The notes beneath the pieces were generated by a model, which saw nothing but the letters and a program-made list of their open reading frames with translations, had not been told where the DNA came from and did no database searches. From assembly GCA_030684935.1 (NCBI GenBank), contig JAUXXH010000009.1, positions 1 to 64,000 of the forward strand: a DNA stretch of 64,000 nucleotides, read 5' to 3'. This stretch comes from Pseudolabrys sp. (GTDB lineage: Bacteria > Pseudomonadota > Alphaproteobacteria > Rhizobiales > Xanthobacteraceae). Every line of letters begins with the position of its first letter. Positions within the stretch are counted from its first letter, which is position 1. The position numbers and the translations under genes are program-made. This document shows positions 1-64,000 of the stretch, piece after piece.

Positions 1-47
1 GGGCGGTCCCGTCGATAGTGTGCGCGAGTGGTCCCAGTCCAGGCCAT
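1..47 (-). CDS. IS5-family transposase, N-terminal fragment (runs off window)
   Basis: Only 15 codons are visible, starting MAWTGTTRAHYRRDRP. This opening is typical of IS5-family DDE transposases of the type that continues into a YASDLTDAEW-like segment. A GAGGGAGA ribosome-binding site lies 6 nt before the ATG. The rest of the gene lies beyond the left edge, so it is not possible to say whether the transposase is intact. Confidence 0.55.
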   Translation of the reverse strand, partial: MAWTGTTRAHYRRDR

Positions 48-127
48 CGTGATCTCCCTCGAATCTTTGCAAATCCGATGGAATCACAGCCCGCTGGGAT
101 CACTCACCGCTTTTTCAGTCAGGCTCT
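1..127 (-). mobile_element. Right end of an IS5-like insertion sequence (partial)
   Basis: The left edge of the window holds the start of a transposase gene reading out of the window. Between it and the end of livF lies non-coding DNA. On the minus strand this contains GAGCCTGACTGAAAAAG (111-127), which looks like the terminal inverted repeat of IS5-type elements. The other end of the element is outside the window, so the inverted repeat and any target duplication cannot be confirmed. The boundary at 127 is an estimate. It leaves only about 18 bp between the element and the livF stop codon. Confidence 0.5.
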
Positions 128-145
128 CAGGATGAGGCGGAATAA

Positions 146-856
146 CTAAACCCCCAGATACCGGTGCTGCACGTCCGGCGCGGCGGCGAGTTCGGCCGAC
201 AGCCCGCTCCACACCACCCGGCCGCGCTCGATCAGAAAATGCCGGTCGGCGACCCGCAGCAGCGCGCCGACATTCTTGTCGATCACCAGAATCGCCAGCC
301 CGCTGTCCTTGAGCTGCGCCAGGCAGCGCCAGATTTCGGCGCGGATCAGCGGCGCCAGCCCCTCGGTGGCCTCATCCAGGATCAGCAGCCGCGGATTGGT
401 CATCAGCGCACGGCCGACCGCCAGCATCTGCTGCTCGCCGCCGGACAACTGGTTGCCCATGCTGGTCTCGCGCTCGGACAAGCGAGGAAACAACCCATAG
501 ACCGTGTCCAGCGTCCACGCCGATCCGTCGCGCTTGACCGCGGTGGCGACCAGGTTCTCGCGCACCGACAGATTCGGGAATATCTGCCGGCCCTCCGGCA
601 CCAGGCCGATGCCATGTTGCGCGATCTTGTACGGCGGCAGGCCGCGAATTTCCTCGCCCATGAAGCGGATGCTGCCGGCGCGCGCCGGCGTCAGCCCCAT
701 GATCGAGCGCACGGTGGTGGTCTTGCCCATGCCGTTGCGGCCCATCAGCGTCACCATCTCGCCCGGCGCGATCGACAGCGACATGCCGAACAGCACCTGG
801 CTAAGGCCGTAACAGGTCTCGACGCCGTCGACGATGAGGATGCTGCTGTCAGCCAT
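146..856 (-). CDS. livF: Branched-chain amino acid-type ABC transporter ATP-binding protein LivF
   Basis: This is one of the two cytoplasmic ATPases of a Liv-type importer. The 236-residue protein has a Walker A GRNGMGKT near residue 38, the LSGGEQQ signature near residue 139 and a Walker B LLILDEA shortly after. The start is set at the ATG of MADSSILIVDG, which overlaps the livG stop by 8 nt. An upstream in-frame extension is low-complexity and inside livG. It is the last gene of a five-gene minus-strand operon (substrate-binding protein, livH, livM, livG, livF). The true ligand may be an aromatic acid, amide or amino acid, since Liv systems in this bacterial group import many such compounds. 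Confidence 0.93.
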   Translation of the reverse strand: MADSSILIVDGVETCYGLSQVLFGMSLSIAPGEMVTLMGRNGMGKTTTVRSIMGLTPARAGSIRFMGEEIRGLPPYKIAQHGIGLVPEGRQIFPNLSVRENLVATAVKRDGSAWTLDTVYGLFPRLSERETSMGNQLSGGEQQMLAVGRALMTNPRLLILDEATEGLAPLIRAEIWRCLAQLKDSGLAILVIDKNVGALLRVADRHFLIERGRVVWSGLSAELAAAPDVQHRYLGV

Positions 857-1625
857 GGGCACCGCCCTCGGCCTCGCCGAGATAGGCTTCGCGCACGGCG
901 GCGTCGGCGCGGATGACGTCCGGCGCGCCGGACGCAATCACCCGGCCATAGACCATCACCGTGACGCGGTCGGCCAGCGCGAACACCGCCTCCATGTCGT
1001 GCTCGACCAGCAGGATGGTCAGTTCCTGCTTCAGGGCACGCAGCATCTCGACCATGCGCACCGATTCCTCCGGTCCGAGCCCGGCCATCGGCTCGTCGAG
1101 CAGCAGCATGCGCGGCGCCCCCGCCAGCGCCATCGCCAGTTCGAGCTGGCGGTGTTCGCCATGGCTGAGCAGCGAGGCCGGCCGATCGGCGCGCGCGCCG
1201 AGCCCGACGCGGTCGAGCGCCGCGCGCGCCGGATCGCGCAGTTCCGGTTCCGACCGCGCATCGCGCCAGAACCGGAACGAGTGCCCGGCATGGGCCTGAA
1301 CCGCCAGCGCAACATTGTCGAGCACGCTGAGATCGAGAAACAACGACGTGATCTGGAACGAGCGCGCCAGACCCAGCCGGCTGCGCCGGTGCATCGGCAG
1401 TGCGGTGATGTCCTGCCCGTCGAACCGGATACGGCCTTCGTCCGGCGCCAACTGGCCGGACAGTTGCGCGATCAGCGTGGTCTTGCCGGCGCCGTTCGGG
1501 CCGATCACCGCGTGCAGTTCGCCCGTGCCGACGGTCAGTGCCAGATTTTCGGTGGCGACAATGCCGCCGAAGCGCTTGGACAAGTTCTCCACCTGCAACA
1601 GCGGCTGGGCGTGGGGAGCGGTCAT
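849..1625 (-). CDS. livG: Branched-chain amino acid-type ABC transporter ATP-binding protein LivG
   Basis: This is the second ATPase of the importer (258 aa), pairing with LivF. Visible features are the FGG segment after strand 1, a Walker A GPNGAGKT near residue 42, the signature LSHGEHRQLELA and the Walker B MLLLDEPMAGLG. The C-terminal region has the GRVIASG and YLGEAEGG segments typical of the branched-chain amino acid ATPase C-terminal extension. The start codon overlaps the stop of livM by 4 nt (ATGA-type coupling), which supports translational coupling within the operon. In the signature, the usual second glycine is replaced by His (LSHGE), a variant common in LivG proteins. Confidence 0.93.
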   Translation of the reverse strand: MTAPHAQPLLQVENLSKRFGGIVATENLALTVGTGELHAVIGPNGAGKTTLIAQLSGQLAPDEGRIRFDGQDITALPMHRRSRLGLARSFQITSLFLDLSVLDNVALAVQAHAGHSFRFWRDARSEPELRDPARAALDRVGLGARADRPASLLSHGEHRQLELAMALAGAPRMLLLDEPMAGLGPEESVRMVEMLRALKQELTILLVEHDMEAVFALADRVTVMVYGRVIASGAPDVIRADAAVREAYLGEAEGGAHG

Positions 1626-2626
1626 GGGCGCTCCTTGCGGTCGAATTTGCGCAGCAGGCCGTCAATACCGCCACGCGCAAACAGCACCACCAGCAGCAGC
1701 AGCGGACCCATCAGGATCTGCCAGTATTCCGACGCGCGGGCGGCAACCTCGCCGAACAGCGGCGTCGCCACCACCTTGATGATGAAGGGCAGCATCTCTT
1801 CGAGAACCAGCAACGCCATGGCGCCGAATACCGGGCCGAACAGCGAGCCCATGCCGCCCAGCACCACCATGATGATCAGGTCGCCGGAACGGGTCCAGTA
1901 CATCATCGACGGGCTGACGAAATCGGTGTGGTTGGCGAGCAGCGCGCCGGCCAGCCCGCACATCGTGCCGGCGATGACAAAGCAAGTCAGCTTGTAGCGG
2001 TAGGTCGGAAAACCGATCGCGCGCATCCGGATTTCGTTGGAGCGTGCGCCCTGAATCACCATGCCGAAGCGCGAATTGATCAGCCGCCAGACCAGAAAGA
2101 CCGACGCCAGCAGCAGCGCGACGCAGATGTAATAGAACTGCACCTTGTTGGTGAGATCGACCGGCGGCAGGAACTGGCTGCGCTGATTGACGGTCAGGCC
2201 GTCGTCGCCGCCGTAGCGGGCGATGCCGCCGACGATGTAATAGGCCATCTGCGCGAAGGCCAGCGTGATCATGATGAAATAGACGCCGCGCGTGCGCAGC
2301 GACAGCGCGCCGATCACCAGCGCGAACAGCGCCGACGCGCCCAGCGCCACCGGCCACTGCACGAAGCCGGAGACGACCCCCTCCTTGGCCAGCATGCCGA
2401 CGGCGTAGCCGCCGATGCCGAGATAGGCGGCGTGGCCGAAACTCATCATGCCGCCGTAGCCGAGGATCAGATTGAGGCTGACCGCGGCCATGGCCAGAAT
2501 GACGATGCGGGTGAACAGCGACAGCAAAAAGCGGTTGCCGCCCAGTTCGATATAGAGCGGCAACAGCAGCAGCACGGCCACCAGCGTGACGATCGCGATA
2601 TTGCGGGCGGAGAGCCAGCCGGTCAT
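1622..2626 (-). CDS. livM: Branched-chain amino acid-type ABC transporter permease LivM
   Basis: This is an integral inner-membrane permease of 334 aa with about ten hydrophobic segments. It carries the LivM hallmark run around residues 48-70 (SLNLILGYGGMMSFGHAAY) and the FALVIGALSLRTRGVYFIMITLAFAQM block. It should form the heterodimeric channel with LivH. It overlaps livH by 4 nt upstream and livG by 4 nt downstream, so the four genes livHMGF are tightly coupled. Nothing in the sequence indicates the substrate. Confidence 0.93.
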   Translation of the reverse strand: MTGWLSARNIAIVTLVAVLLLLPLYIELGGNRFLLSLFTRIVILAMAAVSLNLILGYGGMMSFGHAAYLGIGGYAVGMLAKEGVVSGFVQWPVALGASALFALVIGALSLRTRGVYFIMITLAFAQMAYYIVGGIARYGGDDGLTVNQRSQFLPPVDLTNKVQFYYICVALLLASVFLVWRLINSRFGMVIQGARSNEIRMRAIGFPTYRYKLTCFVIAGTMCGLAGALLANHTDFVSPSMMYWTRSGDLIIMVVLGGMGSLFGPVFGAMALLVLEEMLPFIIKVVATPLFGEVAARASEYWQILMGPLLLLVVLFARGGIDGLLRKFDRKERP

Positions 2627-3540
2627 CGCTGGCTCGTCGAGAAGAGGCCTTCCGGCTTGGCGATCAGCACGATCGCCATCAGCAGGTAGATCAGCATCGA
2701 CGACAGCGCCGGCGCCGCGGTCGAGGCGGCTGTCGGGCTCAGCACCATGCGCAACAGGTCAGGGAAGAAGGCGCGGCCCATGGTGTCGATGAAGCCAACG
2801 AACAGCGCCCCGACCAGTGCGCCGCGGATCGAGCCGATGCCGCCGATCACGGTGATGACGAAGGCGAGAATGAGGATGTTCTCGCCCATGCCGATCTGCA
2901 CCGTCAAAATCGGCGCCTGCATCAGCCCGGCGAGACCCGCCAGCGCGGCGCCGAGCCCGAACACCAGCGTGTACAGCAACTTGATGTTGACGCCGAGCGC
3001 GCCGACCATTTCCCGGTTCGAGGCGCCGGCGCGGATCAGCATGCCGATCCTGGTGCGCATCACCAGCAGATAGAGCGACACCGCGACGCTGAGGGTGACG
3101 ACGATTATCGCCAGCCGGTAGGCGGAATACTGGACGCCCGGCAGGATCTCGACCGAACGGTTGAGCCAGGACGGCAGCGGCAGGCTCATGCCTTCCGGGC
3201 CCCAGATCAGCCGCACCGACTCGTCGAAGAAAAGGATGAGGCCGAAGGTCGCCAGCACGTGGTCGAGATGGTCCCGGCCATAGAGCCGCCGCATCGCGAT
3301 CACCTCCACCAGCATGCCGACCAGCAAAGTGGCGAACAGCGACATCACCGCAGCCAGCACGAAACTTCCCGTCCAGATGGCGAAGGTGGCGGCGAAATAG
3401 GCGCCGAGCATATAGAGCGAGCCGTGCGCCAGGTTGACCAGGTCCATGATGCCGAACACCAGCGTCAGCCCGGCCGCCAGCAGAAACAGCAGCAGGCCGA
3501 ATTGCAGGCCGTTCAGGCTTTGCTCGATGAAGAGAGTCAT
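2623..3540 (-). CDS. livH: Branched-chain amino acid-type ABC transporter permease LivH
   Basis: This is an inner-membrane permease of 305 aa. It has the LivH N-terminal pattern QSLNGLQFGLLLFLLAAGL followed by LVFGIMDLVNLAHGSLYMLGAY, and the ENILILAFVITVIGGIGSIRGA block near residues 205-230. It is the partner of LivM. It is the first permease gene after the substrate-binding protein gene. The two are separated by 228 bp that hold a palindromic repeat (3581-3710), unlike the overlapping junctions further down the operon. Confidence 0.93.
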   Translation of the reverse strand: MTLFIEQSLNGLQFGLLLFLLAAGLTLVFGIMDLVNLAHGSLYMLGAYFAATFAIWTGSFVLAAVMSLFATLLVGMLVEVIAMRRLYGRDHLDHVLATFGLILFFDESVRLIWGPEGMSLPLPSWLNRSVEILPGVQYSAYRLAIIVVTLSVAVSLYLLVMRTRIGMLIRAGASNREMVGALGVNIKLLYTLVFGLGAALAGLAGLMQAPILTVQIGMGENILILAFVITVIGGIGSIRGALVGALFVGFIDTMGRAFFPDLLRMVLSPTAASTAAPALSSMLIYLLMAIVLIAKPEGLFSTSQR

Positions 3541-3580
3541 GGAGTCTCAGGTCTGTGAATCGCGGCGCTCCGAATCTTAC

Positions 3581-3710
3581 TTCACCTCCCCCTGGAGGGG
3601 GGAGGTCGGTTCGCGAAGCGAACCGGGAGGGGGTGAAAATACCGCTTCACCCCACCCCGGCGGACTTCGTCCGCCGACCCTCCCCCTCCAGGGGAGGGTA
3701 AGCAAGCCAC
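3581..3710. repeat. Dispersed palindromic repeat, class B (CCTCCCC type)
   Basis: Two G/C-run arms face each other: ACCTCCCCCTGGAGGGGGGAGGT with a GGTTCGCGAAGCGAACC hairpin on the left, and a CGGCGGACTTCGTCCGCCG hairpin plus CCCTCCCCCTCCAGGGGAGGG on the right. The whole unit can fold into a cruciform-like structure. Related copies occur at 7760-7870, 28652-28780, 31478-31608, and in split form around 49801-50237. It sits between the substrate-binding protein gene and livH. Confidence 0.8.
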
Positions 3711-3768
3711 AAAACAAATCGGCGGAAACCGACTCCGTTTCCGCCGATTGTCGCGCCCATAACCCCGA

Positions 3769-4944
3769 TCACTTCATCGGACACTTCTGGTGGTGAATGT
3801 CCTGGCTGTCCTTGACGATGGTGGCGACGGTTTTGAGCACGAACTCACCCTGGGCGTCCTTGACCACGTCCTGCAGATAGAACGCCTGGATCGGCACGTG
3901 GTTGTTGCCGAATTTGAAGTCGCCGCGCACCGACTTGAAGTCGGCCTTTTTCAGCGCCGCGGTCACCGCCGCCTTGTTGCTCAGGTCGCCTTTGGTGGCG
4001 GCCACGGCGGAGGCTATCAGCATCGCCGCGTCATAGGACTGCGCGCCGTAGAACGACGGCCGCATGCCGGGATGCTTCTTCATGTAGTCGGCGACGAACT
4101 TCTTGTTGGCCTCGTTCGGCAGGTCGTTGACCCACTGCTGCGCGCCGGGAACGCCGAGCGCCAGTTCCTTCTGCCGCGGCAGCGACAGTTCGTCGATGGT
4201 AAAGGCGGTGTAGAGCGGGATGGTGCCCTTCAGGCCGGCCTGTGCGTATTGCGTGAGGAACTGCACCCCCGCCGCACCCGGATAGAACACAAAGATCGCA
4301 TCGGGTTTGGCCGCGCGCGCCTTCGACAGTTCGGCCGAGAAGTCGAGCTGCGACGGCCAGGTGGTCAGCTCCTGCCCGACCACCTTGCCCTTGAAGGTGG
4401 AGGCGACGCCGGCCAGCATGTCCTTGCCGGCCGCATAATTCGGGCCGATCAGGAACACCGACTTGACGCCCTTCTGGTTCATGTAGGTGCCCATCGCCTG
4501 CGGCGTCTGGTCGTTGTTCCACGAGGTCGAGAAAACCGTCGGCGAACACAGCTCGCCGGCGATCTGCGACGGGCCGGCATTGGCGATGATCAGGAAGGTC
4601 TTGGAGTCGACGATCGGCTTCAGCGAGGCCAGCAGCACGTTCGACCATATGTAGCCGGAAATGAAATCGACCTTGTCGGATTCGATCAGCTTGTCGGTCT
4701 TCTGCTTCCCGACTTCCGGCTTCTGCGCGTCGTCCTCGTAGATCACCTCGACCGGCAGACCGCCCATCTTGCGGCCGAGATGGTCGAGTGCCAGCTCGAA
4801 CGAATTGCGCATGTCGTTGCCGATGACGGCTGTCGGACCGCTGAACGTGCTGACGAAACCGATCTTGATGGTTTTCTGCTGGGCCAGGCTGGGGCCCGCC
4901 GCGAGCAACAGGACGGCGCCTGCCGCGAATAAGGCTTTACGCAT
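3769..4944 (-). CDS. Branched-chain amino acid-type ABC transporter substrate-binding protein
   Basis: This is a periplasmic ligand-binding protein of 391 aa, a type I periplasmic-binding (Peripla_BP_6/LivK) family member. The N-terminus MRKALFAAGAVLLLAAGPSLAQQ is a clear Sec signal peptide with AQ at the cleavage site. The mature start TIKIGFVSTFSGPTAVIGNDM matches the family. It is the first gene of the Liv operon and is transcribed divergently from the FAD oxidoreductase gene at 5214. Its ligand is unknown; the neighbouring catabolic genes suggest an aromatic or amide compound rather than leucine. Confidence 0.92.
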   Translation of the reverse strand: MRKALFAAGAVLLLAAGPSLAQQKTIKIGFVSTFSGPTAVIGNDMRNSFELALDHLGRKMGGLPVEVIYEDDAQKPEVGKQKTDKLIESDKVDFISGYIWSNVLLASLKPIVDSKTFLIIANAGPSQIAGELCSPTVFSTSWNNDQTPQAMGTYMNQKGVKSVFLIGPNYAAGKDMLAGVASTFKGKVVGQELTTWPSQLDFSAELSKARAAKPDAIFVFYPGAAGVQFLTQYAQAGLKGTIPLYTAFTIDELSLPRQKELALGVPGAQQWVNDLPNEANKKFVADYMKKHPGMRPSFYGAQSYDAAMLIASAVAATKGDLSNKAAVTAALKKADFKSVRGDFKFGNNHVPIQAFYLQDVVKDAQGEFVLKTVATIVKDSQDIHHQKCPMK

Positions 4945-5043
4945 GTCATCCTCCCCGGTGGGCCGTTAGGGCCCTTATGTTGATGGCAGAGTGTACCGGC
5001 ATCGGCGCTGAAAGGTCCACTGCGACGAGAGCCGCGGCGCGGC

Positions 5044-5055
5044 GAATTATAATTC
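5044..5055. promoter_or_regulatory. AT-rich perfect palindrome in the divergent promoter region
   Basis: GAATTATAATTC is a perfect 12-bp palindrome standing out in GC-rich DNA. It lies about 100 bp upstream of the substrate-binding protein start and 160 bp upstream of the FAD oxidoreductase start. It contains the consensus -10 hexamer TATAAT on both strands. No good -35 element is visible at the standard spacing, so it could be a promoter core or an operator. Confidence 0.35.
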
Positions 5056-5213
5056 CAAGGCCGATCAATACCACCGGCCTGTCCGGCCTGCGGCCAACTG
5101 CCCACGGTCATGCGGCGGCAGGCATTGACCGGTTCGGCGGCGGTCGGCAGTCTCGCCGCGCCGGGCCTCCCAAGGCCTCCTTCGATTGCCCATCGCGCCA
5201 GGGACGGACAAAT

Positions 5214-6839
5214 TTGTCGAAAGCCCTCGAGAAAACCTATGACGGCATCATCATCGGCGCCGGCCACCACGGCCTGATCCTCGGCAGCTACCTCGCCAAG
5301 GCCGGCCTCAAGATCCTGCTGGTGGAGCGGCGGCTCAGTTATGGCGGCGGCCTTTCCACACGCGAAGCGACGCTGCCGGGCTTCTATCACAACCTGCACT
5401 CGATCAATCACTTCCATATCTCCGAGACGCCCTGGTTCAAGGACCTCGAAATCGGCGAGCGCGTGACCTACATCACGCCGCGCTACGAATTCGGCCAGGC
5501 GCACAATGACGGCTCGGCGCTGGTGCTCGGCCGCGACCTGGAAGAGTCGGTCGCCAACATCGCCCGCTTTTCCCGGAAGGATGCTGAGACTTTTCGCGCG
5601 TGGAACCTGAAAGCCGAGAAGATCACCCACGACATTCTGCTCGCCGAACGATTTTCCGAGCCCCTGCCGCAGGCCGAACGCAACGCCCTGCTTGCCCGCA
5701 CGCCGGAAGGCCGCGATTTCCTCGCCGTCGCCGCGCGGCAGCCGCTCGATGTGGTGCGCGAGCTGTTCGAGAACGAACACGTACAGTTGCTGTTTCTGTT
5801 CAAGGTGTCGCTGTTCGGCACCTGGCTGGTCGACACCACCTCGAAGACGTCGCCGATGGGCTCGGTGATCCGCGCCTTCGACCTGGAGAGCGGCTACCAG
5901 TTGTGTCAGGGCGGCTCGTTCAATCTGGCGCGCGGGTTGATGGAGACTTTCATCGCCAATGGCGGCACCTTCCAGCCGCAGGTGAACATCGCGAAGATCG
6001 TGATCGAGAACGGCAAGGCCACCGGCATCGAACTGGCCGATGGGCGCACGGTGCGCGCGCGCAAGTTCGTCGCCTCGACGCTGGACGTGCACCAGACCTT
6101 CGAGACGCTGGTCGGCCGGGCGCAATTGCCGGCGCCGTTCCTGAGCAAAATCGACAAATTCCAGTACACCGCCTGGAGCCTGTTCGGCGTGCACTGGGCG
6201 CTGAAGGAAAGCCCGCGCTTCGCCGCCGAAAAGTTCGACCCCAACATCAACCGCGCGCTGAAATGGTCGCTCGGTGCCGAGACCATGGAGGACCTGTTCG
6301 AGGCGCATGAGGACACCAAGGCGGGGCGCGTGCCGAAGCTGGTGCAGTTCGGCTCGGGACCCTTGAGCCTGCTCGACCCGACGCAGGCGCCGCCCGGACG
6401 GCACACCACCTACGCCTGGCATGTGATGCCGCTCAATCCGGAACTGGGCGGGCAGAGCTACGAGAATTTCAAGGAGGAGTTCTCGGACAAGATCGAAGCG
6501 ACCTTCGCCCGCTATTGCCCGAACATGACACCGGACAACATCCTCGGCCGCTATATCTACACCGGCCGCGAATACGTGCAGGAGATGGTTAACATGCGCG
6601 GCGGCGACATCTTCATGGGCGCCTTCAACGCCGAACAGGTGATGTACAATCACTTCGGCTACCGCTCGCCGATTCCGAATCTCTACACCGCCGGCTCCGG
6701 CAGCCACCCCGGCGGCGGCATTTCCGGCGGCGCCGGCTACATCACCGCCGGCGTGATCGCCGAGGATCTTGGCATCAAGCCGTGGTGGACGCCGGTGAAT
6801 GCGCGGCGGGCTCTAGAGCAGTTGAACGCCAGCGGTTGA
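5214..6839 (+). CDS. NAD(P)/FAD-dependent oxidoreductase (phytoene dehydrogenase/CrtI-like)
   Basis: This is a flavoprotein of 541 aa. The N-terminal dinucleotide-binding motif YDGIIIGAGHHGLILGSYLAKAG is followed by VERRLSYGGGLSTRE. The C-terminal FAD-closing segment SGSHPGGGISGGAGYITAG is typical of the phytoene desaturase/retinol saturase-like superfamily. The TTG start at 5214 is chosen because AGGGA precedes it at suitable spacing and homology-like sequence begins right after it. The 79 upstream in-frame codons are basic and unstructured. It is not flanked by carotenoid genes, so a role in oxidising a catabolic intermediate is more likely than carotenoid synthesis. The substrate is unknown. 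Confidence 0.85.
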   Translation: MSKALEKTYDGIIIGAGHHGLILGSYLAKAGLKILLVERRLSYGGGLSTREATLPGFYHNLHSINHFHISETPWFKDLEIGERVTYITPRYEFGQAHNDGSALVLGRDLEESVANIARFSRKDAETFRAWNLKAEKITHDILLAERFSEPLPQAERNALLARTPEGRDFLAVAARQPLDVVRELFENEHVQLLFLFKVSLFGTWLVDTTSKTSPMGSVIRAFDLESGYQLCQGGSFNLARGLMETFIANGGTFQPQVNIAKIVIENGKATGIELADGRTVRARKFVASTLDVHQTFETLVGRAQLPAPFLSKIDKFQYTAWSLFGVHWALKESPRFAAEKFDPNINRALKWSLGAETMEDLFEAHEDTKAGRVPKLVQFGSGPLSLLDPTQAPPGRHTTYAWHVMPLNPELGGQSYENFKEEFSDKIEATFARYCPNMTPDNILGRYIYTGREYVQEMVNMRGGDIFMGAFNAEQVMYNHFGYRSPIPNLYTAGSGSHPGGGISGGAGYITAGVIAEDLGIKPWWTPVNARRALEQLNASG

Positions 6840-6850
6840 TCGTAAGAAAG

Positions 6851-6925
6851 CGCTGGATTCCCGCTTTCGCGGGGACGAGCGGAGATAAGCCCCTCCGCTC
6901 GTCCCCGCGGAAGCGGGGACCCAGA
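6851..6925. repeat. Dispersed palindromic repeat, class A (GTCCCCGC type)
   Basis: Two small hairpins, CCCGCTTTCGCGGGG and GTCCCCGCGGAAGCGGGGAC, are flanked by CGAGCGG/CCGCTCG and CTGG/CCAG. Together they make the unit a long imperfect palindrome of about 75 bp. Related copies are at 12744-12792 (decayed), 21974-22066, 24406-24505, 24996-25071 and 61931-61984 (mostly one half). It fills the gap between the FAD oxidoreductase and SDR genes. Confidence 0.8.
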
Positions 6926-6945
6926 TCCTAGACAAGGAAAGCAAT

Positions 6946-7746
6946 ATGAACGCCCCCCACTCCTCGCCCGATCTGAAATCGATCGTGTTTCCGTCGCTGA
7001 AGGACCGCGTGGTCATCATCACAGGGGCCGGGCAAGGCATCGGCCGGGTCTTCGCCAAGTCCTTTGCGCTGGCCGGCGCAAACGTCGTCATCGCCGAGCG
7101 CAATGAGGCAACAGCCGCTTCGGTCGCCGCGGAAATCCTCAAGGCCGACGGCAAGGTGCTGGCCGTCACCACCGACGTTGCCGATCCGGCCTCGGTCGCG
7201 GAAATGGTCGAGTTGGCGGCCGACGAATACGGCCGCATCGACGTGCTGATCAACAATGCCGGCATCTTCTCGACGCTGGAGATGCGGCCTTTCGAGCAGA
7301 TCCCGCTGGAGGAATGGGAAGAGGTGCTGCGCGTCAATGTGACCGGGCCGTTTTTGTGTGCGCGCGCGGTGCTGCCGGCGATGCGCAAGGCCAAATGGGG
7401 CCGCATCATCAACATCGCTTCCGGCGCGGTGCCGCTCGGCCGGCCCGGATACCTGCACTACATCGCGTCGAAGTCGGCGCTGATCGGCATGAGCCGGTCG
7501 ATGGCCCGCGAACTCGGGCCCGACGGCATCACGGTCAACTCGCTGCTGCCGGGCGCTACCTTCACCGAGATCGAGCGCAAGACGGTGACGCCGGCGCAGA
7601 AGGAACGCATCATCGCCATGCAATGCATTCCGCGCGCCGAAACGCCGGAAGATCTGGTCGGCAGCGCGCTGTTCCTGGCCTCGGAAGCGTCAGGCTTCAT
7701 CACCGGGCAGATCATCAACGCCGACGGCGGCGCCACGCATACGTGA
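6946..7746 (+). CDS. SDR family NAD(P)-dependent oxidoreductase
   Basis: This is a classical short-chain dehydrogenase of 266 aa. It has a cofactor-binding TGAGQGIGRVF near residue 26, NNAGIF near residue 103, a catalytic Ser in NIASG and the catalytic YIASK near residue 170. The late INADGGATHT is the usual C-terminal strand. It follows the FAD oxidoreductase with only a repeat between them, so they may be co-transcribed. SDRs of this type reduce or oxidise alcohol/ketone or dihydrodiol substrates; the substrate is not apparent. Confidence 0.9.
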   Translation: MNAPHSSPDLKSIVFPSLKDRVVIITGAGQGIGRVFAKSFALAGANVVIAERNEATAASVAAEILKADGKVLAVTTDVADPASVAEMVELAADEYGRIDVLINNAGIFSTLEMRPFEQIPLEEWEEVLRVNVTGPFLCARAVLPAMRKAKWGRIINIASGAVPLGRPGYLHYIASKSALIGMSRSMARELGPDGITVNSLLPGATFTEIERKTVTPAQKERIIAMQCIPRAETPEDLVGSALFLASEASGFITGQIINADGGATHT

Positions 7747-7759
7747 GGTGCTTCGCGTT

Positions 7760-7870
7760 CCCTCCCCCTGCAAGGGGGAGGGTCAGGGAGGGGTCATGTT
7801 AATGCCCACGTGACCGACCCCCACCCGCCCGCCTGCGGCGGGCGACCTCCCCCTTTTAGGGGGAGGTAAG
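7760..7870. repeat. Dispersed palindromic repeat, class B
   Basis: The left arm is CCTCCCCCTGCAAGGGGGAGGG. The right arm holds the GCCCGCCTGCGGCGGGC hairpin and CCTCCCCCTTTTAGGGGGAGG. It lies between the convergent SDR and desaturase genes, where it could also act as a bidirectional transcription barrier. It resembles the units at 3581 and 28652. Confidence 0.78.
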
Positions 7871-7879
7871 GAAGAAAGA

Positions 7880-8920
7880 CTACGCCGCCTGTAACCGGCG
7901 CATCTCGCGGAACGACACCAGCTTCTGGCGGCTCTCGTCCCACAGCACCAGCCGCACGCACTTGATGCTGTCCCACAGCGTCAGGCGGCCGATCTCGCCA
8001 AGCGCGGGATTCTCGCGCAGCACCCGCGGCAGCCGGTAATACGGAATCTTGCTGCACAAATGATGCACGTGGTGAATGCCGATATTGGCCGTGAACCAGC
8101 TCAGGAAGCCGGGCAGCACGTAATAGGAACTGCCGTGCAACGCCGCCTCATGCAGATTCCATTGATCGCGCTTGGCCCAGACCGTGTGCTCGAACTGGTG
8201 CTGAACGTAGAACAGCCAGACGCCGAGCGCGGCCGCCAGCAGCAGCATCGGCAGTTGCACCAGCAGGAACGGGCCAAGGCCGACCAGCCAGATCAGCGCC
8301 GCGACAATGACGGCGATGGCGAGGTTTGTGCCCATGGTCGAGAGCCACGGGCCCCAGCCGGCACGCATCAGACCGAACGGAAGCCGGTGCCGGAAGATGA
8401 ACAGATAGGCGGGGCCGATACCGAACATAACCGCCGGATGGCGATAGAGCCGGTAGCGCAGCCGGCCGAGCCACGGCATCGCCAGATACTCGCGCACCGT
8501 CAGCGTATCGATATCGCCCATGCCGCGCCCTTCCAGATTGCCGGAGGTGGCGTGGTGAACGGAATGCGTGCGCTTCCAGAAATCATAGGGCGTGAAGGTG
8601 ATCACGCCGAGCGCGCGGCCGGTCCAGTCGTTGAGAAGGCGGTGGCGGAAGAAGGCGCCGTGGCCGCAATCGTGCTGGATCATGAACAGCCGTATCAGGA
8701 AACCCGCCGCCGGAACGGACAGCAGCAGCGTGACCCACCAATAGCCCAGCGAATACGCCAGCCACATCAGGGCCCAGAGCGCCGCCAGCGGCAGCAAGGT
8801 AATGCCGATTTCCAGCACGCTGCGCAGACTGTTTGGCTCGCGATACTGCAACAATACCTTGGTCCAGGCGCGCGCTTCGGTCGCCTCGGCCGTAACGGCC
8901 GAGTCTTGTTCCTTGATCAA
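7880..8920 (-). CDS. Fatty acid desaturase (membrane di-iron)
   Basis: This is an integral-membrane desaturase that introduces double bonds into acyl chains with O2 and an electron donor. The three His boxes are visible: HDCGH, HSVHH and HHVHH, spaced as in delta-9/delta-12-type desaturases. The hydrophobic hairpins lie between boxes one and two and before box three. I place the start at a TTG (8920), preceded by AAAGGA at 7 nt, giving 346 aa. An in-frame TTG at 9010 would add 30 residues without a good ribosome-binding site. It stands alone on the minus strand between the SDR and the divergent dehydrogenase. No dedicated electron carrier is adjacent. Confidence 0.87.
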   Translation of the reverse strand: MIKEQDSAVTAEATEARAWTKVLLQYREPNSLRSVLEIGITLLPLAALWALMWLAYSLGYWWVTLLLSVPAAGFLIRLFMIQHDCGHGAFFRHRLLNDWTGRALGVITFTPYDFWKRTHSVHHATSGNLEGRGMGDIDTLTVREYLAMPWLGRLRYRLYRHPAVMFGIGPAYLFIFRHRLPFGLMRAGWGPWLSTMGTNLAIAVIVAALIWLVGLGPFLLVQLPMLLLAAALGVWLFYVQHQFEHTVWAKRDQWNLHEAALHGSSYYVLPGFLSWFTANIGIHHVHHLCSKIPYYRLPRVLRENPALGEIGRLTLWDSIKCVRLVLWDESRQKLVSFREMRRLQAA

Positions 8921-9127
8921 ACGACGATCCTTTATGGCTAGGGTAACGGGTGCAGTTCCACCGGCCGCAAGGCTGGCTCGCGCACGCACGTTGGCAATTG
9001 AGAGAAGCAACAGCTTGGTAGACTATCGCGGTTTATCTATGTTCGCTACCCGACAAATTCGTGCTGGAACGCGCTATTCACGGCCAAAAACGCTAATAAC
9101 AGAACGATCAATAGCAGGAGAGCGAAT

Positions 9128-9967
9128 ATGACACCAGTTGTCGCCATCGTCGCACCGGGCAACATGGGCGCCGGCGTGGCCGCCCGCCTGACCGAAAACA
9201 ATGTGACAGTGCTGACCTCGCTGGCCGGCCGCGGCACGGCCAGTGTCGATCGCGCCCGCGCGGCCGGCATGCAGGCCGTGGACGATCGCGCGCTGGCGGA
9301 AGCCGACTTCCTGCTGTCGATCGTGCCGCCGGGCGATGCGCTCGGTCTGGCGAAACGCCTGGCGCCGGTTTTGAGCGCGGCCAACACCAAGCCGGTTTAT
9401 GTCGATTGCAATGCGGTCAGCCCGCGCACGGCGCTGGCGATTGCCGACGTGATCGCTCCGACCGGGTGCCGCTTCATCGACGCCGGTATCATCGGCGCGC
9501 CGCCGAAGCCCGGCAGCACCAACACCAAGTTCTATGTCTCGGGCCCGGACGCGCCGCTGTTCGCGAAGTTCAACGGTTTTGGTTTGATCGTCCGCGCGCT
9601 GGCCGGCCCGCTGACCGCCGCCTCGTCGCTGAAGATGTCCTATGCGGGCATCACCAAAGGCTTCACCGCGCTCGGCGCCGGCATGATGCTGGCCGCGACG
9701 CGCGGCGGCTCGGCCGAGGCGCTGAAGGCCGAACTCAAGGAAAGCCAGCCGGCGCTGCTCACCTTCTTCGACCGCATGGTGCCGTCGATGTATTCCAAGG
9801 CCTATCGCTGGGTGGCCGAACTCGACGAGATTTCCGAGTTCGTCGGCAAGGACCGGCCTGAGAACGCCATGCTCAGCGCCGCCGCGCGCCTTTACGAAGA
9901 CATCGCCGAGGATTTCGACGGCGACAAGGACGAGATCGCGGCGATGGACAAGTTTCTGGGGCGATGA
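9128..9967 (+). CDS. NAD(P)-dependent oxidoreductase, 3-hydroxyisobutyrate dehydrogenase-like with DUF1932
   Basis: This is a 279-aa protein of the beta-hydroxyacid dehydrogenase superfamily. The N-terminal Rossmann domain starts VVAIVAPGNMGAGVAARL. The C-terminal helical half (SSLKMSYAGITKGFTALGAGM) matches the phosphogluconate dehydrogenase-like DUF1932 domain. AGGAGAG precedes the ATG. It heads a plus-strand run in which the next three genes follow with 4-nt spacing or 4-nt overlaps, so it is likely the first gene of an operon. The substrate is unknown; it would oxidise a hydroxy acid to an aldehyde or keto acid. Confidence 0.85.
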   Translation: MTPVVAIVAPGNMGAGVAARLTENNVTVLTSLAGRGTASVDRARAAGMQAVDDRALAEADFLLSIVPPGDALGLAKRLAPVLSAANTKPVYVDCNAVSPRTALAIADVIAPTGCRFIDAGIIGAPPKPGSTNTKFYVSGPDAPLFAKFNGFGLIVRALAGPLTAASSLKMSYAGITKGFTALGAGMMLAATRGGSAEALKAELKESQPALLTFFDRMVPSMYSKAYRWVAELDEISEFVGKDRPENAMLSAAARLYEDIAEDFDGDKDEIAAMDKFLGR

Positions 9968-9971
9968 ATCA

Positions 9972-10763
9972 ATGACCGAACCCATCCTCACCGAACGCTG
10001 CGACGGCTACCGCATCGTCACCCTCAATCGCCCGGACCGGCTCAATGCCTTCAACGAGGCGATGCATATCGCGCTGCGCGCGGCGATCGACGCGGCCGAG
10101 GCGGACGAGAGTTGCCGCGCGCTGATGATCACCGGCGCCGGGCGCGGTTTCTGCACCGGGCAGGACCTCAGCGACCGGCTCGCCAAACCGGGCGAAACCG
10201 TCGTGCTCGGCGGCACGCTGGAGCAGCATTACAACCCGCTGGTGCGGCGGCTGCGGGCCCTGCCCTTCCCGGTCGTCGCCGCCGTCAACGGCGTCGCCGC
10301 CGGGGCCGGCTGCAACGTGGCGCTGGCCTGCGACATCGTCATCGCCGCCCGCAGCGCGAGCTTTATCCAGTCGTTCGCCAGGGTCGGCCTGATCCCCGAC
10401 AGCGGCGGCACCTGGACGCTGCCGCGGCTGGTCGGCGATGCCCGCGCCCGCGGGCTGGCGCTGCTGGCCGAGCCGCTACCGGCCGACAAGGCCGAACAAT
10501 GGGGCCTGATCTGGAAATGCGTCGACGACGCAGCCTTGGCCGACGAGGCCCGCAAGCTGTGCGCCCATTTCGCCACCGCCCCGACGCAAGGGTTGGCGCT
10601 GATCAAGCGCGCGCTGGACGCCTCCGCCCGCAACTCGCTCGATGCCCAGCTCGACCTTGAGCGCGACCTGCAGCGCGCCGCCAGCCTGACCCCGGACTAT
10701 GCCGAAGGCGTCAGAGCCTTTATGGAGAAGCGGAAACCCAACTTCAGCGGGCGCAAAGCGTGA
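9972..10763 (+). CDS. paaG: Enoyl-CoA hydratase/isomerase family protein, PaaG-like
   Basis: This is a crotonase-fold enzyme of 263 aa. The oxyanion-hole segments are ALMITGAGRGFCTGQDL and NGVAAGAGCN. LIPDSGGTWTLPRL has the Asp that PaaG (ring 1,2-epoxyphenylacetyl-CoA isomerase) uses in place of the hydratase Glu. PaaG isomerises epoxy-CoA to oxepin-CoA in aerobic CoA-dependent ring degradation. The other paa genes are absent, so the assignment is to the family and not to phenylacetate catabolism. It overlaps the next gene by a GTGA junction. Confidence 0.82.
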   Translation: MTEPILTERCDGYRIVTLNRPDRLNAFNEAMHIALRAAIDAAEADESCRALMITGAGRGFCTGQDLSDRLAKPGETVVLGGTLEQHYNPLVRRLRALPFPVVAAVNGVAAGAGCNVALACDIVIAARSASFIQSFARVGLIPDSGGTWTLPRLVGDARARGLALLAEPLPADKAEQWGLIWKCVDDAALADEARKLCAHFATAPTQGLALIKRALDASARNSLDAQLDLERDLQRAASLTPDYAEGVRAFMEKRKPNFSGRKA

Positions 10764-11776
10764 TTTCCCAAGCCATCGACATCCATACCCACATCGTCCC
10801 GGCGGAGTTTCCCGCCTATGCCGGCGCACACAGAACCGAGTTCGGCGGCAAGCAGTGGCCGCAGATGGCGGCGGGCTGTGATTGCCACCACAAGAACGTG
10901 ATGATCGACGGTAAGAACTTCCGCACCGTCACCGACGAGTGCTGGGACATCGGCCGCCGCGCCGAGGCCATGGCGCAGATGAACATCGCTCGCCAGGTGC
11001 TGTCGCCGATGCCGGAGCTGTTGTCCTACTGGCTGCCTTTGGAAGATGCGCTGCCGCTCAACCGGCATGTCAACGACAGCATCGCGGCGATGGTGGCGCA
11101 GGCGCCGGACAAGTTCATCGGGCTCGGCGGCGTGCCGATGCAGGACCCGGACGTCGCGGCGCGCGAACTGGAACGGCTGATGCGCGACGGCTTCCGCGGC
11201 GTCGAGCTGGGCAGCAACATCAACGGCGCCGCGCTGGGCGATCCGAAATTCGACGTGTTCTTCGCCGCCGCGGAAGAACTCGGCGCCGCAATTTTCGTGC
11301 ACGCATTGCACCCGGCCGGCAAGGAACGCATCGTCGGCCCGCCGGGGCTGATGGCCTATATCGGCTTTCCGCTCGACACCGCCTATGCCATCGCGTCGCT
11401 GATGACGGGCGGCACGCTGACGCGCTATCCGAAACTGCGGCTGGCCTTCAGCCACGGCGGCGGCGCCTTCGCCTCGATCCTGCCGCGGCTGGCGCGCGGC
11501 TGGGACATCAAGCCGGAATTCGCCGAGCGGATCGGCGTCTCGCCGTTCGAGCATGCGCGGAAGCTCTATTACGACACGCTGGTCTACGACCCGCACACGC
11601 TGCGCCATCTGATCGACACCTTCGGCGTGCGCCAGCTGTGCATCGGCACCGACTTCCCGTTCGATATTCACGACCGCACGCCGGTCGAGTCGGTCGCCGC
11701 ACTGAACCTCTCCGATGGCGAATTGAAGCTTCTGCATCACGACAATGCCATGCGTTTTCTGGGTGAACCGACATGA
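10760..11776 (+). CDS. Amidohydrolase family protein (ACMSD-type decarboxylase-like)
   Basis: This is a 338-aa TIM-barrel metal enzyme of the amidohydrolase-2 family. The metal ligands visible are HTH near residue 9, the His of IFVHALHP, the His of AFSHGG and the Asp of CIGTDFPF. This is the arrangement of aminocarboxymuconate-semialdehyde decarboxylase and related non-oxidative decarboxylases. It starts with GTG, overlapping the upstream stop. With a ring-cleavage-type VOC protein next to it, a decarboxylase or hydrolase acting on a ring-fission or aromatic acid intermediate is plausible. Confidence 0.85.
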   Translation: MISQAIDIHTHIVPAEFPAYAGAHRTEFGGKQWPQMAAGCDCHHKNVMIDGKNFRTVTDECWDIGRRAEAMAQMNIARQVLSPMPELLSYWLPLEDALPLNRHVNDSIAAMVAQAPDKFIGLGGVPMQDPDVAARELERLMRDGFRGVELGSNINGAALGDPKFDVFFAAAEELGAAIFVHALHPAGKERIVGPPGLMAYIGFPLDTAYAIASLMTGGTLTRYPKLRLAFSHGGGAFASILPRLARGWDIKPEFAERIGVSPFEHARKLYYDTLVYDPHTLRHLIDTFGVRQLCIGTDFPFDIHDRTPVESVAALNLSDGELKLLHHDNAMRFLGEPT

Positions 11777-12693
11777 CCACGACCAGCGTCCGTGCCTTGC
11801 GCAGCATTGAGATTGGCCTGACCGATCCGGTCAAGGCGCTGACATTCTTCACCGAAGTCTGGCACCTGACCCATGTCGGCGATACCAACGCCGTGCATCA
11901 CCTGCGCGGCACCGGGGCCTTCCACCACATTCTCGGCCTGCGCTTCACGCCGCGCCCGGCGCTGATCCGCATGGTGTTCGACGCCGCCGACCGCGCCGCG
12001 GTCGATGCGATTCATGCCCAGGCGGTGGCACAGGGGATCACGACGATCGATCCGCCGGCGCCATTGCGCCAGCCCCATGGCGACTACGGCTTCGGCTTCA
12101 AGGATCCTGAAGGGCGCAACATCGCCGTCGTCTGCGGCGTTGAGGATCATGCCGACACCGCCGACCAGCCCGACCGGCCGCGCAAGCTCAGCCATATCAA
12201 TCTCAACACCGGCGATGCCGACGCGACCTTCGCCTGCTTCCGCGACGTGCTCGGCTTCCGGCTCACCGACACGACGCGCAAGATGCGGTTCCTGTCCTGC
12301 GGCAGCGATCATCACAGCATGGTGATGGGCTTTGAGGGCGGGCCGACGCTGAACCACATTGCCTTCGAGATGCCCGATCTGGATTCGGTGATGCGCGGCG
12401 CCGGCCGCATGCGCGACGACGGCCGCGGCATCGAATGGGGCCCGGGCCGGCACGGGCCGGGCAACAACGTGTTCTGCTATTTTCTTGGGCCCGAGAACAT
12501 GCCGGTCGAATACACCGGCGAGATGCAGCAGATCGACGCCAGCTACCGCGAAGGCAAGCCGGAAGACTGGAAATGGCCGCCGGGCCGGCTCGATCACTGG
12601 GGCCTCACCGCCAAGCCGAGCGAGCGCATGGAAACGGCGGGCCAGGCCTACCGCTTCACGGACGAGGGCTACCGGCTGCAGGAGTGGCGGTAG
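11773..12693 (+). CDS. VOC family protein, type I extradiol dioxygenase-like
   Basis: This is a 306-aa protein with two tandem vicinal-oxygen-chelate domains. The three metal-ligand positions expected of type I extradiol dioxygenases are present: His in LSHINLNT near residue 137, His in LNHIAFEM near residue 195 and Glu in MPVEYTGEM near residue 246. It therefore looks catalytically competent, unlike many VOC homologues. It overlaps the upstream amidohydrolase by 4 nt, so the two products are probably made together and act in sequence on a catechol-like ring. The exact substrate is unknown. Confidence 0.82.
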   Translation: MTTTSVRALRSIEIGLTDPVKALTFFTEVWHLTHVGDTNAVHHLRGTGAFHHILGLRFTPRPALIRMVFDAADRAAVDAIHAQAVAQGITTIDPPAPLRQPHGDYGFGFKDPEGRNIAVVCGVEDHADTADQPDRPRKLSHINLNTGDADATFACFRDVLGFRLTDTTRKMRFLSCGSDHHSMVMGFEGGPTLNHIAFEMPDLDSVMRGAGRMRDDGRGIEWGPGRHGPGNNVFCYFLGPENMPVEYTGEMQQIDASYREGKPEDWKWPPGRLDHWGLTAKPSERMETAGQAYRFTDEGYRLQEWR

Positions 12694-12743
12694 ACCGCTG
12701 CCGTCCCGATCGAAGCGACACCGGGACCATTCCGCGCGTTTGC

Positions 12744-12792
12744 ATATCGCGAAAGCGGAGGCTATGGGTCCCCGTTCGCGCGGGGACAGACG
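12744..12792. repeat. Decayed class A palindromic repeat
   Basis: GGGTCCCCGTTCGCGCGGGGAC matches the right half of the class A units at 6851 and 24996. The left half is reduced to ATCGCGAAAGCGGAGG. It lies between the VOC and aspartate dehydrogenase genes. Confidence 0.6.
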
Positions 12793-12827
12793 CGTTTCCA
12801 GCGACACGAAATTAGGGAGTTCCTGCC

Positions 12828-13646
12828 TTGTCCACCAAATCGCCCCTTCGCGTCGGTGTCGCCGGTCTCGGCGCGGTCGGCCTCGACCTTGCCCGCAAGC
12901 TGATCGACGGCGACGTGCCGGGCCTGACGCTGGCCGCGGTCTCGGTGCGCGATGTCGACAAGGCGCGCGCCAAACTGCCGCAGATCGGCGACCTCATCGC
13001 GTTGCGTACACCCGCCGCGCTGGCCGACGACTGCGACATCGTGGTCGAGGCGCTGCCGCCGTCCGTGTTCCGCGAGGTCGCCATCGCCGCCATCGACAAG
13101 GGCCGCATCTTTGTGCCGTTGAGCGTGGCTCAGTTGCTCCAGCACGGCGACCTGATCGAGCGCGCCAAGGGCACCGGCGCCCGCATCGTGGTGCCGACCG
13201 GCGCTTTGCTCGGGCTCGACGCCATGCGCGCGGTCGCCGAAGGCACCATTCATTCGGTCGAGATGGTAACGCGCAAGCCGCCGGCCGGCCTCGAGGGCGC
13301 GCAGTATCTGAAAGACCGCGGAATCTCCGTCATCGGCATCACCGCGCCGCAGAAGGTGTTCGACGGCAGCGCCCGCGAAGGCGCGCTCGGCTTTCCGACC
13401 AACGTCAATGTCGCCGCCGCGCTGAGCCTTGCCGGCATCGGCCCGGACCGCACCCGATTGCAGATCTGGGCCGACCCGACCGTCACCCGCAACACCCACA
13501 CCATCACGGTCGACGCCGACTCGGCGCGTTTCACCATGACGATCGAGAACGTGCCGTCGGAAAATCCGCGCACCGGCAAGGTCGTGGCGCTGTCGACCCT
13601 CGCCGCCCTGCGCGGGCTGGTGTCGGAGCTGAAGGTCGGCAGTTGA
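12828..13646 (+). CDS. nadX: L-aspartate dehydrogenase-like protein (NadX family)
   Basis: This is a 272-aa protein with an N-terminal Rossmann motif VGVAGLGAVGLDLARKL and a C-terminal domain containing TRNTHTITVDAD. The latter holds the conserved His of aspartate dehydrogenases. NadX oxidises L-aspartate to iminoaspartate, the precursor of quinolinate. The start is a TTG at 12828 with GGGAG upstream. No nadA or nadB is near, while nadC lies 6.6 kb away. A catabolic amine or amino acid dehydrogenase role is an alternative. It is separated from the upstream operon by 134 bp with a decayed repeat. Confidence 0.82.
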   Translation: MSTKSPLRVGVAGLGAVGLDLARKLIDGDVPGLTLAAVSVRDVDKARAKLPQIGDLIALRTPAALADDCDIVVEALPPSVFREVAIAAIDKGRIFVPLSVAQLLQHGDLIERAKGTGARIVVPTGALLGLDAMRAVAEGTIHSVEMVTRKPPAGLEGAQYLKDRGISVIGITAPQKVFDGSAREGALGFPTNVNVAAALSLAGIGPDRTRLQIWADPTVTRNTHTITVDADSARFTMTIENVPSENPRTGKVVALSTLAALRGLVSELKVGS

Positions 13647-13659
13647 CGCGATAAAGCCG

Positions 13660-14490
13660 TCAGCCGGCCTTGGCGACGAAGGAGACGTTGTCGGTGCCGC
13701 GCTCGGCGATGCTGGAGCCGTAGAGCAGGCCCTCTTTCACCTTCGGCAGCGTCCGGGCGACATCGCTGATGACCAGGCCGTGCGTCGGCGCAATTGTCTT
13801 GACGTCGAGCCGCGCGATCAAATCGTCAAGCCGGTCGCAGTAGTTCTTCATGTCGGCGAACTTGGTCCAGAACAGCGCCAGGTCGGCGAACACCGCGGTC
13901 GTGTCCTTGAGATCCAGCGAGGACGCTTCCTCGGCGACCAGACCGCAGTGATGGTCCTCGTGGTAATGGCTGTAGGCAAAGCCGTCGCCGGGAAACAGCA
14001 CGCGGTCGCGGGTCTCGAAACCCCACCAGGTCGTGCGCATGTCACGCACCACCGGCTCCACCACCCGCAACGCGCGGCCGCCGAGGTCGAGCTCGTCGCC
14101 CTCCTTCAGCCAGCGCATGCGGTGTTCGTGCTGCGGAAAGGCCAGATGATAATCGCTGATGTCGCCGCACAGGATCGCCTCGGGATAGCGCGTCAGGACG
14201 CGGCCGAGCCCGCCGGAATGCGGCGTTTCCTGATGGGTGATGAAGAGGTATTTCAGCGGCGGCTTGCCGGCCAGCAGCCTGGTGAGCTGCTTCTCGATGA
14301 TCGGAAAGTCTTTCGGATGGCCGGTCTCGACCAGCATCGAGCCGGTCTCGCCGATGATCAGGAAGGCCGCGTTGTAGGCGTGGTAGATCTTGTTCTGCTG
14401 GCGCTGCTCAAGGCATTCGCCCAGCCAGAAGACGCCGGGCGCGACTTCGCGCGGCAGGGGATTCGGTCGGTTCAGGGTCGACGGCGCCAT
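13660..14490 (-). CDS. MBL-fold protein with flavodiiron-like but altered metal motif
   Basis: This is a 276-aa metallo-beta-lactamase-fold protein. In place of HxHxDH it has THQETPHSGG near residue 86, which resembles the H-x-E-x-D-H of flavodiiron/ODP proteins with the Asp replaced by Pro. Later ligand positions FPGDGF (Asp) and APTHG (His) are kept, but the middle His position lies in RDMRTTWWGF and seems lost. It could bind one metal or a di-iron site in an altered way. It lies 5 bp downstream of a second, more degenerate MBL-fold gene on the same strand and is probably co-transcribed with it. Confidence 0.78.
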   Translation of the reverse strand: MAPSTLNRPNPLPREVAPGVFWLGECLEQRQQNKIYHAYNAAFLIIGETGSMLVETGHPKDFPIIEKQLTRLLAGKPPLKYLFITHQETPHSGGLGRVLTRYPEAILCGDISDYHLAFPQHEHRMRWLKEGDELDLGGRALRVVEPVVRDMRTTWWGFETRDRVLFPGDGFAYSHYHEDHHCGLVAEEASSLDLKDTTAVFADLALFWTKFADMKNYCDRLDDLIARLDVKTIAPTHGLVISDVARTLPKVKEGLLYGSSIAERGTDNVSFVAKAG

Positions 14491-14495
14491 AACGA

Positions 14496-15380
14496 TTACC
14501 TTACTTCGTCGCGGGAAATGTAACGCGACACCGCGACGCTCTTGTCCAGTGACTTCAACACATCGTCCATGAGCTTGTAGTGCTTCTCGACCGTCTTGCG
14601 GCCGCGCAGCACGCAGCCATAGCCCGGCGCCAGCGTCTCGATGTCATGCGTGTCGAAAATCTTGTCGATATCGCGACGCAGGGTGGTGGTGTCGACGCCC
14701 TCCAGCCACCAGTAGCGGGTGTGCAGCAGGTACGAGCGCAGCCAGTCGAAGTCGATCTCGTCCGGGTCGCCGTCCTGGATGATCCAGGGCCCGTCCAGCT
14801 GCTGGCGCCAGACATGCGAGAACATGTCTGAGGTGAACAGCGTTTTGGTCGCCTCGTCATAGATCCAGCGGGTGGCGATCAGGCGGATAGGCGCGTTGTA
14901 GGAGAGGAAGGCGCGCCCCTGATTGCCGATCGGGATCGGGTCGCGGCCGATGGTGGAAATCTTCAGCCGGTGCAGCGTGTCCTGACCCGAATCCGAGCCG
15001 GCGCCGAAATCGAACCAAAGCGCGGCGTCGGGATTGCCGGTGTAGACCTGCTCGACATTGAAATAGGCTGAGAACGGTTCGACGTTCTGGATCGACATGA
15101 ATTCATTCAGACGCAGCGGCAGCAGCGACAGCGGCAGTGTCTTCGGAATCAGCGATTCGATCTGCCCGCGGATGATCGGCTCGTCGCAGCCGAAGCCGGT
15201 GTCGATCAGCAAGGCCGCGTCGGGCTGCTTCAGCAGATAGCAGTTGGTCACCGAATAGCCGGTGGCGTTGTGCGGATAGGCGCTGACCCGGCCATCGAGC
15301 GCCATGGTGTTCTGCAACGCATACAATTTGTCGGGAACGAGTTCGTTGATGGTCGATTTCTTCGCGGTCCGGTCGAGCAC
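14496..15380 (-). CDS. Degenerate MBL-fold protein lacking canonical metal ligands
   Basis: This is a 294-aa protein with MBL-fold landmarks (YSVTNCYLL, ALLIDTGFGCDEP, LFTSDMFSH). The metal motif region reads LRLNEFMS, with no His in it, and the last His position is Tyr (LAPGYGC). The Asp of TSDMF is the main conserved ligand. It starts with GTG and an AAGGA ribosome-binding site, 33 bp inside a 19-bp palindromic operator candidate (15414-15432). With the paralogue-like gene at 13660 it forms a two-gene unit. It may be a binding or structural partner rather than an independent hydrolase. Confidence 0.72.
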   Translation of the reverse strand: MLDRTAKKSTINELVPDKLYALQNTMALDGRVSAYPHNATGYSVTNCYLLKQPDAALLIDTGFGCDEPIIRGQIESLIPKTLPLSLLPLRLNEFMSIQNVEPFSAYFNVEQVYTGNPDAALWFDFGAGSDSGQDTLHRLKISTIGRDPIPIGNQGRAFLSYNAPIRLIATRWIYDEATKTLFTSDMFSHVWRQQLDGPWIIQDGDPDEIDFDWLRSYLLHTRYWWLEGVDTTTLRRDIDKIFDTHDIETLAPGYGCVLRGRKTVEKHYKLMDDVLKSLDKSVAVSRYISRDEVR

Positions 15381-15413
15381 GCGGCGTTCCTTGAACTTGC
15401 GACATGGTCAAAT

Positions 15414-15432
15414 AATTGCGCGACGCGCAATT
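15414..15432. promoter_or_regulatory. 19-bp perfect palindrome, likely operator of the MBL pair
   Basis: AATTGCGCG-A-CGCGCAATT is a perfect 9-bp inverted repeat around one central base. It lies 34 bp upstream of the GTG start of the MBL-fold gene, where a repressor of TetR, GntR or LacI type would bind. No regulator gene is adjacent, so the cognate protein must be encoded elsewhere. Confidence 0.5.
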
Positions 15433-15478
15433 TGTGTCCGGCTTATAACACCGGCGTTTCAGGCAAATAAAGGCGTCG

Positions 15479-16726
15479 TCAGATGCGCCGGTTCCGCCGC
15501 GCCGCGATCGCCTGCTCGGCGGCGGCGACGCCGGTGAGATAGCCGCCATGCGCGGTCGAGAAGTCGTTGATGGAACAAGCCTCCCCGGCAAAGAACAACC
15601 GGTCGTCGACCGGCGCCGCCAACAGCGGGCGGCAGCCGGATTTGCCCGGCAGCGCAAAGGAGTACGAGCCGCGCGCGAATGGATCGCTACCCCAGCAGTG
15701 CATGCGCAACGGCTTCACCCGGTGCGCGAAATCACCGCCAAACAGGCCGGTCAGTTCCGACACGGCGAAATCGAAGAAGGCGCCTTCCCCCGCCGCTTCC
15801 AGCTCGGCCGGCAGGCGGCCACCGAAATAGGCCTCGATCAGCGGACGGCCGAGCGGGCGGAACTGGTAGGTCGCGGTCGCGGCCCGGTCGATGTGTCCGA
15901 TGGCGCGCGTATCGGCCTCGAACTCCTCGGCGCCGTTCAGCGACAGGAACATCTTGTCGGCAAGGCCGAGCGGCAGCCCGCGCGCAGCCTCGGTCTTGTC
16001 CGGCAGCGCCGGTGAGAACAGGAATTCCTTGTCGGCGATCACCGCACTGGGCAGCGTCACGATCGCCTGATCGGCGGTAAACGATCCCCTGGCGGTTTCG
16101 ATCTTCAAGCGCCGGCCGCGATGATCGATCTGCAGCACGGGACAATCGAGAACCACATTCAGGTCGCGGCCATGATCGGCAATCGCCGTGCCGTAGCCCT
16201 CGGCCACGCGCCAGTTCACGCCGGTGTCGGCGTAATTGTCGAAATCCTGCACCGACAGCCGTTCCAGTTCGGCGCCGCTGATATAACTGCCGACCGCGGC
16301 GAGCAGCCCGTTCCAGCGGCAGCCCGGCTCCAGCAGCGCTGACGCCGGCACGTCCGGGCCGTGCTGCGCCGCTGCTTCCATGCGCGTGAAGTAGTCGATC
16401 TGGGCCCGGCCGAACTCTTCCTGCAGCGCGGCCGGGAAACCGGCGTTCAGCGCCGGCTTCTTCCAGGGCGGCAGGCTCTTGTCGACGGTGCGGCCCTGCG
16501 CCTCGACGATCGGCACCCAGGGATTGCGGTCGACCGAATGCAGCCAGCCGCAGCCGAGATCGAGCGCAAAGCCCGAAGCGCTCACTTCGGTCCAGGCCCG
16601 GCCGCCGAGGCGTGGGCGCGCTTCGATGACAATGCAGGGGATCGCGGCCCTGGCGAGTTGGCGCGCGGCGGCAATGCCGGCCGCACCGCCGCCGATGATC
16701 ACGACCTCGGTGTCGCTGTTCGCCAT
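15479..16726 (-). CDS. FAD-dependent amine oxidase family protein
   Basis: This is a 415-aa flavin monoamine oxidase-like protein. The N-terminal FAD motif VVIIGGGAAGIAAARQLAR is followed by EARPRLGGRAWT. The C-terminal FAD-binding segment is LFFAGEACSINDFSTAHGGYLTG. It has no obvious signal peptide, so it is probably cytoplasmic. Members oxidise amines, polyamines or related alicyclic substrates using O2. It sits between the MBL pair and the TRAP genes on the minus strand. It may belong to the same catabolic set, but nothing fixes its substrate. Confidence 0.85.
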   Translation of the reverse strand: MANSDTEVVIIGGGAAGIAAARQLARAAIPCIVIEARPRLGGRAWTEVSASGFALDLGCGWLHSVDRNPWVPIVEAQGRTVDKSLPPWKKPALNAGFPAALQEEFGRAQIDYFTRMEAAAQHGPDVPASALLEPGCRWNGLLAAVGSYISGAELERLSVQDFDNYADTGVNWRVAEGYGTAIADHGRDLNVVLDCPVLQIDHRGRRLKIETARGSFTADQAIVTLPSAVIADKEFLFSPALPDKTEAARGLPLGLADKMFLSLNGAEEFEADTRAIGHIDRAATATYQFRPLGRPLIEAYFGGRLPAELEAAGEGAFFDFAVSELTGLFGGDFAHRVKPLRMHCWGSDPFARGSYSFALPGKSGCRPLLAAPVDDRLFFAGEACSINDFSTAHGGYLTGVAAAEQAIAARRNRRI

Positions 16727-16826
16727 TCAGTCCGTCTGCGCCTGCCCCTGACCGCCCGCCGACACGCATAAGCGCCGGCAACGATCAGGGCAAGCGCAGC
16801 AACATCAAGCCGAACCTCGCGCGTGA

Positions 16827-16913
16827 CTATTTCGATCCAAACATCGGCGATCCAAGGATCACGATAATCCAGATGGCCGCCAGCGATCCGAATGCGATGA
16901 GCAGCACTTCCAT
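16827..16913 (-). CDS. Possible 28-aa single-pass membrane protein
   Basis: This short frame encodes MEVLLIAFGSLAAIWIIVIL followed by GSPMFGSK. It is almost entirely one predicted transmembrane helix with a short charged tail. A strong GGGGAGGG ribosome-binding site precedes the ATG at 4 nt. It lies in the 320-bp gap between the amine oxidase-like gene and the TRAP permease gene, in the same direction as both. The rest of this gap (16727-16826 and 16914-17049) holds nothing recognisable. The call rests on the ribosome-binding site and composition alone. Confidence 0.45.
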   Translation of the reverse strand: MEVLLIAFGSLAAIWIIVILGSPMFGSK

Positions 16914-17049
16914 CGAGCCCTCCCCGTTTGCTGATTTTCTTGCGGTGGCGATTCTGCGTCGCGCCTTGATTTTAGCAGGTGGCGGCAACGGCCGCGCGGC
17001 CCCTGATGCGGCATCGGACCGAATGTCGCAGGCGCGCGGCCTGGCCCGG

Positions 17050-18966
17050 CTAACCGGCCGGCTGCCGGGTCAATCGCCGGCGCTCGACCCAGAGCCAGAG
17101 GCCGCCGCCGAACAGCAGGGCCGCGCCAAGCCCGATGGCCCAGAGGCTGGTGGTGACCAGCAGCGCGCCGGCCACGCCAAACAGCACACGCCAGTGCGGC
17201 CGCAGCGGCGTCAGCAGGTAGCCCTCGCTGGCACCGACCAAGGCGATGAAGGCAAGCGTGGAACTGATGACGGAAACGGCGATGCCGGCGGCATCGCCGA
17301 TGAACAGCACCCCGGGGTGATAGATGAACACGAACGGAATAATGAAGGCGACCATCGCCAGCCGGCAGCAGCGGAAAGCGATGGCCATCGGATTGGCCTG
17401 AGCGATCGAGCCGGCCGCAAACGCGGCCACCGCAATCGGCGGCGTGATCGCCGACATCGAGGCGAAGTAGACGATGAACAGATGCGCCGGCAGCATCGGC
17501 ACGTCGAGCGCCAGCAGCGCCGGACCGGCCAGCACCGCCGCCAGCGCATAGACCGCCGGCGTCGGCATGCCCATGCCGAGCACGATGACGACAATGGTGG
17601 CAACCGCCAGCGTCAGGATTTCGCTGCCCTTGGCCAGCGTGAACATGCCCGATGAAATCTTGCCGGTGAGGTCGGTCATCGACAGCGTGCCGACGACCAG
17701 GCCGGCGACGGCGCAGGCCACGCCGATGCCGGTCATCCGCTTGAGGCTGTCGTCGAAGGCGTTGAGGATGGTGGTGACGACCTTGACCGGATTGCGGATG
17801 CGCCAGATCGCGATCGGCACCAGCGCCGCCAGCGCCATCGCCGCCGAGAACGCCGGCCGGTCATAGGCCAGCACAAACCAGACCAGCATGGCGATCGGCA
17901 CGAAGAAGTACCAGTTGTGCAGCATCACCGTCAGGAAGGTCGGCGCGCCGGGGTCGACCACCGGTTTCAGACCGGCCAGCTTGGCGTGGCTGTGCACCGC
18001 CAGGAACACCGAGAAGTAATAGAGCATGGCCGGAAAGATAGCGGCGACCGCGATGGTACCGTAGGGAATGCCGGTGAAGTCGGCCATCAGGAACGCGGCG
18101 GTGCCCATCACCGGCGGCAGCAGCGCGCCGCCGGTCGACGCCGTCGCCTCGACCGCGCCGGCATAGACCGGCTTCAGGCCGGTGCGGACCATCAACGGAA
18201 TATTGAACGAGCCGGTGGTCACGACGTCGGCGGTGGGCGAGCCGGAGATCGAGCCGTAGAGGCCGGACGACACCACCGCCACCTTGGCCGGGCCGCCGGC
18301 CTGGCGGCCGACCAGGCTGTTGGCGAGGTCGAAGAAGAAATCGCCGCCGCCGCAACGGTCGAGCAGCGCGCCGAAAGTGACGAACACGAACACCAGAAAC
18401 GCCGCGACACTGAGCGCCGAACCGAACAGTCCGTTCGGCGTGAACACCAGCTGGTCGAGCATTTCCGGGAGCGACAGCTCGCGGTGCGAGAACGGACCCT
18501 CGAGCAGGTGGCCGAACACGCCGTAGACCAGAAACACCAGCACGACCAGGACTAGCGTGACGCCGATCACGCGCCGGGTCGCTTCCAGCACCAGCAGCAT
18601 CATGACGATGGCGGCAGCCTGATCGAGCGCACTCAGTTCGTCGATCATCGGCAGCCGCCGCTCGTAGAACGGCTGCCGGCTCATGAAATAAAGCGAGATC
18701 GCCATTGCCAGCGCGGCGGCGCCCCAGCCGAACCACGACCCGCGGGCCGGCCGGCCGGGATTGCCGGTGGTGGTGAGATAGGAGACGGCGATGATGACGC
18801 CGAGGAACCAGTACAGCAGCAGCGAGCGGTCGAAGTAGACGCCGAAGGCGACGGTGATGAAGATCGAGCAGGTGACCGCCGCCAGCGCGTAGATCAGCCA
18901 CGACTCGAACCGGCTCAGGACCCGCGAGCGGCCGGGCGAGATGAGATTCATTGCGCCGCTGAACAT
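17050..18966 (-). CDS. TRAP transporter fused permease subunit (DctQM type)
   Basis: This is an inner-membrane protein of 638 aa in which the small 4-TM (DctQ-like) and large (DctM-like) TRAP domains are joined. Many hydrophobic helices are visible. The DctM signature regions SGLYGSISGSPTADVVTTGSFNIPLM (near residue 230) and GMGMPTPAVYALAAVLAGPAL (near residue 470) are present. Fused permeases of this kind work with TAXI-family binding proteins, and one is encoded just upstream at 19044. Substrates are organic acids such as dicarboxylates or glutamate-like compounds. Confidence 0.93.
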   Translation of the reverse strand: MFSGAMNLISPGRSRVLSRFESWLIYALAAVTCSIFITVAFGVYFDRSLLLYWFLGVIIAVSYLTTTGNPGRPARGSWFGWGAAALAMAISLYFMSRQPFYERRLPMIDELSALDQAAAIVMMLLVLEATRRVIGVTLVLVVLVFLVYGVFGHLLEGPFSHRELSLPEMLDQLVFTPNGLFGSALSVAAFLVFVFVTFGALLDRCGGGDFFFDLANSLVGRQAGGPAKVAVVSSGLYGSISGSPTADVVTTGSFNIPLMVRTGLKPVYAGAVEATASTGGALLPPVMGTAAFLMADFTGIPYGTIAVAAIFPAMLYYFSVFLAVHSHAKLAGLKPVVDPGAPTFLTVMLHNWYFFVPIAMLVWFVLAYDRPAFSAAMALAALVPIAIWRIRNPVKVVTTILNAFDDSLKRMTGIGVACAVAGLVVGTLSMTDLTGKISSGMFTLAKGSEILTLAVATIVVIVLGMGMPTPAVYALAAVLAGPALLALDVPMLPAHLFIVYFASMSAITPPIAVAAFAAGSIAQANPMAIAFRCCRLAMVAFIIPFVFIYHPGVLFIGDAAGIAVSVISSTLAFIALVGASEGYLLTPLRPHWRVLFGVAGALLVTTSLWAIGLGAALLFGGGLWLWVERRRLTRQPAG

Positions 18967-18989
18967 CCGGCCCCTTCAATTCTGACCGC

Positions 18990-19020
18990 GGCCATGCGCG
19001 GGTTCGACCCGCGCATGGCC
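18990..19020. other. Strong intercistronic hairpin between TAXI binding protein and TRAP permease genes
   Basis: GGCCATGCGCGGG-TTCGA-CCCGCGCATGGCC is a perfect 13-bp stem with a 5-nt loop. It lies 24 bp after the binding-protein stop and 24 bp before the permease start, in the direction of transcription. There is no U tract, so it looks less like a terminator and more like a transcript-stabilising or attenuating hairpin. Such a hairpin would keep binding protein in excess over permease. Confidence 0.6.
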
Positions 19021-19043
19021 AGGAGGCGACTGGCGCTTAGCGC

Positions 19044-20039
19044 CTATTTCAGCAGTCCCGCTTCTTTGTAGGCCTTGGCCGCGCCCGGATGCAGCGTCAG
19101 CGGCGCCACGTCCGGCAGCGCCTTGGCGCCCATGCGGCTGAACGGCGGATAGGCCTTTTCCAGATAGTCGTAGTTCTTGATCATGCCGGTGACGATGATG
19201 GCGGCTTCCTCGTCCGACATTTTCTCGGACGCCACCAGCACCACAACGCCGGTGACCGTGTTCACCGGCTCGGCGGCGAAGGGATAGGTGCCGGCTGGCA
19301 CCGTGATCGGCTTGGTGCCGACATCGGTGGTCAGCTTGTCGGCGACCGCCTTGTCGAGACCGATCAGACGCAACGGCAGGTCGCGCGCCAGCCCGTTCAC
19401 CTGCGCCGACGGGAACGCCAGCATGTTCAGCACGAGGTCGGTCTGGCCGTTCTTCATCTGCGCCAAGCCGGAATTGTAGTCGACATAGTCGACCCGCCCC
19501 CCCCAGGCGGCGATATCGGCCATGGTGATGCCGGCGGCCTTGAACACTTCTTCGCCCGCTACCGCCATCATGGTGCCGCGCCGGTTGAAGGCGACGCGCA
19601 CCGCCATCTTGTCCTTCTTGATCTGCTCCAGGCTGGTGATCTTGGAATCGGCGCGGACCAGAATCTGAACCGCCGCCTGCGGATCGAGCAGCGCGAGCGC
19701 CTTGATATCTGCGGTCTTGCCCTTGAACGGCTCTTCGCCCTTGATGCCGCGCAGCGCCATCTGCGCGTGAGCGATGCCGAGTTGGACCTTGCCGTTCGAC
19801 ACCAGTTGCACATTGGCCGCATCGACACCCGGCTCATAGGTGAAGGAAGAGCCCGGCGCCGCCAGACGGATGGTCTCGCCGATCGCCGTGCCCATGGTGC
19901 TCCAGGCGCCGCCGACCGAGCCGCCGGCCAGCGTGATCTTCAAGGGCGTGGCCGCCAGCGCCACCGCCATGCCAGCACTCACCGCGGCCGCCGCCAGAAC
20001 GCCGCGTCCGCGCCATCCGCTCATCCACGATTTCCGCAT
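19044..20039 (-). CDS. TAXI family TRAP transporter solute-binding subunit
   Basis: This is a periplasmic binding protein of 331 aa. The start MRKSWMSGWRGRGVLAAAAV gives a signal peptide and has AGGAG at good spacing. A longer in-frame upstream extension is unlikely. The mature region begins LKITLAGGSVGGAWSTMGTAIG, the TAXI-family opening. The later ADIAAWGGRVDYVDY and LDKAVADKL segments also fit. It pairs with the fused permease downstream. Its promoter region faces that of nadC and contains the palindrome at 20170-20185. Confidence 0.9.
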   Translation of the reverse strand: MRKSWMSGWRGRGVLAAAAVSAGMAVALAATPLKITLAGGSVGGAWSTMGTAIGETIRLAAPGSSFTYEPGVDAANVQLVSNGKVQLGIAHAQMALRGIKGEEPFKGKTADIKALALLDPQAAVQILVRADSKITSLEQIKKDKMAVRVAFNRRGTMMAVAGEEVFKAAGITMADIAAWGGRVDYVDYNSGLAQMKNGQTDLVLNMLAFPSAQVNGLARDLPLRLIGLDKAVADKLTTDVGTKPITVPAGTYPFAAEPVNTVTGVVVLVASEKMSDEEAAIIVTGMIKNYDYLEKAYPPFSRMGAKALPDVAPLTLHPGAAKAYKEAGLLK

Positions 20040-20169
20040 GCTGCAATCTCCTGTCCAGGGCCCGGCAAGGGACTTGCCGTAACTTTCATCCCGTGTCGCC
20101 GCATTCTTAGACATCAACGGGCCGGGATTGTCTCTCCAGCGTTTGACAATCCAATCACGGGCAGTATCG

Positions 20170-20185
20170 TTTGTACACATACAAA
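20170..20185. promoter_or_regulatory. Palindromic box between TAXI and nadC genes (MarR-type site candidate)
   Basis: TTTGTA-CACA-TACAAA is a 16-bp interrupted palindrome. It lies about 130 bp upstream of the TAXI gene and 84 bp upstream of nadC, so it could control both. Its left ten bases TTTGTACACA match the core of boxes at 32919 and 34738. A MarR-family regulator is encoded at 27349. The link to that protein is inference. Confidence 0.45.
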
Positions 20186-20268
20186 AGTCGTGCCATGGCG
20201 CGCCCCCTTGTCGCGCGCCGTGCCGAAACAGCGCATGATTGCTTTTTGACTGCGCGCGAAAGGACCGC

Positions 20269-21102
20269 ATGCTCGACCTCTATCTCGTCAACCGGCAAAT
20301 CGATCTCTGGCTCGCCGAAGACATCGGCCACGGCGACCTGACCTCGCTCACCATGATCGATGCTGCGGCGCAAGGCGCCTTCCACATGAACGCACGCGAA
20401 CCGATTTCGCTCGCCGGCATTGACGTCGCCGCCGCCTGCTTCCTGCGCTACGATCCGACGCTGACGGTCGAGGTGACGGCCAAGGACGGCGACCGGGTCG
20501 CGGCCAAGACCACGCTGCTGAAGGTCAAGGGCAAGGCGCGCAGCCTGCTCACGGTTGAGCGCACCGCGCTCAACATCGTCCAGCATCTGTCCGGCATCGC
20601 CACCGAGACCGCGCGCTGGATGGACCGGATCAAGGGTACCAAGGCCAAACTGATCGACACGCGCAAAACCACGCCCGGCCTGCGCGCATTGCAGAAGCAC
20701 GCGGTCATCTGCGGCGGCGGCGCCAATCACCGGCTCGGCCTCGACAGCGGCATCATGATCAAGGACAACCACATCGCCGTCTGCGGCAGCATCGCCAAGG
20801 CGATCGGGCGCGCCCGCGCCGGTGCGCCGTCGCTGGTCAAGATCGAGGTCGAATGCGACCGGCTTGAACAGGTGAAAGAAGCGCTGGCAGCCAAGGCCGA
20901 CGTCATCATGCTCGACAACATGTCGCTCGAGGACATGCGCGCGGCCGTGAAACTGGCCGACGGCCGCATTCCGCTCGAAGCTTCCGGCGGGGTGAAATAC
21001 GACACGGTGCGGCCGATCGCCGAAACCGGCGTCGACTTCATTTCGTCGAGCAAGATGATCCAGGGCTCGCCCGCGGTCGACGTCGGGCTGGACGAGGCGT
21101 GA
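20269..21102 (+). CDS. nadC: Carboxylating nicotinate-nucleotide diphosphorylase (NadC-like)
   Basis: This is a 277-aa quinolinate phosphoribosyltransferase-fold protein. It has the family motifs EDIGHGDLTS at the start, DTRKTTPGLRALQKHAVICGGG near residue 130, HRLGLDSGIMIKDNH and EASGGV. NadC converts quinolinate and PRPP to nicotinate mononucleotide, CO2 and pyrophosphate. The start MLDLYL has AAAGGA upstream. It is followed 1 bp later by a molybdenum hydroxylase FAD subunit, so it belongs to that operon. An alternative is the related ModD protein of molybdenum systems, or a catabolic paralogue; the usual nadA/nadB partners are absent. Confidence 0.82.
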   Translation: MLDLYLVNRQIDLWLAEDIGHGDLTSLTMIDAAAQGAFHMNAREPISLAGIDVAAACFLRYDPTLTVEVTAKDGDRVAAKTTLLKVKGKARSLLTVERTALNIVQHLSGIATETARWMDRIKGTKAKLIDTRKTTPGLRALQKHAVICGGGANHRLGLDSGIMIKDNHIAVCGSIAKAIGRARAGAPSLVKIEVECDRLEQVKEALAAKADVIMLDNMSLEDMRAAVKLADGRIPLEASGGVKYDTVRPIAETGVDFISSSKMIQGSPAVDVGLDEA

Positions 21103-21103
21103 G

Positions 21104-21958
21104 ATGAAACCCGCCGCCTTCATTCGTCATGTGCCGAAGACTCTCGACGAGGCGCTGAAGGTGTTGAGCGACGTCGCGCCTGACGACGGCCGCGTCCTGG
21201 CCGGCGGCCAGAGCTTGGTGCCGATCATGGCGTTCCGGCTGGCAAAGCCGGCGCATCTGGTCGACATCAACGAGGTCGAGGGACTTCAGCATATCGCATG
21301 TGACGGCAAGACGCTGAGCATCGGCGCCCGCGTGCGCCATGCGGCGTTTCACAAGCCGGTGGTGGACGGCCCGCTCGGCGCCCTGCTCTCTTATGTCGCA
21401 CGGCACATTGCGCATTATCCGATCCGCATGCGCGGCACCTTCTGCGGCAGCCTCGCCCATGCCGACCCGTCGTCGGAATGGTGCCTGGTGTCGGCGACGC
21501 TCGGCGCCACCATGGTGGTGAAGAGCACGCGCGGCGAACGGCGGATCGCGGCGGCCGACTTTTTCGAGGGCATCATGTCGACGGCGCTGGCCGAGGACGA
21601 GTTGCTGGCCGAGGTGCGGCTGCCGCTGCTGGCGGCCGATACCAAATTCGGCTTCTACGAGTTCAGCCGCCGCGCCGGAGACTTCGCCATGGCGTCATCG
21701 CTGGTCACCTATCGCCTGGCCGGTGGCAAGATCGCCGACGCCCGGGTCGGTGTCGGCGGCGCCGAGCCATCGCCGCGGCGCATCGCCGAGGCCGAGGCCG
21801 CCCTGAACGGCAACGCCCCGGGCGAGGATCATTTCCGCGCCGCCGCGGCGGCCGCCGCCGATGCCGTCGAACCGCTGGAGGATCACCAGACCACGGGTGA
21901 GTACCGCCGCGATCTGGTGCGCGCCGTCGTGCATCGCGCGCTGGAGCACAGCATATGA
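21104..21958 (+). CDS. Molybdenum hydroxylase FAD-binding (medium) subunit
   Basis: This is a 284-aa CoxM/XdhB-type subunit that passes electrons from the iron-sulfur centres to FAD. It has the FAD motifs VLAGGQSLVPIMAFRLAKP near residue 30 and TFCGSLAHADPSSEW near residue 107, plus the C-terminal CO-dehydrogenase flavoprotein domain. It starts 1 bp after nadC. It is the only medium subunit in the cluster and would have to serve both large subunits (22074 and 25090). Confidence 0.9.
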   Translation: MKPAAFIRHVPKTLDEALKVLSDVAPDDGRVLAGGQSLVPIMAFRLAKPAHLVDINEVEGLQHIACDGKTLSIGARVRHAAFHKPVVDGPLGALLSYVARHIAHYPIRMRGTFCGSLAHADPSSEWCLVSATLGATMVVKSTRGERRIAAADFFEGIMSTALAEDELLAEVRLPLLAADTKFGFYEFSRRAGDFAMASSLVTYRLAGGKIADARVGVGGAEPSPRRIAEAEAALNGNAPGEDHFRAAAAAAADAVEPLEDHQTTGEYRRDLVRAVVHRALEHSI

Positions 21959-21973
21959 GCGGCGCCCCATACA

Positions 21974-22066
21974 CCGCTCATTCCCGCGCAAGCGGGAATC
22001 CAGAGCCCGGATTGTGGGGTATGAAATTTTTTGCCCTGGGTCCCCGCTTTCGCGGGGACGAGCGGG
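21974..22066. repeat. Class A palindromic repeat between medium and large subunit genes
   Basis: Left half CCGCTCATTCCCGCGCAAGCGGGAATCCAG and right half CTGGGTCCCCGCTTTCGCGGGGACGAGCGG are inverted copies around a 33-bp AT-richer centre. The unit exactly fills the junction between the medium subunit and first large subunit genes. Confidence 0.85.
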
Positions 22067-22073
22067 TTCATGC

Positions 22074-24449
22074 ATGAGCACCCACGAAACCAAAGGCTCG
22101 GGACTGAAGTGGGTCGGCCGGGCCATCCGCCGGCTGGAAGATCCGGCGCTGGTGACCGGTCAGGGCCGCTTCACCGCCGACCTTCCGGCCACGCACTGGG
22201 TGCGTTTTGTGCGCAGCCCGGTCGCCGCCGGGACCATCAAGAGCGTCAGCTTTCCGGACGGTGCGCGCGTGATCACCGCCGCCGATCTGACAGGCGTGAA
22301 GAAAATTACGCCGATGCTGCACAAGTTCAGCTACCGGCCGGTCGGCCAGTCCATCCTCGCCGACGGCCAGGTGCGCTATGTCGGCGAGCCGGTCGCCATC
22401 GCCGTCGCCTCGAGCGAGGAAGACGCCGAGGATCTGGCCGATCTGGTCGAGGCCGACATCGACGAGACACCGCCGCTGGTCGATGCCCGCGCCGCGCTCG
22501 CCGACGGCGCGCCACAGATTCATGCCGAGGCGCCCGGCAACGTCATTCTCGAAGGCAAGGTCCAGACGCCCGGCTTCGACAGTGTCTGGGACAGGGCCGC
22601 CAAGATTGTCGCCATCGAAGCGCGGTCGCACCGCCAGAACGCCACGCCGATGGAAGCGCGCGCCGGGCACGCCAGCTACGATCCATCGACCGGCCGCATC
22701 ACGTTGACCTGCACCACCCAGATGCCGCATCTGATGCGCACCGCGATCGCCGACCTGCTGGGCATGCGCGAGTCCGATTTGCGGGTGATCGCGCCCGATG
22801 TCGGCGGCGGCTTCGGCCAGAAGATGTCGCTGTGCGCCGAATACGTGGCGCTGGTCTGGCTGGCGCGCAAACTCAAAAGCTCAGTCGCCTGGACCGAGGA
22901 CCGCCGCGAGAATCTGATCGCCAGCTTCCATTCCCGCGATCAGTACATTTCGCTGGAAGGCGCTTTCGACCAGGACTCCAAGCTTCTGGCCCTCCGCGCC
23001 GACGTCGTTTCCAATGTCGGCGCCTATTCCTGCTTTCCTACCACCTCCGGCGTCGAGCCGCTGATGGCGATGGCGGAAATGCCCGGCCCTTACGACGTAC
23101 AGCAGTACCAATGTCTGGCGCGCGGCGTGCTCACCAACACCTGCACCATGGCAGCCTATCGCGGCGTGTCGCGGCCCGTCATCACGTTCACGCTGGAACG
23201 GCTGATGGACAAGGCCGCCACCGCCTTCGGCATCGATCCGATCGACATCCGCCGCCGCAACTTGATCGGCACATTCCCCTACACCTCGGCGATGGGCCTC
23301 GTGTACGACGAGGCGACGTACAAGGAGACGCTGGAGATGGCGGTCGCGGCCATCGACGTGCCGGCCTTCCGCGCCCGGCAGCAGGCTGCCCGCGCCAGGG
23401 GCCAGTATCTCGGCATCGGCTTTGCCACCTTCTCCGAGCGCACCGGCTACGGCAGCCCGGCTTTCGCCGCGCGCGGCATGGCGATCACGCCCGGCTGGGA
23501 GACGGTGCATCTCACCGTCGATCCCTCCGGCTTTGTCGAGGCGCGCATCGGCTCCTCGCCGCATGGCCAGGGCCTGCGCACCACGCTGGCGCAGATCATC
23601 GCCGACGAGATCGGCGTGGCGCCCGATATCATCAAGGTCATCCACGGCGACACCGATACCGCGCCCTATGGCTGGGGCACCTTCGCCAGCCGCTCGCTGG
23701 TGATTTCCGGCGGCGCCACGCTGCTGGCGGCGCGCAAGGTGCGCGCCAAGCTGCTGAAAATCGCCAGCCACATGCTGGAGGCTGCGCCCGAGGACATCGT
23801 GCTGGAAAACGGCAGCGCCAAGGTCGCCGGCACCGACCGCACGGTCACCATCGCCGCGATGGCGCGCGAGGCCTATACGCAGACGCATCGATTCAAAGGC
23901 GAGATCGAGCCGGGCCTCACCGAGAGCGGCACCTACGATCCGCCGGGCACCTTCTCGAATGCCTGTCACGTCGCCATTGTCGCGGTCGATATCGAGACCG
24001 GCTTCGTCAGGATCGAACGCTTCCTGGTGGCCGAGGATGCCGGCCGGATCATCAACCCGATGATCGCCGACGGCCAGGTCCATGGCGGCGTCGCGCAGGG
24101 CATTGGCAACGCGCTGCTGGAAGAGATCGTCTACGACGAGAGCGGCGGCATTCTCACCGCCAACCTCGCCGACTACATGCCGCCGACCGCCCACGAGATG
24201 CCGCCGATCGAACTGCATCATCTGGAGACGCCGAGCACGCAGTCGATCACCAAGGCCAAGGGCCTCGGCGAAGGCGGCAGCATCGGCGCGCCGGCCGCTG
24301 TGGTGAACGCCATCAACGACGCGCTGGCACCGTTCAACGTGCAGATCGACGAAATACCGGCAACGCCCCAGCGCATCCGCGCGGCGTTGCGCGACGCTAC
24401 AAACTCCGCTCGTTCCCGCGAAAGCGGGAACCTAGGAGCCACTTTATGA
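22074..24449 (+). CDS. Molybdenum hydroxylase molybdopterin-binding large subunit 1
   Basis: This is a 791-aa xanthine dehydrogenase/CoxL-family subunit. Visible features are RRLEDPALVTGQGRFTAD at the N-terminus, DVGGGFGQKM near residue 245, TMAAYRGVSRP in the position of the CO dehydrogenase active loop and the catalytic Glu in GLGEGGSIGAP near residue 735. The loop lacks the Cys of form I CO dehydrogenase, so this is not a true CoxL. The last 15 residues (NSARSRESGNLGATL) are encoded by the left half of a class A repeat, so the original stop was probably lost to repeat insertion. The start is the ATG of MSTHETKG, 7 bp after the upstream repeat. Confidence 0.9.
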   Translation: MSTHETKGSGLKWVGRAIRRLEDPALVTGQGRFTADLPATHWVRFVRSPVAAGTIKSVSFPDGARVITAADLTGVKKITPMLHKFSYRPVGQSILADGQVRYVGEPVAIAVASSEEDAEDLADLVEADIDETPPLVDARAALADGAPQIHAEAPGNVILEGKVQTPGFDSVWDRAAKIVAIEARSHRQNATPMEARAGHASYDPSTGRITLTCTTQMPHLMRTAIADLLGMRESDLRVIAPDVGGGFGQKMSLCAEYVALVWLARKLKSSVAWTEDRRENLIASFHSRDQYISLEGAFDQDSKLLALRADVVSNVGAYSCFPTTSGVEPLMAMAEMPGPYDVQQYQCLARGVLTNTCTMAAYRGVSRPVITFTLERLMDKAATAFGIDPIDIRRRNLIGTFPYTSAMGLVYDEATYKETLEMAVAAIDVPAFRARQQAARARGQYLGIGFATFSERTGYGSPAFAARGMAITPGWETVHLTVDPSGFVEARIGSSPHGQGLRTTLAQIIADEIGVAPDIIKVIHGDTDTAPYGWGTFASRSLVISGGATLLAARKVRAKLLKIASHMLEAAPEDIVLENGSAKVAGTDRTVTIAAMAREAYTQTHRFKGEIEPGLTESGTYDPPGTFSNACHVAIVAVDIETGFVRIERFLVAEDAGRIINPMIADGQVHGGVAQGIGNALLEEIVYDESGGILTANLADYMPPTAHEMPPIELHHLETPSTQSITKAKGLGEGGSIGAPAAVVNAINDALAPFNVQIDEIPATPQRIRAALRDATNSARSRESGNLGATL

Positions 24450-24505
24450 TGATGATGCGATGAATTTGCAGCTTCTGGGTCCCCGCTTACGCGGGGACGA
24501 ACGGG
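24406..24505. repeat. Class A palindromic repeat overlapping the 3' end of large subunit 1
   Basis: Left half CCGCTCGTTCCCGCGAAAGCGGGAACCTAG lies inside the coding region of large subunit 1 and supplies its C-terminal codons and stop. Right half CTGGGTCCCCGCTTACGCGGGGACGAACGG lies just before the small subunit start. The centre contains an ATGATGATGATG tract. Confidence 0.85.
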
Positions 24506-24512
24506 TAGACTG

Positions 24513-24989
24513 ATGACCGAAAAATCCACCATCACCCTCACCATCAACGGCCACGACCACGCCATCGCGGTCGAGCCGCGCCGCACGCTGGTTGACGCCA
24601 TCCGCGAGGATTGCGGCCAGACCGGCACCCATATCGGCTGCGAGCACGGCATCTGCGGCGCCTGCACCGTGATCGTCGACGGCGAGCCGGTGCGCTCCTG
24701 CCTGATGTTCGCCGTGCAGGCCGAAGGCAAGGCGATCCGCACCGTCGAGGGATTGGCCGCGGGCGACACGCTGCACCCGATGCAGCAGGCCTTCATCGAT
24801 CACCACGGATTGCAGTGCGGCTTCTGCACGCCGGGATTTCTCATGCTGGCGGTCGGCGTGCTGGAGCGCGAACCCGACATCAGCGACGACGACCTGATCG
24901 ACGTGCTGTCGTCGAACCTGTGCCGCTGCACCGGCTACCAGAACATCATCAAGGCCGTCCGCGCCGCGGCGGCGGAGATGCGGAAGTGA
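24513..24989 (+). CDS. Molybdenum hydroxylase 2Fe-2S (small) subunit
   Basis: This is a 158-aa CoxS/XdhC-type subunit with two 2Fe-2S clusters. The plant-ferredoxin cluster has the Cys pattern in GCEHGICGACTVIVDGEPVRSC. The second cluster is in QCGFCTPGF and NLCRCTGYQNI. All eight expected cysteines are present. It is the only small subunit in the cluster and lies between the two large-subunit genes, each junction being filled by a palindromic repeat. Confidence 0.93.
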   Translation: MTEKSTITLTINGHDHAIAVEPRRTLVDAIREDCGQTGTHIGCEHGICGACTVIVDGEPVRSCLMFAVQAEGKAIRTVEGLAAGDTLHPMQQAFIDHHGLQCGFCTPGFLMLAVGVLEREPDISDDDLIDVLSSNLCRCTGYQNIIKAVRAAAAEMRK

Positions 24990-24995
24990 CTTTAT

Positions 24996-25071
24996 CTCCG
25001 CTCGTCCCCGCGAAAGCGGGGACCCAGGGGCCGCAAGCACTGGATTGCCGCTTCCGCGGGAATGAGCGGAG
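24996..25071. repeat. Class A palindromic repeat between small subunit and large subunit 2 genes
   Basis: CTCCGCTCGTCCCCGCGAAAGCGGGGACCCAG and the inverted CTGGATTGCCGCTTCCGCGGGAATGAGCGGAG are only 12 bp apart. This is the shortest and most symmetric complete copy in the window. Confidence 0.85.
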
Positions 25072-25089
25072 TGTTGGGTTAAGCCCGTT

Positions 25090-27357
25090 ATGACAGGAAC
25101 AAAGCAAACCTACGTCGGCCAATCCCTTCCCCGGCTCGAGGACCGGCCGCTGCTGACCGGCCAGGGCCGCTTTGCCGCCGACATTTCGTTTCCCGGCCAA
25201 TGGACCATGCGCGTGGTGCGCTCTGGCGTGGCGCACGGCAAAATCCTGTCGATAGACGTGGATGCGGCGCTGGCGCTGCCCGGCGTGCACGCGGTGTGGA
25301 CCGGCGCCGACGTCGCGCATATCCCGCCGATCCCGTTCCGCCTCACCGGGCTGAAGACGCTGGAGCCGTACCGCCAGCCGGTGCTGGCGCAAGACATCGT
25401 GCGCTATGTCGGCGAGCCGGTGGCGGTGGTGTTTGCCGCCGACGCCTATGTCGCCGAGGATGCCGCCGACCTCATCGACATCGCCATCGAGCCGCTGCCG
25501 GCGCAGGTGCGCGCCACCGAGCCGCCGGGCGCTTTTGCCGAAGGGCTTAGCACCGAGCCGGGCGTGATCCGCAAGGGCTTCGGCGATATCGAGGCCGCCT
25601 TCCGCGATGCGCACGCCGTGGTGTCGCTTGAGCTGTCGGTCGGCCGTCATTCCGGCGTGCCGATGGAAACGCGCGGCGCCATCGGCCGCTATGACGAGGC
25701 GCGCGACATTCTGGAGATGCACGGCGCCGCCAAGGTGCCGCACTGGAATCGCGACACCATCGCGCAAATGCTCGGGCGCGAGCGCCATTCGGTGCAGTTC
25801 TTCGAGGGCCATGTCGGCGGCGGCTTCGGCATCCGCGGCGAAATCTATCCCGAGGATGTGCTGGTCTGCGCCGCCGCGCTCACCTTTCGGCGCCCGGTCA
25901 AGTGGATCGAGGACCGTCGCGAGCATCTGATCGCCGCCAACCATTCGCGCGACCAGACCCACCGCATCCGCGCCGCCATCGATGCGCAAGGCCACATCCT
26001 CGGCATCGACAACGAATTCTTCCACGACAACGGCGCCTATATACGCACCCATGCGGCCACCGTGCCCGATCTGGCGGCGGCGATGCTGCCGGGCCCGTAC
26101 CGCGTGCCGGCCTATCGCGTCGCCGGCCATATCCGGCTCACCAACAAGACACCGGCCGGCACCTACCGTGCGCCCGGCCGCTACGAATCCACCTTCGTGC
26201 GCGAGCGGCTGCTCGATGCCATCGCGGCGGAAGTCGGCGTCGATACCGTGGAAATCCGCCGCCGCAACCTGATCGCCAAAAGCGCCATGCCCTACACGCT
26301 CGGGCTGGAAACGCTCGGCACGCACATTGTGTATGACTCCGGCGACTACGCTTTGCTGCTCGACAAGACGCTGGCCGCCGCCGGCTGGGATGAGTTGCAG
26401 ACACAATTGCAGGCGCGACGCGCGCAGGGTGAAAAAGTCGGCGCCGGGGTGGCGATGTTCGTCGAGAAAAGCGGGCTCGGTCCGTTCGACACCGTGCGCG
26501 TCGACATTCTGCCGGATGGCGGCGTCGACGTGATAACCGGGGTCGCCTCGATCGGCCAGGGCATCGAGACCGTCATCGCACAGATCTGCGCCGATGCGCT
26601 CGGCGTGCGCTACGACACCATCCGGGTCATCCACGGCCAGACCGACCGCATCGATCGCGGCATGGGCGCCTTCGCCTCGCGCGTCACGGTGATGTGCGGC
26701 GAAGCCACAAGGATGGCCGCCAATAAATTGCGCGACAAGGCGCTGCAGCACGCGGCGCAACTGATGCAGACCGGCGCCGAGAGCCTGGACATTGTCGATG
26801 GCGAGGTGGTGCGTATCGGCGGCGGCCCCTCGATGCCGCTCCGTGAGCTGGCGCGGGCGCTGCCGGACGGATTGAGCGCCGAGGACACCTTCGAGTCCAC
26901 CCACATGGTCTACCCTTACGGCGTGCACGTCGCCGCCGTGAAGGTCGATGCCGCCACCGGCGCGGTCGCCATCGAGCGCTACGTGATCGGTTACGACATC
27001 GGCAAGGCGGTCAATCCGAAACTGGTCGAAGGCCAGATTGCCGGCGGACTGGCGCAAGGCATTGGCGGCGCATTTCTGGAAGAGTTTCTCTATGACGAGG
27101 CCGGCGAGCCGCTGTCGGTGACCTTCGCCGATTACCTGATGCCGACCGCGCGCGAGGTGCCCGCATCCACCATTCTCATCACAGAGGACGCGCCGAGCCC
27201 GCTCAACACGCTGGGCCTCAAGGGCGCCGGCGAAGGCGGCGCCAATCCGGCCGGCGCGGCGCTGGCGGCGGCCATCGACGACGCGCTGCAGCGCCCCGGC
27301 GCGGTCACGCGGCTGCCGGTGACGCCGATGCGGCTGAAAGCGATGACGTCAGGATAG
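25090..27357 (+). CDS. Molybdenum hydroxylase molybdopterin-binding large subunit 2
   Basis: This is a second large subunit of 755 aa, clearly diverged from the first. It has RLEDRPLLTGQGRFAADIS, HVGGGFGIRGEIYPED near residue 238, AGTYRAPGRYE in the active loop position and the catalytic Glu in GAGEGGANPAG near residue 715. It may form an alternative enzyme with the shared medium and small subunits, giving two substrate ranges or two sequential hydroxylations. The 3' end overlaps the convergent MarR gene by 9 bp. Confidence 0.9.
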   Translation: MTGTKQTYVGQSLPRLEDRPLLTGQGRFAADISFPGQWTMRVVRSGVAHGKILSIDVDAALALPGVHAVWTGADVAHIPPIPFRLTGLKTLEPYRQPVLAQDIVRYVGEPVAVVFAADAYVAEDAADLIDIAIEPLPAQVRATEPPGAFAEGLSTEPGVIRKGFGDIEAAFRDAHAVVSLELSVGRHSGVPMETRGAIGRYDEARDILEMHGAAKVPHWNRDTIAQMLGRERHSVQFFEGHVGGGFGIRGEIYPEDVLVCAAALTFRRPVKWIEDRREHLIAANHSRDQTHRIRAAIDAQGHILGIDNEFFHDNGAYIRTHAATVPDLAAAMLPGPYRVPAYRVAGHIRLTNKTPAGTYRAPGRYESTFVRERLLDAIAAEVGVDTVEIRRRNLIAKSAMPYTLGLETLGTHIVYDSGDYALLLDKTLAAAGWDELQTQLQARRAQGEKVGAGVAMFVEKSGLGPFDTVRVDILPDGGVDVITGVASIGQGIETVIAQICADALGVRYDTIRVIHGQTDRIDRGMGAFASRVTVMCGEATRMAANKLRDKALQHAAQLMQTGAESLDIVDGEVVRIGGGPSMPLRELARALPDGLSAEDTFESTHMVYPYGVHVAAVKVDAATGAVAIERYVIGYDIGKAVNPKLVEGQIAGGLAQGIGGAFLEEFLYDEAGEPLSVTFADYLMPTAREVPASTILITEDAPSPLNTLGLKGAGEGGANPAGAALAAAIDDALQRPGAVTRLPVTPMRLKAMTSG

Positions 27358-27828
27358 CTTCTTCAGCAGCTTTGCCGCCAGACGCCGTTCATCCTCGGTC
27401 AGCGGCGCCAGCGTCGCTGCCGTGATGCCGGCGGCAGCGACCATCGCCGCCTCGGTCACCTGGCGGCCGCGCTCGGTTAGCGCCACGGCGCGGCGGCGGC
27501 GATCCTTGGTGTCGGCTAGCGCGGTCAGGAAACCGCGCACGCCGAGCCGGTCAACCACGCCCTTGATGGTGGCGGCGTCGAGAAAAATAAGCCGGCCGAG
27601 ATGATTCTGCGAACAGGGACCGACTTCGTACAGCTTGGCCAGCGCCGCGAACTGGGTCTGGGTCAGCCCCTCGATCATGCGCGACGTGAATATCGAGGTG
27701 TGCCGCTGCATGGCGACCCGCAGCAAAAAGCCGATCTGCTCGTCGAGCACATAGTGCCCGGCGTCGGCGGTCTCCGTCGCGATGGCGACAACCTTGAGCT
27801 TTTCACGGGGCATCGTTGGGGTTCCCAC
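27349..27828 (-). CDS. MarR family winged-helix transcriptional regulator
   Basis: This is a 159-aa (or 154-aa) regulator. The winged-helix core reads LTQTQFAALAKLYEVGPCSQNHLGRLIFLDAATIKGVVDRL, followed by the wing TKDRRRRAVALTERGR. MarR proteins of aromatic catabolic loci usually repress transport and degradation genes and release DNA on binding an aromatic acid or CoA ester. The start is uncertain between a GTG at 27828 and the ATG at 27813; neither has a strong ribosome-binding site. It lies downstream of the second Liv operon and convergent with the hydroxylase cluster, so it is the natural candidate to bind the TTTG boxes in this district. Confidence 0.9.
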   Translation of the reverse strand: MGTPTMPREKLKVVAIATETADAGHYVLDEQIGFLLRVAMQRHTSIFTSRMIEGLTQTQFAALAKLYEVGPCSQNHLGRLIFLDAATIKGVVDRLGVRGFLTALADTKDRRRRAVALTERGRQVTEAAMVAAAGITAATLAPLTEDERRLAAKLLKKLS

Positions 27829-27910
27829 GGTGACGAATCATGACCGGGATTGGCGGGCAGCGAAAGGCCTAACTTCGATGGCTCCTAAGAAACAAGGAGT
27901 CAACGCCCGT

Positions 27911-28642
27911 CTAGACGGTCAGATAGGCCCGCTGAATATCAAGATTGCCGGCCAGTTGCGCCATCGTGCCCTGCCAGTGGATCTGGCCCTTTTCCAGCAC
28001 ATAGACCCGATCTGCCACCAGTCTGGCGAAATGAATATTCTGCTCCGACAACAGGATCGACAGGCCGGTTTTCTTCAGCTCGACGATGGTCGTGGCCATT
28101 TGCTCGACGATCAGCGGCGCCACCCCTTCGGAGGGCTCATCCAGCAGCACCAGCAGCGGGTTGCCCATCAGCGTGCGCGCGACGGTGAGCATCTGCTGTT
28201 CGCCGCCGCTCATCCGGCCGCCGAGCCGATTCGGCATTTCGGCGAGGTTGGGAAACAGCGCGAACAGGCGCTCCGGCGTCCACAGCGGGGCCGGCGTGCC
28301 GTCGGGAAATTGCCGCGGCGGCTGGCGGCCGATATCGAGATTTTCCAGCACCGTCAGGTCGGCAAAGATGCGGCGGTCCTCGGGCGTGAAGCCGAGGCCC
28401 AGCCGCGCGATTTCGAAGGGACGCAGCCGCGAAATGTCCGTGCCCTCGAAACGGACGGCGCCCTCGCGCTGGGCGATCAGGCCCATGACGGCCTTCATGG
28501 TGGTCGACTTGCCGGCGCCGTTGCGGCCCATCAGCGCCACCACCTCGCCGCGGCCCACCTCGAAATTCAGGTCATAGAGAATGCGCGCGGCGCCGTACCA
28601 GGCGCTCAGACCTTCGACCGTGAGCATGGGCGGGCTGTTCAT
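27911..28642 (-). CDS. livF: ABC transporter ATP-binding protein, LivF type (second Liv system)
   Basis: This is an ATPase of 243 aa with Walker A GRNGAGKS, signature MSGGEQQML and Walker B LLVLLDEPSEGV. The start is the ATG of MNSPPMLTVEGL. The in-frame extension upstream is encoded by the class B repeat at 28652-28780 and is not expected to be translated. It is the last transport gene of the second Liv operon. An 82-bp gap with a small CTCCT/AGGAG hairpin separates it from the MarR gene. Confidence 0.92.
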   Translation of the reverse strand: MNSPPMLTVEGLSAWYGAARILYDLNFEVGRGEVVALMGRNGAGKSTTMKAVMGLIAQREGAVRFEGTDISRLRPFEIARLGLGFTPEDRRIFADLTVLENLDIGRQPPRQFPDGTPAPLWTPERLFALFPNLAEMPNRLGGRMSGGEQQMLTVARTLMGNPLLVLLDEPSEGVAPLIVEQMATTIVELKKTGLSILLSEQNIHFARLVADRVYVLEKGQIHWQGTMAQLAGNLDIQRAYLTV

Positions 28643-28651
28643 GCTCGCGTG

Positions 28652-28780
28652 CTTCCTTCTTCTCCCCTCCCCCTTGTGGGGTGGGGTCGGGGGTGGGGGT
28701 AATTGATGTGACGCACGAAGGCCCCCCACCCCGACATGCTTCGCATGTCGACCCTCCCCACAAGGGGGAGGGTAAGAAAG
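28652..28780. repeat. Class B palindromic repeat between livG and livF (second system)
   Basis: The left arm CCCCTCCCCCTTGTGGGGTGGGGTCGGGGGTGGGGGTAA and right arm CCCCACCCCGACATGCTTCGCATGTCGACCCTCCCCACAAGGGGGAGGGTAAGAAAG are separated by about 20 bp. This is the closest intact relative of the split copy that surrounds the DUF559 gene at 49777-50175. Confidence 0.85.
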
Positions 28781-28802
28781 CAGGATCTGCGGCCTATGCA
28801 AT

Positions 28803-29582
28803 TCATGGCGCGGCTCCCGGCGACGCCTCATTCGAGAAGGTCTTGCCGGTGCCGAAATAGACTTCCTGCACCTGCGGGTTATCGCGGATGGCGGCAGCAT
28901 TGCCGTCGGCAATCAGCCGGCCGCGCGCCAGCACGATGATGCGGTCGGCGAAGGAGAACACGACGTCCATCGAGTGCTCGGTGAACAGCACCGAGATGCC
29001 GCGCTCCAGCACCAGTTGCTTGACCAGCTTGATCAGGTCGTTGCGTTCGCGCGGCGCCATGCCGGCGGTCGGCTCGTCCATCAGCAGCAGCCGAGGCTCG
29101 TTGGCCAGCGCGATGGCCAACTCGACGCGCTTGACGTCGCCATAGGCGAGTTCGCGGCTCGGCCGGTCGGCGGCATCCTGCATACCCACCTGCGCCAGCA
29201 GTTCGAGCGCACGCTCCCGGTGCAGCGCCGCGGCCGGCCGCCACAGCCGGTACAGATCGCCGGCGTATGACAGCAGCGCCATCTGCACGTTCTCGACGAC
29301 GGTCATCGAGGCAAAAGTAGCAGCGACCTGAAAGGTGCGGCCGACGCCGAGCCGCCAGATGGCGCGCGGCGCCATGCCGGCAATGTTGCGGTCGCCGAGC
29401 AGGATCTCGCCGGAGTCCGGCGCGAGCTGCCCGTTGATCATGTTGAAGCAGGTCGACTTGCCCGCGCCGTTCGGCCCGATCATGGCGAGGAATTCGCCCG
29501 GTCCGATCGCGAAGCTGACGTCGTTGACGGCGCGCACGCCGCCGAACGCCTTCGACAATCCACGGATGGCGAGCACGCTCAT
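28803..29582 (-). CDS. livG: ABC transporter ATP-binding protein, LivG type (second Liv system)
   Basis: This is an ATPase of 259 aa with Walker A GPNGAGKS, signature LAYGDVKRVELA and Walker B LLLMDEPTAGM, followed by the D-loop and the His of FTEHSMDV. The start MSVLAIRGLSKAFGG overlaps the fused permease stop by 4 nt. The replaced signature (LAYGD rather than LSGGQ) is usual for this family. It pairs with the LivF-type ATPase at 27911. Confidence 0.92.
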   Translation of the reverse strand: MSVLAIRGLSKAFGGVRAVNDVSFAIGPGEFLAMIGPNGAGKSTCFNMINGQLAPDSGEILLGDRNIAGMAPRAIWRLGVGRTFQVAATFASMTVVENVQMALLSYAGDLYRLWRPAAALHRERALELLAQVGMQDAADRPSRELAYGDVKRVELAIALANEPRLLLMDEPTAGMAPRERNDLIKLVKQLVLERGISVLFTEHSMDVVFSFADRIIVLARGRLIADGNAAAIRDNPQVQEVYFGTGKTFSNEASPGAAP

Positions 29583-31465
29583 GACGGCCCCCGCAGTCTG
29601 CGCCACAGGTTCGAGAACGCGCCGACGATGCCGCTCGGGAACGCCAGCACCAGCACCAGAATGACCGCGCCGAGCAACGCCCGCCAGTATTCGGTCTGGC
29701 GCATGATGGTGTCCTGCAGCAGCGCGAACACCGACGCGCCGACAATCGGTCCGGTCAGGGTCTGGATGCCGCCGAGCAGCACCATGACCAGGCCGTCGAT
29801 CGAGCGCCCGACATGGATCGACTCCGGCGAGATCGACCCCTTGGCAAAGGCGAACAGGCCGCCGGCGACGCCGCAGATGCAGCCGGCAATGGCGAAGGCC
29901 AGCCAGTGGATACGCTTGACGTCGATGCCGATGGCCTCGGCCCGCAGCGGCGAGTCACGCCCGGCCCGCATGGCATAGCCGAACGGCGCGAACAGGAACC
30001 GCCGCAGCAGCAGCACGGCGATGGTCGCGAGCGCCAGCGTGAGCAGGAAGAAGGCCCATCCCTGGTCGAAGGGCGGCTTCGGCCAAACGCCGATCACGCC
30101 GTTCGATCCGCCGGTGAACCCTTCCCACTGAAACACCGCGGCCCAGACGATCTGCGCGAAGGCCAGCGTCAACATCGCCAGATAGACGCCGGACAGGCGG
30201 ACCGCGAACCAGCCGAACAACAATGCGCCGGCCAGCGCCACCAGCGGCGCGGCGGCCAGCGCAATGCCCATGGGCGCCGCCAGCCACTTGACCAGCAGCG
30301 CCGCACCGTAGGCGCCAAGGCCGAAATAGGCGGCGTGACCGAACGAGTGCATGCCGCCCGGCCCCATGATGAAGTGCAGCGAGGTGGCGAAGATCACCGC
30401 GATCAGCACGTCGATGCCGAGGATCATCAGATAGGGCGAGGACTGCGCCAGCACCGGCAGGAACAGCAACAGCCCCAGCACCACCGCGGCCAGCAGTTTC
30501 AGCATCGGCGTGGCGGCGCGGATCGGTTCCTCCGGTTCGGCGACCGAGCGCACCGCGCCCTGCGGCTTGCCGAGCAGACCGTAAGGCCGCACGATCAGCA
30601 CGATCGCCATCACCAGGAATTCGGCCACCAGCGTGAACTTGGAGAAGTTGACGGCGATACCGCCGAAATTGACCACGCCGATGCCGATGCACAACGCCTT
30701 GACCTCGGCAATGATCACGGCGGCCAGATAGGCGCCGGTGATCGAACCCATGCCGCCGACCACCACCACCACGAAGGCGTCGCCCAGCGCGATCAGATCG
30801 GTGGCGAGCGTCGCCGGCTCCCGCGCCACCTGCAGCGCGCCGCCGAGCCCGGCGAGCGCCGCGCCCAGCGCAAACACCGACGTGAACAGCACCGCCTGAT
30901 TGACACCCAGCGCGCCGACCATTTCGCGATCCTGCGTCGCCGCACGGATCAGGCGGCCGAACCGCGTAACCTTCAGCGTGAAATGCAGGATCAGCAGCAC
31001 CACCGGACCGGCCAGCGCCAGGAACAGATCATAGCTCGGCAGCCTCCGGCCGAGCAGTTCGACCGATCCAGCCAGACCCGGCGCCCGCGGCCCGAGCAGA
31101 TCCTCGGAGCCCCAGATCCAGTGCGTCATGTCGTTGAACACCAGCACCAGCGCGAAGGTGGCGAGCAACTGGAACAGTTCGGGGGCGCGATAAATCCGCC
31201 GCAGCAGCAGGATCTCGATCAGCGCGCCGATGCAGCCGACGATGATCGCGGTGGCGAGGATGCCGCCCCAGAAGCCGATCACGCCGCCGATCTTGGTGGC
31301 GAACGAATAGGCGATGTAGGTCCCCATCATATAGAGCGACCCGTGCGCGAGATTGATGATGCGGGTGACGCCGAAGATCAGCGACAGGCCGACGGCGATG
31401 AAGAACAGGCCGGAGGCTGACGAGAGCCCGTTGATCGCCTGGAAGAGGAGTGCGTCGAGGGTCAT
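29579..31465 (-). CDS. ABC transporter permease, fused LivH-LivM
   Basis: This is a 628-aa membrane protein that joins both Liv permeases. Residues 1-290 carry LivH marks (INGLSSASGLFFIAVGLSL, INLAHGSLYMMGTY). Residues 320-628 carry LivM marks (FIMGPGGMHSFGHAAYFGLGAY, LSGVYLAMLTLAFAQIVW). A linker near residues 285-315 contains hydrophilic sequence (GAVRSVAEPEEPIRAATP). The fusion is intact and in frame, so the channel would be made of one chain instead of two as in the first system. Confidence 0.92.
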   Translation of the reverse strand: MTLDALLFQAINGLSSASGLFFIAVGLSLIFGVTRIINLAHGSLYMMGTYIAYSFATKIGGVIGFWGGILATAIIVGCIGALIEILLLRRIYRAPELFQLLATFALVLVFNDMTHWIWGSEDLLGPRAPGLAGSVELLGRRLPSYDLFLALAGPVVLLILHFTLKVTRFGRLIRAATQDREMVGALGVNQAVLFTSVFALGAALAGLGGALQVAREPATLATDLIALGDAFVVVVVGGMGSITGAYLAAVIIAEVKALCIGIGVVNFGGIAVNFSKFTLVAEFLVMAIVLIVRPYGLLGKPQGAVRSVAEPEEPIRAATPMLKLLAAVVLGLLLFLPVLAQSSPYLMILGIDVLIAVIFATSLHFIMGPGGMHSFGHAAYFGLGAYGAALLVKWLAAPMGIALAAAPLVALAGALLFGWFAVRLSGVYLAMLTLAFAQIVWAAVFQWEGFTGGSNGVIGVWPKPPFDQGWAFFLLTLALATIAVLLLRRFLFAPFGYAMRAGRDSPLRAEAIGIDVKRIHWLAFAIAGCICGVAGGLFAFAKGSISPESIHVGRSIDGLVMVLLGGIQTLTGPIVGASVFALLQDTIMRQTEYWRALLGAVILVLVLAFPSGIVGAFSNLWRRLRGPS

Positions 31466-31477
31466 GGGCGCTTTTTA

Positions 31478-31608
31478 TCCCTCCCCTGAAAGGGGAGGGT
31501 GGCTGTGAACGAAGTGAACAGCCGGGTGGGGTCGCATTGAACGAGTCACCCCCCACCCGGCCGGCTTCGCCGGCCACCCTCCCCCAAAAGGGGGGAGGGA
31601 AAGAAGGA
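31478..31608. repeat. Class B palindromic repeat between substrate-binding protein and permease genes
   Basis: The left arm is CCCTCCCCTGAAAGGGGAGGG with a CTGTGAACGAAGTGAACAG hairpin. The right arm is GGCCGGCTTCGCCGGCC with CCCTCCCCCAAAAGGGGGGAGGG. It fills nearly all of the junction between the binding protein and the fused permease, as the unit at 3581 does in the first Liv operon. Confidence 0.82.
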
Positions 31609-31610
31609 AA

Positions 31611-32825
31611 TCAATTCGCGCTTGCCGGACGCAGTTTCTTAACCTCGTCGGCGCCGGGTAGCACGTCCTTGCCGTCGACATACTTGAAGTCGACCATGGT
31701 GCCCTTGCCGTTCTCGAGCGCGATCTTGCCGACATAGGCGCCCATGGTGGCCTGGTGGTCGCTGGCCCGGTATTCGAACGGACCGAACGGGCTGTCGACC
31801 TTCAGGCCGCGGAACGCCGCGATCATCTTCTCGGTATCGGTACCCTTGGCCTTCTCGATGCCGGCGGCCAGCGACTTGATGGTCGCATAGCCGACGACGG
31901 AGCCGAGTCGCGGGTAGTCGTTGAACTTCTTCTGGTAGGCGTTGACGAAGGCCATATGTTCCGGGGTCTTGATCTTGTCCCAGGGATAACCGGTGACGAT
32001 CCAGCCGACCGGCGCTTCTTCCTTGAGCGGATCGAGATATTCGGGCTCGCCCGACAGCAGGCTCAACACCGTGCGGTTCTTGAACACGCCGCGGGTGGTG
32101 CCCTCGCGCACGAAGCGGGTCAGATCGGCGCCGAACAGGACGTTGAAGATTGCGTCCGGCTTGGCATCGTCGATGGCCTGCGCCACCGCGCCGGCGTCGA
32201 CCTTGCCGAGCGGCGGCGCCTGCTCGGTGACGAACTCGACGTCGGGCTGCGCCGCCTTCAGCATCGTCTTGAAATTCTCAGCCGCCGACTGGCCGTATTC
32301 GAAGTTCGGATAGACCAGCGCCCAGCGCTTCTTCTTGGCAGCGATCGCGGCCGGCATCAGCATCGCCGTCTGCATGTAGGTCGTCGCGCGCAGGCGGAAG
32401 GTGTACCGGTTGCCGTTCTGCCAGGTGATCTTGTCGGTCAACGGCTCGGCGGCGAGGAAGAACACTTTCTTCTGACCGGCGAAGTTCGTCACCGCCAGGC
32501 CGATATGCGACAGGAAGGTGCCGGCGATCAGCGGCACGCCTTCGCGGGTGACCAGTTCCTCGGCGACGCGCACCGCCTCACCGGGATTGGCGCCGTCGTC
32601 GCGGACGATCAATTCCAGCTTCTTGCCGAGCACGCCGCCCTTGGCGTTGATCTCTTCGAGCGCGAGATCCATGCCTTTCTTGTAGGGATCGAGGAAGGCC
32701 GGCTGCGCCTTGTAGCTGTTGAGTTCGCCGATCTTGATCGTTTCCTGCGCCAGCGCAGGCAAGACAAGAACGGCGGTGATAGTCGATGCAAGCGCGAACG
32801 AAAGCACGTGACGCCTGGTGGTCAT
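31611..32825 (-). CDS. ABC transporter substrate-binding protein (second Liv system)
   Basis: This is a periplasmic type I binding protein of 404 aa. Its N-terminus MTTRRHVLSFALASTITAVL then VLPALAQETIKIGEL is a signal peptide ending in ALAQ. The mature protein has the family segments GVLGKKLELIVRDDGANPGEAVR and GTFLSHIGLAV. It heads the second Liv operon (binding protein, fused permease, livG, livF). A TTTGTACGCAAAT box lies about 95 bp upstream, pointing to control by the local MarR-type regulator. Confidence 0.92.
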   Translation of the reverse strand: MTTRRHVLSFALASTITAVLVLPALAQETIKIGELNSYKAQPAFLDPYKKGMDLALEEINAKGGVLGKKLELIVRDDGANPGEAVRVAEELVTREGVPLIAGTFLSHIGLAVTNFAGQKKVFFLAAEPLTDKITWQNGNRYTFRLRATTYMQTAMLMPAAIAAKKKRWALVYPNFEYGQSAAENFKTMLKAAQPDVEFVTEQAPPLGKVDAGAVAQAIDDAKPDAIFNVLFGADLTRFVREGTTRGVFKNRTVLSLLSGEPEYLDPLKEEAPVGWIVTGYPWDKIKTPEHMAFVNAYQKKFNDYPRLGSVVGYATIKSLAAGIEKAKGTDTEKMIAAFRGLKVDSPFGPFEYRASDHQATMGAYVGKIALENGKGTMVDFKYVDGKDVLPGADEVKKLRPASAN

Positions 32826-32918
32826 GACGAAGACTCCCTGCTGGCGATCAGCGCGTCATAGCGCGGTTGACCGCACGTGAATTGCAAATGTCCCGTCGCC
32901 TCCGGCATGGCGAACTTG

Positions 32919-32931
32919 TTTGTACGCAAAT
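32919..32931. promoter_or_regulatory. TTTGYACRCAAAT box upstream of the second Liv operon
   Basis: TTTGTACGCAAAT lies about 95 bp before the binding-protein start. It differs at only two positions from TTTGCACACAAAT at 34739 and shares TTTGTAC with the box at 20170. The arms TTTG and CAAA are inverted around 4 bp. Confidence 0.45.
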
Positions 32932-33013
32932 AATCCGTCCGCACCCCCAAGCTTGTCAAGCGTACTTGCTGCCGTGAAACGCGCCACCGCAGTACTTTTT
33001 ATATGCGGTGTGC

Positions 33014-33832
33014 CTAAGCCTTCGGCCGATCCCGGAAACGGTCCATCAACGGCTTGTCCTGTCCGCCGTCGATTTCGATCATGGTCCCGTTGACCATTTC
33101 CATCAATGGGGAAGCCAGCATTACCACCAGCGATGCGACCTCCTCCACCTCGGCGATGCGGCCCATCGGGATCGAGGCCGGCGCCAGCTTGTCGGCTTCC
33201 TCGCGCGAAATCTTCATGTCGCGCGCCATGGCGTCGACCAGCCCGGCCCAGCGCTCGGTGCGCACCGGACCCGGATTGACCGCAACAAAGCTGATGTTTT
33301 CGCGGCCATATTGGCCGGCCAGCGACAGCGTCAGGTTCTGTCCGGCGGCATTGGCCGCGCCCGGGCAGATTTCCCAGTAGGACGGCTTCACGCCGTCATT
33401 GCCGATCAGGTTCACCACCCGGCCGCCGCCCTGCTTGACCATGATCGGCAGCACGTAACGCAGGCAGCGCACATAGCCCATGAACTTGAGCTGCAAGCCT
33501 TTTTCCCAGTCGTCCTCGGTCAGATGCTCGATCACGCCGCCGGCGGCCGAGCCGGCATTGTTGACCATGATGTCGATGCGGCCGAGCGCCTTGTGGGCCT
33601 GCTCGATGAAGGCCTTGGCGTCGGCGTCCTTGCGCAGATCGGCCGGAATGGGGATGACTTTGGTGCCGAATTCCTTGGCGATCTCCTTCGCTGTCGCCTC
33701 CAGCGGCTCCTTGCGCCGGGCGCAGATAGCGACATCGACGCCTTCCTTGGCGAACAGGCGCGCGATGCCCTTGCCGATGCCTTCGCTGCCGCCGGTGATC
33801 AGCGCCGTCTTGCCCTTGAGCTTGAGGTCCAT
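33014..33832 (-). CDS. SDR family oxidoreductase with non-canonical active site
   Basis: This is a 272-aa short-chain dehydrogenase-fold protein with an intact cofactor motif TGGSEGIGKGIA near residue 14 and NNAGSAAG near residue 95. Where YxxxK is expected, the sequence reads CPGAANAAGQNL, so the catalytic Tyr and Lys appear to be Pro and Asn. A Tyr lies a few residues earlier in PSYWEI. It may use a different mechanism or bind substrate without classical SDR chemistry. GGAGAG precedes the ATG. It is 15 bp from the upstream alpha/beta hydrolase and probably in the same operon. Confidence 0.82.
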   Translation of the reverse strand: MDLKLKGKTALITGGSEGIGKGIARLFAKEGVDVAICARRKEPLEATAKEIAKEFGTKVIPIPADLRKDADAKAFIEQAHKALGRIDIMVNNAGSAAGGVIEHLTEDDWEKGLQLKFMGYVRCLRYVLPIMVKQGGGRVVNLIGNDGVKPSYWEICPGAANAAGQNLTLSLAGQYGRENISFVAVNPGPVRTERWAGLVDAMARDMKISREEADKLAPASIPMGRIAEVEEVASLVVMLASPLMEMVNGTMIEIDGGQDKPLMDRFRDRPKA

Positions 33833-33847
33833 GATTCTCTCCTGTGA

Positions 33848-34708
33848 CTATTGGGGAGGTTTGTGGGCGAGCCATCGGCCCGCTTCGGATGCGGCGATGA
33901 GTTCGGCCAGCGCCGCGTTGAACGCGGCCGGCTCCTCGCTGGTGATGGTGTGGCAGGAGCGCGGAATGACCAGCAGGCCGGCGGTCGGCACCGTGCGCTT
34001 GAGAAAGACGCTGCTCTCGAGGCACCAGTCGTCCTCGTCGCCGACCAGGATCAGCAGCGGCACCGTGAATTTCTTCAGATCAGCCTGCATGTCCCACAGC
34101 GTCGGGCGTTCGGCCTGCACGTAACGCATGGTCAGAGCGTGGCCTTGCGCCGAGTGTTCGCTCAGCATCTTGGCGAACTCGGCAAAGCCGCGCGGATCCT
34201 TGAATTTGTGCGTCTGCCGCGTCGCGCCGTCGGCATAACGCGTGGAAGCCGTTGGGAAATCGACCGTTTCGAACATCCTGGCGGTTTCGCGCGAGGCCGC
34301 GCGTCCCTCCTCGACTTTTTTCGGATCGGGGCTTGAGCCATAGCCGCAACTGGCCGCCGTGACCGACAGGCAGCGGTCGGTGAAATGAATGCCGACATGC
34401 AGCGCGGTCGATGCGCCCATCGAATGGCCGACGATATGGGCCTTGTCGACTTTCAGGGCATCCATCAGCGCGATGACGTCGTCGCGCTGAATATCCTGAC
34501 TGTAAAGAGCGCCGTCGGTCGGCACATCGGAGGGCGGATACCCGCGCTGGCTGTAGGTGATGCAGCGGTGCGACCGGGAGAAGTACCGCATCTGCGGCTC
34601 CCAGGTGCGATAGTCGCCGGCATACTCATGGATGAAAACAATGGGCGTGCCTTCGCCCGCTTCCTCGTAATACAATCGGGTGCCATCGCGCGAAGGCGTA
34701 TGTGGCAT
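33848..34708 (-). CDS. Alpha/beta hydrolase
   Basis: This is a 286-aa serine hydrolase-fold protein. The nucleophile elbow is GHSMGA near residue 95, the acid is probably the Asp in GDEDDW and the base is the His in SCHTITSEEP, all in the expected order. The early IHEYAGDYRTW is the oxyanion region, with HEY in place of the common HG. Such enzymes in aromatic pathways hydrolyse ring-fission products, esters or lactones. It is transcribed divergently from the NitT-type importer, and a TTTG box lies 30 bp upstream. Confidence 0.87.
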   Translation of the reverse strand: MPHTPSRDGTRLYYEEAGEGTPIVFIHEYAGDYRTWEPQMRYFSRSHRCITYSQRGYPPSDVPTDGALYSQDIQRDDVIALMDALKVDKAHIVGHSMGASTALHVGIHFTDRCLSVTAASCGYGSSPDPKKVEEGRAASRETARMFETVDFPTASTRYADGATRQTHKFKDPRGFAEFAKMLSEHSAQGHALTMRYVQAERPTLWDMQADLKKFTVPLLILVGDEDDWCLESSVFLKRTVPTAGLLVIPRSCHTITSEEPAAFNAALAELIAASEAGRWLAHKPPQ

Positions 34709-34737
34709 CGTGTACTCCCGTCGACCGACGACTAATT

Positions 34738-34751
34738 ATTTGCACACAAAT
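34738..34751. promoter_or_regulatory. TTTGYACRCAAAT box in the hydrolase/NitT importer divergent promoter
   Basis: ATTTG-CACA-CAAAT is a 14-bp interrupted palindrome. It lies 30 bp upstream of the alpha/beta hydrolase start and 67 bp upstream of the binding-protein start. At 30 bp it is placed to block transcription of the hydrolase-SDR operon. It matches the box at 32919 in 11 of 13 positions. Confidence 0.5.
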
Positions 34752-34817
34752 GAATACAGAGTAAAGTCGCCTTCAAGCTGAAGTCTGAACTATCGGCTGA
34801 AAATCAAACCGGGGGAG

Positions 34818-35810
34818 ATGATGATGTTCAAGACCTCTCGACGCCGCCTCGCCGCACTCGCTTTCGGCCTCACAATCGCTGCCGCCGGAATTTTCGCAGC
34901 CCCGGCACACGCCCAGCAGAAGCCGGTCATCAAAGTTTCCAGCTTGACGCTGCCGGTGTTCAATCCGCTGGTCTGGAATATCATGAAGGCGCGCGGCTTC
35001 GACGCCAAGCACGGCTTCGAACTCGATATCCGCCCCTATCCGTCGATCGCCGGCTTCTACGCGGCGTTTGCCACCGGCGAGACCGATGTCCTGATCGGCG
35101 GCCCGACCATTTTCCAGAAACTGGTGCAGGAAGGCGTGCCGCTGCAGATCATCGGCACCGGCTTCACGCTGGCCGATCTTGTGATCTTCGCCAAGGACCC
35201 CGCCATCAAGTCGCTGGCCGATCTCAAGGGCAAGCAGCTCGCCATCGACATGGGCGGCTCGCAGTTCCAGGTGGTGAAGATGTACACCGCCGCCAAGGGA
35301 ATCGATCTCGGCAAGGACATCACCGTCGTCAACGCCAACTTCGCCGTCGCCCGCGCCCAGCTCGAAGCCGGCCGCGTCGACGCCGCGCTGGTGATCGAGC
35401 CGCTGGCCAGCATCATCGTCAAGCAGAACCCCGACTGGAAGATGATCTTCAACGGCGCCGAAGGCTGGAAGGAAATCACCGGCGTCGACGGCTGGGAGAT
35501 CGTGCCGGCGATGCGTACCGATTCGATCAAGCGTATCCCGAACGGCCCGAAGATGCTGCTCGCGGCCCTGAAGGATGTCGCCGACGTCATGCACAAGGAA
35601 ACCGCGGCTGCCGACAAGATCGCCAACGAGACGCTGAAGCTGCCGCCGGGCATTCTGACTGCTGCCGTCGAGAGCAAGCGGCTGATGATGATTGTCGAGC
35701 CCGCCTGGGAGCCGGCCACGCGCAAGTCGATCACCGACATGATGGAGCGTGCGGTCAAGGCCGGATTCTACCCGAAGATGCCGGACGCGAATATCATCTA
35801 TGTCCCATAA
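34818..35810 (+). CDS. ABC transporter substrate-binding protein, NitT/TauT (SsuA-like) family
   Basis: This is a periplasmic binding protein of 330 aa. The N-terminus has a tri-Met start, a basic FKTSRRR stretch and the hydrophobic LAALAFGLTIAAAGIFA ending in AHAQQ, a clear signal peptide. The mature protein has the NMT1/SsuA-like pattern GFYAAFATGETDVLIGGPTIFQ and LADLKGKQLAIDMG. A GGGGGAG ribosome-binding site is present. It is followed by an overlapping permease gene and an ATPase gene. Family members bind sulfonates, nitrate, thiamine precursors or aromatic acids such as phthalate; the ligand here is unknown. Confidence 0.9.
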   Translation: MMMFKTSRRRLAALAFGLTIAAAGIFAAPAHAQQKPVIKVSSLTLPVFNPLVWNIMKARGFDAKHGFELDIRPYPSIAGFYAAFATGETDVLIGGPTIFQKLVQEGVPLQIIGTGFTLADLVIFAKDPAIKSLADLKGKQLAIDMGGSQFQVVKMYTAAKGIDLGKDITVVNANFAVARAQLEAGRVDAALVIEPLASIIVKQNPDWKMIFNGAEGWKEITGVDGWEIVPAMRTDSIKRIPNGPKMLLAALKDVADVMHKETAAADKIANETLKLPPGILTAAVESKRLMMIVEPAWEPATRKSITDMMERAVKAGFYPKMPDANIIYVP

Positions 35811-36573
35811 GGAGCTTGGCGAGCCTGTCGCGTCGCTTGGATTTCCGCGGCATACGCTCGTCTCCCTTCTGATCTTCGCCGCGACGTGGGAGGTGCTGTC
35901 AAATCTGGCACCTTTCCTCGGCATTCCGCCGTTCGCGATCCCCAGTCTGGTGCGGATCGCCAAGGCCATCGGCACCATCACGCCAATCGACGTGGTGGTG
36001 ACGCTGGCGCGGGTGATCGCCGCGCTGATCGTCTCGTTCATTGCCGGCCTGGCGCTGGCGATGGCGATGTATCGCTCCGACCCGCTGGAGAAATATCTCA
36101 GTCCCATCATCCGCCTGTTCATGGCGGTGCCGGTGGTGTCGTGGATTCTGTTCGCGGTACTGTGGTTTCCCGGCGTCGAATTTCGCATCGGCTTTGTGCT
36201 GGTGGTGGTGTGCGGGCCGGTGTTCATGATCGACACGCTCGACGCCATGCGCAGCGTGCCGCGCGAGCTGCGTCACATGATGCGCTCGTTCCGGCCGACC
36301 ACGCTGCAATTCTTCACCAAGCTGATGATGCCGGCCATCGTCCCGACCATCTTCACCAGCTGGAAGGTCAATATCAGCCTGGCCATCCGCGTCGTCACCA
36401 TTGCCGAACTGGTTGGCGCGGTGACCGGCATCGGCGCGCAATTGTCGAATGCGCAGCAGCTGTTCTCGGTCGCCGACGTGTTCGCCTGGACCATCGTGCT
36501 GGTGGCGCTGCTGTTCCTGCTTGAGGCGATCGTCTCGCGCGTCGAGCATCGCCTGCTGCGGTGGCGCGCATGA
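35800..36573 (+). CDS. ABC transporter permease, NitT/TauT (SsuC-like) family
   Basis: This is an inner-membrane permease of 257 aa with about six hydrophobic helices. The cytoplasmic coupling (EAA-like) loop is visible around residues 150-185 (ELRHMMRSFRPTTLQFFTKLMMPAIVPTIF). The start MSHKELGEP overlaps the binding-protein stop by 11 bp and is preferred over an upstream start inside that gene. It should work with the ATPase at 36570. Confidence 0.9.
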   Translation: MSHKELGEPVASLGFPRHTLVSLLIFAATWEVLSNLAPFLGIPPFAIPSLVRIAKAIGTITPIDVVVTLARVIAALIVSFIAGLALAMAMYRSDPLEKYLSPIIRLFMAVPVVSWILFAVLWFPGVEFRIGFVLVVVCGPVFMIDTLDAMRSVPRELRHMMRSFRPTTLQFFTKLMMPAIVPTIFTSWKVNISLAIRVVTIAELVGAVTGIGAQLSNAQQLFSVADVFAWTIVLVALLFLLEAIVSRVEHRLLRWRA

Positions 36574-37361
36574 ACACACGCGACCCAGGCGGGCCACCGC
36601 CGATCGAAGTGCGCGGCGTGCGCAAGGTGTTCCGGCAGACCACCACCGGGCAGTCGGTGGTGGCCATCGATCGCCTCGACCTGACCATTGCGCCGCGCGA
36701 AGTGGTGGCGATTGTCGGACAGACCGGCTGCGGCAAGTCGACCTTCTTCGATCTGATGATCGGACTGGAAGCGCCGAGCGAAGGCACGCTGCGCATCGGC
36801 GACAAGAGCCCGCACGCCGACTTCGATTACTTCCGCGGCAAGATCGCGACCGTGTTCCAGCAGGACCGGCTGCTGCCGTGGCGCTCGGCGCTGGACAACG
36901 CCAAGCTGCCGCTCGAATTGATCGGCCTGCCCGAAGAAGAGCAGCGCGAGCGCGCCCTCACCTGGCTCAACCGGCTCGGGCTCGGCAGCTTCATCAACGC
37001 CTATCCGCACGAACTGTCCGGCGGCATGCGCCAGCGCGTGGCGATCGCGCGGGCCTTTTCGGTGCAGCCCGACATCATGCTGGCGGACGAGGCCTTCGGC
37101 CATCTCGACGAGGTGACGGCACAGGAGTTGCGCGACACCTTCCTGGCGCTGGCGCGCGAGAGCGGATCAACCGCGATCCTGATCACGCATCAGTTGGAAG
37201 AAGCCATTGGCGTCGGCGACCGCATCATCGTGTTCGGCAAGTCGGCCAAATTGCTGGCCGATATCCACGTTGCGCACTGGGACAAGTCGCAATACGGCGT
37301 GCTGCGCGAGGCGATCCAGGCGACGCTGCAGGCCAACAGCCCTGATCCGAGACTCACGTGA
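36570..37361 (+). CDS. ABC transporter ATP-binding protein, NitT/TauT (SsuB-like) family
   Basis: This is an ATPase of 263 aa with Walker A GQTGCGKS, the Q-loop VFQQDRLLPWRSALDN, signature LSGGMRQRVAIARA and Walker B IMLADEAFGHLD. The LLPWR after the Q-loop is a hallmark of the nitrate/sulfonate/taurine subfamily. ATGA overlap with the permease stop sets the start. It completes a three-gene importer (34818-37361). The DNA just downstream is more AT-rich and begins the toxin-antitoxin-like cassette. Confidence 0.92.
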   Translation: MNTRDPGGPPPIEVRGVRKVFRQTTTGQSVVAIDRLDLTIAPREVVAIVGQTGCGKSTFFDLMIGLEAPSEGTLRIGDKSPHADFDYFRGKIATVFQQDRLLPWRSALDNAKLPLELIGLPEEEQRERALTWLNRLGLGSFINAYPHELSGGMRQRVAIARAFSVQPDIMLADEAFGHLDEVTAQELRDTFLALARESGSTAILITHQLEEAIGVGDRIIVFGKSAKLLADIHVAHWDKSQYGVLREAIQATLQANSPDPRLT

Positions 37362-37394
37362 GTTGAATCAGTATTTATTACAATGGCTTATGTA

Positions 37395-37431
37395 GCGTAA
37401 CCGGGATACGATCTTGCGTAACCGGGATACG
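37395..37431. promoter_or_regulatory. Two tandem palindromic operators before the antitoxin-like gene
   Basis: GCGTAACCGGGATACG occurs twice, at 37395-37410 and 37416-37431, with a 21-bp period, close to two helical turns. Each copy contains the near-palindrome CGTA-A-CC-G-GG-A-TACG. They lie 34 bp before the antitoxin-like start. Tandem palindromes on one DNA face are typical of autoregulated toxin-antitoxin promoters. Confidence 0.55.
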
Positions 37432-37464
37432 CATGTTAGCTCTCTTTACAAATTGGGAGTCGGC

Positions 37465-37809
37465 ATGGCCGCCGTCCAAATGCGCGTCAGGAAATACCGT
37501 AGCGAAGGTGGGGCAGCCGGCCTTGCCCGGGTCGAGGTGCTTGTGCCGCCCTCGGCCCGCGACGAGATTCTAGCCATCGCCTCCCGGCTGCGCGCGGAAT
37601 ATCGCGGCCACAAAGAGCTGGGGCTTCTCCTTGATAAGGCACTCCAGTCGTACCGGACGCGCATCCTCGATAACGTCGATCTTGACCGGCTTCCCGATCT
37701 GCGATCGCGTGCCGCCGTCGTCGCCCGTGCCATGATCGACCGCGGCGATGCTCGTGCCTTTGCCATGGGTCGGCAGCTGCTTGATCGCGTGGACGCATTG
37801 GGGGGCTGA
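37465..37809 (+). CDS. Small protein, probable antitoxin partner of the nucleotidyltransferase-like toxin
   Basis: This is a 114-aa charged protein (MAAVQMRVRKYRSEGGAAG at the start, with VEVLVPPSARDEILAIASRLR and a helical C-terminus). I do not recognise a named family with certainty. The N-terminal RxxxGxxxVEVLVP-like strand-helix pattern is compatible with a ribbon-helix-helix-type DNA-binding antitoxin. A GGGAG ribosome-binding site sets the start at 37465; a longer frame would begin inside the operator repeats. It is 1 bp from the downstream nucleotidyltransferase gene, so the two are co-expressed. Confidence 0.65.
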   Translation: MAAVQMRVRKYRSEGGAAGLARVEVLVPPSARDEILAIASRLRAEYRGHKELGLLLDKALQSYRTRILDNVDLDRLPDLRSRAAVVARAMIDRGDARAFAMGRQLLDRVDALGG

Positions 37810-37810
37810 G

Positions 37811-38632
37811 ATGGCACTGACGCACCTGCAAAGCGCCATCCTCCGTCACCTTGCCGGGAATCGCTCGAACTCAAGCTATCTGGCCGGTGGCTTGATGCTC
37901 AATAAGAACTGGCAAAGACAATCCGACGACATCGATATCTTCCACGACACCGACGAAGAAGTGACCGCAGCGGCAGAAGCAGACCTTGCTCTCCTCGAAG
38001 CCGCGGGATTCAAGACCCATACTGACTTCATCGTATACGGCTGTGTCGATGCGACAATCTCCGACGGGTCATCGTCTACGATCATCCAGTGGTTCGCCGA
38101 AACGAAGCGCCGCTTCTTTCCCCTCGTGAAGGACGAAGCGTGGGGTGCCCGCCTTCATCAGGCCGACCTTGCGGTGAACAAAATTCTTGCTGCGGCCGGG
38201 CGCTCGAAAGCCCGGGATATCGCTGATCTGGTTGCCATCGGGCAAAACTATTGCCCGCTTGGTCCCCTGGTGCTGGCCGCCGCCGGAAAGCCGCCAAATT
38301 TTTCGCCACGGCGCACCATCGACGAAGTACGCCGGCACGCGCTCTCCATTCCGGCCGAAGAATTCGCGGCGGTGAAGGGCCTTCCCCCAGACTGGACCGC
38401 AGACTTCATACGTGATGAAGCGCTCCGTCTCATCGAACTTGCCGATAAATATATAATGAGCGCTTCGCCGAGCCTGGTGGGGGTGCTCGCCGTGAACAAG
38501 GACGAGGTTCCGGTCGAGGTGCCGGAAGGGAAGCGCGGCGATACTATTTTCAGATTGGCGACAGACGAACCGGAAGTGATGCCCGCCCCGGCGGATTTCA
38601 ATGCGGTGGGCTGGAGTTCCACGCACTCGTGA
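37811..38632 (+). CDS. Nucleotidyltransferase-fold protein, AbiEii-like toxin candidate
   Basis: This is a 273-aa protein with the nucleotidyltransferase pattern YLAGGLMLNKNWQRQSDDIDIF: the glycine-rich turn followed by an SxDxD-type metal site near residues 37-42. The following region (QADLAVNKILAAAGRSKARDIADLVAI) fits the alpha-helical part of AbiEii/DUF1814-type toxins. Such toxins transfer nucleotides to RNA or protein targets and inhibit growth. The start ATG lies 1 bp after the upstream stop. With the preceding small protein and tandem operators it looks like a type IV-style toxin-antitoxin or abortive-infection cassette. Confidence 0.7.
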   Translation: MALTHLQSAILRHLAGNRSNSSYLAGGLMLNKNWQRQSDDIDIFHDTDEEVTAAAEADLALLEAAGFKTHTDFIVYGCVDATISDGSSSTIIQWFAETKRRFFPLVKDEAWGARLHQADLAVNKILAAAGRSKARDIADLVAIGQNYCPLGPLVLAAAGKPPNFSPRRTIDEVRRHALSIPAEEFAAVKGLPPDWTADFIRDEALRLIELADKYIMSASPSLVGVLAVNKDEVPVEVPEGKRGDTIFRLATDEPEVMPAPADFNAVGWSSTHS

Positions 38633-38679
38633 AGCGACGCAGGCGTGCCGCGTTGGCGTTGAGCCGTTCAATATCCTCC

Positions 38680-38771
38680 GTCATGCCCGGCCTTGTGCCG
38701 GGCATCCACGTCTTGCTTCGCTCGATGGGCTGTTAAGACGTGGATGGCCGGGACAAGCCCGGCCATGACGG
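38680..38771. repeat. Dispersed palindromic repeat, class C (GTCATGCCCGGCC type)
   Basis: The left arm GTCATGCCCGGCCTTGTGCCGGGCATCCACGTCTT and right arm AAGACGTGGATGGCCGGGACAAGCCCGGCCATGAC are inverted, with a 23-bp centre. A second copy with a different centre is at 57511-57596. It lies between the toxin-like gene and the convergent cyclase gene. Confidence 0.82.
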
Positions 38772-38781
38772 TCGAGAACCA

Positions 38782-39630
38782 CTAACTGCGCAAAATAGCC
38801 TTCGCCGCGTCGCCGACCGCCTCCACCTTGTCGTCGGTGTCGAGGAAGCAGACGATCCGGCAGGGGCAGCCTTCCAGACCCTCGTAGCGCCACGGGAACG
38901 CGCCGATGATGCAGCGCTTGCCGAGCATCAGCTCGATGTCGCCGCCGAGATTCTCGGCATGCAGCAGGCCTTCCTGGAACGCCCAGTTGTGAAACGGGAA
39001 GACATCGGCCGAGACCTGACGGCCGGACTTCTTGTGCGTGTATTCGAAGGTGCCGAAGAACTCGCCCGGCGTCTTGCCATGCTTCTTCGTGAACTCCTCC
39101 GCCAGATCGGGCCGCATGTAGCGGATCGAGGTGTTCATGGCGTGATCGCAGGAGCCGGTGTCCATGCCCCACCACTTGATCTTTTTTTTCAGCATCCAGT
39201 GCAGCGTGTCGAGGTTTGGCCCCGGGTGGTAGCAGAAGTATTTCACCAGATCCTGCTGCGGCTGTCCTTCGTAATGCTTGTGCCAGCCGGTGTGCAGAAT
39301 GAGAATGTCGCCCTCGCGGATATCGGCGCCGGCGCCCTCGATCATCTCCGGGGTGATCACCGCCCAGTCGTGCATATGCTTTGAGATGTCAACGACGACG
39401 CCGCGGTTCATCAGGTAGTCGAGCGGCAGATGCGCCATGTCGCCCTTGCGATTGTCGGTCGCGTGCATCGCCCCGTCGAAATGGGTGCCGACATGCAGCG
39501 CGGTGTCGATGCGCTGTGCCACGATGCGCACCGTCTGCAGATTTTGCGCGTAATACATCTTGTTGCCGGCGTAGCCGACCCAGCCGGGCGTATGCACGTT
39601 CATGACGTGGGAGAGGTCGACGACTTTCAT
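38782..39630 (-). CDS. Cyclase family protein (kynurenine formamidase-like hydrolase)
   Basis: This is a 282-aa metal-dependent hydrolase of the cyclase/KynB family. The metal-binding motif HVGTHFDGAMH near residue 46 matches HxGTHxDxxxH. ISKHMHDW and the WWGMDTGSCDHAMN segments follow in order. Members hydrolyse N-formylkynurenine, isatin or similar cyclic amides. No kynurenine pathway genes flank it, so the substrate is open. It is probably transcribed alone or with nothing downstream, since the repeat at 38680 follows. Confidence 0.85.
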   Translation of the reverse strand: MKVVDLSHVMNVHTPGWVGYAGNKMYYAQNLQTVRIVAQRIDTALHVGTHFDGAMHATDNRKGDMAHLPLDYLMNRGVVVDISKHMHDWAVITPEMIEGAGADIREGDILILHTGWHKHYEGQPQQDLVKYFCYHPGPNLDTLHWMLKKKIKWWGMDTGSCDHAMNTSIRYMRPDLAEEFTKKHGKTPGEFFGTFEYTHKKSGRQVSADVFPFHNWAFQEGLLHAENLGGDIELMLGKRCIIGAFPWRYEGLEGCPCRIVCFLDTDDKVEAVGDAAKAILRS

Positions 39631-39671
39631 GGCTTGATCCCGATGCGGTTGAGGGGCGTTGGCCTAGCCAA

Positions 39672-40415
39672 TCACAGCAATCCCCGGGACGCCAGATGCA
39701 GCCCCAACAACAGCAGGCCGGCAAAGAAGCATAGCCTGAACGTGTCCGGCGCCACCCGCTTGCGTATCCATTGTCCGGCCACCATGCCGAGCAAGGCCGC
39801 GGCCAGCGCCACCAGCGACGGCACCGCCAGCGCCATCCGTATTTCGCCCGCATAGGCCAGCGCCGGCGCCAGCGTGACGGTCGATACCGTGAAGGACAGA
39901 CCCAGCGCCTGCACCATGCGGTCGCGGTCCAGTTTCAATGCCTGGACATAGGGCGTCAGCGGCAGCACGAAGATGCCGGTCGCCACCGTGATGGTTCCGG
40001 TCAGAAAACCCATCAACAGCCCCATCCAGATTTCGGACTGCGGCGGCACCTTGAATTGAACTTTGATGAGCCCAAGCGCGGCATAGATCGCCAGAGCAAG
40101 GCCCAGCCAGACGGTCGACTGGCCGGTGGTATCGTGCGGCAGCACCGTCGCGCCGACAAAGGTACCGATGGTGATGCCGGCGAACAGCGGCCACAGCCGC
40201 CGCGCCAGCGCGAGCAAGTCGCCGCCGACGGCCGATTGCCAGATGTTGGTGACCAGCGACGGTACCACCAGGATCGCCGCCGCCTGCAACGGCGGCATCA
40301 CCAGACCCAGCAGTCCGATGGCAACCGTCGGCAGGCCAAGCCCAATCACGCCCTTGACCATGCCTGCGAGCAAGAACGCGCCCGCCGTGATGGCGAGAAT
40401 GAGCAATGGATCCAC
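39672..40415 (-). CDS. Sulfite exporter TauE/SafE family protein
   Basis: This is a 247-aa membrane protein with about eight hydrophobic segments and the duplicated TauE pattern (GMVKGVIGLGLPTVAIGLL near the N-terminus, GLLMGFLTGTITVATGIFVLP in the second half). I set the start at a GTG with AAGGAAAGG upstream. An in-frame upstream extension is arginine-rich and unlikely to be translated. Substrates of this family include sulfite, sulfoacetate and other organic anions. It is divergent from modABC. Confidence 0.85.
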   Translation of the reverse strand: MDPLLILAITAGAFLLAGMVKGVIGLGLPTVAIGLLGLVMPPLQAAAILVVPSLVTNIWQSAVGGDLLALARRLWPLFAGITIGTFVGATVLPHDTTGQSTVWLGLALAIYAALGLIKVQFKVPPQSEIWMGLLMGFLTGTITVATGIFVLPLTPYVQALKLDRDRMVQALGLSFTVSTVTLAPALAYAGEIRMALAVPSLVALAAALLGMVAGQWIRKRVAPDTFRLCFFAGLLLLGLHLASRGLL

Positions 40416-40531
40416 CGGCCGGCCTTTCCTTGGCGATGGCGCCGACCTTGCGTGAAGCCGCGGCGGACGACAATCGGCAAGTCGGCGAGCCAGCCTTGTC
40501 CGTTGGCGAAGGCGCCCCATTGCCGAACGCT

Positions 40532-40587
40532 TTACGGCAGGCTGCGCTGCCTGCTAGCGTAGCCTTGTGACCCGGAGCCTGCCGTAA
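40532..40587. other. Structured inverted repeat in the leader region of modA
   Basis: TTACGGCAGGCT (40532-40543) pairs perfectly with AGCCTGCCGTAA (40576-40587), a 12-bp stem. Inside it CGCT and AGCG can form a nested stem. It lies 107 bp upstream of modA, between it and the divergent TauE gene. I could not match it to the known Moco riboswitch pattern. Confidence 0.5.
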
Positions 40588-40694
40588 GTGCGCTCCGCGG
40601 ACCCGGAACGGCGCTTCCGGTTCGGTCTCTACCCGCACATGACGCTCGCGCGTGGCGTTTTCGCTGCGCCGCGTCCGTTATCAAGGAGCGCCCG

Positions 40695-41480
40695 ATGTTC
40701 AAACGTATACCCGCCATTCTTGGCCTGCTCGCCATTCTCATCGCGGCGCCCTTGCCTGCCCGCGCGCAGGACGTGCCTGTAGTGGTGGCGGCGGCCGACC
40801 TGCAATTTGCCCTGGTGGAAATCGCCGATGCCTTCAAGAAAGATACCCAACGCGAATTGAAGCTGACGTTCGGCTCGTCGGGCAACTTCGCCCGGCAGAT
40901 CGAGCAAGGCGCGCCGTTTCAGATGTATCTGTCGGCCGACGAGCAGTTCGTGTTCAGCCTTGCTGACAAGGGCCTCACCCTCGATCGCGGCACCCTCTAT
41001 GCCATCGGCCGGATCGTCATCATCGTCCCGCACGGCTCGCCCTTGAAGGCGGACGGAACGCTGGCCGATCTGAAAGCGGGATTGGCCGATGGCCGGGTCA
41101 AGAGGTTCGCCATCGCCAATCCGGAACACGCCCCCTACGGAGCCCGCGCCGAGGAGGCCTTGCGTCACGCCGGGCTATGGGACTCCATCAAGGACAAACT
41201 GGTACTCGGCGAAAACGTGTCGCAGGCCGCGCAATTTGCCACTGCCGGCGGCGCGCAGGGCGGCATCATCGCCTATTCCCTCGCTTTGTCAGCCAATGTT
41301 TCGAAGCACGGGCCTTATGCGCTGATCGACGACACGGGGCACCAGCCCTTGCGCCAGCAAATGGTGCTACTCAAAAAAGCCGGCGAGACCGCCAAGGCGT
41401 TCTATGCCTACATGCAGAGCCCGAGCGCCCGCGCGATCATGCGGCGCTATGGCTTCGTCCTCCCCGGCGAACAGTCCTGA
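40695..41480 (+). CDS. modA: Molybdate ABC transporter substrate-binding protein ModA
   Basis: This is a periplasmic molybdate/tungstate-binding protein of 261 aa. The N-terminus MFKRIPAILGLLAILIAAPL ending in ARAQD is a signal peptide. The mature start VPVVVAAADLQFALVEIADAF and TFGSSGNFARQIEQGAPFQMYLSADEQ are ModA features, with the Ser residues of GSSGN as anion ligands. AGGAG lies before the ATG. It is followed by modB and modC in one operon. Molybdate taken up here would supply the molybdenum hydroxylases at 21-27 kb. Confidence 0.92.
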   Translation: MFKRIPAILGLLAILIAAPLPARAQDVPVVVAAADLQFALVEIADAFKKDTQRELKLTFGSSGNFARQIEQGAPFQMYLSADEQFVFSLADKGLTLDRGTLYAIGRIVIIVPHGSPLKADGTLADLKAGLADGRVKRFAIANPEHAPYGARAEEALRHAGLWDSIKDKLVLGENVSQAAQFATAGGAQGGIIAYSLALSANVSKHGPYALIDDTGHQPLRQQMVLLKKAGETAKAFYAYMQSPSARAIMRRYGFVLPGEQS

Positions 41481-41490
41481 GCACCGGACA

Positions 41491-42159
41491 ATGGATTGGG
41501 AAGCGCTCTGGCTGACACTCAAGCTCGCCGGCCTGACGGTCCTAGTCCTGATTCCACTCGCCATCGCGGTCGGCCGATGGCTTGCGGTGACATCCTTCCG
41601 CGGCAAGGCGGTCACGGAGGCCGCGCTCGCGCTGCCTCTCGTGCTGCCGCCGACGGTGGTCGGCTTCTATCTTCTCGTCGCGTTCGGTTCGGGATCGTGG
41701 TTCGGGCAGACCTATCAGTCGCTGTTCGGCCATAGCCTTGTTTTTACCTTCGAGGGCCTTCTCGTCGCATCGGTGATTGTGAACATCCCGTTCGCGGTGC
41801 AGCCGGTGCAGCGCGCCTTTGAGGCGATTTCGCCGGACCTGCGCGACGCCGCAGCGACCTGCGGCATGTCGTGGTGGCGCATGGTCTGGCGCATCGAACT
41901 GCCGCTGGCGTGGCCCGGCATTCTCACTGGCGTCGTGCTGACATTTGCGCACACTTTGGGAGAGTTCGGTGTGGTGCTGATGGTTGGCGGCAGCATTCCG
42001 GGCGAGACCAAAACCGTCGCCATTGCGATCTACGACCGGGTGCAGGCGTTCGACGATGTTGCTGCGGCCAAAATGTCAGCACTTCTGCTGGCGATATCGC
42101 TGGTGACGATCGCGCTGAGCTATCTGCTCACCCAGCGTCTGGGGCGGCGCTATGCATAA
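41491..42159 (+). CDS. modB: Molybdate ABC transporter permease ModB
   Basis: This is an inner-membrane permease of 222 aa with about five or six helices. The coupling loop SPDLRDAAATCGMSWWRMVWRIELPLAWPGILTG has the EAA-motif layout, and the start region LPLVLPPTVVGFYLL is typical of ModB. The ATG at 41491 lies 10 bp after the modA stop. It overlaps modC by 8 bp. Confidence 0.92.
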   Translation: MDWEALWLTLKLAGLTVLVLIPLAIAVGRWLAVTSFRGKAVTEAALALPLVLPPTVVGFYLLVAFGSGSWFGQTYQSLFGHSLVFTFEGLLVASVIVNIPFAVQPVQRAFEAISPDLRDAAATCGMSWWRMVWRIELPLAWPGILTGVVLTFAHTLGEFGVVLMVGGSIPGETKTVAIAIYDRVQAFDDVAAAKMSALLLAISLVTIALSYLLTQRLGRRYA

Positions 42160-42907
42160 TGCCGCGTCACGATCCGCCGGCGTTACGGTCCGGCTTCGGC
42201 AGCAAAGCCCGATATCTCTTGATGCGGAAATGTCGGTCGGCGCCGGCGAGATTCTGGCGCTGGTCGGTCCATCCGGCAGCGGCAAGACGACGACGCTGCG
42301 GACCATCGCAGGCCTGTACCGGCCAGCCGGCGGCAGGATCGTTTGCAATGGATCGGTCTGGTTCGATTCCGAATCCGGCATCTGGATCCCCGCACGGCAA
42401 CGCCAGGTCGGGATGGTGCTGCAATCCTACGCGCTGTTTCCGCATTTGACCGCCATCGAGAACGTCATGGAGTCGCTTTCCGGGATGCCCGCGGACGCAC
42501 GCCGTGCGGAGGCCGCCGCACTGCTGTCGCGGATGCATCTCGACGGTCTTGACGACCGCCGTCCGGCGTTGCTGTCCGGCGGGCAGCAACAGCGTGTCGC
42601 GGTGGCGCGTGCGCTGGCGCGGCGGCCCGAGTTGCTGCTGCTGGACGAGCCGTTCTCGGCGGTGGACCGGGTGACGCGCCGCCGCTTGCGCGCCGAACTC
42701 GTGGAGCTTCGGCGCGAACTGCCAATGCCCGTGGTACTGGTCACGCACGACCTGGACGACGTAGTGCGGCTCGCGGACCGCATGTGCGTCATGCATGAGG
42801 GCCGCATTCTTCAAGCGGGCACTGTTCAGGACGTGATGGCGCAACCAGCCAGCGCAACCGTGGTGGAGTTGCTGGACCTGGTTGACGACATGGAGTTGAG
42901 AACGTAG
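42152..42907 (+). CDS. modC: Molybdate ABC transporter ATP-binding protein ModC
   Basis: This is an ATPase of 251 aa with Walker A GPSGSGKT, the Q-loop VLQSYALFPHLTAIENV, signature LSGGQQQRVAVARAL and Walker B LLLLDEPFSAVD, then the switch His in LVTHDLDDV. It is shorter than E. coli ModC because the C-terminal mop (molybdate-sensing) domain is missing. It completes modABC. Confidence 0.9.
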   Translation: MHNAASRSAGVTVRLRQQSPISLDAEMSVGAGEILALVGPSGSGKTTTLRTIAGLYRPAGGRIVCNGSVWFDSESGIWIPARQRQVGMVLQSYALFPHLTAIENVMESLSGMPADARRAEAAALLSRMHLDGLDDRRPALLSGGQQQRVAVARALARRPELLLLDEPFSAVDRVTRRRLRAELVELRRELPMPVVLVTHDLDDVVRLADRMCVMHEGRILQAGTVQDVMAQPASATVVELLDLVDDMELRT

Positions 42908-42960
42908 CCGCGGCGTGCTGAGCCTGCGCGGAGACGACAGCAATAGGCTACACTGCCACC

Positions 42961-43770
42961 ATGTTCCCGCCTTCCCGCATCGTCTGCCTGACCGAAGAAA
43001 CCGTCGAGACGCTGTATTTGCTCGGCGAGGATGCGCGCATTGTCGGCGTGTCCGGCTATGCGGTGCGGCCGGCGCGCGTGCGCAAGGAGAAGCCGCGCGT
43101 TGCCGCCTTCATCTCCGCCGACGTCCCGAAGATATTGGCGCTCGAGCCCGACCTGGTGCTGACGTTCTCCGACCTGCAGGCCGACATTGTCGCCGATCTG
43201 ATCCGCGCCAATGTCGCGGTCCATGCCTTCAACCAGCGCGACCTCGCCGGCATCTACGACATGATCCGCACCCTGGGCGCGCTGGTCGGCCAACTCGCAA
43301 AGGCCGACGCGCTGGCGACGTCGCTGCAAACGCACGTCGATGCCGTGCGCGCGCGCGGAAAGGCATTGCCGCGGCGGCCGCGGGTCTATTTCGAGGAATG
43401 GGACGAGCCGATGATTTCCGGGCTCGGCTGGGTCTCGGAGCTGATCGAGGCTGCCGGCGGCATTGAGGTGTTCCCGCACCTCGCTCTTCGCAAGAATGCC
43501 AAAGACCGCATCGTCACCGGCGACGCTGTTGTCGCGGCAGAGCCGGACATCATTATCGGCTCCTGGTGCGGCAAGAAATTCGTGCCGGCCAAGGTCGCCG
43601 CCCGGCCCGGCTTTGCCGCCGTGCCGGCGGTCGCCACCGGCTGGCTGCGCGAGGTGAAATCGACGCTGATCCTGCAGCCGGGGCCGGCGGCACTGACCGA
43701 CGGGCTCGACGCTCTGGTGGCCATCATTGCCGAATGGGTGGAAAATGGCGGCAACCGCGTGCTAAAGTGA
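42961..43770 (+). CDS. Cobalamin-binding-type (BtuF-like) protein without signal peptide
   Basis: This is a 269-aa type III periplasmic-binding-fold protein, starting MFPPSRIVCLTEETVETLYL. It has the class features VPKILALEPDLVLTFSD and the rigid-helix two-lobe layout. No Sec or lipoprotein signal is visible, unlike true BtuF. It may be cytoplasmic, or its start may be mis-set, although the upstream sequence offers no signal peptide. It is followed 32 bp later by a DUF6580 membrane protein, so the two are likely a functional pair, possibly in corrinoid or metal-chelate handling. Confidence 0.8.
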   Translation: MFPPSRIVCLTEETVETLYLLGEDARIVGVSGYAVRPARVRKEKPRVAAFISADVPKILALEPDLVLTFSDLQADIVADLIRANVAVHAFNQRDLAGIYDMIRTLGALVGQLAKADALATSLQTHVDAVRARGKALPRRPRVYFEEWDEPMISGLGWVSELIEAAGGIEVFPHLALRKNAKDRIVTGDAVVAAEPDIIIGSWCGKKFVPAKVAARPGFAAVPAVATGWLREVKSTLILQPGPAALTDGLDALVAIIAEWVENGGNRVLK

Positions 43771-43802
43771 CATTCGCCCTGCCGCACAAGGAACCGTCAT
43801 CG

Positions 43803-44363
43803 ATGCCCGCCCAATCGCCGCAATCCACCCTCGCCCGCCACCCGATCTGGATGGACTTGGCGCTGGTAGCGTTCCTGGTTGGTTTCGTGGTCGTGGCGCG
43901 GCTGCTGCCGCATGCGCCCGGCTTCGTGCCGGTGGCGGCAAGCGCCCTGTTCGCCGGCCGGGTGCTGCGTTATCCGGCGCTGGCGGTGATCGTGCCGGTC
44001 GCGGCCATGGCGCTGAGCAATTTATGGCTGCCCATCGAAGACTGGCGGATCACGACCGTCGGCGCGCTGGCGATTTCGGTCGCCGCCTTTGCCGGCATGC
44101 TGACCCGGCGCTGGAACGGTCCGCTGCCGGTGGTGGCCGCGGTGCTGACCTGCTCGCTGATCTTCTTTGCCGCTTCGAATTTCGCCGTCTGGGCCTTCAG
44201 CGGCATGTACCCGCTGACCGCGGCGGGGCTGGTTCAATGCTATATCGCCGCGCTGCCGTTTCTCGAAAAGACGGTCATGGGCGACCTGTTCTGGACCGGG
44301 GTGCTGTTCGGCGGCGCCTGGCTCATTCAAAACGGCCCGGCGCTGGCGCGGCGCGCGTCCTAG
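43803..44363 (+). CDS. DUF6580-family membrane protein, putative transport component
   Basis: This is a 186-aa membrane protein with about six hydrophobic segments (DLALVAFLVGFVVVARLLPH, YPALAVIVPVAAMALSNL, ITTVGALAISVAAFAGML and others). The size and layout resemble small S-component-like membrane proteins. It follows the BtuF-like gene closely and overlaps the convergent antiporter gene by 4 bp. A role in corrinoid or vitamin uptake is inference from this pairing. Confidence 0.7.
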   Translation: MPAQSPQSTLARHPIWMDLALVAFLVGFVVVARLLPHAPGFVPVAASALFAGRVLRYPALAVIVPVAAMALSNLWLPIEDWRITTVGALAISVAAFAGMLTRRWNGPLPVVAAVLTCSLIFFAASNFAVWAFSGMYPLTAAGLVQCYIAALPFLEKTVMGDLFWTGVLFGGAWLIQNGPALARRAS

Positions 44364-46144
44364 GACAGGCCGAGCGACTTCCGGGCACTGCGTCCGAGCG
44401 CCACCATACGGCCGTTCCAGGTGTTCGGCGTCTCCGGCTCCGCCAGCCGAAGTCCGACGGTGGTAACCCGGCCGTTTTCGACCTTGTGCGCCAGCAGCGC
44501 GACCGGACCGAGTTGGACGATGTCACCGGTCTTGGCCGAGTGATCCAATATCTCGGTAAAGTAATCGGCCAGCGCCACCTCGGTATGATCGGCCGCGACC
44601 TGTAGCCCGTAGATTTCCGACAAGGCGCCGAGCGTCGCCGTGCCCGGCACGAAGAAATCGCCCAGCAGGCGCGGATCCGGCGCGGCCGGCAGCGGCAGGT
44701 TGACGAAGAACCGGTCGAGCGCCTGCGCCTTTTCCGGCGGCGCCAGCAGATAGACGTAGTCGCCCTCCTGCACCGGATCGGCCTCCACCGGCGTGAGGAT
44801 TTCCTCGTTACGCACGATCAGCGTTGGCCGTGCCCAGTTCGGAATCAGGCCATGGCGCAAATAGGGACTGCCGGCGATCACCGGATAACCGACCAGTTCC
44901 TTCTCAAGCTGGCCGGGCAGATCGAGTTCGACGCGGCGGGCGGTGACGTCGCTGCGTGGCAGCGCGATGCGCAACCGGCGCGCCGCGGCGGGAATGGTCC
45001 AGCCCTGCACCAGCAGCGAAAACAGCACGATCACAAAAGCGACGTCGAAATAGATCTGCCCGCCGGGCAATCCGACCAACAGCGGGATCGACGCCAGGAA
45101 CACGCCGACCGAACCGCGCAATCCGACCCAGGAGACGAACAACTTCTCGCGCGTTGAGAACCGGAACGGCGCCAGGCACAGGAATACCGTCGCCGGGCGC
45201 GCAATCAGCGTCAAAGCACCGGCCACCAGCAGCGCCGGCCACAGCCGCTGCATCAGCAATTCGGGCCAGGCGAGCAGCCCGAGCAGCACGAACATGGCGA
45301 TCTGCGCCAGCCAGGTCACGGCGTCCATGAACGTGACCAGCATGTTGTGGGCGCGCGTCGAATTGTTGCCGACCACCAGACCGGCCAGATAGACCGCCAG
45401 AAAGCCGGAGCCCTGCAAGGCGCCGGTCAGCGCAAAGATGACGACGCCGCCGGTGGCGACGAATGGCGCGTGCAACCCCTGTGGCAGGTTCAGCCGGTTC
45501 AACACCCAGACCATGACGTAGCCGCCAACCACGCCGATGGCGGCGCCGAGGCTGATCTGTTGCGCCAGCAGGCCGAAAATGGCGCCCCAGGTCTGCCCTC
45601 CCTGCATCAGGATTCCGACCAGCAAAATGGTCATGAAAATGGCGACCGGGTCGTTGGTGGCGGACTCGACTTCCAGCGTCGCGCTGACGCGCGGCCGCAG
45701 CCGCAGCCCTTTGGCGTGCAGCAGGAAGAAGACCGCCGCGGCGTCGGTCGAGGCGACGATGGAGCCGATCAGCAGCCCCTCGGTCCAGCTCAGGCCGAGC
45801 GCCCAGACCGCCATCGGCGCCGTCAGCGTCGCGGTCAGAAGCACGCCGAAAGTGGCCAGGATGCCGGCCGGCGCCAGCACCAGCCGGAAAGTGGCCATCT
45901 TGGTGCGCAGGCCGCCGTCGAACAGGATCAGCGCCAAAGCGATGGAGCCCACCATGTAGGCGGCGCCGACATCGTTGAAACGCAGCCCGCCCGGGCCGCC
46001 TTCGCCCGCCAGCATGCCGACCAGCAAGAACACCAGCAGCAAGGGAGCGCCGAAGCGCAGCGCGACCAGACTCGAGAGTATACCCGCGAGAACCAGGACA
46101 CTGCCCAGCAGGATCGCAAGGCTGAAGGTATCGAGCGCGGCCAT
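44360..46144 (-). CDS. Potassium/proton antiporter (CPA1, NhaP2/CvrA-like)
   Basis: This is a 594-aa inner-membrane antiporter. The N-terminal part has about 12 helices with the CPA motifs LILFDGGLRTK near residue 77 and EVESATNDPVAIFM near residue 158. The C-terminal cytoplasmic part holds a TrkA-C-like domain (LPLPAAPDPRLLGDF region and the preceding EILTPVEADPVQEGDYVYLL). NhaP2 exchanges K+ for H+ and helps volume control. It is a single gene on the minus strand. The MscS and K+ channel genes further on are also osmotic-type functions but are not in the same operon. Confidence 0.88.
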   Translation of the reverse strand: MAALDTFSLAILLGSVLVLAGILSSLVALRFGAPLLLVFLLVGMLAGEGGPGGLRFNDVGAAYMVGSIALALILFDGGLRTKMATFRLVLAPAGILATFGVLLTATLTAPMAVWALGLSWTEGLLIGSIVASTDAAAVFFLLHAKGLRLRPRVSATLEVESATNDPVAIFMTILLVGILMQGGQTWGAIFGLLAQQISLGAAIGVVGGYVMVWVLNRLNLPQGLHAPFVATGGVVIFALTGALQGSGFLAVYLAGLVVGNNSTRAHNMLVTFMDAVTWLAQIAMFVLLGLLAWPELLMQRLWPALLVAGALTLIARPATVFLCLAPFRFSTREKLFVSWVGLRGSVGVFLASIPLLVGLPGGQIYFDVAFVIVLFSLLVQGWTIPAAARRLRIALPRSDVTARRVELDLPGQLEKELVGYPVIAGSPYLRHGLIPNWARPTLIVRNEEILTPVEADPVQEGDYVYLLAPPEKAQALDRFFVNLPLPAAPDPRLLGDFFVPGTATLGALSEIYGLQVAADHTEVALADYFTEILDHSAKTGDIVQLGPVALLAHKVENGRVTTVGLRLAEPETPNTWNGRMVALGRSARKSLGLS

Positions 46145-46220
46145 AAGAAACGAATCTCCTTCCGTCCGTATAGGAAGGATTCAATCGCTCAAGAGCAACG
46201 GTAAATCGGTCGCAGGGTTT

Positions 46221-46257
46221 CTGCTTTGCCTCTCCCGGTCCGGGTGAGGGAAAGCAG
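46221..46257. terminator. Hairpin after the BKACE gene, possible terminator or repeat remnant
   Basis: CTGCTTTGCCTC and GAGGGAAAGCAG form a 12-bp stem with one mismatch. Inside it CCCGG-T-CCGGG forms a further stem. It lies 24 bp after the BKACE stop on the minus strand and 77 bp upstream of the antiporter start. No clear U tract follows, so Rho-independent function is uncertain. Confidence 0.4.
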
Positions 46258-46280
46258 GCCTGTTTGGCCCCGCCGCGGCG

Positions 46281-47216
46281 CTAGAACGCCACCTTGTCAC
46301 CACCCTTGAGCGAGAGGATCTCGCGCGCCTCGTCGGCCGTGGCCACCTCCAGCCCGAGGCCTTCGAGGATCTTGCGAACATTGGTGACTTGCTGGGCGTT
46401 CGATTCAGCCATCTTGCCGGCGCCGAGCCAGAGCGAGTCCTCCAGGCCGACGCGGACATTGGCGCCCATCGATGCCGCCATGGCGGCGATCCGCATCTGG
46501 CTCTGTCCGGCGCCCAGCACCGACCAGTGATAGCTGTCGCCGAGCAGCCGGTCGGCGGTGCGCTTCATCATCATGACGTCTTCCGGATGCTGGCCGATGC
46601 CGCCGAGAATGCCGAACACCGACTGCACGAACACCGGCGCCTTGATCAACCCGCGGTCGAGGAAGTGCCGCAGCGTATAGAGGTGGCCGATGTCGTAGCA
46701 CTCGACCTCGAAACGGGTGCCGTTGTCGGCACAGGTCGAGAGAATGTATTCGATGTCGGCGAAGGTATTCTTGAACATGCCGCCGCGCGAACGCTCGAGA
46801 TAGGGCTCTTCCCAGTCGTGCTTGAACTTGCCCTTGAAGCGCGGGATCATCGGATAGAGCCCGAAATTCATCGTCCCCATGTTGAGCGAGGCGACTTCCG
46901 GCTTGAAGTGCGCGGCCGGCTTGACCCGCTCTTCCGCCGTCATGGTCGGCGCGCCGCCCGTGGTGATGTTCACCACCACGTTGGAGCGCTGCTTGATCAC
47001 CTTGAGAAACGGGGCGAAAGCCTCCGGCGTCTGGTCGGGACGGCCGTCCTGCGGGTTGCGGGCGTGCAGATGCACGATCGCAGCACCCGCCTCGGCGGCG
47101 CCGATCGCCGCGTCGGCGATCTGCTCGGCGGTCACCGGCAAATGCGGCGACATCGACGGCGTATGGATCGAGCCGGTAACGGCACAGGTAATGATGACTT
47201 TCCGCGTTTTCGCCAT
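46281..47216 (-). CDS. 3-keto-5-aminohexanoate cleavage (BKACE) family protein
   Basis: This is a 311-aa TIM-barrel, metal-dependent enzyme that condenses a beta-keto acid with acetyl-CoA and cleaves it. It has the family opening KVIITCAVTGSIHTPSMSPHLPVT, the metal-ligand HLHARNPQDGRP near residue 47 (H-x-H) and NITTGGAPTMTAEERV. The late GLEDSLWLGAGKMAESN contains the usual Glu. The ATG at 47216 has GGA upstream; an in-frame ATG 12 bp earlier is the alternative. It is a single gene. Its substrate is not predictable beyond the family. Confidence 0.87.
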   Translation of the reverse strand: MAKTRKVIITCAVTGSIHTPSMSPHLPVTAEQIADAAIGAAEAGAAIVHLHARNPQDGRPDQTPEAFAPFLKVIKQRSNVVVNITTGGAPTMTAEERVKPAAHFKPEVASLNMGTMNFGLYPMIPRFKGKFKHDWEEPYLERSRGGMFKNTFADIEYILSTCADNGTRFEVECYDIGHLYTLRHFLDRGLIKAPVFVQSVFGILGGIGQHPEDVMMMKRTADRLLGDSYHWSVLGAGQSQMRIAAMAASMGANVRVGLEDSLWLGAGKMAESNAQQVTNVRKILEGLGLEVATADEAREILSLKGGDKVAF

Positions 47217-47385
47217 GAGCAATTCCATCCCGGTCGAGTTCTGGGCTCTGATGTCCCGATTGGACTTCCGCGGCGATCTTAGAGTATCAGCCGGGGTCAC
47301 GTCACCTGCACGGCTGATATTTGAATTGCACATATCAAGCCGGAAACCGGTTTCCACATTCGAGACCATGCGCTAGGCCAATGCC

Positions 47386-48288
47386 ATGGACCCGAAGGCT
47401 CAAGCGGTCGCGGCCAAGTCTTCCGGCGTCCTGATCGGCGCATTGTGCGGCATCGGTGCCGCATTCGGCTGGGCCGCCGGCTTTGTCGCCGCCAAGCACG
47501 GCGTCTCGATCGGCTTTTCGCCCGCCGATCTGGCTTTTCACCGATTCTACTGGTCCGGGATCCTGCTGATCCCGCTGGCCCTGCGCAGCGGCGCCATCGA
47601 GCTCGGCGGCATCGGCTGGGGCCGCGGCATGGTGATGACCATCCTGGCCGGTCCGCCGCAGGCTTTGCTCGCCTATATCGGCTTCACGCTGGTGCCGCTC
47701 GGGCACGGCACCACCATCCAGCCGGCTTGCGCCGCGCTGTTCGGCCTGGTGCTGGCGACGCTTGTGCTGGGCGAGCGGCCGACGCTGCAACGCATTATCG
47801 GCTGCATGATCCTGGTGGCCGGGCTGATCGTTTTCGGCATCGAGTCATTGACGACCATCGGCGGCCACGGCGTCGGCGGCGATCTGCTGTTCGCACTCGC
47901 CGGCTTGTTCTGGGCCAGTTTCGGTACGCTGCTGCGGCTCTGGGGTGTGGCCGGCATGCGTGGCACGGCCGTCGTCGGTGCGCTGTCGGTGCTGGTGTTC
48001 GCTCCCCTTTATACGGTGTTTGTCGGCTTTGACGGCATTCTGCGCATGAGCCTGGCCGACAACATGCTGCAGATCCTCGTGCAGGGTCTGCTCGCCGGCG
48101 CCCTGCCGATCTATCTGTTTGCGCGCGCGGTGACCCTGCTCGGCGCCGGACGCGCGGCAACATTTCCGGCGCTGGTGCCGGGGTTTTCGCTGGTCATCGG
48201 TTTTTTTGCTCTCGGCCTGGTTCCGAGCATCGCGCAGCTGATCGGCCTGGCGATCGTTGTGGTCGGGTTCCGCTTCGTGGTGCGATAA
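47386..48288 (+). CDS. EamA/DMT family transporter
   Basis: This is a 300-aa inner-membrane protein with ten predicted helices in two EamA repeats (GALCGIGAAFGWAAGFVAAKHGV in the first, LLFALAGLFWASFGTLLRLWG in the second). The hydrophobic helix lengths and the Gly/Ala-rich packing motifs are typical of drug/metabolite exporters. Nothing shows the substrate. It is divergent from the BKACE gene. Confidence 0.88.
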   Translation: MDPKAQAVAAKSSGVLIGALCGIGAAFGWAAGFVAAKHGVSIGFSPADLAFHRFYWSGILLIPLALRSGAIELGGIGWGRGMVMTILAGPPQALLAYIGFTLVPLGHGTTIQPACAALFGLVLATLVLGERPTLQRIIGCMILVAGLIVFGIESLTTIGGHGVGGDLLFALAGLFWASFGTLLRLWGVAGMRGTAVVGALSVLVFAPLYTVFVGFDGILRMSLADNMLQILVQGLLAGALPIYLFARAVTLLGAGRAATFPALVPGFSLVIGFFALGLVPSIAQLIGLAIVVVGFRFVVR

Positions 48289-48422
48289 AGGCGGATCTCG
48301 GATGTGCATAACCCTGGGCCTGATGGCGCCGCGGATGCCGGGCGGTGGCCCAGTCTGATATTGCTCCGCCTCGCGTGCAATTTGCACAACGCTCGCGTCA
48401 TCAGCTCAACCGGGAGCGCGCC

Positions 48423-49769
48423 ATGAACGATTTCGGGCAGATTACCGACGCCCTCGGCAAGGCTCTGACCAGTCTCGGTCATGAGTTCACATCGGTCTGG
48501 CTGCCGATCCAGCTCGGCGCCATCTTGCTCGCCGCCGGTCTCGGTGCGCTGGCCGGGAAACTGATCCGCAGCCGCGCCACACCAGGCGAGATCGTGATGG
48601 GCTGGCCGGCCTATCTGCGTCTGCTGGTGCGGCTGCTGCTCGACAATATCGGCACCATCATCTTCGTGTTGCTGCTGACCGTGGCCCAAACGGTCATGCT
48701 GACCATGACCTGGCCGAGCCGATCGTACCTGCTCGGCGTCGCCGCCAGCCTCGCCACGGCCTGGGTGGTGATCGCGCTGGTCGCCGGATTGATCCGCAAC
48801 GCCTTCGTCTACCGGCTGGTGGCGATCTTCGCCTGGACCATCGCGGCGCTGAGCATTCTGGGCCTGCTCGGACCGACGATGGTGGCGCTCGACTCGGTCG
48901 GCCTCATCATCGGCGGCCTGCGTGTGACGCCGCTGCTGGCCATCAAGACCAGCGTGCTGATGCTCGTGGCGCTGTGGCTGGCGAGCGCGACCAGCGACTT
49001 CCTCGAGCGGCGCCTGCAAACCACCACCGATCTCACGCCGTCGATCCAGGTGCTGATCGGCAAGCTGATCCGGCTGATGCTGATCACCTTCGCCATCCTG
49101 ATCGCGCTGTCGACGGCCGGCATCGACTTCACCGCCCTCGCCTTCTTCTCCGGCGCGGTCGGCCTCGGCCTCGGCTTCGGCCTGCAGAAGGTGGTGTCCA
49201 ATCTCGTCAGCGGGATCATTCTGCTCGCCGACAAGTCGATAAAACCCGGCGACATCATCTCGATCGGCGACCAGTTCGGCTGGGTCACCAACATGGGCGC
49301 CCGCTGCACCTCGGTCGACACCCGCGACGGCCGCGAAATCCTGATTCCGAACGAGGACTTCGTCACCCAGCACGTGGTCAACTGGTCCTACTCGAACTAC
49401 CGCATGCTGCTGAAAGCCAATTTCGGCGTCAGCTACGATTGCGATCCGCACCACGTCCGCGCGGTCGCGATCGCCGCCGCCGCATCGGTGCCCCGCGTGC
49501 TCACCGATCCGGCACCGAATTGCTATTTCGAGGCCTTCGGAGAGTCCTCGCTGGACTTCAGCCTGCGCTACTGGATCGACGACCCCAACAACGGCGTCAT
49601 CAATGTCCGCGGCCCGGTGATGCTGGCTTTGTGGGACGCCTTCAAGCGCGAGGGCATCAACATTCCGTATCCGATCCGCGACGTCCGCATCAGCACGGCG
49701 GAACGCAACGCCGGGTTACCGGATCAATTCGCACCGGCCTCAAATGCCAGCAAGTCACCGTTGGATTGA
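48423..49769 (+). CDS. Mechanosensitive ion channel (MscS) family protein
   Basis: This is a 448-aa channel protein with about five N-terminal helices before the MscS core. The pore helix TM3 reads AFFSGAVGLGLGFGLQKVVSNLVSG near residue 240, followed by the beta domain KPGDIISIGDQFGWVTNMGARCTSV and the alpha-beta domain. The start MNDFGQ has a GGGAG-type site. It releases solutes on hypo-osmotic shock. It is a single gene, followed by the split class B repeat that holds the DUF559 gene. Confidence 0.9.
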   Translation: MNDFGQITDALGKALTSLGHEFTSVWLPIQLGAILLAAGLGALAGKLIRSRATPGEIVMGWPAYLRLLVRLLLDNIGTIIFVLLLTVAQTVMLTMTWPSRSYLLGVAASLATAWVVIALVAGLIRNAFVYRLVAIFAWTIAALSILGLLGPTMVALDSVGLIIGGLRVTPLLAIKTSVLMLVALWLASATSDFLERRLQTTTDLTPSIQVLIGKLIRLMLITFAILIALSTAGIDFTALAFFSGAVGLGLGFGLQKVVSNLVSGIILLADKSIKPGDIISIGDQFGWVTNMGARCTSVDTRDGREILIPNEDFVTQHVVNWSYSNYRMLLKANFGVSYDCDPHHVRAVAIAAAASVPRVLTDPAPNCYFEAFGESSLDFSLRYWIDDPNNGVINVRGPVMLALWDAFKREGINIPYPIRDVRISTAERNAGLPDQFAPASNASKSPLD

Positions 49770-49776
49770 TTCGAGC

Positions 49777-50175
49777 TTATGCAGGCGGCGCGGGCTTGGA
49801 CTCCCCTCCCCCTTGCGGGGAGGGGTCGGGGGTGGGGGTAACCAGCCCGAGAGCATTTGTTATGATGGATGCAACGCCTTCGATGTTTGCAATCACGTCA
49901 CTATTCCAGAAACGCAAAACCCTGAAATCGTTTTGACGAAGATATTCGTCGCGTGTTGAGTCGGCACGAAGCCCGGCGGCCATGTTGTGCTGGCCGCCGT
50001 CCACCTCAATGACCAGCCGCGCCGAAAAACATGCGAAGTCGACGACAAATTGATCGATCGGAACCTGACGCCGGAAGTGAAATCCCTGGCCGCGCAACGT
50101 GCGGAGGAAACGCCAAAGCTTCCGCTCGGCATTGGTCGAGTTGGTGCGAAGATGGCGCGCTGTTTCGTTGGCCAT
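49777..50175 (-). CDS. DUF559 domain endonuclease-like protein nested in a repeat
   Basis: This is a 132-aa PD-(D/E)XK-fold nuclease-like protein related to very-short-patch-repair endonucleases. The core reads ERKLWRFLR, FHFRRQVPIDQFVVDFACF and LVIEVDGGQH, with the Asp, Glu and downstream His-type residues in the usual order, then RVLRFWNSDV. The last 22 residues (VTPTPDPSPQGGG and on) are translated from the left arm of a class B repeat. The start ATG lies 5 bp outside the right arm (50180-50237). The gene therefore occupies the place of the short central spacer found in intact repeat copies. Confidence 0.85.
   Translation of the reverse strand: MANETARHLRTNSTNAERKLWRFLRTLRGQGFHFRRQVPIDQFVVDFACFSARLVIEVDGGQHNMAAGLRADSTRDEYLRQNDFRVLRFWNSDVIANIEGVASIITNALGLVTPTPDPSPQGGGESKPAPPA
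49801..49841. repeat. Left arm of a split class B repeat, translated as the DUF559 C-terminus
   Basis: CTCCCCTCCCCCTTGCGGGGAGGGGTCGGGGGTGGGGGTAA matches the left arm of the intact unit at 28652 almost base for base. It lies inside the DUF559 coding region and supplies its VTPTPDPSPQGGG tail. Confidence 0.85.
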
Positions 50176-50179
50176 AAAT

Positions 50180-50237
50180 TCACCCCACCCCGCCCGCCTG
50201 CGGCGGGCGACCCTCCCCGTCAAGGGGAGGGTAAGAA
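50180..50237. repeat. Right arm of the split class B repeat flanking the DUF559 gene start
   Basis: TCACCCCACCCCGCCCGCCTGCGGCGGGCGACCCTCCCC followed by GTCAAGGGGAGGGTAAGAAG is the right arm of the unit, including the variable CCCGCCTGCGGCGGG hairpin. It ends 5 bp before the aminotransferase stop. Its partner arm is 338 bp away instead of the about 20 bp seen at 28652. Confidence 0.82.
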
Positions 50238-50242
50238 GCAGC

Positions 50243-51424
50243 CTACGCCGCCTTCCGGCTCGCCAGAAACTCGCCCATGCGGTCCAGCGCCTTCAGGATG
50301 TTCGCGGTCGAGTTGGCATAGGACAGCCGCACATAGCCTTCGCCGAGGATGCCGAAGTCCGGCCCGCCGATGATGGCGACGCCGGCCTCTTCCAGCAGCG
50401 ATGAGGCCAGCGCCTTCGCCTTCCACCCGGTCGCCTTGATGTTGGGGAATGCATAGAAGGCGCCCTTCGGCACCGCGCAGGATATGCCCGGCAACCTGTT
50501 CAGCCCCTCGACCACCACCTTCCGGCGCTTGTCGAACTCGGCGATCATCTTGTGCACCTCGTCCTGCGGGCCGGTCAGCGCCGCCAGCCCGGCGAACTGC
50601 GCCGAGGCATTGACGCAGGAATGCAGGTTGACCGCGAGCTTGCGCGCATAGTCGTAGAGCTTGTCGGGGAACACCGCATAGCCGAGCCGCCAGCCGGTCA
50701 TGGCATAGGTCTTCGACCAGCCGTTCAGCAGGATCAGGCGGTCGCGGATCGACGGATAAGACAGCAGGCAGACGTGCTGCTCGCCGTCATAGACCATGTG
50801 GTCGTAAATCTCGTCCGACATGATGGCGACGTCCGGCCACTTCTCGAGGCCGGCGATGAGTTTGTCGACTTCGGCCTTGCCGGTAACGCCGCCGGTCGGG
50901 TTGGCGGGGGAATTCAGGATCAGCAGCCGCGTCTTCGGCGTGAGCAGCTTCAGCGGTTCCTCGGCCGAGAAGGCAAAGCCATTCTCCTCACGGATCGGCA
51001 CCGGCACCGGGGTGGCGCCGGTGAACTCGATCATCGAACGATAGATCGGGAAACCGGGATCGGGATAGAGGATTTCCGCGCCGGGTTCGCCAAACATCAA
51101 AATCGACATGAACATGGTCGGCTTCCCGCCCGGCATGATCATCACGCTGTCCGGCGAGACCTCGACCTTGAAGCGCTTGTTGAGATCGGCGGCCACCGCC
51201 TCGCGCAGCGGCACGATGCCGTTGGCTGCGGTGTAGCCGTGGTGGCCGTCGCGCAGGGCTTTCACGGCCGCCTCGACGATGAAATCGGGGGTGCGGAAGT
51301 CTGGCTGGCCGATGCCGAGATTGATGATGTCGCGGCCCTGCCCGATCAGGGCATTGGCGCGGGCCAGCACGGCGAAGGCGTTTTCCTCGCCGATGCGGTC
51401 GAAGGCGGCAATGGTTTTCAGCAT
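50243..51424 (-). CDS. Pyridoxal phosphate-dependent aminotransferase, class I/II
   Basis: This is a 393-aa fold type I aminotransferase. The PLP lysine is in NGWSKTYAMTGWRLGY near residue 235. NSPANPTGG near residue 170 and SDEIYDHMVYDG near residue 200 supply the Asn, Asp and Tyr that hold the cofactor. The C-terminal Arg of GYVRLSYANS binds the substrate carboxylate. The sequence resembles AspC/AlaT-like enzymes of the aminotransferase 1b group. It seems to be a single gene; no pathway context is visible. Confidence 0.9.
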   Translation of the reverse strand: MLKTIAAFDRIGEENAFAVLARANALIGQGRDIINLGIGQPDFRTPDFIVEAAVKALRDGHHGYTAANGIVPLREAVAADLNKRFKVEVSPDSVMIMPGGKPTMFMSILMFGEPGAEILYPDPGFPIYRSMIEFTGATPVPVPIREENGFAFSAEEPLKLLTPKTRLLILNSPANPTGGVTGKAEVDKLIAGLEKWPDVAIMSDEIYDHMVYDGEQHVCLLSYPSIRDRLILLNGWSKTYAMTGWRLGYAVFPDKLYDYARKLAVNLHSCVNASAQFAGLAALTGPQDEVHKMIAEFDKRRKVVVEGLNRLPGISCAVPKGAFYAFPNIKATGWKAKALASSLLEEAGVAIIGGPDFGILGEGYVRLSYANSTANILKALDRMGEFLASRKAA

Positions 51425-51476
51425 GACGTTCCCCCGGTGTTCGTTGCCCGATCTTGCCGGGCCGCGGCTGCCGCCG

Positions 51477-51923
51477 TCAATTGGCGCGCTTGCGAACGTG
51501 ACCGAACTGCAATTCCGCCATCCGCATCACCTCGAAGATGACGGCCACCGACCAGCCGATCAGCAGCACACCATTGAGCGACGTGATCGGCCCCACGAGA
51601 CGCTTGTTGATGTCGGCCGGCAGCGCGTCGCCGTAGCCGAGCGCGGTGTAGTTCTCGAAGGCGAATTCGAAATTGCTGCCGTGAACGACTTTCAGATCGA
51701 TCAAGAAGTAATAAAAGGTCCAGACGGCGATCTCGATCACGTGCGCGCACATCAGCACCGACAAGGTCACCAGCAGCAGCGACGTCAGGCGGATCAACAT
51801 GTGCATTTCGCCGGTCACCCGCGAGGTGTGGCGGGTCGCCAGCACGATCAGGCCTGTCATCAGCGCGTGAATGGCGAAATTGACCAGACTGACCGCGGCG
51901 CCGGAGAGCAGCAGAGACCACAT
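51477..51923 (-). CDS. Two-TM potassium channel family protein
   Basis: This is a 148-aa membrane protein with an N-terminal hydrophobic pair, the pore helix FAFENYTALGYGDALP with the selectivity filter TxGYGD, and a final helix GPITSLNGVLLIGWSVAVIFEVM. Apart from the pore it has no cytoplasmic ligand domain, so gating is not apparent. It would form a tetrameric K+-selective channel. It is 52 bp upstream of the aminotransferase gene on the same strand. Confidence 0.88.
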   Translation of the reverse strand: MWSLLLSGAAVSLVNFAIHALMTGLIVLATRHTSRVTGEMHMLIRLTSLLLVTLSVLMCAHVIEIAVWTFYYFLIDLKVVHGSNFEFAFENYTALGYGDALPADINKRLVGPITSLNGVLLIGWSVAVIFEVMRMAELQFGHVRKRAN

Positions 51924-52015
51924 TGGGATTTCAATACGCCCCGGTTGCCGTGCAGTAAACGCCGGCGGTATGCGGAAATCAATTCGGCGGCAGCAGTGGC
52001 CGGGATCGGCGCCGG

Positions 52016-52294
52016 TCAGGGCTCCCCGCCATAACGGATGCCGAGGTCGCGCAGGATCTGGGACCGGATGAACGGATCGGGGTCGTCGCCGAGGTAGTCA
52101 TTGCCGAAATATACCGGGCCGGGCGGGAAAGCCGACCTGTCTCTGGTCCGGTGCGCCGGTTTGGCAGCCGCCACAGGGGCCGGGGCGGCCGTCTTTTTCT
52201 TCGGCCCGGTTTGGCCAATGGCGTCACCGGGCCCGGCCGCAACAAAGGCGAGAGCGACAGCGGAGACGATGAGCCTGATCGGAAGGGACGACAT
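52016..52294 (-). CDS. Hypothetical secreted proline/alanine-rich protein
   Basis: This is a 92-aa protein with a plausible signal peptide (MSSLPIRLIVSAVALAFVAA). A Lys/Ala/Pro-rich linker follows, then a short conserved-looking tail FPPGPVYFGNDYLGDDPDPFIRSQI. I do not recognise a family. The tail has the look of a small periplasmic motif shared among hypothetical proteins of this bacterial group. It lies 92 bp upstream of the K+ channel gene on the same strand. Confidence 0.6.
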   Translation of the reverse strand: MSSLPIRLIVSAVALAFVAAGPGDAIGQTGPKKKTAAPAPVAAAKPAHRTRDRSAFPPGPVYFGNDYLGDDPDPFIRSQILRDLGIRYGGEP

Positions 52295-52429
52295 GAGGGC
52301 ACCCGCTTGATTGATCCGACAACCCCTTGCCCTTAACGGAACCATGGGGCGGCACAAGGGCGCGCCTCACCATGGCCGATCACAACCCGGTGTCGGAATA
52401 AAGATCGGTTTCGCGGGTTTCGCACACCA

Positions 52430-53497
52430 TTACCGGGCCACCAGGTCCGGCGTCGCCTCCGCCAGCGTCCGCGCGCCGGAGAGTTGCATGGCCCGCACCA
52501 GTTCGACATGCAGATGCTCGAGCACGGCCTGGACGCCGGCCGCGCCATGGATCGTCAGCCCCCAGATCGCCGGCCGGCCGACCAGCACGGCGCGAGCGCC
52601 GAGCGACAGCGCCTTGAGAATGTCGGTGCCGCGGCGGATGCCGCCGTCGACATAGACCTCGGCCTTGGCTCCCACCGCCGCGGCGATCTCGCCGACCGCC
52701 GCGGCCGTCGTCACCGTGGTATCGAGATGGCGGCCACCGTGATTGGAGACGATGATGGCGCGCGCGCCGCAATCGGCGCTGCGCACGGCGTCGTCGGCGC
52801 GCAGCACGCCCTTGACCAGCACCGGGATCGGCGAGCGCTTGACCAGCCATTCCAGTTCGTTCCAGGTCGCAGGATAGATCACCTTGCCGGCGAAATCCGG
52901 GTGATAGAACGTCCGCGCCATCGGCGAGCCGGGCATGTTGATGTTGAGAATGTCAGGCGACGGCTCGTGCTGGGCGCGCGCGGCACGCGGGCTCCAGCCG
53001 CCGGTCGGCGCATCGACGGTGAGCACCAGCGCGGTGAAACCGGCGGCGGCGACGCGGTCGATCAGCGCCTCGACCTCGGCCCGCTCCGGCCAGTAGTAGA
53101 GTTGAAACCACTGCGGCGCGTCGCGCCGTTCGGCCGCGACATCCTCGATGGTGATGTTGGAATTGCTGGCCAGCACGAAAGCCGCGCCGGCCGCCGCCGC
53201 GCCGCGCGCGGTCGCCGCCTCGCCCTGCGGATGGAACAGCTTGTGACGGCCGGTCGGCGCCACCATGATCGGCGTCGACAGCTTCTGGCCGAGCACGGTG
53301 ACGCTGGTGTCGACCTTGTCGACGTCACGCATCACCCGCGGCCGCAGCCGCAGATTGCGCCAGGCCGTGATGTTCTCGTTGACGCTGATCTCGTCATCCG
53401 CGCCGGTGGCGCAGAACGCCCACGAGGCCGGCAGCATTTTGACTTCCGCCTGCCCTTCCAGGGCATCGAAATCGACACTGTCCATAATGAGACCCAC
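52430..53497 (-). CDS. FMN-dependent alpha-hydroxy acid oxidase/dehydrogenase
   Basis: This is a 355-aa TIM-barrel flavoprotein of the lactate/glycolate/mandelate oxidase family. The catalytic His-Gly-Gly-Arg is in VSNHGGRHLDT near residue 255. PTGRHKLFHPQGE near residue 85, QLYYWPER and VLTVDAPTGG supply FMN contacts, and the Gly-Gly of VDGGIRRGTDILKAL binds phosphate. The start is uncertain among a GTG at 53497 (GGGGGAA 6 nt upstream, chosen here), a GTG at 53503 and an ATG at 53485. It is divergent from the PEP mutase-family gene. Substrates are lactate-like 2-hydroxy acids. Confidence 0.88.
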   Translation of the reverse strand: MGLIMDSVDFDALEGQAEVKMLPASWAFCATGADDEISVNENITAWRNLRLRPRVMRDVDKVDTSVTVLGQKLSTPIMVAPTGRHKLFHPQGEAATARGAAAAGAAFVLASNSNITIEDVAAERRDAPQWFQLYYWPERAEVEALIDRVAAAGFTALVLTVDAPTGGWSPRAARAQHEPSPDILNINMPGSPMARTFYHPDFAGKVIYPATWNELEWLVKRSPIPVLVKGVLRADDAVRSADCGARAIIVSNHGGRHLDTTVTTAAAVGEIAAAVGAKAEVYVDGGIRRGTDILKALSLGARAVLVGRPAIWGLTIHGAAGVQAVLEHLHVELVRAMQLSGARTLAEATPDLVAR

Positions 53498-53671
53498 AGG
53501 CACTTCCCCCGACAAAGTTTGATTTGTTTGGCTGGACACTGGCCCAGCCGGAGCGTCCACGCCAGTGGTTCGCGGCGCATGAGCGGTGTTCATCGAATGC
53601 ATCACGGAATGGCATTGTCCCCGTGCGCGCAATCGTGGCACCGTCGATGTCGTATCGCCCGGGGGCTTCCC

Positions 53672-54517
53672 ATGTCCAGTCCATCGATCGCCGACAAGCG
53701 CCGCACGTTCCGCGCCCTGCATGAGCGCGGATGTTTCGTCATCCCAAATCCCTGGAACGCCGGCACGGCCCGCTATCTGCAGGGCCTCGGCTTCAAGGCG
53801 CTGGCCACCACCAGTTCCGGCTACGCGCATTCGGCCGGCTATGCCGACGGTGACGTGACGCTTGACATGGTGCTCGACCATTGCCGCGAGATCGCACAGA
53901 CTGCCGACGTCCCGGTGAACGCCGACTTCGAGGCCGGTTATGCCGAGGATCCGGCCGGCGTCGCCGAGAACGTGCGGCGCTGCGTCGAGACCGGGGTCGC
54001 CGGCCTGTCGATCGAGGATTCGACCGGCGACGCCAACGCGCCGCTGTACGATTTCGACATCGCATTGGCCCGCGTCCGCGCCGCGCGCCAGGCCATCGAT
54101 GCCACCGGCGGCGATGTGGTGTTCACCGCCCGCAGCGAAGGCTTCATTGCCGGCCGGCCCGACATGGCCGAGACTGTGCGCCGCCTCAAGGCTTTCGCCG
54201 ACGCCGGGGCCGACTGCCTGTATGCGCCCGGCATCAAGACCGCCGAGCAGATCGACACCGTGGTAAAGGCGGTCGCGCCGCTGCCGGTCAATCTGCTGAT
54301 GTCGTTTGCCGGCTTGAGCGTCGACGACATCGCCGCGCTTGGCGTGCGCCGCATCAGCGTCGGCGGCACGCTGGCCCGCGTCGCCATGCAGGCCTTCATG
54401 ACATCGGCGCGCGAGATCGCCGAACAGGGCTCCTTTGCCAGCTTTGCCGGGGTGATGCCGAACGCCGAACTGAACAAATTCTTTCATGACGATTTGCCCC
54501 GGCGGCCCAAACCATGA
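53672..54517 (+). CDS. Isocitrate lyase/PEP mutase family protein
   Basis: This is a 281-aa TIM-barrel lyase or mutase. It has the family marks NPWNAGTARYLQGLGFKALATTSSG near residue 25, PVNADFEAGYAEDP near residue 84 (Mg2+-binding Asp/Glu) and GLSIEDSTG. The usual KKCGH loop of isocitrate lyases is absent, so oxaloacetate decarboxylase or a 2-methylisocitrate lyase-like or phosphonomutase-like activity are the options. The GNAT and MFS genes follow with 4-nt overlaps, suggesting one operon. Confidence 0.87.
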   Translation: MSSPSIADKRRTFRALHERGCFVIPNPWNAGTARYLQGLGFKALATTSSGYAHSAGYADGDVTLDMVLDHCREIAQTADVPVNADFEAGYAEDPAGVAENVRRCVETGVAGLSIEDSTGDANAPLYDFDIALARVRAARQAIDATGGDVVFTARSEGFIAGRPDMAETVRRLKAFADAGADCLYAPGIKTAEQIDTVVKAVAPLPVNLLMSFAGLSVDDIAALGVRRISVGGTLARVAMQAFMTSAREIAEQGSFASFAGVMPNAELNKFFHDDLPRRPKP

Positions 54518-55221
54518 GCGATCACGTCCATCCGCAGACCGGCCAGCCGGTCGGCGCGCCGGTCGACGACCGGCCGGCGCAACGTCCCGGCCCGGTGACG
54601 CTGCAAGGCCGTTACGGCCGCGTCGAGAAGCTGACCGCCGCACACGCCGCCGCGCTGTGGCAGGCGGTCAAGGACGACGACTCGCTCTGGACCTACATGT
54701 CGAGTTACGGCCCGTTCGCCGATGAGGCGGAATTCTGCGCCTGGGTCGCGGCCCGCGCCGCGCTGGACGATCCTTATGCCTACGCCATCGTCGATACGGA
54801 GAACCACGCCGTCGGCATCGCCACCCTGATGGACATCCGCCCCGCCATGCGCGTCATCGAGGTCGGCCACATCGTCTATGCCCCGGTGTTGAAGCGCACG
54901 CCGCTCGGCACCGAGGCACAATATCTCCTGGCGCGCTACGCCTTCGAGACGCTCGGCTATCGGCGCTATGAATGGAAGTGCAATGCTCATAACGCCGCCT
55001 CCCGCCGCGCCGCGTTGCGATACGGCTTTGTCTTCGAAGGCATCCTGCGCCAGAACATCATCGCCAAGGGCCGCAATCGCGACACCGCGATGTTCTCGAT
55101 GCTCGACAGCGAATGGCCGCTGCGCAAGGCCAACTTCGAACGCTGGCTGGCGCCGGAGAATTTCGGCGCCGACGGCCGGCAGAAACTCAGCCTCGGCGCG
55201 CTGAACGCCGCGGCTTCATGA
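54514..55221 (+). CDS. GNAT family N-acetyltransferase (RimJ/RimL-like)
   Basis: This is a 235-aa acetyltransferase. The acetyl-CoA-binding strand-turn region GHIVYAPVLKRTPLGTEAQYLL near residue 127 has the GNAT R/Q-x-x-G-x-A-like pattern in diverged form. FETLGYRRYEWKCNAHNAASRRAALRYGFVFEG is the RimL-type core. A Gly/Pro-rich N-terminal stretch of about 30 residues precedes the domain. It overlaps both neighbours by 4 nt. The target (amino acid, antibiotic or ribosomal protein) cannot be inferred. Confidence 0.88.
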   Translation: MSDHVHPQTGQPVGAPVDDRPAQRPGPVTLQGRYGRVEKLTAAHAAALWQAVKDDDSLWTYMSSYGPFADEAEFCAWVAARAALDDPYAYAIVDTENHAVGIATLMDIRPAMRVIEVGHIVYAPVLKRTPLGTEAQYLLARYAFETLGYRRYEWKCNAHNAASRRAALRYGFVFEGILRQNIIAKGRNRDTAMFSMLDSEWPLRKANFERWLAPENFGADGRQKLSLGALNAAAS

Positions 55222-56468
55222 CCGAAGGCATTACGCCGACGCCGGCGCTGCTGCAGCAGCGGCCCTTCATCCTGTTCTGGCTGTCCCGGCTGTGCGCCAC
55301 GATGGGCTACCAGATGCTGGCCATCACCATCGGCTGGACCATCTATGAACTGACCAACAGCGCGCTCGATCTCGGGCTGGTCGGCCTGATCCAGTTTGTC
55401 CCCGCGGTGGTGCTGACGCTCGCGGTCGGTCATGCCGCCGACCGCTACGACCGCCGCACCATCGTCCGCATCGCCCATGGCACCTACGTCCTGTCCGCGC
55501 TCATTATCGCGGTCGGCCTCTGGGCCGGTGCGCTCAGCCGCGAATTGCTGTTCGGCGTCGTCTTCCTGATCGGCTGCGCCCGCGCCTTCGAACTGCCGAC
55601 GGCGCATGCGCTGGTGCCCGCTCTGGTGCCATCCGTCCTGCTGCCCCGCGCGGTGGCGGCCTGGACCTCGGCCAACCAGGTGGCGGTGATTTCCGGCCCG
55701 GCGCTCGGCGGTCTCATCTATCTCGTCAGCCCTGTGCTGGTGGGGGCGACCTGCGTCATTCTGTTTTCGACCTCCATCGTTCTCATCACCCTGATCCAGG
55801 CCGCCGGCCGGCCCGCCGACCGCGAGCCGCCGACGCTCGCCTCGGTGCTGGCCGGCTTCCACTACATCCGCACAAGGCCGCGGCTGCTCGGCGTCATCAC
55901 CCTCGATCTCTTCGTCGTTGTGATGGGCGGCGCCACGGCGCTGCTGCCGATCTTCGCCAAGGACATTCTCAACGTCGGCCCGCTCGGGCTCGGCCTGCTG
56001 CGTTCGGCGCCGGCCGTCGGCGCGCTGGTGACGGCGGCGGTGCTGACGCGCTTTCCGGTCGAGCGCCACATCGGCATCAAGATGTTCGCGGTGTCGGCGG
56101 TCTACGGCCTCACCACCATCGTGTTCGGCGTCTCGACCTCGTTCCCGCTGTCGCTTATCGCCCTGGTGCTGCTCGGCGGCTTCGACGCCATCAGCGTCGT
56201 CATCCGCTTCACGCTGGTGCAGCTCGAGACGCCGGACACCATGCGCGGCCGGGTCGGCGCCATCAACTATCTCTTCGTCGGCTCCTCCAATACATTGGGC
56301 GAATTCCGCGCCGGGGCGATGGCGGCCGGCCTCGGCGCCGCCGCCTCGGTGCTGATCGGCGGCGTCGGCGCGCTGGCGGTCGTCGGCCTGTGGATGCTGA
56401 TGTTTCCGGATTTGCGCCGCGTCGACCGCTTCGAGGTGGCGGAGCCCGGCAAAGAACGGCGTGCGTGA
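55218..56468 (+). CDS. MFS transporter (EntS-like)
   Basis: This is a 416-aa major facilitator with about 12 hydrophobic helices. The loop between helices two and three, GHAADRYDRRTIVRIAHG, has the MFS motif A pattern. The LAGFHYIRTRPRLLGVITLDL loop joins the two halves. The type resembles MFS_3/enterobactin-exporter-like proteins. The start overlaps the GNAT stop by 4 nt. The substrate is unknown; a drug or siderophore exporter is plausible. Confidence 0.88.
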   Translation: MTEGITPTPALLQQRPFILFWLSRLCATMGYQMLAITIGWTIYELTNSALDLGLVGLIQFVPAVVLTLAVGHAADRYDRRTIVRIAHGTYVLSALIIAVGLWAGALSRELLFGVVFLIGCARAFELPTAHALVPALVPSVLLPRAVAAWTSANQVAVISGPALGGLIYLVSPVLVGATCVILFSTSIVLITLIQAAGRPADREPPTLASVLAGFHYIRTRPRLLGVITLDLFVVVMGGATALLPIFAKDILNVGPLGLGLLRSAPAVGALVTAAVLTRFPVERHIGIKMFAVSAVYGLTTIVFGVSTSFPLSLIALVLLGGFDAISVVIRFTLVQLETPDTMRGRVGAINYLFVGSSNTLGEFRAGAMAAGLGAAASVLIGGVGALAVVGLWMLMFPDLRRVDRFEVAEPGKERRA

Positions 56469-56504
56469 CCCAACACGCGGCCCTGAACACGAGGGGAGAA
56501 CGCG

Positions 56505-57488
56505 ATGCATATTTTGATCACCGGCGCCGCCGGCATGATCGGCCGCAAGCTGATGACGCGGCTAACAACGGATGGCGGGCTCAACGGTCAGCCGATCGAC
56601 AAACTCACACTGGTCGATGTCGTCGCACCGGAGCGGCCGCAAGGCTTTAACGGCACGGTCGAATTGATCACCCGCGATCTGGCCGACGACGGCGCCGCGG
56701 CGGAAGTGATCGCGGCGCGGCCCGACGCCGTGTTTCATCTCGCCGGTGTGGTGTCGGCCGAGGCCGAGACCGACCTCGAGAAGGGTTACCGCGTCAATCT
56801 CGACGGCACCCGCGAACTGCTCGACGCCATCCGCCTGACCGGCGACGGCTACAAACCCAAGGTGATGTTCACCTCGTCCTGCGCGGTCTATGGCGCGCCG
56901 TTTCCCGACACCATCGGCGACGACTTTCATCTCACACCGTTGACCTCCTACGGCACCGCCAAGGCCATGAGCGAACTGCTGCTGGCCGATTACACACGGC
57001 GCGGTTTCCTCGACGGCGTCGGCGTTCGGCTGCCGGCGATCTGCGTGCGGCCCGGCAAGCCGAACAAGGCGGCCTCGGGCTTTTTCTCGTCGATCATCCG
57101 CGAGCCGCTGGCCGGCCAGGAGGCGCTGCTGCCGGTCGACGAGAGCGTGCTGCATACCTTCGCCAGCCCGCGTTCCGCCGCCGGCTTCCTGGTGCACGCG
57201 GCATCGCTGACGCGCGGGCAGCTCGGCGACCGCATCAACCTGGCGATGCCCGGCGTGTGCTGCACCGTCGGCGAACAGATCGACGCGCTCAGGCGCGTCG
57301 CCGGCGACAAAGTCGCGGCGCGCATCCGCCGCGCCAAGGACGAGCTGGTCGAGCGCATTGTCGCCGGCTGGCCGCACCGCTTCGACCCCCGCCGCGCGCT
57401 GGCGCTCGGTTTCACGGTGGAGAAGGATTTCGACGAGATCATCCGGGTGCATATCGAGGATGATCTCGGGGGACGCGTGGCGGCGTGA
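56505..57488 (+). CDS. denD: D-erythronate dehydrogenase-like NAD-dependent epimerase/dehydratase (DenD)
   Basis: This is a 327-aa extended short-chain dehydrogenase. The NAD motif HILITGAAGMIGRKL, the FTSSCAVYGAP segment and the catalytic SYGTAKAMSELLL (YxxxK-type Tyr and Lys) are intact. The sequence matches the DenD type that oxidises D-erythronate to 2-oxo-tetronate. No companion kinase or isomerase of the erythronate route is adjacent, so the exact sugar acid is unconfirmed. It lies 36 bp after the MFS gene on the same strand. Confidence 0.82.
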   Translation: MHILITGAAGMIGRKLMTRLTTDGGLNGQPIDKLTLVDVVAPERPQGFNGTVELITRDLADDGAAAEVIAARPDAVFHLAGVVSAEAETDLEKGYRVNLDGTRELLDAIRLTGDGYKPKVMFTSSCAVYGAPFPDTIGDDFHLTPLTSYGTAKAMSELLLADYTRRGFLDGVGVRLPAICVRPGKPNKAASGFFSSIIREPLAGQEALLPVDESVLHTFASPRSAAGFLVHAASLTRGQLGDRINLAMPGVCCTVGEQIDALRRVAGDKVAARIRRAKDELVERIVAGWPHRFDPRRALALGFTVEKDFDEIIRVHIEDDLGGRVAA

Positions 57489-57510
57489 GGGATCGCAACT
57501 AATAGCGATT

Positions 57511-57596
57511 GTCATGGCCGGGCTTGTCCCGGCCATCCCGATTATCAAGGCAATGCGTCCCCAAGCGGGATCGCCGGGACAAGCCCGGCGATGACA
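57511..57596. repeat. Class C palindromic repeat
   Basis: The left arm GTCATGGCCGGGCTTGTCCCGGCCATCCCG and right arm CGGGATCGCCGGGACAAGCCCGGCGATGAC are inverted, with a 26-bp centre. It shares the arm core with the unit at 38680-38771. It lies between denD and the Cys-rich hypothetical gene. Confidence 0.8.
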
Positions 57597-57628
57597 AACG
57601 GAGGTCGGGGAGAGGTGAAGAATGGCCC

Positions 57629-58021
57629 TCACTTCCAGTACCGGGGCCAGGTATTCGGACGTTCGAAAGCTTCAATTCTCGCCCGCCACAGCGCGCGATT
57701 GCGCTCCTCCGCCCGCTGCTTTGCGATCTGAATATCCTCGTCTAGCCACCGTTTTAATTTCGCGAGCGTGCGCTGGACAAAGACCGGGCGCCGATCCCGC
57801 CAGGGCGCGCGCGGATTGAGGCATCGTTCCGCCAACACGCAACAACGCTTGCGCCGGCACAGGCGGTACGGACACAGCGTCCAGCGGATCGGGGCATGGC
57901 TCGCCAAGGCCCGTAGTGGAAGCGCGCGGTCTCGTTTCGGACGCAGCTTGCGCGGCGGGCGCAACGCTTTGCGTTTGGGCTTGGGCTTCGCGGCGGGATT
58001 CATCGGGACCGGCCCTGGCAT
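57629..58021 (-). CDS. Hypothetical Cys-rich basic protein
   Basis: This is a 130-aa protein of unknown function. The N-terminus is strongly basic (KPKPKRKALRPPRKLRPKRD). The centre contains WTLCPYRLCRRKRCCVLAERC with five cysteines, suggesting a small metal-binding knuckle. The C-terminal third is helical (LKRWLDEDIQIAKQRAEERNRALW). A GGAG site lies 9 nt before the ATG; an in-frame ATG at 58003 is an alternative. It reads out of the accessory island towards denD. Confidence 0.6.
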   Translation of the reverse strand: MPGPVPMNPAAKPKPKRKALRPPRKLRPKRDRALPLRALASHAPIRWTLCPYRLCRRKRCCVLAERCLNPRAPWRDRRPVFVQRTLAKLKRWLDEDIQIAKQRAEERNRALWRARIEAFERPNTWPRYWK

Positions 58022-58500
58022 GATGCGATCTCCATCGACGGGGTTGAGGGTTGCGTGCAGGCACGCGTCTGCATCGCCGCGCGCTCGGGGAGCGCCGGGC
58101 TTTGCCCGCGGCCCCCGCGCGAACGCGAGGGGGTGAAGCGCCGAAAGGCGCCACCTTCATGCCCCGTCGCGGCCTTTCGGCTCTGACGGGCGCGCCCGCT
58201 ATCGGGGGGCGCGTCGCCTTCCGGCGCTCCACCGCGGCGTTTTTCCTTGGGCCCCGGACCGCACTTCCGGGCCGGACGGGGGTTAATTGGGCCACCCTGA
58301 TCCAGAGGGCTTTGGCCCTCCTTCAGTCCGGGCCACGTCCAGCCTCATGGCAGCCGGTCATAGTGCCGGCGGACGGTCGCCCGGGGCCTCCCGGCGCCAG
58401 GGGTGCAAGCCCCGGCGGCAGGCGCCGCCCTTTCCCCACGTTCCGGCAGTGCCCTGCAGAACGCCCCTTCGCGAGGGGAAAGTGAGAGGAGGATATACCT
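58022..58500. other. GC-rich structured region without a convincing gene
   Basis: About 480 bp hold many hairpins, for example GCGCCGAAAGGCGCC near 58137, CCCCCGCGCGAACGCGAGGGGG near 58111 and CCAGAGGGCTTTGGCCCTCC near 58302. A plus-strand open frame of 144 codons runs through it. Its product is Arg/Pro/Gly-rich and not protein-like, so I do not call a gene. It could be a structured RNA, a repeat-derived module or spacer. It abuts the toxin-antitoxin promoter. Confidence 0.5.
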
Positions 58501-58567
58501 AAGACCTTGATGATGTCAAGCGCCGCAAGCATAAATTCCTGACTTCCTGTAGGAATACTTTATATAG

Positions 58568-58587
58568 AAAATTTCTATAGAAATTTT
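58568..58587. promoter_or_regulatory. 20-bp perfect palindrome upstream of the Xre-RES operon
   Basis: AAAATTTCTATAGAAATTTT is a perfect 20-bp palindrome in an AT-rich patch, about 56 bp before the antitoxin start. A second short palindrome TTCCCTGGGAA follows at 58592-58602. This is where an Xre-type antitoxin would bind to autoregulate. Confidence 0.55.
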
Positions 58588-58642
58588 TGTCTTCCCTGGG
58601 AAATGAACCCCGTGATAAAACTTCTCCATGAGGAGGACGGCG

Positions 58643-59023
58643 ATGCGACTGAAAACAAGCCCCAGTGCCGAGCCGAAGGAATCCGGCGTTATCACCAAGG
58701 CAACGCTGCGGGCGGCAGAAAAGCTGGGCATCAGAAACAATGTCCTGGCCAAGATCGTGGGGGTGTCCGAGCCTACCGTAAGCAGGATGCGCAAGGGCGA
58801 ATACGTGCTCGAGCGTGGGCAGAAGGCGTTCGAACTGGCCATTTTGTTCGTCCGGTTCTACCGGTCGCTGGATGCCATCGTCGGCGGCGATGAGGCGGTC
58901 GCCTCGGACTGGATCAAGAACAGCAACGCCGCTCTTGATTCAAAACCGATTGACCTGATTCAAACCGTCGCCGGACTTGCCAATGTCATCGCCTATCTCG
59001 ACTCCCGCCGCGCTGTCGTCTAG
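58643..59023 (+). CDS. Xre/MbcA/ParS-type antitoxin (DUF2384)
   Basis: This is a 126-aa antitoxin. The N-terminal half contains a helix-turn-helix (KLGIRNNVLAKIVGVSEPTVSRM). The C-terminal DUF2384 part ends LIQTVAGLANVIAYLDSRRAV, the helix that blocks the toxin active site in this family. A perfect AGGAGG lies 6 nt before the ATG of MRLKTSP, so that start is preferred over an ATG five codons upstream. The 3' end overlaps the toxin gene by 41 bp. Confidence 0.9.
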   Translation: MRLKTSPSAEPKESGVITKATLRAAEKLGIRNNVLAKIVGVSEPTVSRMRKGEYVLERGQKAFELAILFVRFYRSLDAIVGGDEAVASDWIKNSNAALDSKPIDLIQTVAGLANVIAYLDSRRAVV

Positions 59024-59750
59024 CCGGCGGCGCGCCGCAGGACGGTGCTGGCGCATTGTCGAGGCCCAGCACAAGGTTTCGACGGCCAAGATCACCGACA
59101 ACGCGGCCGAGCAACGCATCCTCGAAGACCTGATCGAAGAAACCAAGCCGAACCTTCCGCCCGAATGCGCGGGCCTGAATTTTCTGCTGTCGACGCCCTT
59201 CCGCTACGGCGCGCCGTACCCGCACGGCTCGCGGTTTCGCCGGGCCGGCCGAACACCCGGCGTCTTCTACGCCTCCGAACATGTCGATACGGCCATCGCC
59301 GAATTATGTTTCGGCCGGCTGCTGTTCTTTGCCGACTCGCCGGACACCAAGTGGCCGACGAGCGCCGGCGAGTTCACGGCATTCGCAGCGGAATACGAAA
59401 CGCGCAACGCCATCGACCTGACGCTGGCCCCGTTTCGGGCGCGTTCGAAGGATTGGATGCACCTCACGCGATATGACGCGTGCCAGAACCTCGCCGACAT
59501 GGCGCGCCAAGAGGGCATCGATATGATCCGCTATGCCTCGGTGCGCGATCCGCAGCACAAACTCAATCTCGCCCTTCTCACGTGCACGGTGTTCGCCAGG
59601 CACGAGCCCGTCGATCGCCAGACCTGGCGCATCCTGTTCGGCCGCAACGGCGCACGGGCGCTTTGCGAAATGCCCGAAGGCACGATCGACTTCGGCCGGG
59701 AGGCGTTTGAGCCCGATCCGAGGATCAAGGGCTTGAGGTGGGAGCGGTAG
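58983..59750 (+). CDS. RES domain toxin
   Basis: This is a 255-aa protein of the RES family, an NAD+-degrading or ADP-ribosyltransferase-like toxin that depletes NAD+. The Arg in SRFRRAGRTPGVFYAS, the Tyr in FYASEHVDTAIAELCF with its Glu, and the Ser in RYASVRDPQ give the R-E-S signature. The N-terminal 40 residues are longer than in minimal RES toxins. The start overlaps the antitoxin gene, so the two are translationally linked. A role in phage defence or stress persistence is typical. Confidence 0.9.
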   Translation: MSSPISTPAALSSSRRRAAGRCWRIVEAQHKVSTAKITDNAAEQRILEDLIEETKPNLPPECAGLNFLLSTPFRYGAPYPHGSRFRRAGRTPGVFYASEHVDTAIAELCFGRLLFFADSPDTKWPTSAGEFTAFAAEYETRNAIDLTLAPFRARSKDWMHLTRYDACQNLADMARQEGIDMIRYASVRDPQHKLNLALLTCTVFARHEPVDRQTWRILFGRNGARALCEMPEGTIDFGREAFEPDPRIKGLRWER

Positions 59751-59932
59751 ATTTTTCGGGCCTGACTTCCGCCGGTGGTCCATTCCTGAGATCGCACCTC
59801 TCCCGGCTTTATGCTGAGAAGCGCGCCCCGGCAGAGTTGAGCTGAGGAAAAATGCAATTAGGTCAGCACCCCTTACTCGATTTATGCATGAGAGGTTCCC
59901 ATTTAGCTAAAGCCAAAATCATGGAGGTAAGG

Positions 59933-60217
59933 ATGTCTCGTGTTACCGAATCTGAAATTGCCGATGCAGTGGTGGCTATTCTCGTGGGCCGCCCGGGCGG
60001 AGAAGCAACAATAGCTCAGTTGATCGCAGAAATTCCGAGCCGCATTCACCTCTCGGCCGAAGACTTGGCTCCGTCACCTACACGCCGGAACGAAGCTATT
60101 TGGGAGCAGCAGGTTCGCAATATAACGTCGCATAAGGGATCACCCGGCAACGCAATCTATGACGGCAAACTCGTCTCGATCCGAGGTGGATTGCGGCTCG
60201 CTAGACGAGCGGCTTAG
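59933..60217 (+). CDS. Small winged-helix-like protein (Mrr N-terminal-like)
   Basis: This is a 94-aa protein with a helical N-terminus (VTESEIADAVVAILVGRPGGEATIAQLIAEI) and the segment RNEAIWEQQVRNITSHKGSPGNAIYDGKLVSIRGGLRL. The latter is like the winged-helix N-terminal domain found in Mrr-type and HNH restriction proteins. A GGAGG site lies 5 nt before the ATG. It stands beside a DNA methyltransferase gene on the opposite strand (4-bp overlap) and an HNH endonuclease gene, so a role in restriction or its control is plausible. The 180 bp upstream hold nothing recognisable. Confidence 0.6.
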   Translation: MSRVTESEIADAVVAILVGRPGGEATIAQLIAEIPSRIHLSAEDLAPSPTRRNEAIWEQQVRNITSHKGSPGNAIYDGKLVSIRGGLRLARRAA

Positions 60218-60810
60218 GCGAACCGGGCCTTATATCCGGGCTTAAGCCACTTCAATTCGGTTGAGCCTGGGGCATCTTTATCCCACACAAACCAAGCGTA
60301 AGCGGTTGTGCCGCTTCCCTTGGGATCGACGCCTTTTGGGTAAAAGGTTATCCGCTCACTGAACACCCACACACGCGAAGGCGGTGTACGGGAGAATATT
60401 GTACTCGCGCGGTTGGCTCCTTCGAGAAACGCTAAGCGCAGCAAAAGCGCAAACTTATGCTTTGAATGACGGACCCCGCTTGCGACAAAGCCTTCCGCGC
60501 AATTGTACGGGGGATTGGTCACAATATTGTCTGCGGAGCGTTGCGGATTTAAAAAATCGACGCCAACTTCTCCGTAACCGCGATCATAAAGATCAGAGCT
60601 AATCACGCGCGTCCCAGTCTCTTCAAACACACGAGACATTGCTCCGTCTCCACAAGCACACTCCCAAACATCGCCTGTGAATTTTTCATTTTCAACAAGC
60701 GCGAATGTTGCCCAACGTGGGGTCGGGAAAAAATCTGGCCCCTGCAAATCGGCAAACCGCTTTAGCGTTGGTTTGAAACCGCCATTTAGATTGTATGTCG
60801 GGTCTGCCAT
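60214..60810 (-). CDS. Class I SAM-dependent DNA methyltransferase-like protein (NPPY)
   Basis: This is a 198-aa protein. Motif I is WECACGDGAMSRVFEETG near residue 49, with SDLYDRGYG next. Motif IV is TNPPYNCAEGF near residue 97, the NPPY of N6-adenine and N4-cytosine DNA methyltransferases. There is no separate target-recognition domain of usual size, so it resembles small phage-type Dam proteins. A GGAGC site precedes the ATG. The lower GC and the AT-rich hairpin upstream suggest recent transfer. Confidence 0.8.
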   Translation of the reverse strand: MADPTYNLNGGFKPTLKRFADLQGPDFFPTPRWATFALVENEKFTGDVWECACGDGAMSRVFEETGTRVISSDLYDRGYGEVGVDFLNPQRSADNIVTNPPYNCAEGFVASGVRHSKHKFALLLRLAFLEGANRASTIFSRTPPSRVWVFSERITFYPKGVDPKGSGTTAYAWFVWDKDAPGSTELKWLKPGYKARFA

Positions 60811-60825
60811 CGGGCGCTCCACGAA

Positions 60826-60848
60826 TCATCTAAAAAAACACTAGATGA
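60826..60848. promoter_or_regulatory. AT-rich inverted repeat before the methyltransferase gene
   Basis: TCATCTA and TAGATGA form a 7-bp inverted repeat around a 9-base A-rich loop, 16 bp upstream of the methyltransferase start. It could be an operator or a terminator of the upstream HNH gene, which reads towards it from 61850. Confidence 0.4.
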
Positions 60849-60920
60849 ATCAGCGGGTTGGGCAAGCTAAGTTTGCAGCCGACGAGGGAGCATGTCTCCT
60901 AACCGAGATATGCGAGCACA

Positions 60921-61850
60921 TTAGCCTTTGAAAGCATTCTCATTATGCCAAATCAGCGCGGAACGGTCCGGGCGGCGTTGAATATCTTTCGGCAGAACAA
61001 TGTCCGTACCGTGTAACGCATAGTAGTGTCGACCGTTTTCGAACTCTTCCCGAATCTTTTTGCTCACTTCGAATTTCATATCTGGGGAAACTGTGACGTA
61101 GCCTGAGTCAAACAGACTATGAATGTCCCGCCTCATCAGAATACCATTTGAAGCCTCATGCGAGCCGCCTTCGGAAAAAGGCTTGATATGAGCGGCATCA
61201 AGCGCGGGAAGCGTACGCTCCCCTGTAACTGCGCATCGTCTCATATAGTTGTCGGTTACCAGTACTCGGAACGCGCCCTGACCCAAACGCGGACGAACAA
61301 GAACGGGCTCTCCGTATCTGGATTGAACCACATCACTAATCCCCGCCGGCATGACAGGGTTCGACGTCAAGGCATCCTGTACAGATTCCCATAGCGTAAG
61401 GCCCTCACTATCGGCCGTGGTATAGCCCTTGAACGTCACGGTATTGAGGGCAAAGCTTTTCGGCGCGGGAATCCATCGCTCCCTTTCAAAGAAGAACGGC
61501 TGCGTGAGGATTCGACATCCTATGACGAAATCTTCGCGATCATCGGGTTTCGCTTTTCGGTACTTGGCGATACGCGCTCGCATCTCGGATTGAGATCGGG
61601 CACCATTAGAATCCTTGAACGCCTCCCAAGCCAATGAACAAGGCATCGAGTTTGCATGTGCGAATACGCCTCCCCCTACAATAAAATTATTGGGAGAATG
61701 CAGCTTGAAAAGAAACAGCTCGCCGGGCTGCAACGCCCGAAAGGGAGAATCGGAGGGGGACCAAAAGTTCACCTCTGACAATTCAGGCCTTAGACGAAGC
61801 TGATCGAACCAATCGCCATCGGTGACCGCTAGAATTAATCGTACTGCCAT
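60921..61850 (-). CDS. HNH endonuclease (McrA-like restriction type)
   Basis: This is a 309-aa protein. The C-terminal HNH domain reads YMRRCAVTGERTLPALDAAHIKPFSEGG near residue 205, then NGILMRRDIHSLFDSGYVTV, in the order Cys, His, Asn, His. The N-terminal 180 residues form a separate domain without a named match (VRLILAVTDGDWFDQLRLRPELSEVNFW). This layout is like ScoMcrA-type type IV restriction enzymes that recognise modified DNA. The ATG at 61850 is preferred to a TTG six bases upstream. It is next to a methyltransferase gene on the same strand. Confidence 0.82.
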   Translation of the reverse strand: MAVRLILAVTDGDWFDQLRLRPELSEVNFWSPSDSPFRALQPGELFLFKLHSPNNFIVGGGVFAHANSMPCSLAWEAFKDSNGARSQSEMRARIAKYRKAKPDDREDFVIGCRILTQPFFFERERWIPAPKSFALNTVTFKGYTTADSEGLTLWESVQDALTSNPVMPAGISDVVQSRYGEPVLVRPRLGQGAFRVLVTDNYMRRCAVTGERTLPALDAAHIKPFSEGGSHEASNGILMRRDIHSLFDSGYVTVSPDMKFEVSKKIREEFENGRHYYALHGTDIVLPKDIQRRPDRSALIWHNENAFKG

Positions 61851-61930
61851 AGCCAACAGGTTATTGGCCCTCCGGATTTACTGCAAGTTAGACGAGCATT
61901 TTGCTCACCGCGCGGAGTCTTGAGCATGGG

Positions 61931-61984
61931 GAATCCAGTTCTTCGCCAAAGCACTGGGTCCCCGCTTCCGCGGGGACGAACGGA
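61931..61984. repeat. Class A palindromic repeat, mostly right half
   Basis: CTGGGTCCCCGCTTCCGCGGGGACGAACGG (61954-61983) is the right half of the class A unit. GAATCCAG at 61931 is a remnant of the left half. It marks the right edge of the accessory island. The other bases of 61857-61930 and 61985-62086 hold nothing recognisable. Confidence 0.7.
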
Positions 61985-62086
61985 AGGTGAGGCTGACACG
62001 CGGCATTTACGCCACGTCATTGCGAAGCGCCGCCGGCTCGGCCAGTCTTGCGCACAGACAGCAACGATCGCGGGGACGCGTGGCGG

Positions 62087-62329
62087 ATGCGGATATTGTC
62101 GTATGTGCTGTTCGCGCTGGCCATCGTCGCCGCGGGGCTCGGCGTTCTGCTCTACCTCTATGCATCCGGCATGGGCTGCGCCTATTCGACCGGCGCGGTG
62201 GGCGGCCGCTGCTCGTTCAGGCCGCCCTGGGCCATGGGCTACGAAGACTTTCTGTATACGGTCGCGATCCCGGCCGGCACGGTGCTGCTGCTGGCGCTCG
62301 GCGGCTGGGCCTGCCGGCGCGCCGGCTGA
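62087..62329 (+). CDS. Hypothetical two-TM membrane protein
   Basis: This is an 80-aa protein with two hydrophobic segments (MRILSYVLFALAIVAAGLGV and FLYTVAIPAGTVLLLALGG). The loop between them is Cys-containing (MGCAYSTGAVGGRCSFRPPW), and its two Cys may pair in the periplasm. No family is recognised. The start at 62087 is preferred because the upstream extension is polar and without a ribosome-binding site; an alternative ATG lies at 62048. Confidence 0.55.
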   Translation: MRILSYVLFALAIVAAGLGVLLYLYASGMGCAYSTGAVGGRCSFRPPWAMGYEDFLYTVAIPAGTVLLLALGGWACRRAG

Positions 62330-62347
62330 GGCGGGACGCGCCCGCCC

Positions 62348-63208
62348 CTACCTGAACAAGATCACCGGCACCTTGCACAGCCGCAGCATTTCCGTGGTCG
62401 TGCTGCCGATCACCAGGCTGCGGATGCGCGAGTGGCCATAGGCCCCCATCACCAGGAGGTCGATCTCGTCGCGCACCACCTTGTCGGCGATGACCGCTTC
62501 GGCGGCGCCGGCTTCGATGGCGGCGTGAACCGTCATGCCGGCCGCGGCGATGCGCGCGGCGGCGCCGTCGATCTTGCGGCGGCCGTCGGCGGTTTCGCTG
62601 CCGGCCATCACCAGGTGAACCTCGAGCCCGGCAAACAGCGGCGACGCGACGACGTGCTCGACCGCCTTGCCGGCGCTGGGACCGCCGTCGAAGGCAATGA
62701 GCATGCGCTTGATGGGCCGGAAGGCGCGCGACGCCACCAGCACGGGATGATGCGTGGCGCGCACGACGCGCTCGAGATTGGAGCCGAGATGCAATTTGGC
62801 GAAGTCTGCCGCCTCGCCGCGCTTGCCGATGACGATGAGATCGGCGCCGCCCTCGCGCTCGGTGATCGTCTCCAGCAGATCGCCGTGGCGCAGATAGGCG
62901 GTGACGTCGGTGACGCCGCCCGCCGCGATGCGCGCCTTCGCCTCGTCGAGCAGCATGCGGCCGCGCTTCTGGATCAGCTTGGCGCGATCGGCGTCCAGCT
63001 TCGCGAGATCTTCCAGCAAGGTCTGCTGCGCATCGGCAGCGATGCTGCCGCTCAAATCGGCCGGCGCGGTCGACAGGTCGCGGCGGCCGAGCACGTGCAG
63101 CAGGTCGACCGAGGCCTGAAGCCGCGCCGCCGCCCAGGCGGCGTGGTCGCTGACGCTGTGCGCATAAACCGATCCATCAATGCAGGCGATAATCTTGGTC
63201 ACGCGCAT
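62348..63208 (-). CDS. Universal stress protein, two UspA domains
   Basis: This is a 286-aa cytoplasmic protein with two tandem Usp domains. Each has the ATP-binding G-x2-G-x9-G-(S/T/N) motif: GKRGEAADFAKLHLGSN near residue 125 and GAYGHSRIRSLVIGST near residue 255. The starts KIIACIDGSVYAHSV and KRMLIAFDGGPSAGKAV are the first strand of each domain. It lies 4 bp downstream of the SulP gene on the same strand, so they are probably one operon. Confidence 0.92.
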   Translation of the reverse strand: MRVTKIIACIDGSVYAHSVSDHAAWAAARLQASVDLLHVLGRRDLSTAPADLSGSIAADAQQTLLEDLAKLDADRAKLIQKRGRMLLDEAKARIAAGGVTDVTAYLRHGDLLETITEREGGADLIVIGKRGEAADFAKLHLGSNLERVVRATHHPVLVASRAFRPIKRMLIAFDGGPSAGKAVEHVVASPLFAGLEVHLVMAGSETADGRRKIDGAAARIAAAGMTVHAAIEAGAAEAVIADKVVRDEIDLLVMGAYGHSRIRSLVIGSTTTEMLRLCKVPVILFR

Positions 63209-63212
63209 CTCC

Positions 63213-64000
63213 CTAGTGCCCCATCAGGCTGTCAAGCGCCCCGGGCTTGTCGTGGATGGCGAGCTTGTCGACGAGTGTCGTGCTCGCTTCGTTGAGACCG
63301 ATCAGTTCGACGTCGGCGCCTTCGCGGCGGAATTTCAGCACCACCATGTCGAGCGCGGTGACGCCGGATATGTCCCAGATATGCGCCCGGCTGACGTCGA
63401 TGATGACCTTCTCCAGCACCTCCTTGTAGTCGAAACTGGCGGCGAAGGCATCGGCCGAGGCGAAGAACACCTGGCCCTCGACGCGATAGGTCCGCGTCGC
63501 GCCGTCGTCCGACAGCGTCGAGGTAACGCGGAAGATCTGCGCCACCTTCCAGGCGAAGAAAATGCCGGACAGCAGCACGCCGATCAGCACGCCCTTGGCC
63601 AGGTCGTGCGTTGCCACCACCGTCACCACCGTCGCGATCATGACGATGCTGGAGCTGCGCGGGTGGGTCTTGAGGTTCTTGATCGAGGCCCAGCTGAAGG
63701 TGCCGATCGACACCATGATCATGATGGCGACCAGCGCCGCCATCGGGATGCGGCTCACCCACTCGCCGGTGACCACGATGAGGAACAGCAGGAAGATGCC
63801 GGCCGCAAAGGTCGATAGCCGGCCGCGGCCGCCTGATTTGATGTTGATGACCGACTGGCCGATCATGGCGCAGCCCGCCATGCCGCCGAGAAAGCCGGTG
63901 GCGATGTTGGCGACACCCTGGCCGACGCATTCGCGGTTCTTGTTGCTCGGCGTGTCGGTGAGTTCGTCGACGATCTGCGCCGTCATCAGCGATTCGAGCA
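63213..64000 (-). CDS. SulP family inorganic anion transporter, C-terminal part (runs off window)
   Basis: About 262 C-terminal residues are visible. The membrane part has the SulP segments [29 protein letters not shown] and [20 protein letters not shown]. The last 110 residues form a STAS domain ([43 protein letters not shown]). SulP proteins carry sulfate, bicarbonate or other anions. The N-terminal half lies beyond the right edge; the open frame continues through position 64000. It is followed by a universal stress protein gene. Confidence 0.9.

Follow-up and report, generated by a model that had tools for sequence, protein, structure and literature searches.

Palindromic repeats for which no enzyme is known number from dozens to hundreds in many bacterial genomes. 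In the REPtron, REPs/REPINs are paired with a RAYT (TnpAREP) gene; RAYTs are present at low copy number and descend mainly vertically. RAYT-REP co-evolution is stated in the accessible part of PMC8266576. According to the accessible text of a 2013 survey (PMC3733652), CGTC repeats show no association with genes for transposases, and the link of untagged repeats to specific proteins is raised there as a question. The EDxHD or Vsr-like homing endonucleases form another relevant group, to which one DUF559 gene is assigned in the available portion of PMC9403480. In Caulobacter cells that lack a solitary cytosine methyltransferase, the DUF559-domain protein VsrA (CCNA_02930) causes DNA damage; the accessible part of PMC12907096 interprets it as an enzyme of repair. 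The Pfam entry DUF559 is a domain of unknown function. A repeated segment of Legionella pneumophila with a transposase and DUF559 is named as a recombination hotspot in the available text of PMC12308824, and the corresponding text of PMC5082802 holds nothing on the DUF559 gene family. Titles and abstract starts in the open-access literature (DUF559 with "palindromic") described no palindromes around the gene; subscription papers and most preprints lay outside this scope.

To compare these systems with a DUF559 locus from Pseudolabrys sp., we analyzed a stretch of 64,000 nucleotides, hereafter the window. Its minus-strand gene at 49777-50175 encodes a free-standing 132-aa protein that matched the Vsr-like Pfam profile DUF559 (PF04480) with E = 7.6e-35. 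The related MTES_1575 profile, below its cut-off, was the sole other Pfam match; neither Y1_Tnp nor a transposase with joining activity was among them, which agrees with the earlier note in placing the nuclease in a family different from RAYT. The solved endonuclease-like protein 3hrl is a relative (E 7.7e-20), and the curated Vsr model TIGR00632 gave no match (E 0.03; 14.6 bits against a cut-off of 97.85). Residues D46, E57, D59 and H63, which we take to be the catalytic residues of a PD-(D/E)XK nuclease, were invariant in 34 sequences. Assignment as a defence-system gene was rejected, as the protein gave only weak matches to stretches of large proteins.

The gene lies between two arms. Arm 1 comprises a main hairpin at 49803-49825 (stem CCCCTCCCC, loop CTTGC; pattern and folding) and a gene-facing, G-rich inner tail at 49826-49839. 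Arm 2 begins with a gene-facing, C-rich inner tail at 50181-50190 (CACCCCACCC), both tails being read from the sequence, and continues with an extra hairpin at 50191-50209 (CGCCCGCC-TGC-GGCGGGCG; sequence and folding) and a main hairpin at 50210-50232 (ACCCTCCCC-GTCAA-GGGGAGGGT; pattern and folding). The ATG at 50175 is 5 bases from the inner tail of arm 2, and the reading frame exits through arm 1 (...VTPTPDPSPQGGGESKPAPPA), so that the C-terminus is translated palindrome; both positions were as previously described. The two arms had been said to match those of a class B unit at 28652-28780, in which the same kind of arms is separated by a spacer of about 20 bp. This was confirmed for the arm at 49801-49841 (against 28662-28702, 95%, E 2e-11) and held weakly for the second arm (28724-28778, 76%, E 4e-4), which reached up to 88% elsewhere in the genome.

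The arms of the window copy are not near-identical to each other and belong to related subclasses, one with the extra hairpin. Their inverted-repeat score was 15.5, compared with a 99% point of 13.5 and a maximum of 16.5 in 1110 control placements, a modest mutual score because the arms are of different subclass. In single-strand folding, arm 2 (z -6.1) and the gene-less unit at 28658-28772 (z -8.8) were far more stable than their shuffles, and the stability of arm 1 was no better than that of shuffles (z -0.8). Exact matches to the hairpin pattern numbered 7 in the window vs 0 in 100 dinucleotide-preserving shuffles. Together, the shuffles, the control placements and the relatives' copies described below (64/68) led us to reject a chance origin of the arms around the gene. 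A known RNA family was also rejected, since Rfam gave no match in the window at gathering scores.

The window also holds gene-less palindromic units at 3584-3698, 7760-7867, 28658-28772 and 31479-31599, of which the third belongs to the same class, has a short spacer and adopts a single long fold. The whole genome (G000) contained 140 hairpins of the pattern type. Among the gene-less copies listed, the spacers differed from one another and by eye contained no evident DUF559 remnant. When five gene-less G000 units were compared with the close sister genome G017, one was shared and four were absent or replaced. Two such units at compared sites showed no clear target-site duplication, and target bases were replaced. 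The units at 3680 (with DUF559) and 6708 of locus L231 were rearranged in the G017 comparison.

We then examined how regularly the gene is enclosed. The G000 assembly (3.67 Mb, 59 contigs) gave 8 DUF559 matches, and all seven free-standing genes lay between convergent hairpin arms, confirming that the gene sits exactly between the arms of a dispersed palindromic repeat; the eighth match, which forms the C-terminal portion of a SpoU-methylase protein, is arm-less. Once 39 more genomes were added, 23 from the genus and 16 from the order, 74 copies reached at least 100 bits; six of these were excluded for having a flank shorter than 230 bp next to a contig end. A hairpin was present on both sides in 64 of the 68 remaining free-standing copies, each with at least 230 bp of flank, so most DUF559 genes of the relatives are flanked. 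The inverted-repeat score was at least 17 in 63/68, compared with 16.5 for the best control; the five copies below 17 were L009, L014 (the window copy), L034, L035 and L072. The script found no hairpin on one side of L035, L037, L070 and L072. In L037 and L070, paired arms with longer loops were visible in the alignment, and no matching arm pair was present in L035 and L072, which come from other families within the order. The gene may put its arms to two further uses: the inner tail occupies the position expected of a ribosome-binding site, and in 50 of the 65 copies in which the tail of the right arm was found, the stop codon falls in the first part of that arm or further on.

Long-frame copies of 58-73 bits (L016, L040, L041, L043, L044 and L105) scored 7.0-14.5, similar to controls. 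In 22/24 Pseudolabrys genomes, a long frame (roughly 400 aa upward) contained a weak DUF559 match of 47-73 bits, and the long-frame protein tested against Pfam (L016) is a SpoU methylase with a C-terminal DUF559; these arm-less proteins are possibly domesticated DUF559. On Azospirillum megaplasmids (L265, L266 and L269-L272), tandem hairpins stood ahead of the DUF559 gene; the right arm was present in L269 and not visible in the other five of these six records.

To determine what arm pairs enclose, we scanned 191 Pseudolabrys loci (1.20 Mb, DUF559-rich by choice) for unique convergent arm pairs. DUF559 was present in 62/62 pairs with gaps of 300-600 bp, in 2/3 at 160-300 bp, in 0/1 at 600-1500 bp and in 1/20 below 160 bp. 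The pair lacking DUF559 in the widest class had arms 1361 bp apart. A 219-bp insert within an arm pair of the TGGAGG-loop class (L231:6709-6965) was not DUF559, and its reading as a DUF559 remnant was dropped after six-frame translation. A stricter script gave DUF559 in 22/22 pairs at gaps of at least 300 bp before duplicate removal, and a script with poor recall in 14/14 at 300-600 bp. In 464 kb of the own genome (the window plus 400 kb of tiles on five contigs, two of them known to hold DUF559), the counts were 3/3 at 300-600 bp, 0/1 at 160-300 bp, no pair at 600-1500 bp and 0/12 below 160 bp. The results showed no unrelated gene in the 62 gene-sized inserts, contrary to the possibility that arms surround unrelated genes equally often.

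The arms were then compared among the 64 copies that have a hairpin on each side. Mean likeness was 0.79 between the two arms of an element vs 0.41 between arms of different elements, so the terminal inverted repeats are specific to the element. Arms of different elements were no more alike within one genome (0.40) than between genomes (0.41), indicating that they are not homogenized by the host. Arm similarity correlated with protein similarity (Spearman 0.30; 1958 non-syntenic pairs), a value reached in 0 of 2000 permutations. By eye, a TGGAGG-loop stem marked one subfamily (L029, L052, L053, L065 and L071), and ACCCTCTCCCC occurred with VPAGFHHRP-type proteins. The arms thus follow the nuclease lineage and not the genome, and lineage-matched arms would be expected if the enzyme reads its own arms.

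To follow units at orthologous sites, we used junctions whose gene names, read from the sequence, are presumably trpB-trpA, metF-metH and ureC, together with the window site. For each of the first two and the window site, the best 30 loci were taken from those matching in 40 genus genomes (40, 38 and 36 genomes had a match for trpB-trpA, metF-metH and the window site, respectively). At trpB-trpA, the two genes overlapped closely and naturally in 22/30 best loci (script value -7 in 19, -4 in 2 and -3 in 1). These 22 include G017, which shares 97% identity with G000 in the TrpB part. A whole arm-gene-arm unit of about 490 bp occupied the junction in G000 and G192. A gene-less palindrome of another class was found in G013, palindromes of other families in G193, G197 and G023, and 942 and 454 bp without DUF559 in G015 and G010, respectively. 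In G019, outside the best 30, a related copy lay beside the trpA match. ATGAGCAC stood on both sides of the unit in G000, which could be explained by selection for overlapping stop and start codons; no target-site duplication was consistent across the compared units. Other palindrome families (GTCATTCCGGG...CCCGGAATGAC) were observed at the same junctions, in L301 and L304 at trpB-trpA and in L310, L314, L318, L326 and L332 at metF-metH. The junction palindrome of L297 was a variant (GTCATCCCCGCG...), and in L304 ATGACCAC lay on both sides of the other-family palindrome.

At metF-metH, the unit was present in 7/30 best loci, and at most 32 bp separated the genes in 16/30. The rest comprised four loci with one hairpin or a gene-less remnant, two with another palindrome family only, and G006, which was unreadable. 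In G190 (L330), both arms, the start codon and a few codons were kept and the rest of the gene was gone. Among the best 30 loci of the window site, the window-type gene was found in G000 and G017, and another DUF559 type with other arms in G200, G194 and G013. G009 (L241) carried a gene with an internal deletion, so that G190 and G009 both represent internally deleted derivatives. A further 14/30 loci had 0-57 bp at the site, 13 of them hairpin-free by script and 12 by eye, and 10/30 had longer or other neighbours, including G021, in which a window-type copy follows after another 1.2 kb. The earlier note had asked whether allelic sites of sister strains carry short-spacer forms; orthologous sites without the unit were found, and mostly the whole unit was absent, not reduced to a short-spacer palindrome.

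At the ureC site, the gene was reversed in place between G013 and G014 (L058 and L060) while the outer flanks were the same. The inner tails (TTAG or ACAG) went with the gene and the outer bases stayed, which places the exchange point inside the shared hairpin. All 15 copy pairs with at least 77% protein identity were at the same site, one of them reversed, suggesting that the form with the gene seldom moves. On Azospirillum and Sinorhizobium replicons, no clean insertion was found among strain-level empty sites; in S. meliloti Ak57, the gene of one copy was partly deleted and one arm was kept.

These junctions bear on the possibility that DUF559 is a free-standing, EDxHD-related homing endonuclease that cuts empty palindromes or a particular chromosomal junction and is copied in by recombination, which would make the palindromes its targets and not its offspring. 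The family placement of a DUF559 gene in the available text of PMC9403480, the patchy presence at the same junction across species with sisters lacking the unit, and the two DUF559 types at the window site in different species would all suit such an enzyme. However, most unoccupied relatives at trpB-trpA and metF-metH are palindrome-free, indicating that arms and gene appear together; a palindrome may have been there first at these junctions and been lost elsewhere later. The arms also match the nuclease lineage rather than the palindromes resident in each genome, and in no finite pair was the dS of DUF559 below that of both neighbouring genes, so that no recent allelic sweep was seen. As a test of recent transfer, dS was uninformative, being infinite in 6/24 syntenic ortholog pairs and above 1 in most others. 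We consider homing an unlikely explanation of the locus.

To assess whether the nuclease and the palindromes occur together, we counted hairpins of the pattern CCCTCYCCN{3,14}GGRGAGGG in genomes with and without free-standing DUF559 (at least 83 bits in Pseudolabrys). The 19 Pseudolabrys genomes with DUF559 had 7-187 hairpins, the five without had 0, 1, 11, 23 and 23, and a reversed-pattern control gave 0-1. The number of hairpins correlated with the number of DUF559 genes (Spearman 0.81, n = 24). The 16 genomes of the order pointed weakly in the same direction (p 0.036). In a phylum sample of 149 genomes, from which the own genome was left out, at least 10 hairpins were present in 21/28 genomes with DUF559 (E <= 1e-20) vs 6/121 without, and the reversed-pattern control gave 0-8. 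In families with both kinds of genomes, the mean number of hairpins was higher with DUF559 in 8/10 (sign test, p 0.055). The predicted correlation between DUF559 presence and palindrome number was therefore borne out in the genus and the phylum. Seven phylum-sample genomes with DUF559 had fewer than 10 hairpins, two of them (G126 and G050) none. The six hairpin-rich genomes without a DUF559 hit at E <= 1e-20 were G179 (113), G093 (71), G088 (33), G130 (25), G057 (12) and G128 (11); in G179 and G093, the gene may have been lost or be missing from an incomplete assembly, or the hairpins may have a different mover.

These six genomes are compatible with a second alternative, in which another enzyme (a RAYT/Y1 or IS transposase) moves the palindromes and the DUF559 element is their largest passenger; a lone nuclease without known joining activity and the one weak Y1_Tnp match in the own genome also accord with it. 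That match lies away from the arms, however, in a 3.3-kb locus without an exact hairpin, and Y1_Tnp was found in 0/23 other Pseudolabrys genomes, where hairpin counts reach 187, so that RAYT as the mover is unsupported in Pseudolabrys. Where the gap between arms was of gene size, DUF559 was the only gene found in it. On the Y1_Tnp search and this arm-pair scan, a different mover is in our estimation very unlikely.

Enclosure extended beyond the order. Among 80 named loci, taken as best matches to an alignment of the arm-flanked proteins and not as a random draw, 79 were scorable; 54/79 reached at least 17 and 25/79 stayed below, vs 2/2183 control placements at or above 17. By groups read from record titles, these best matches reached that score in 25/34 alphaproteobacterial, 10/17 gammaproteobacterial, 3/4 betaproteobacterial and 16/24 other loci, the last including Planctomycetota, Desulfobacterales and Melainabacteria. 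In the phylum-sample loci, the score was at least 17 in 19/29 and lower in 10/29, compared with 4/436 controls. Relatives of the window protein (tblastn E <= 1e-5) occurred in 45/72,556 plasmid and 2/50,697 phage records, and plasmid- or phage-borne spread was rejected on these counts.

The dN/dS of DUF559 was 0.05-0.14 in the 18/24 syntenic ortholog pairs with finite dS, figures that are rough because most dS values exceed 1; the three pairs with dS below 1 gave 0.05-0.08, and neighbouring genes gave 0.08-0.33. The protein is conserved by selection. Such purifying selection, together with the interpretation of Caulobacter VsrA as a repair enzyme in the accessible part of PMC12907096, would also fit a Vsr-type mismatch-repair gene standing without mechanistic link beside hairpins that are ordinary terminators or mRNA stabilizers, but this is most improbable given the convergent, lineage-matched arms on both sides, the lack of other enclosed genes of similar size, the coupling with dispersed copies and the presence or absence of whole units.

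Arms enclose the gene, orthologous sites differ in having or lacking the whole unit, internally deleted copies occur, and one copy has been reversed in place. The locus is probably a minimal mobile element of about 0.45 kb whose DUF559 nuclease reads and cuts its own arms, the short-spacer palindromes being its non-autonomous derivatives. The earlier note had proposed such an autonomous nuclease element with dependent palindromes; enclosure, lineage match, co-occurrence and presence or absence of units uphold this, and the role of the nuclease as the mover is what we infer from them. On our analysis, the best reading is a REPtron-like element with a PD-(D/E)XK nuclease as its enzyme.

As in the REPtron, one small enzyme gene lies between inverted, genome-dispersed palindromes, and enzyme and palindrome co-vary by lineage. 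Unlike the REPtron, which has an HUH (Y1) transposase, the element has a PD-(D/E)XK DUF559 nuclease; its arms often carry a second variable hairpin, and by eye the aligned arms showed no constant GTAG (or CGTC) foot tetranucleotide. The CGTC-tagged and untagged repeats of PMC3733652 are likewise dispersed palindromes, whereas here a dedicated nuclease gene lies between the arms; this likeness is one of description in the accessible part of the survey. EDxHD/Vsr-like homing endonucleases similarly occupy fixed sites patchily, but the present gene is in neither an intron nor an intein and comes with its own palindromic ends. Caulobacter VsrA shares the DUF559 domain and acts on DNA in vivo, and differs in being interpreted, in the available text of PMC12907096, as mismatch repair paired with a solitary methyltransferase; the repair role proposed there would be consistent with a selfish origin. 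Bacterial MITEs and their autonomous elements share terminal inverted repeats, internally deleted derivatives and insertion at new sites, whereas the present unit, no larger than about 0.45 kb with its gene, encodes no transposase and showed no constant target-site duplication.

Under the preferred reading of a nuclease-bearing mobile element, the element would consist of two convergent arms around one Vsr-like PD-(D/E)XK (DUF559) gene, each arm being a G+C-rich hairpin with an inner G-rich tail and often a second variable hairpin. Most likely, the nuclease recognizes arms of its own lineage in hairpin form, in DNA that is single-stranded or extruded. The arms would extrude during replication or transcription and be nicked or cut there by the nuclease. 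Host repair or replication would then copy the arm-to-arm unit into a break elsewhere or exchange the inner stretch, and this would also account for the reversal in place and for the copies with internal deletions. As the element encodes no joining activity, the joining is assumed to be done by host repair. Joining by repair accords better than a transposase with the lack of a constant target duplication and with the replaced target bases. Palindromes with a short spacer would have arisen by deletion and would still be open to cleavage. Binding and cutting of the arms by the nuclease, movement as the outcome of the cut and the manner of end joining are parts of the model drawn from the pattern of units.

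The chances appear evenly balanced that these elements represent a separate, phylum-spanning class of mobile DNA, about 0.45 kb in size, in which a lone PD-(D/E)XK nuclease cuts its own hairpin ends, the host does the joining and many untagged G+C-rich palindromes originate. DUF559 and its palindromes would be a convergent counterpart of RAYT and REP. Peptide tails such as PSPQGGGE would be explained as translated palindromes, according to the frames read here. The accessible text of the 2013 survey (PMC3733652) left the dedicated proteins of untagged palindromes open, and the function of DUF559 is unknown in Pfam; joining the two gives a testable enzyme-substrate pair. If this is true, lone-nuclease elements would supply a large share of the untagged G+C-rich palindromic repeats in bacteria.
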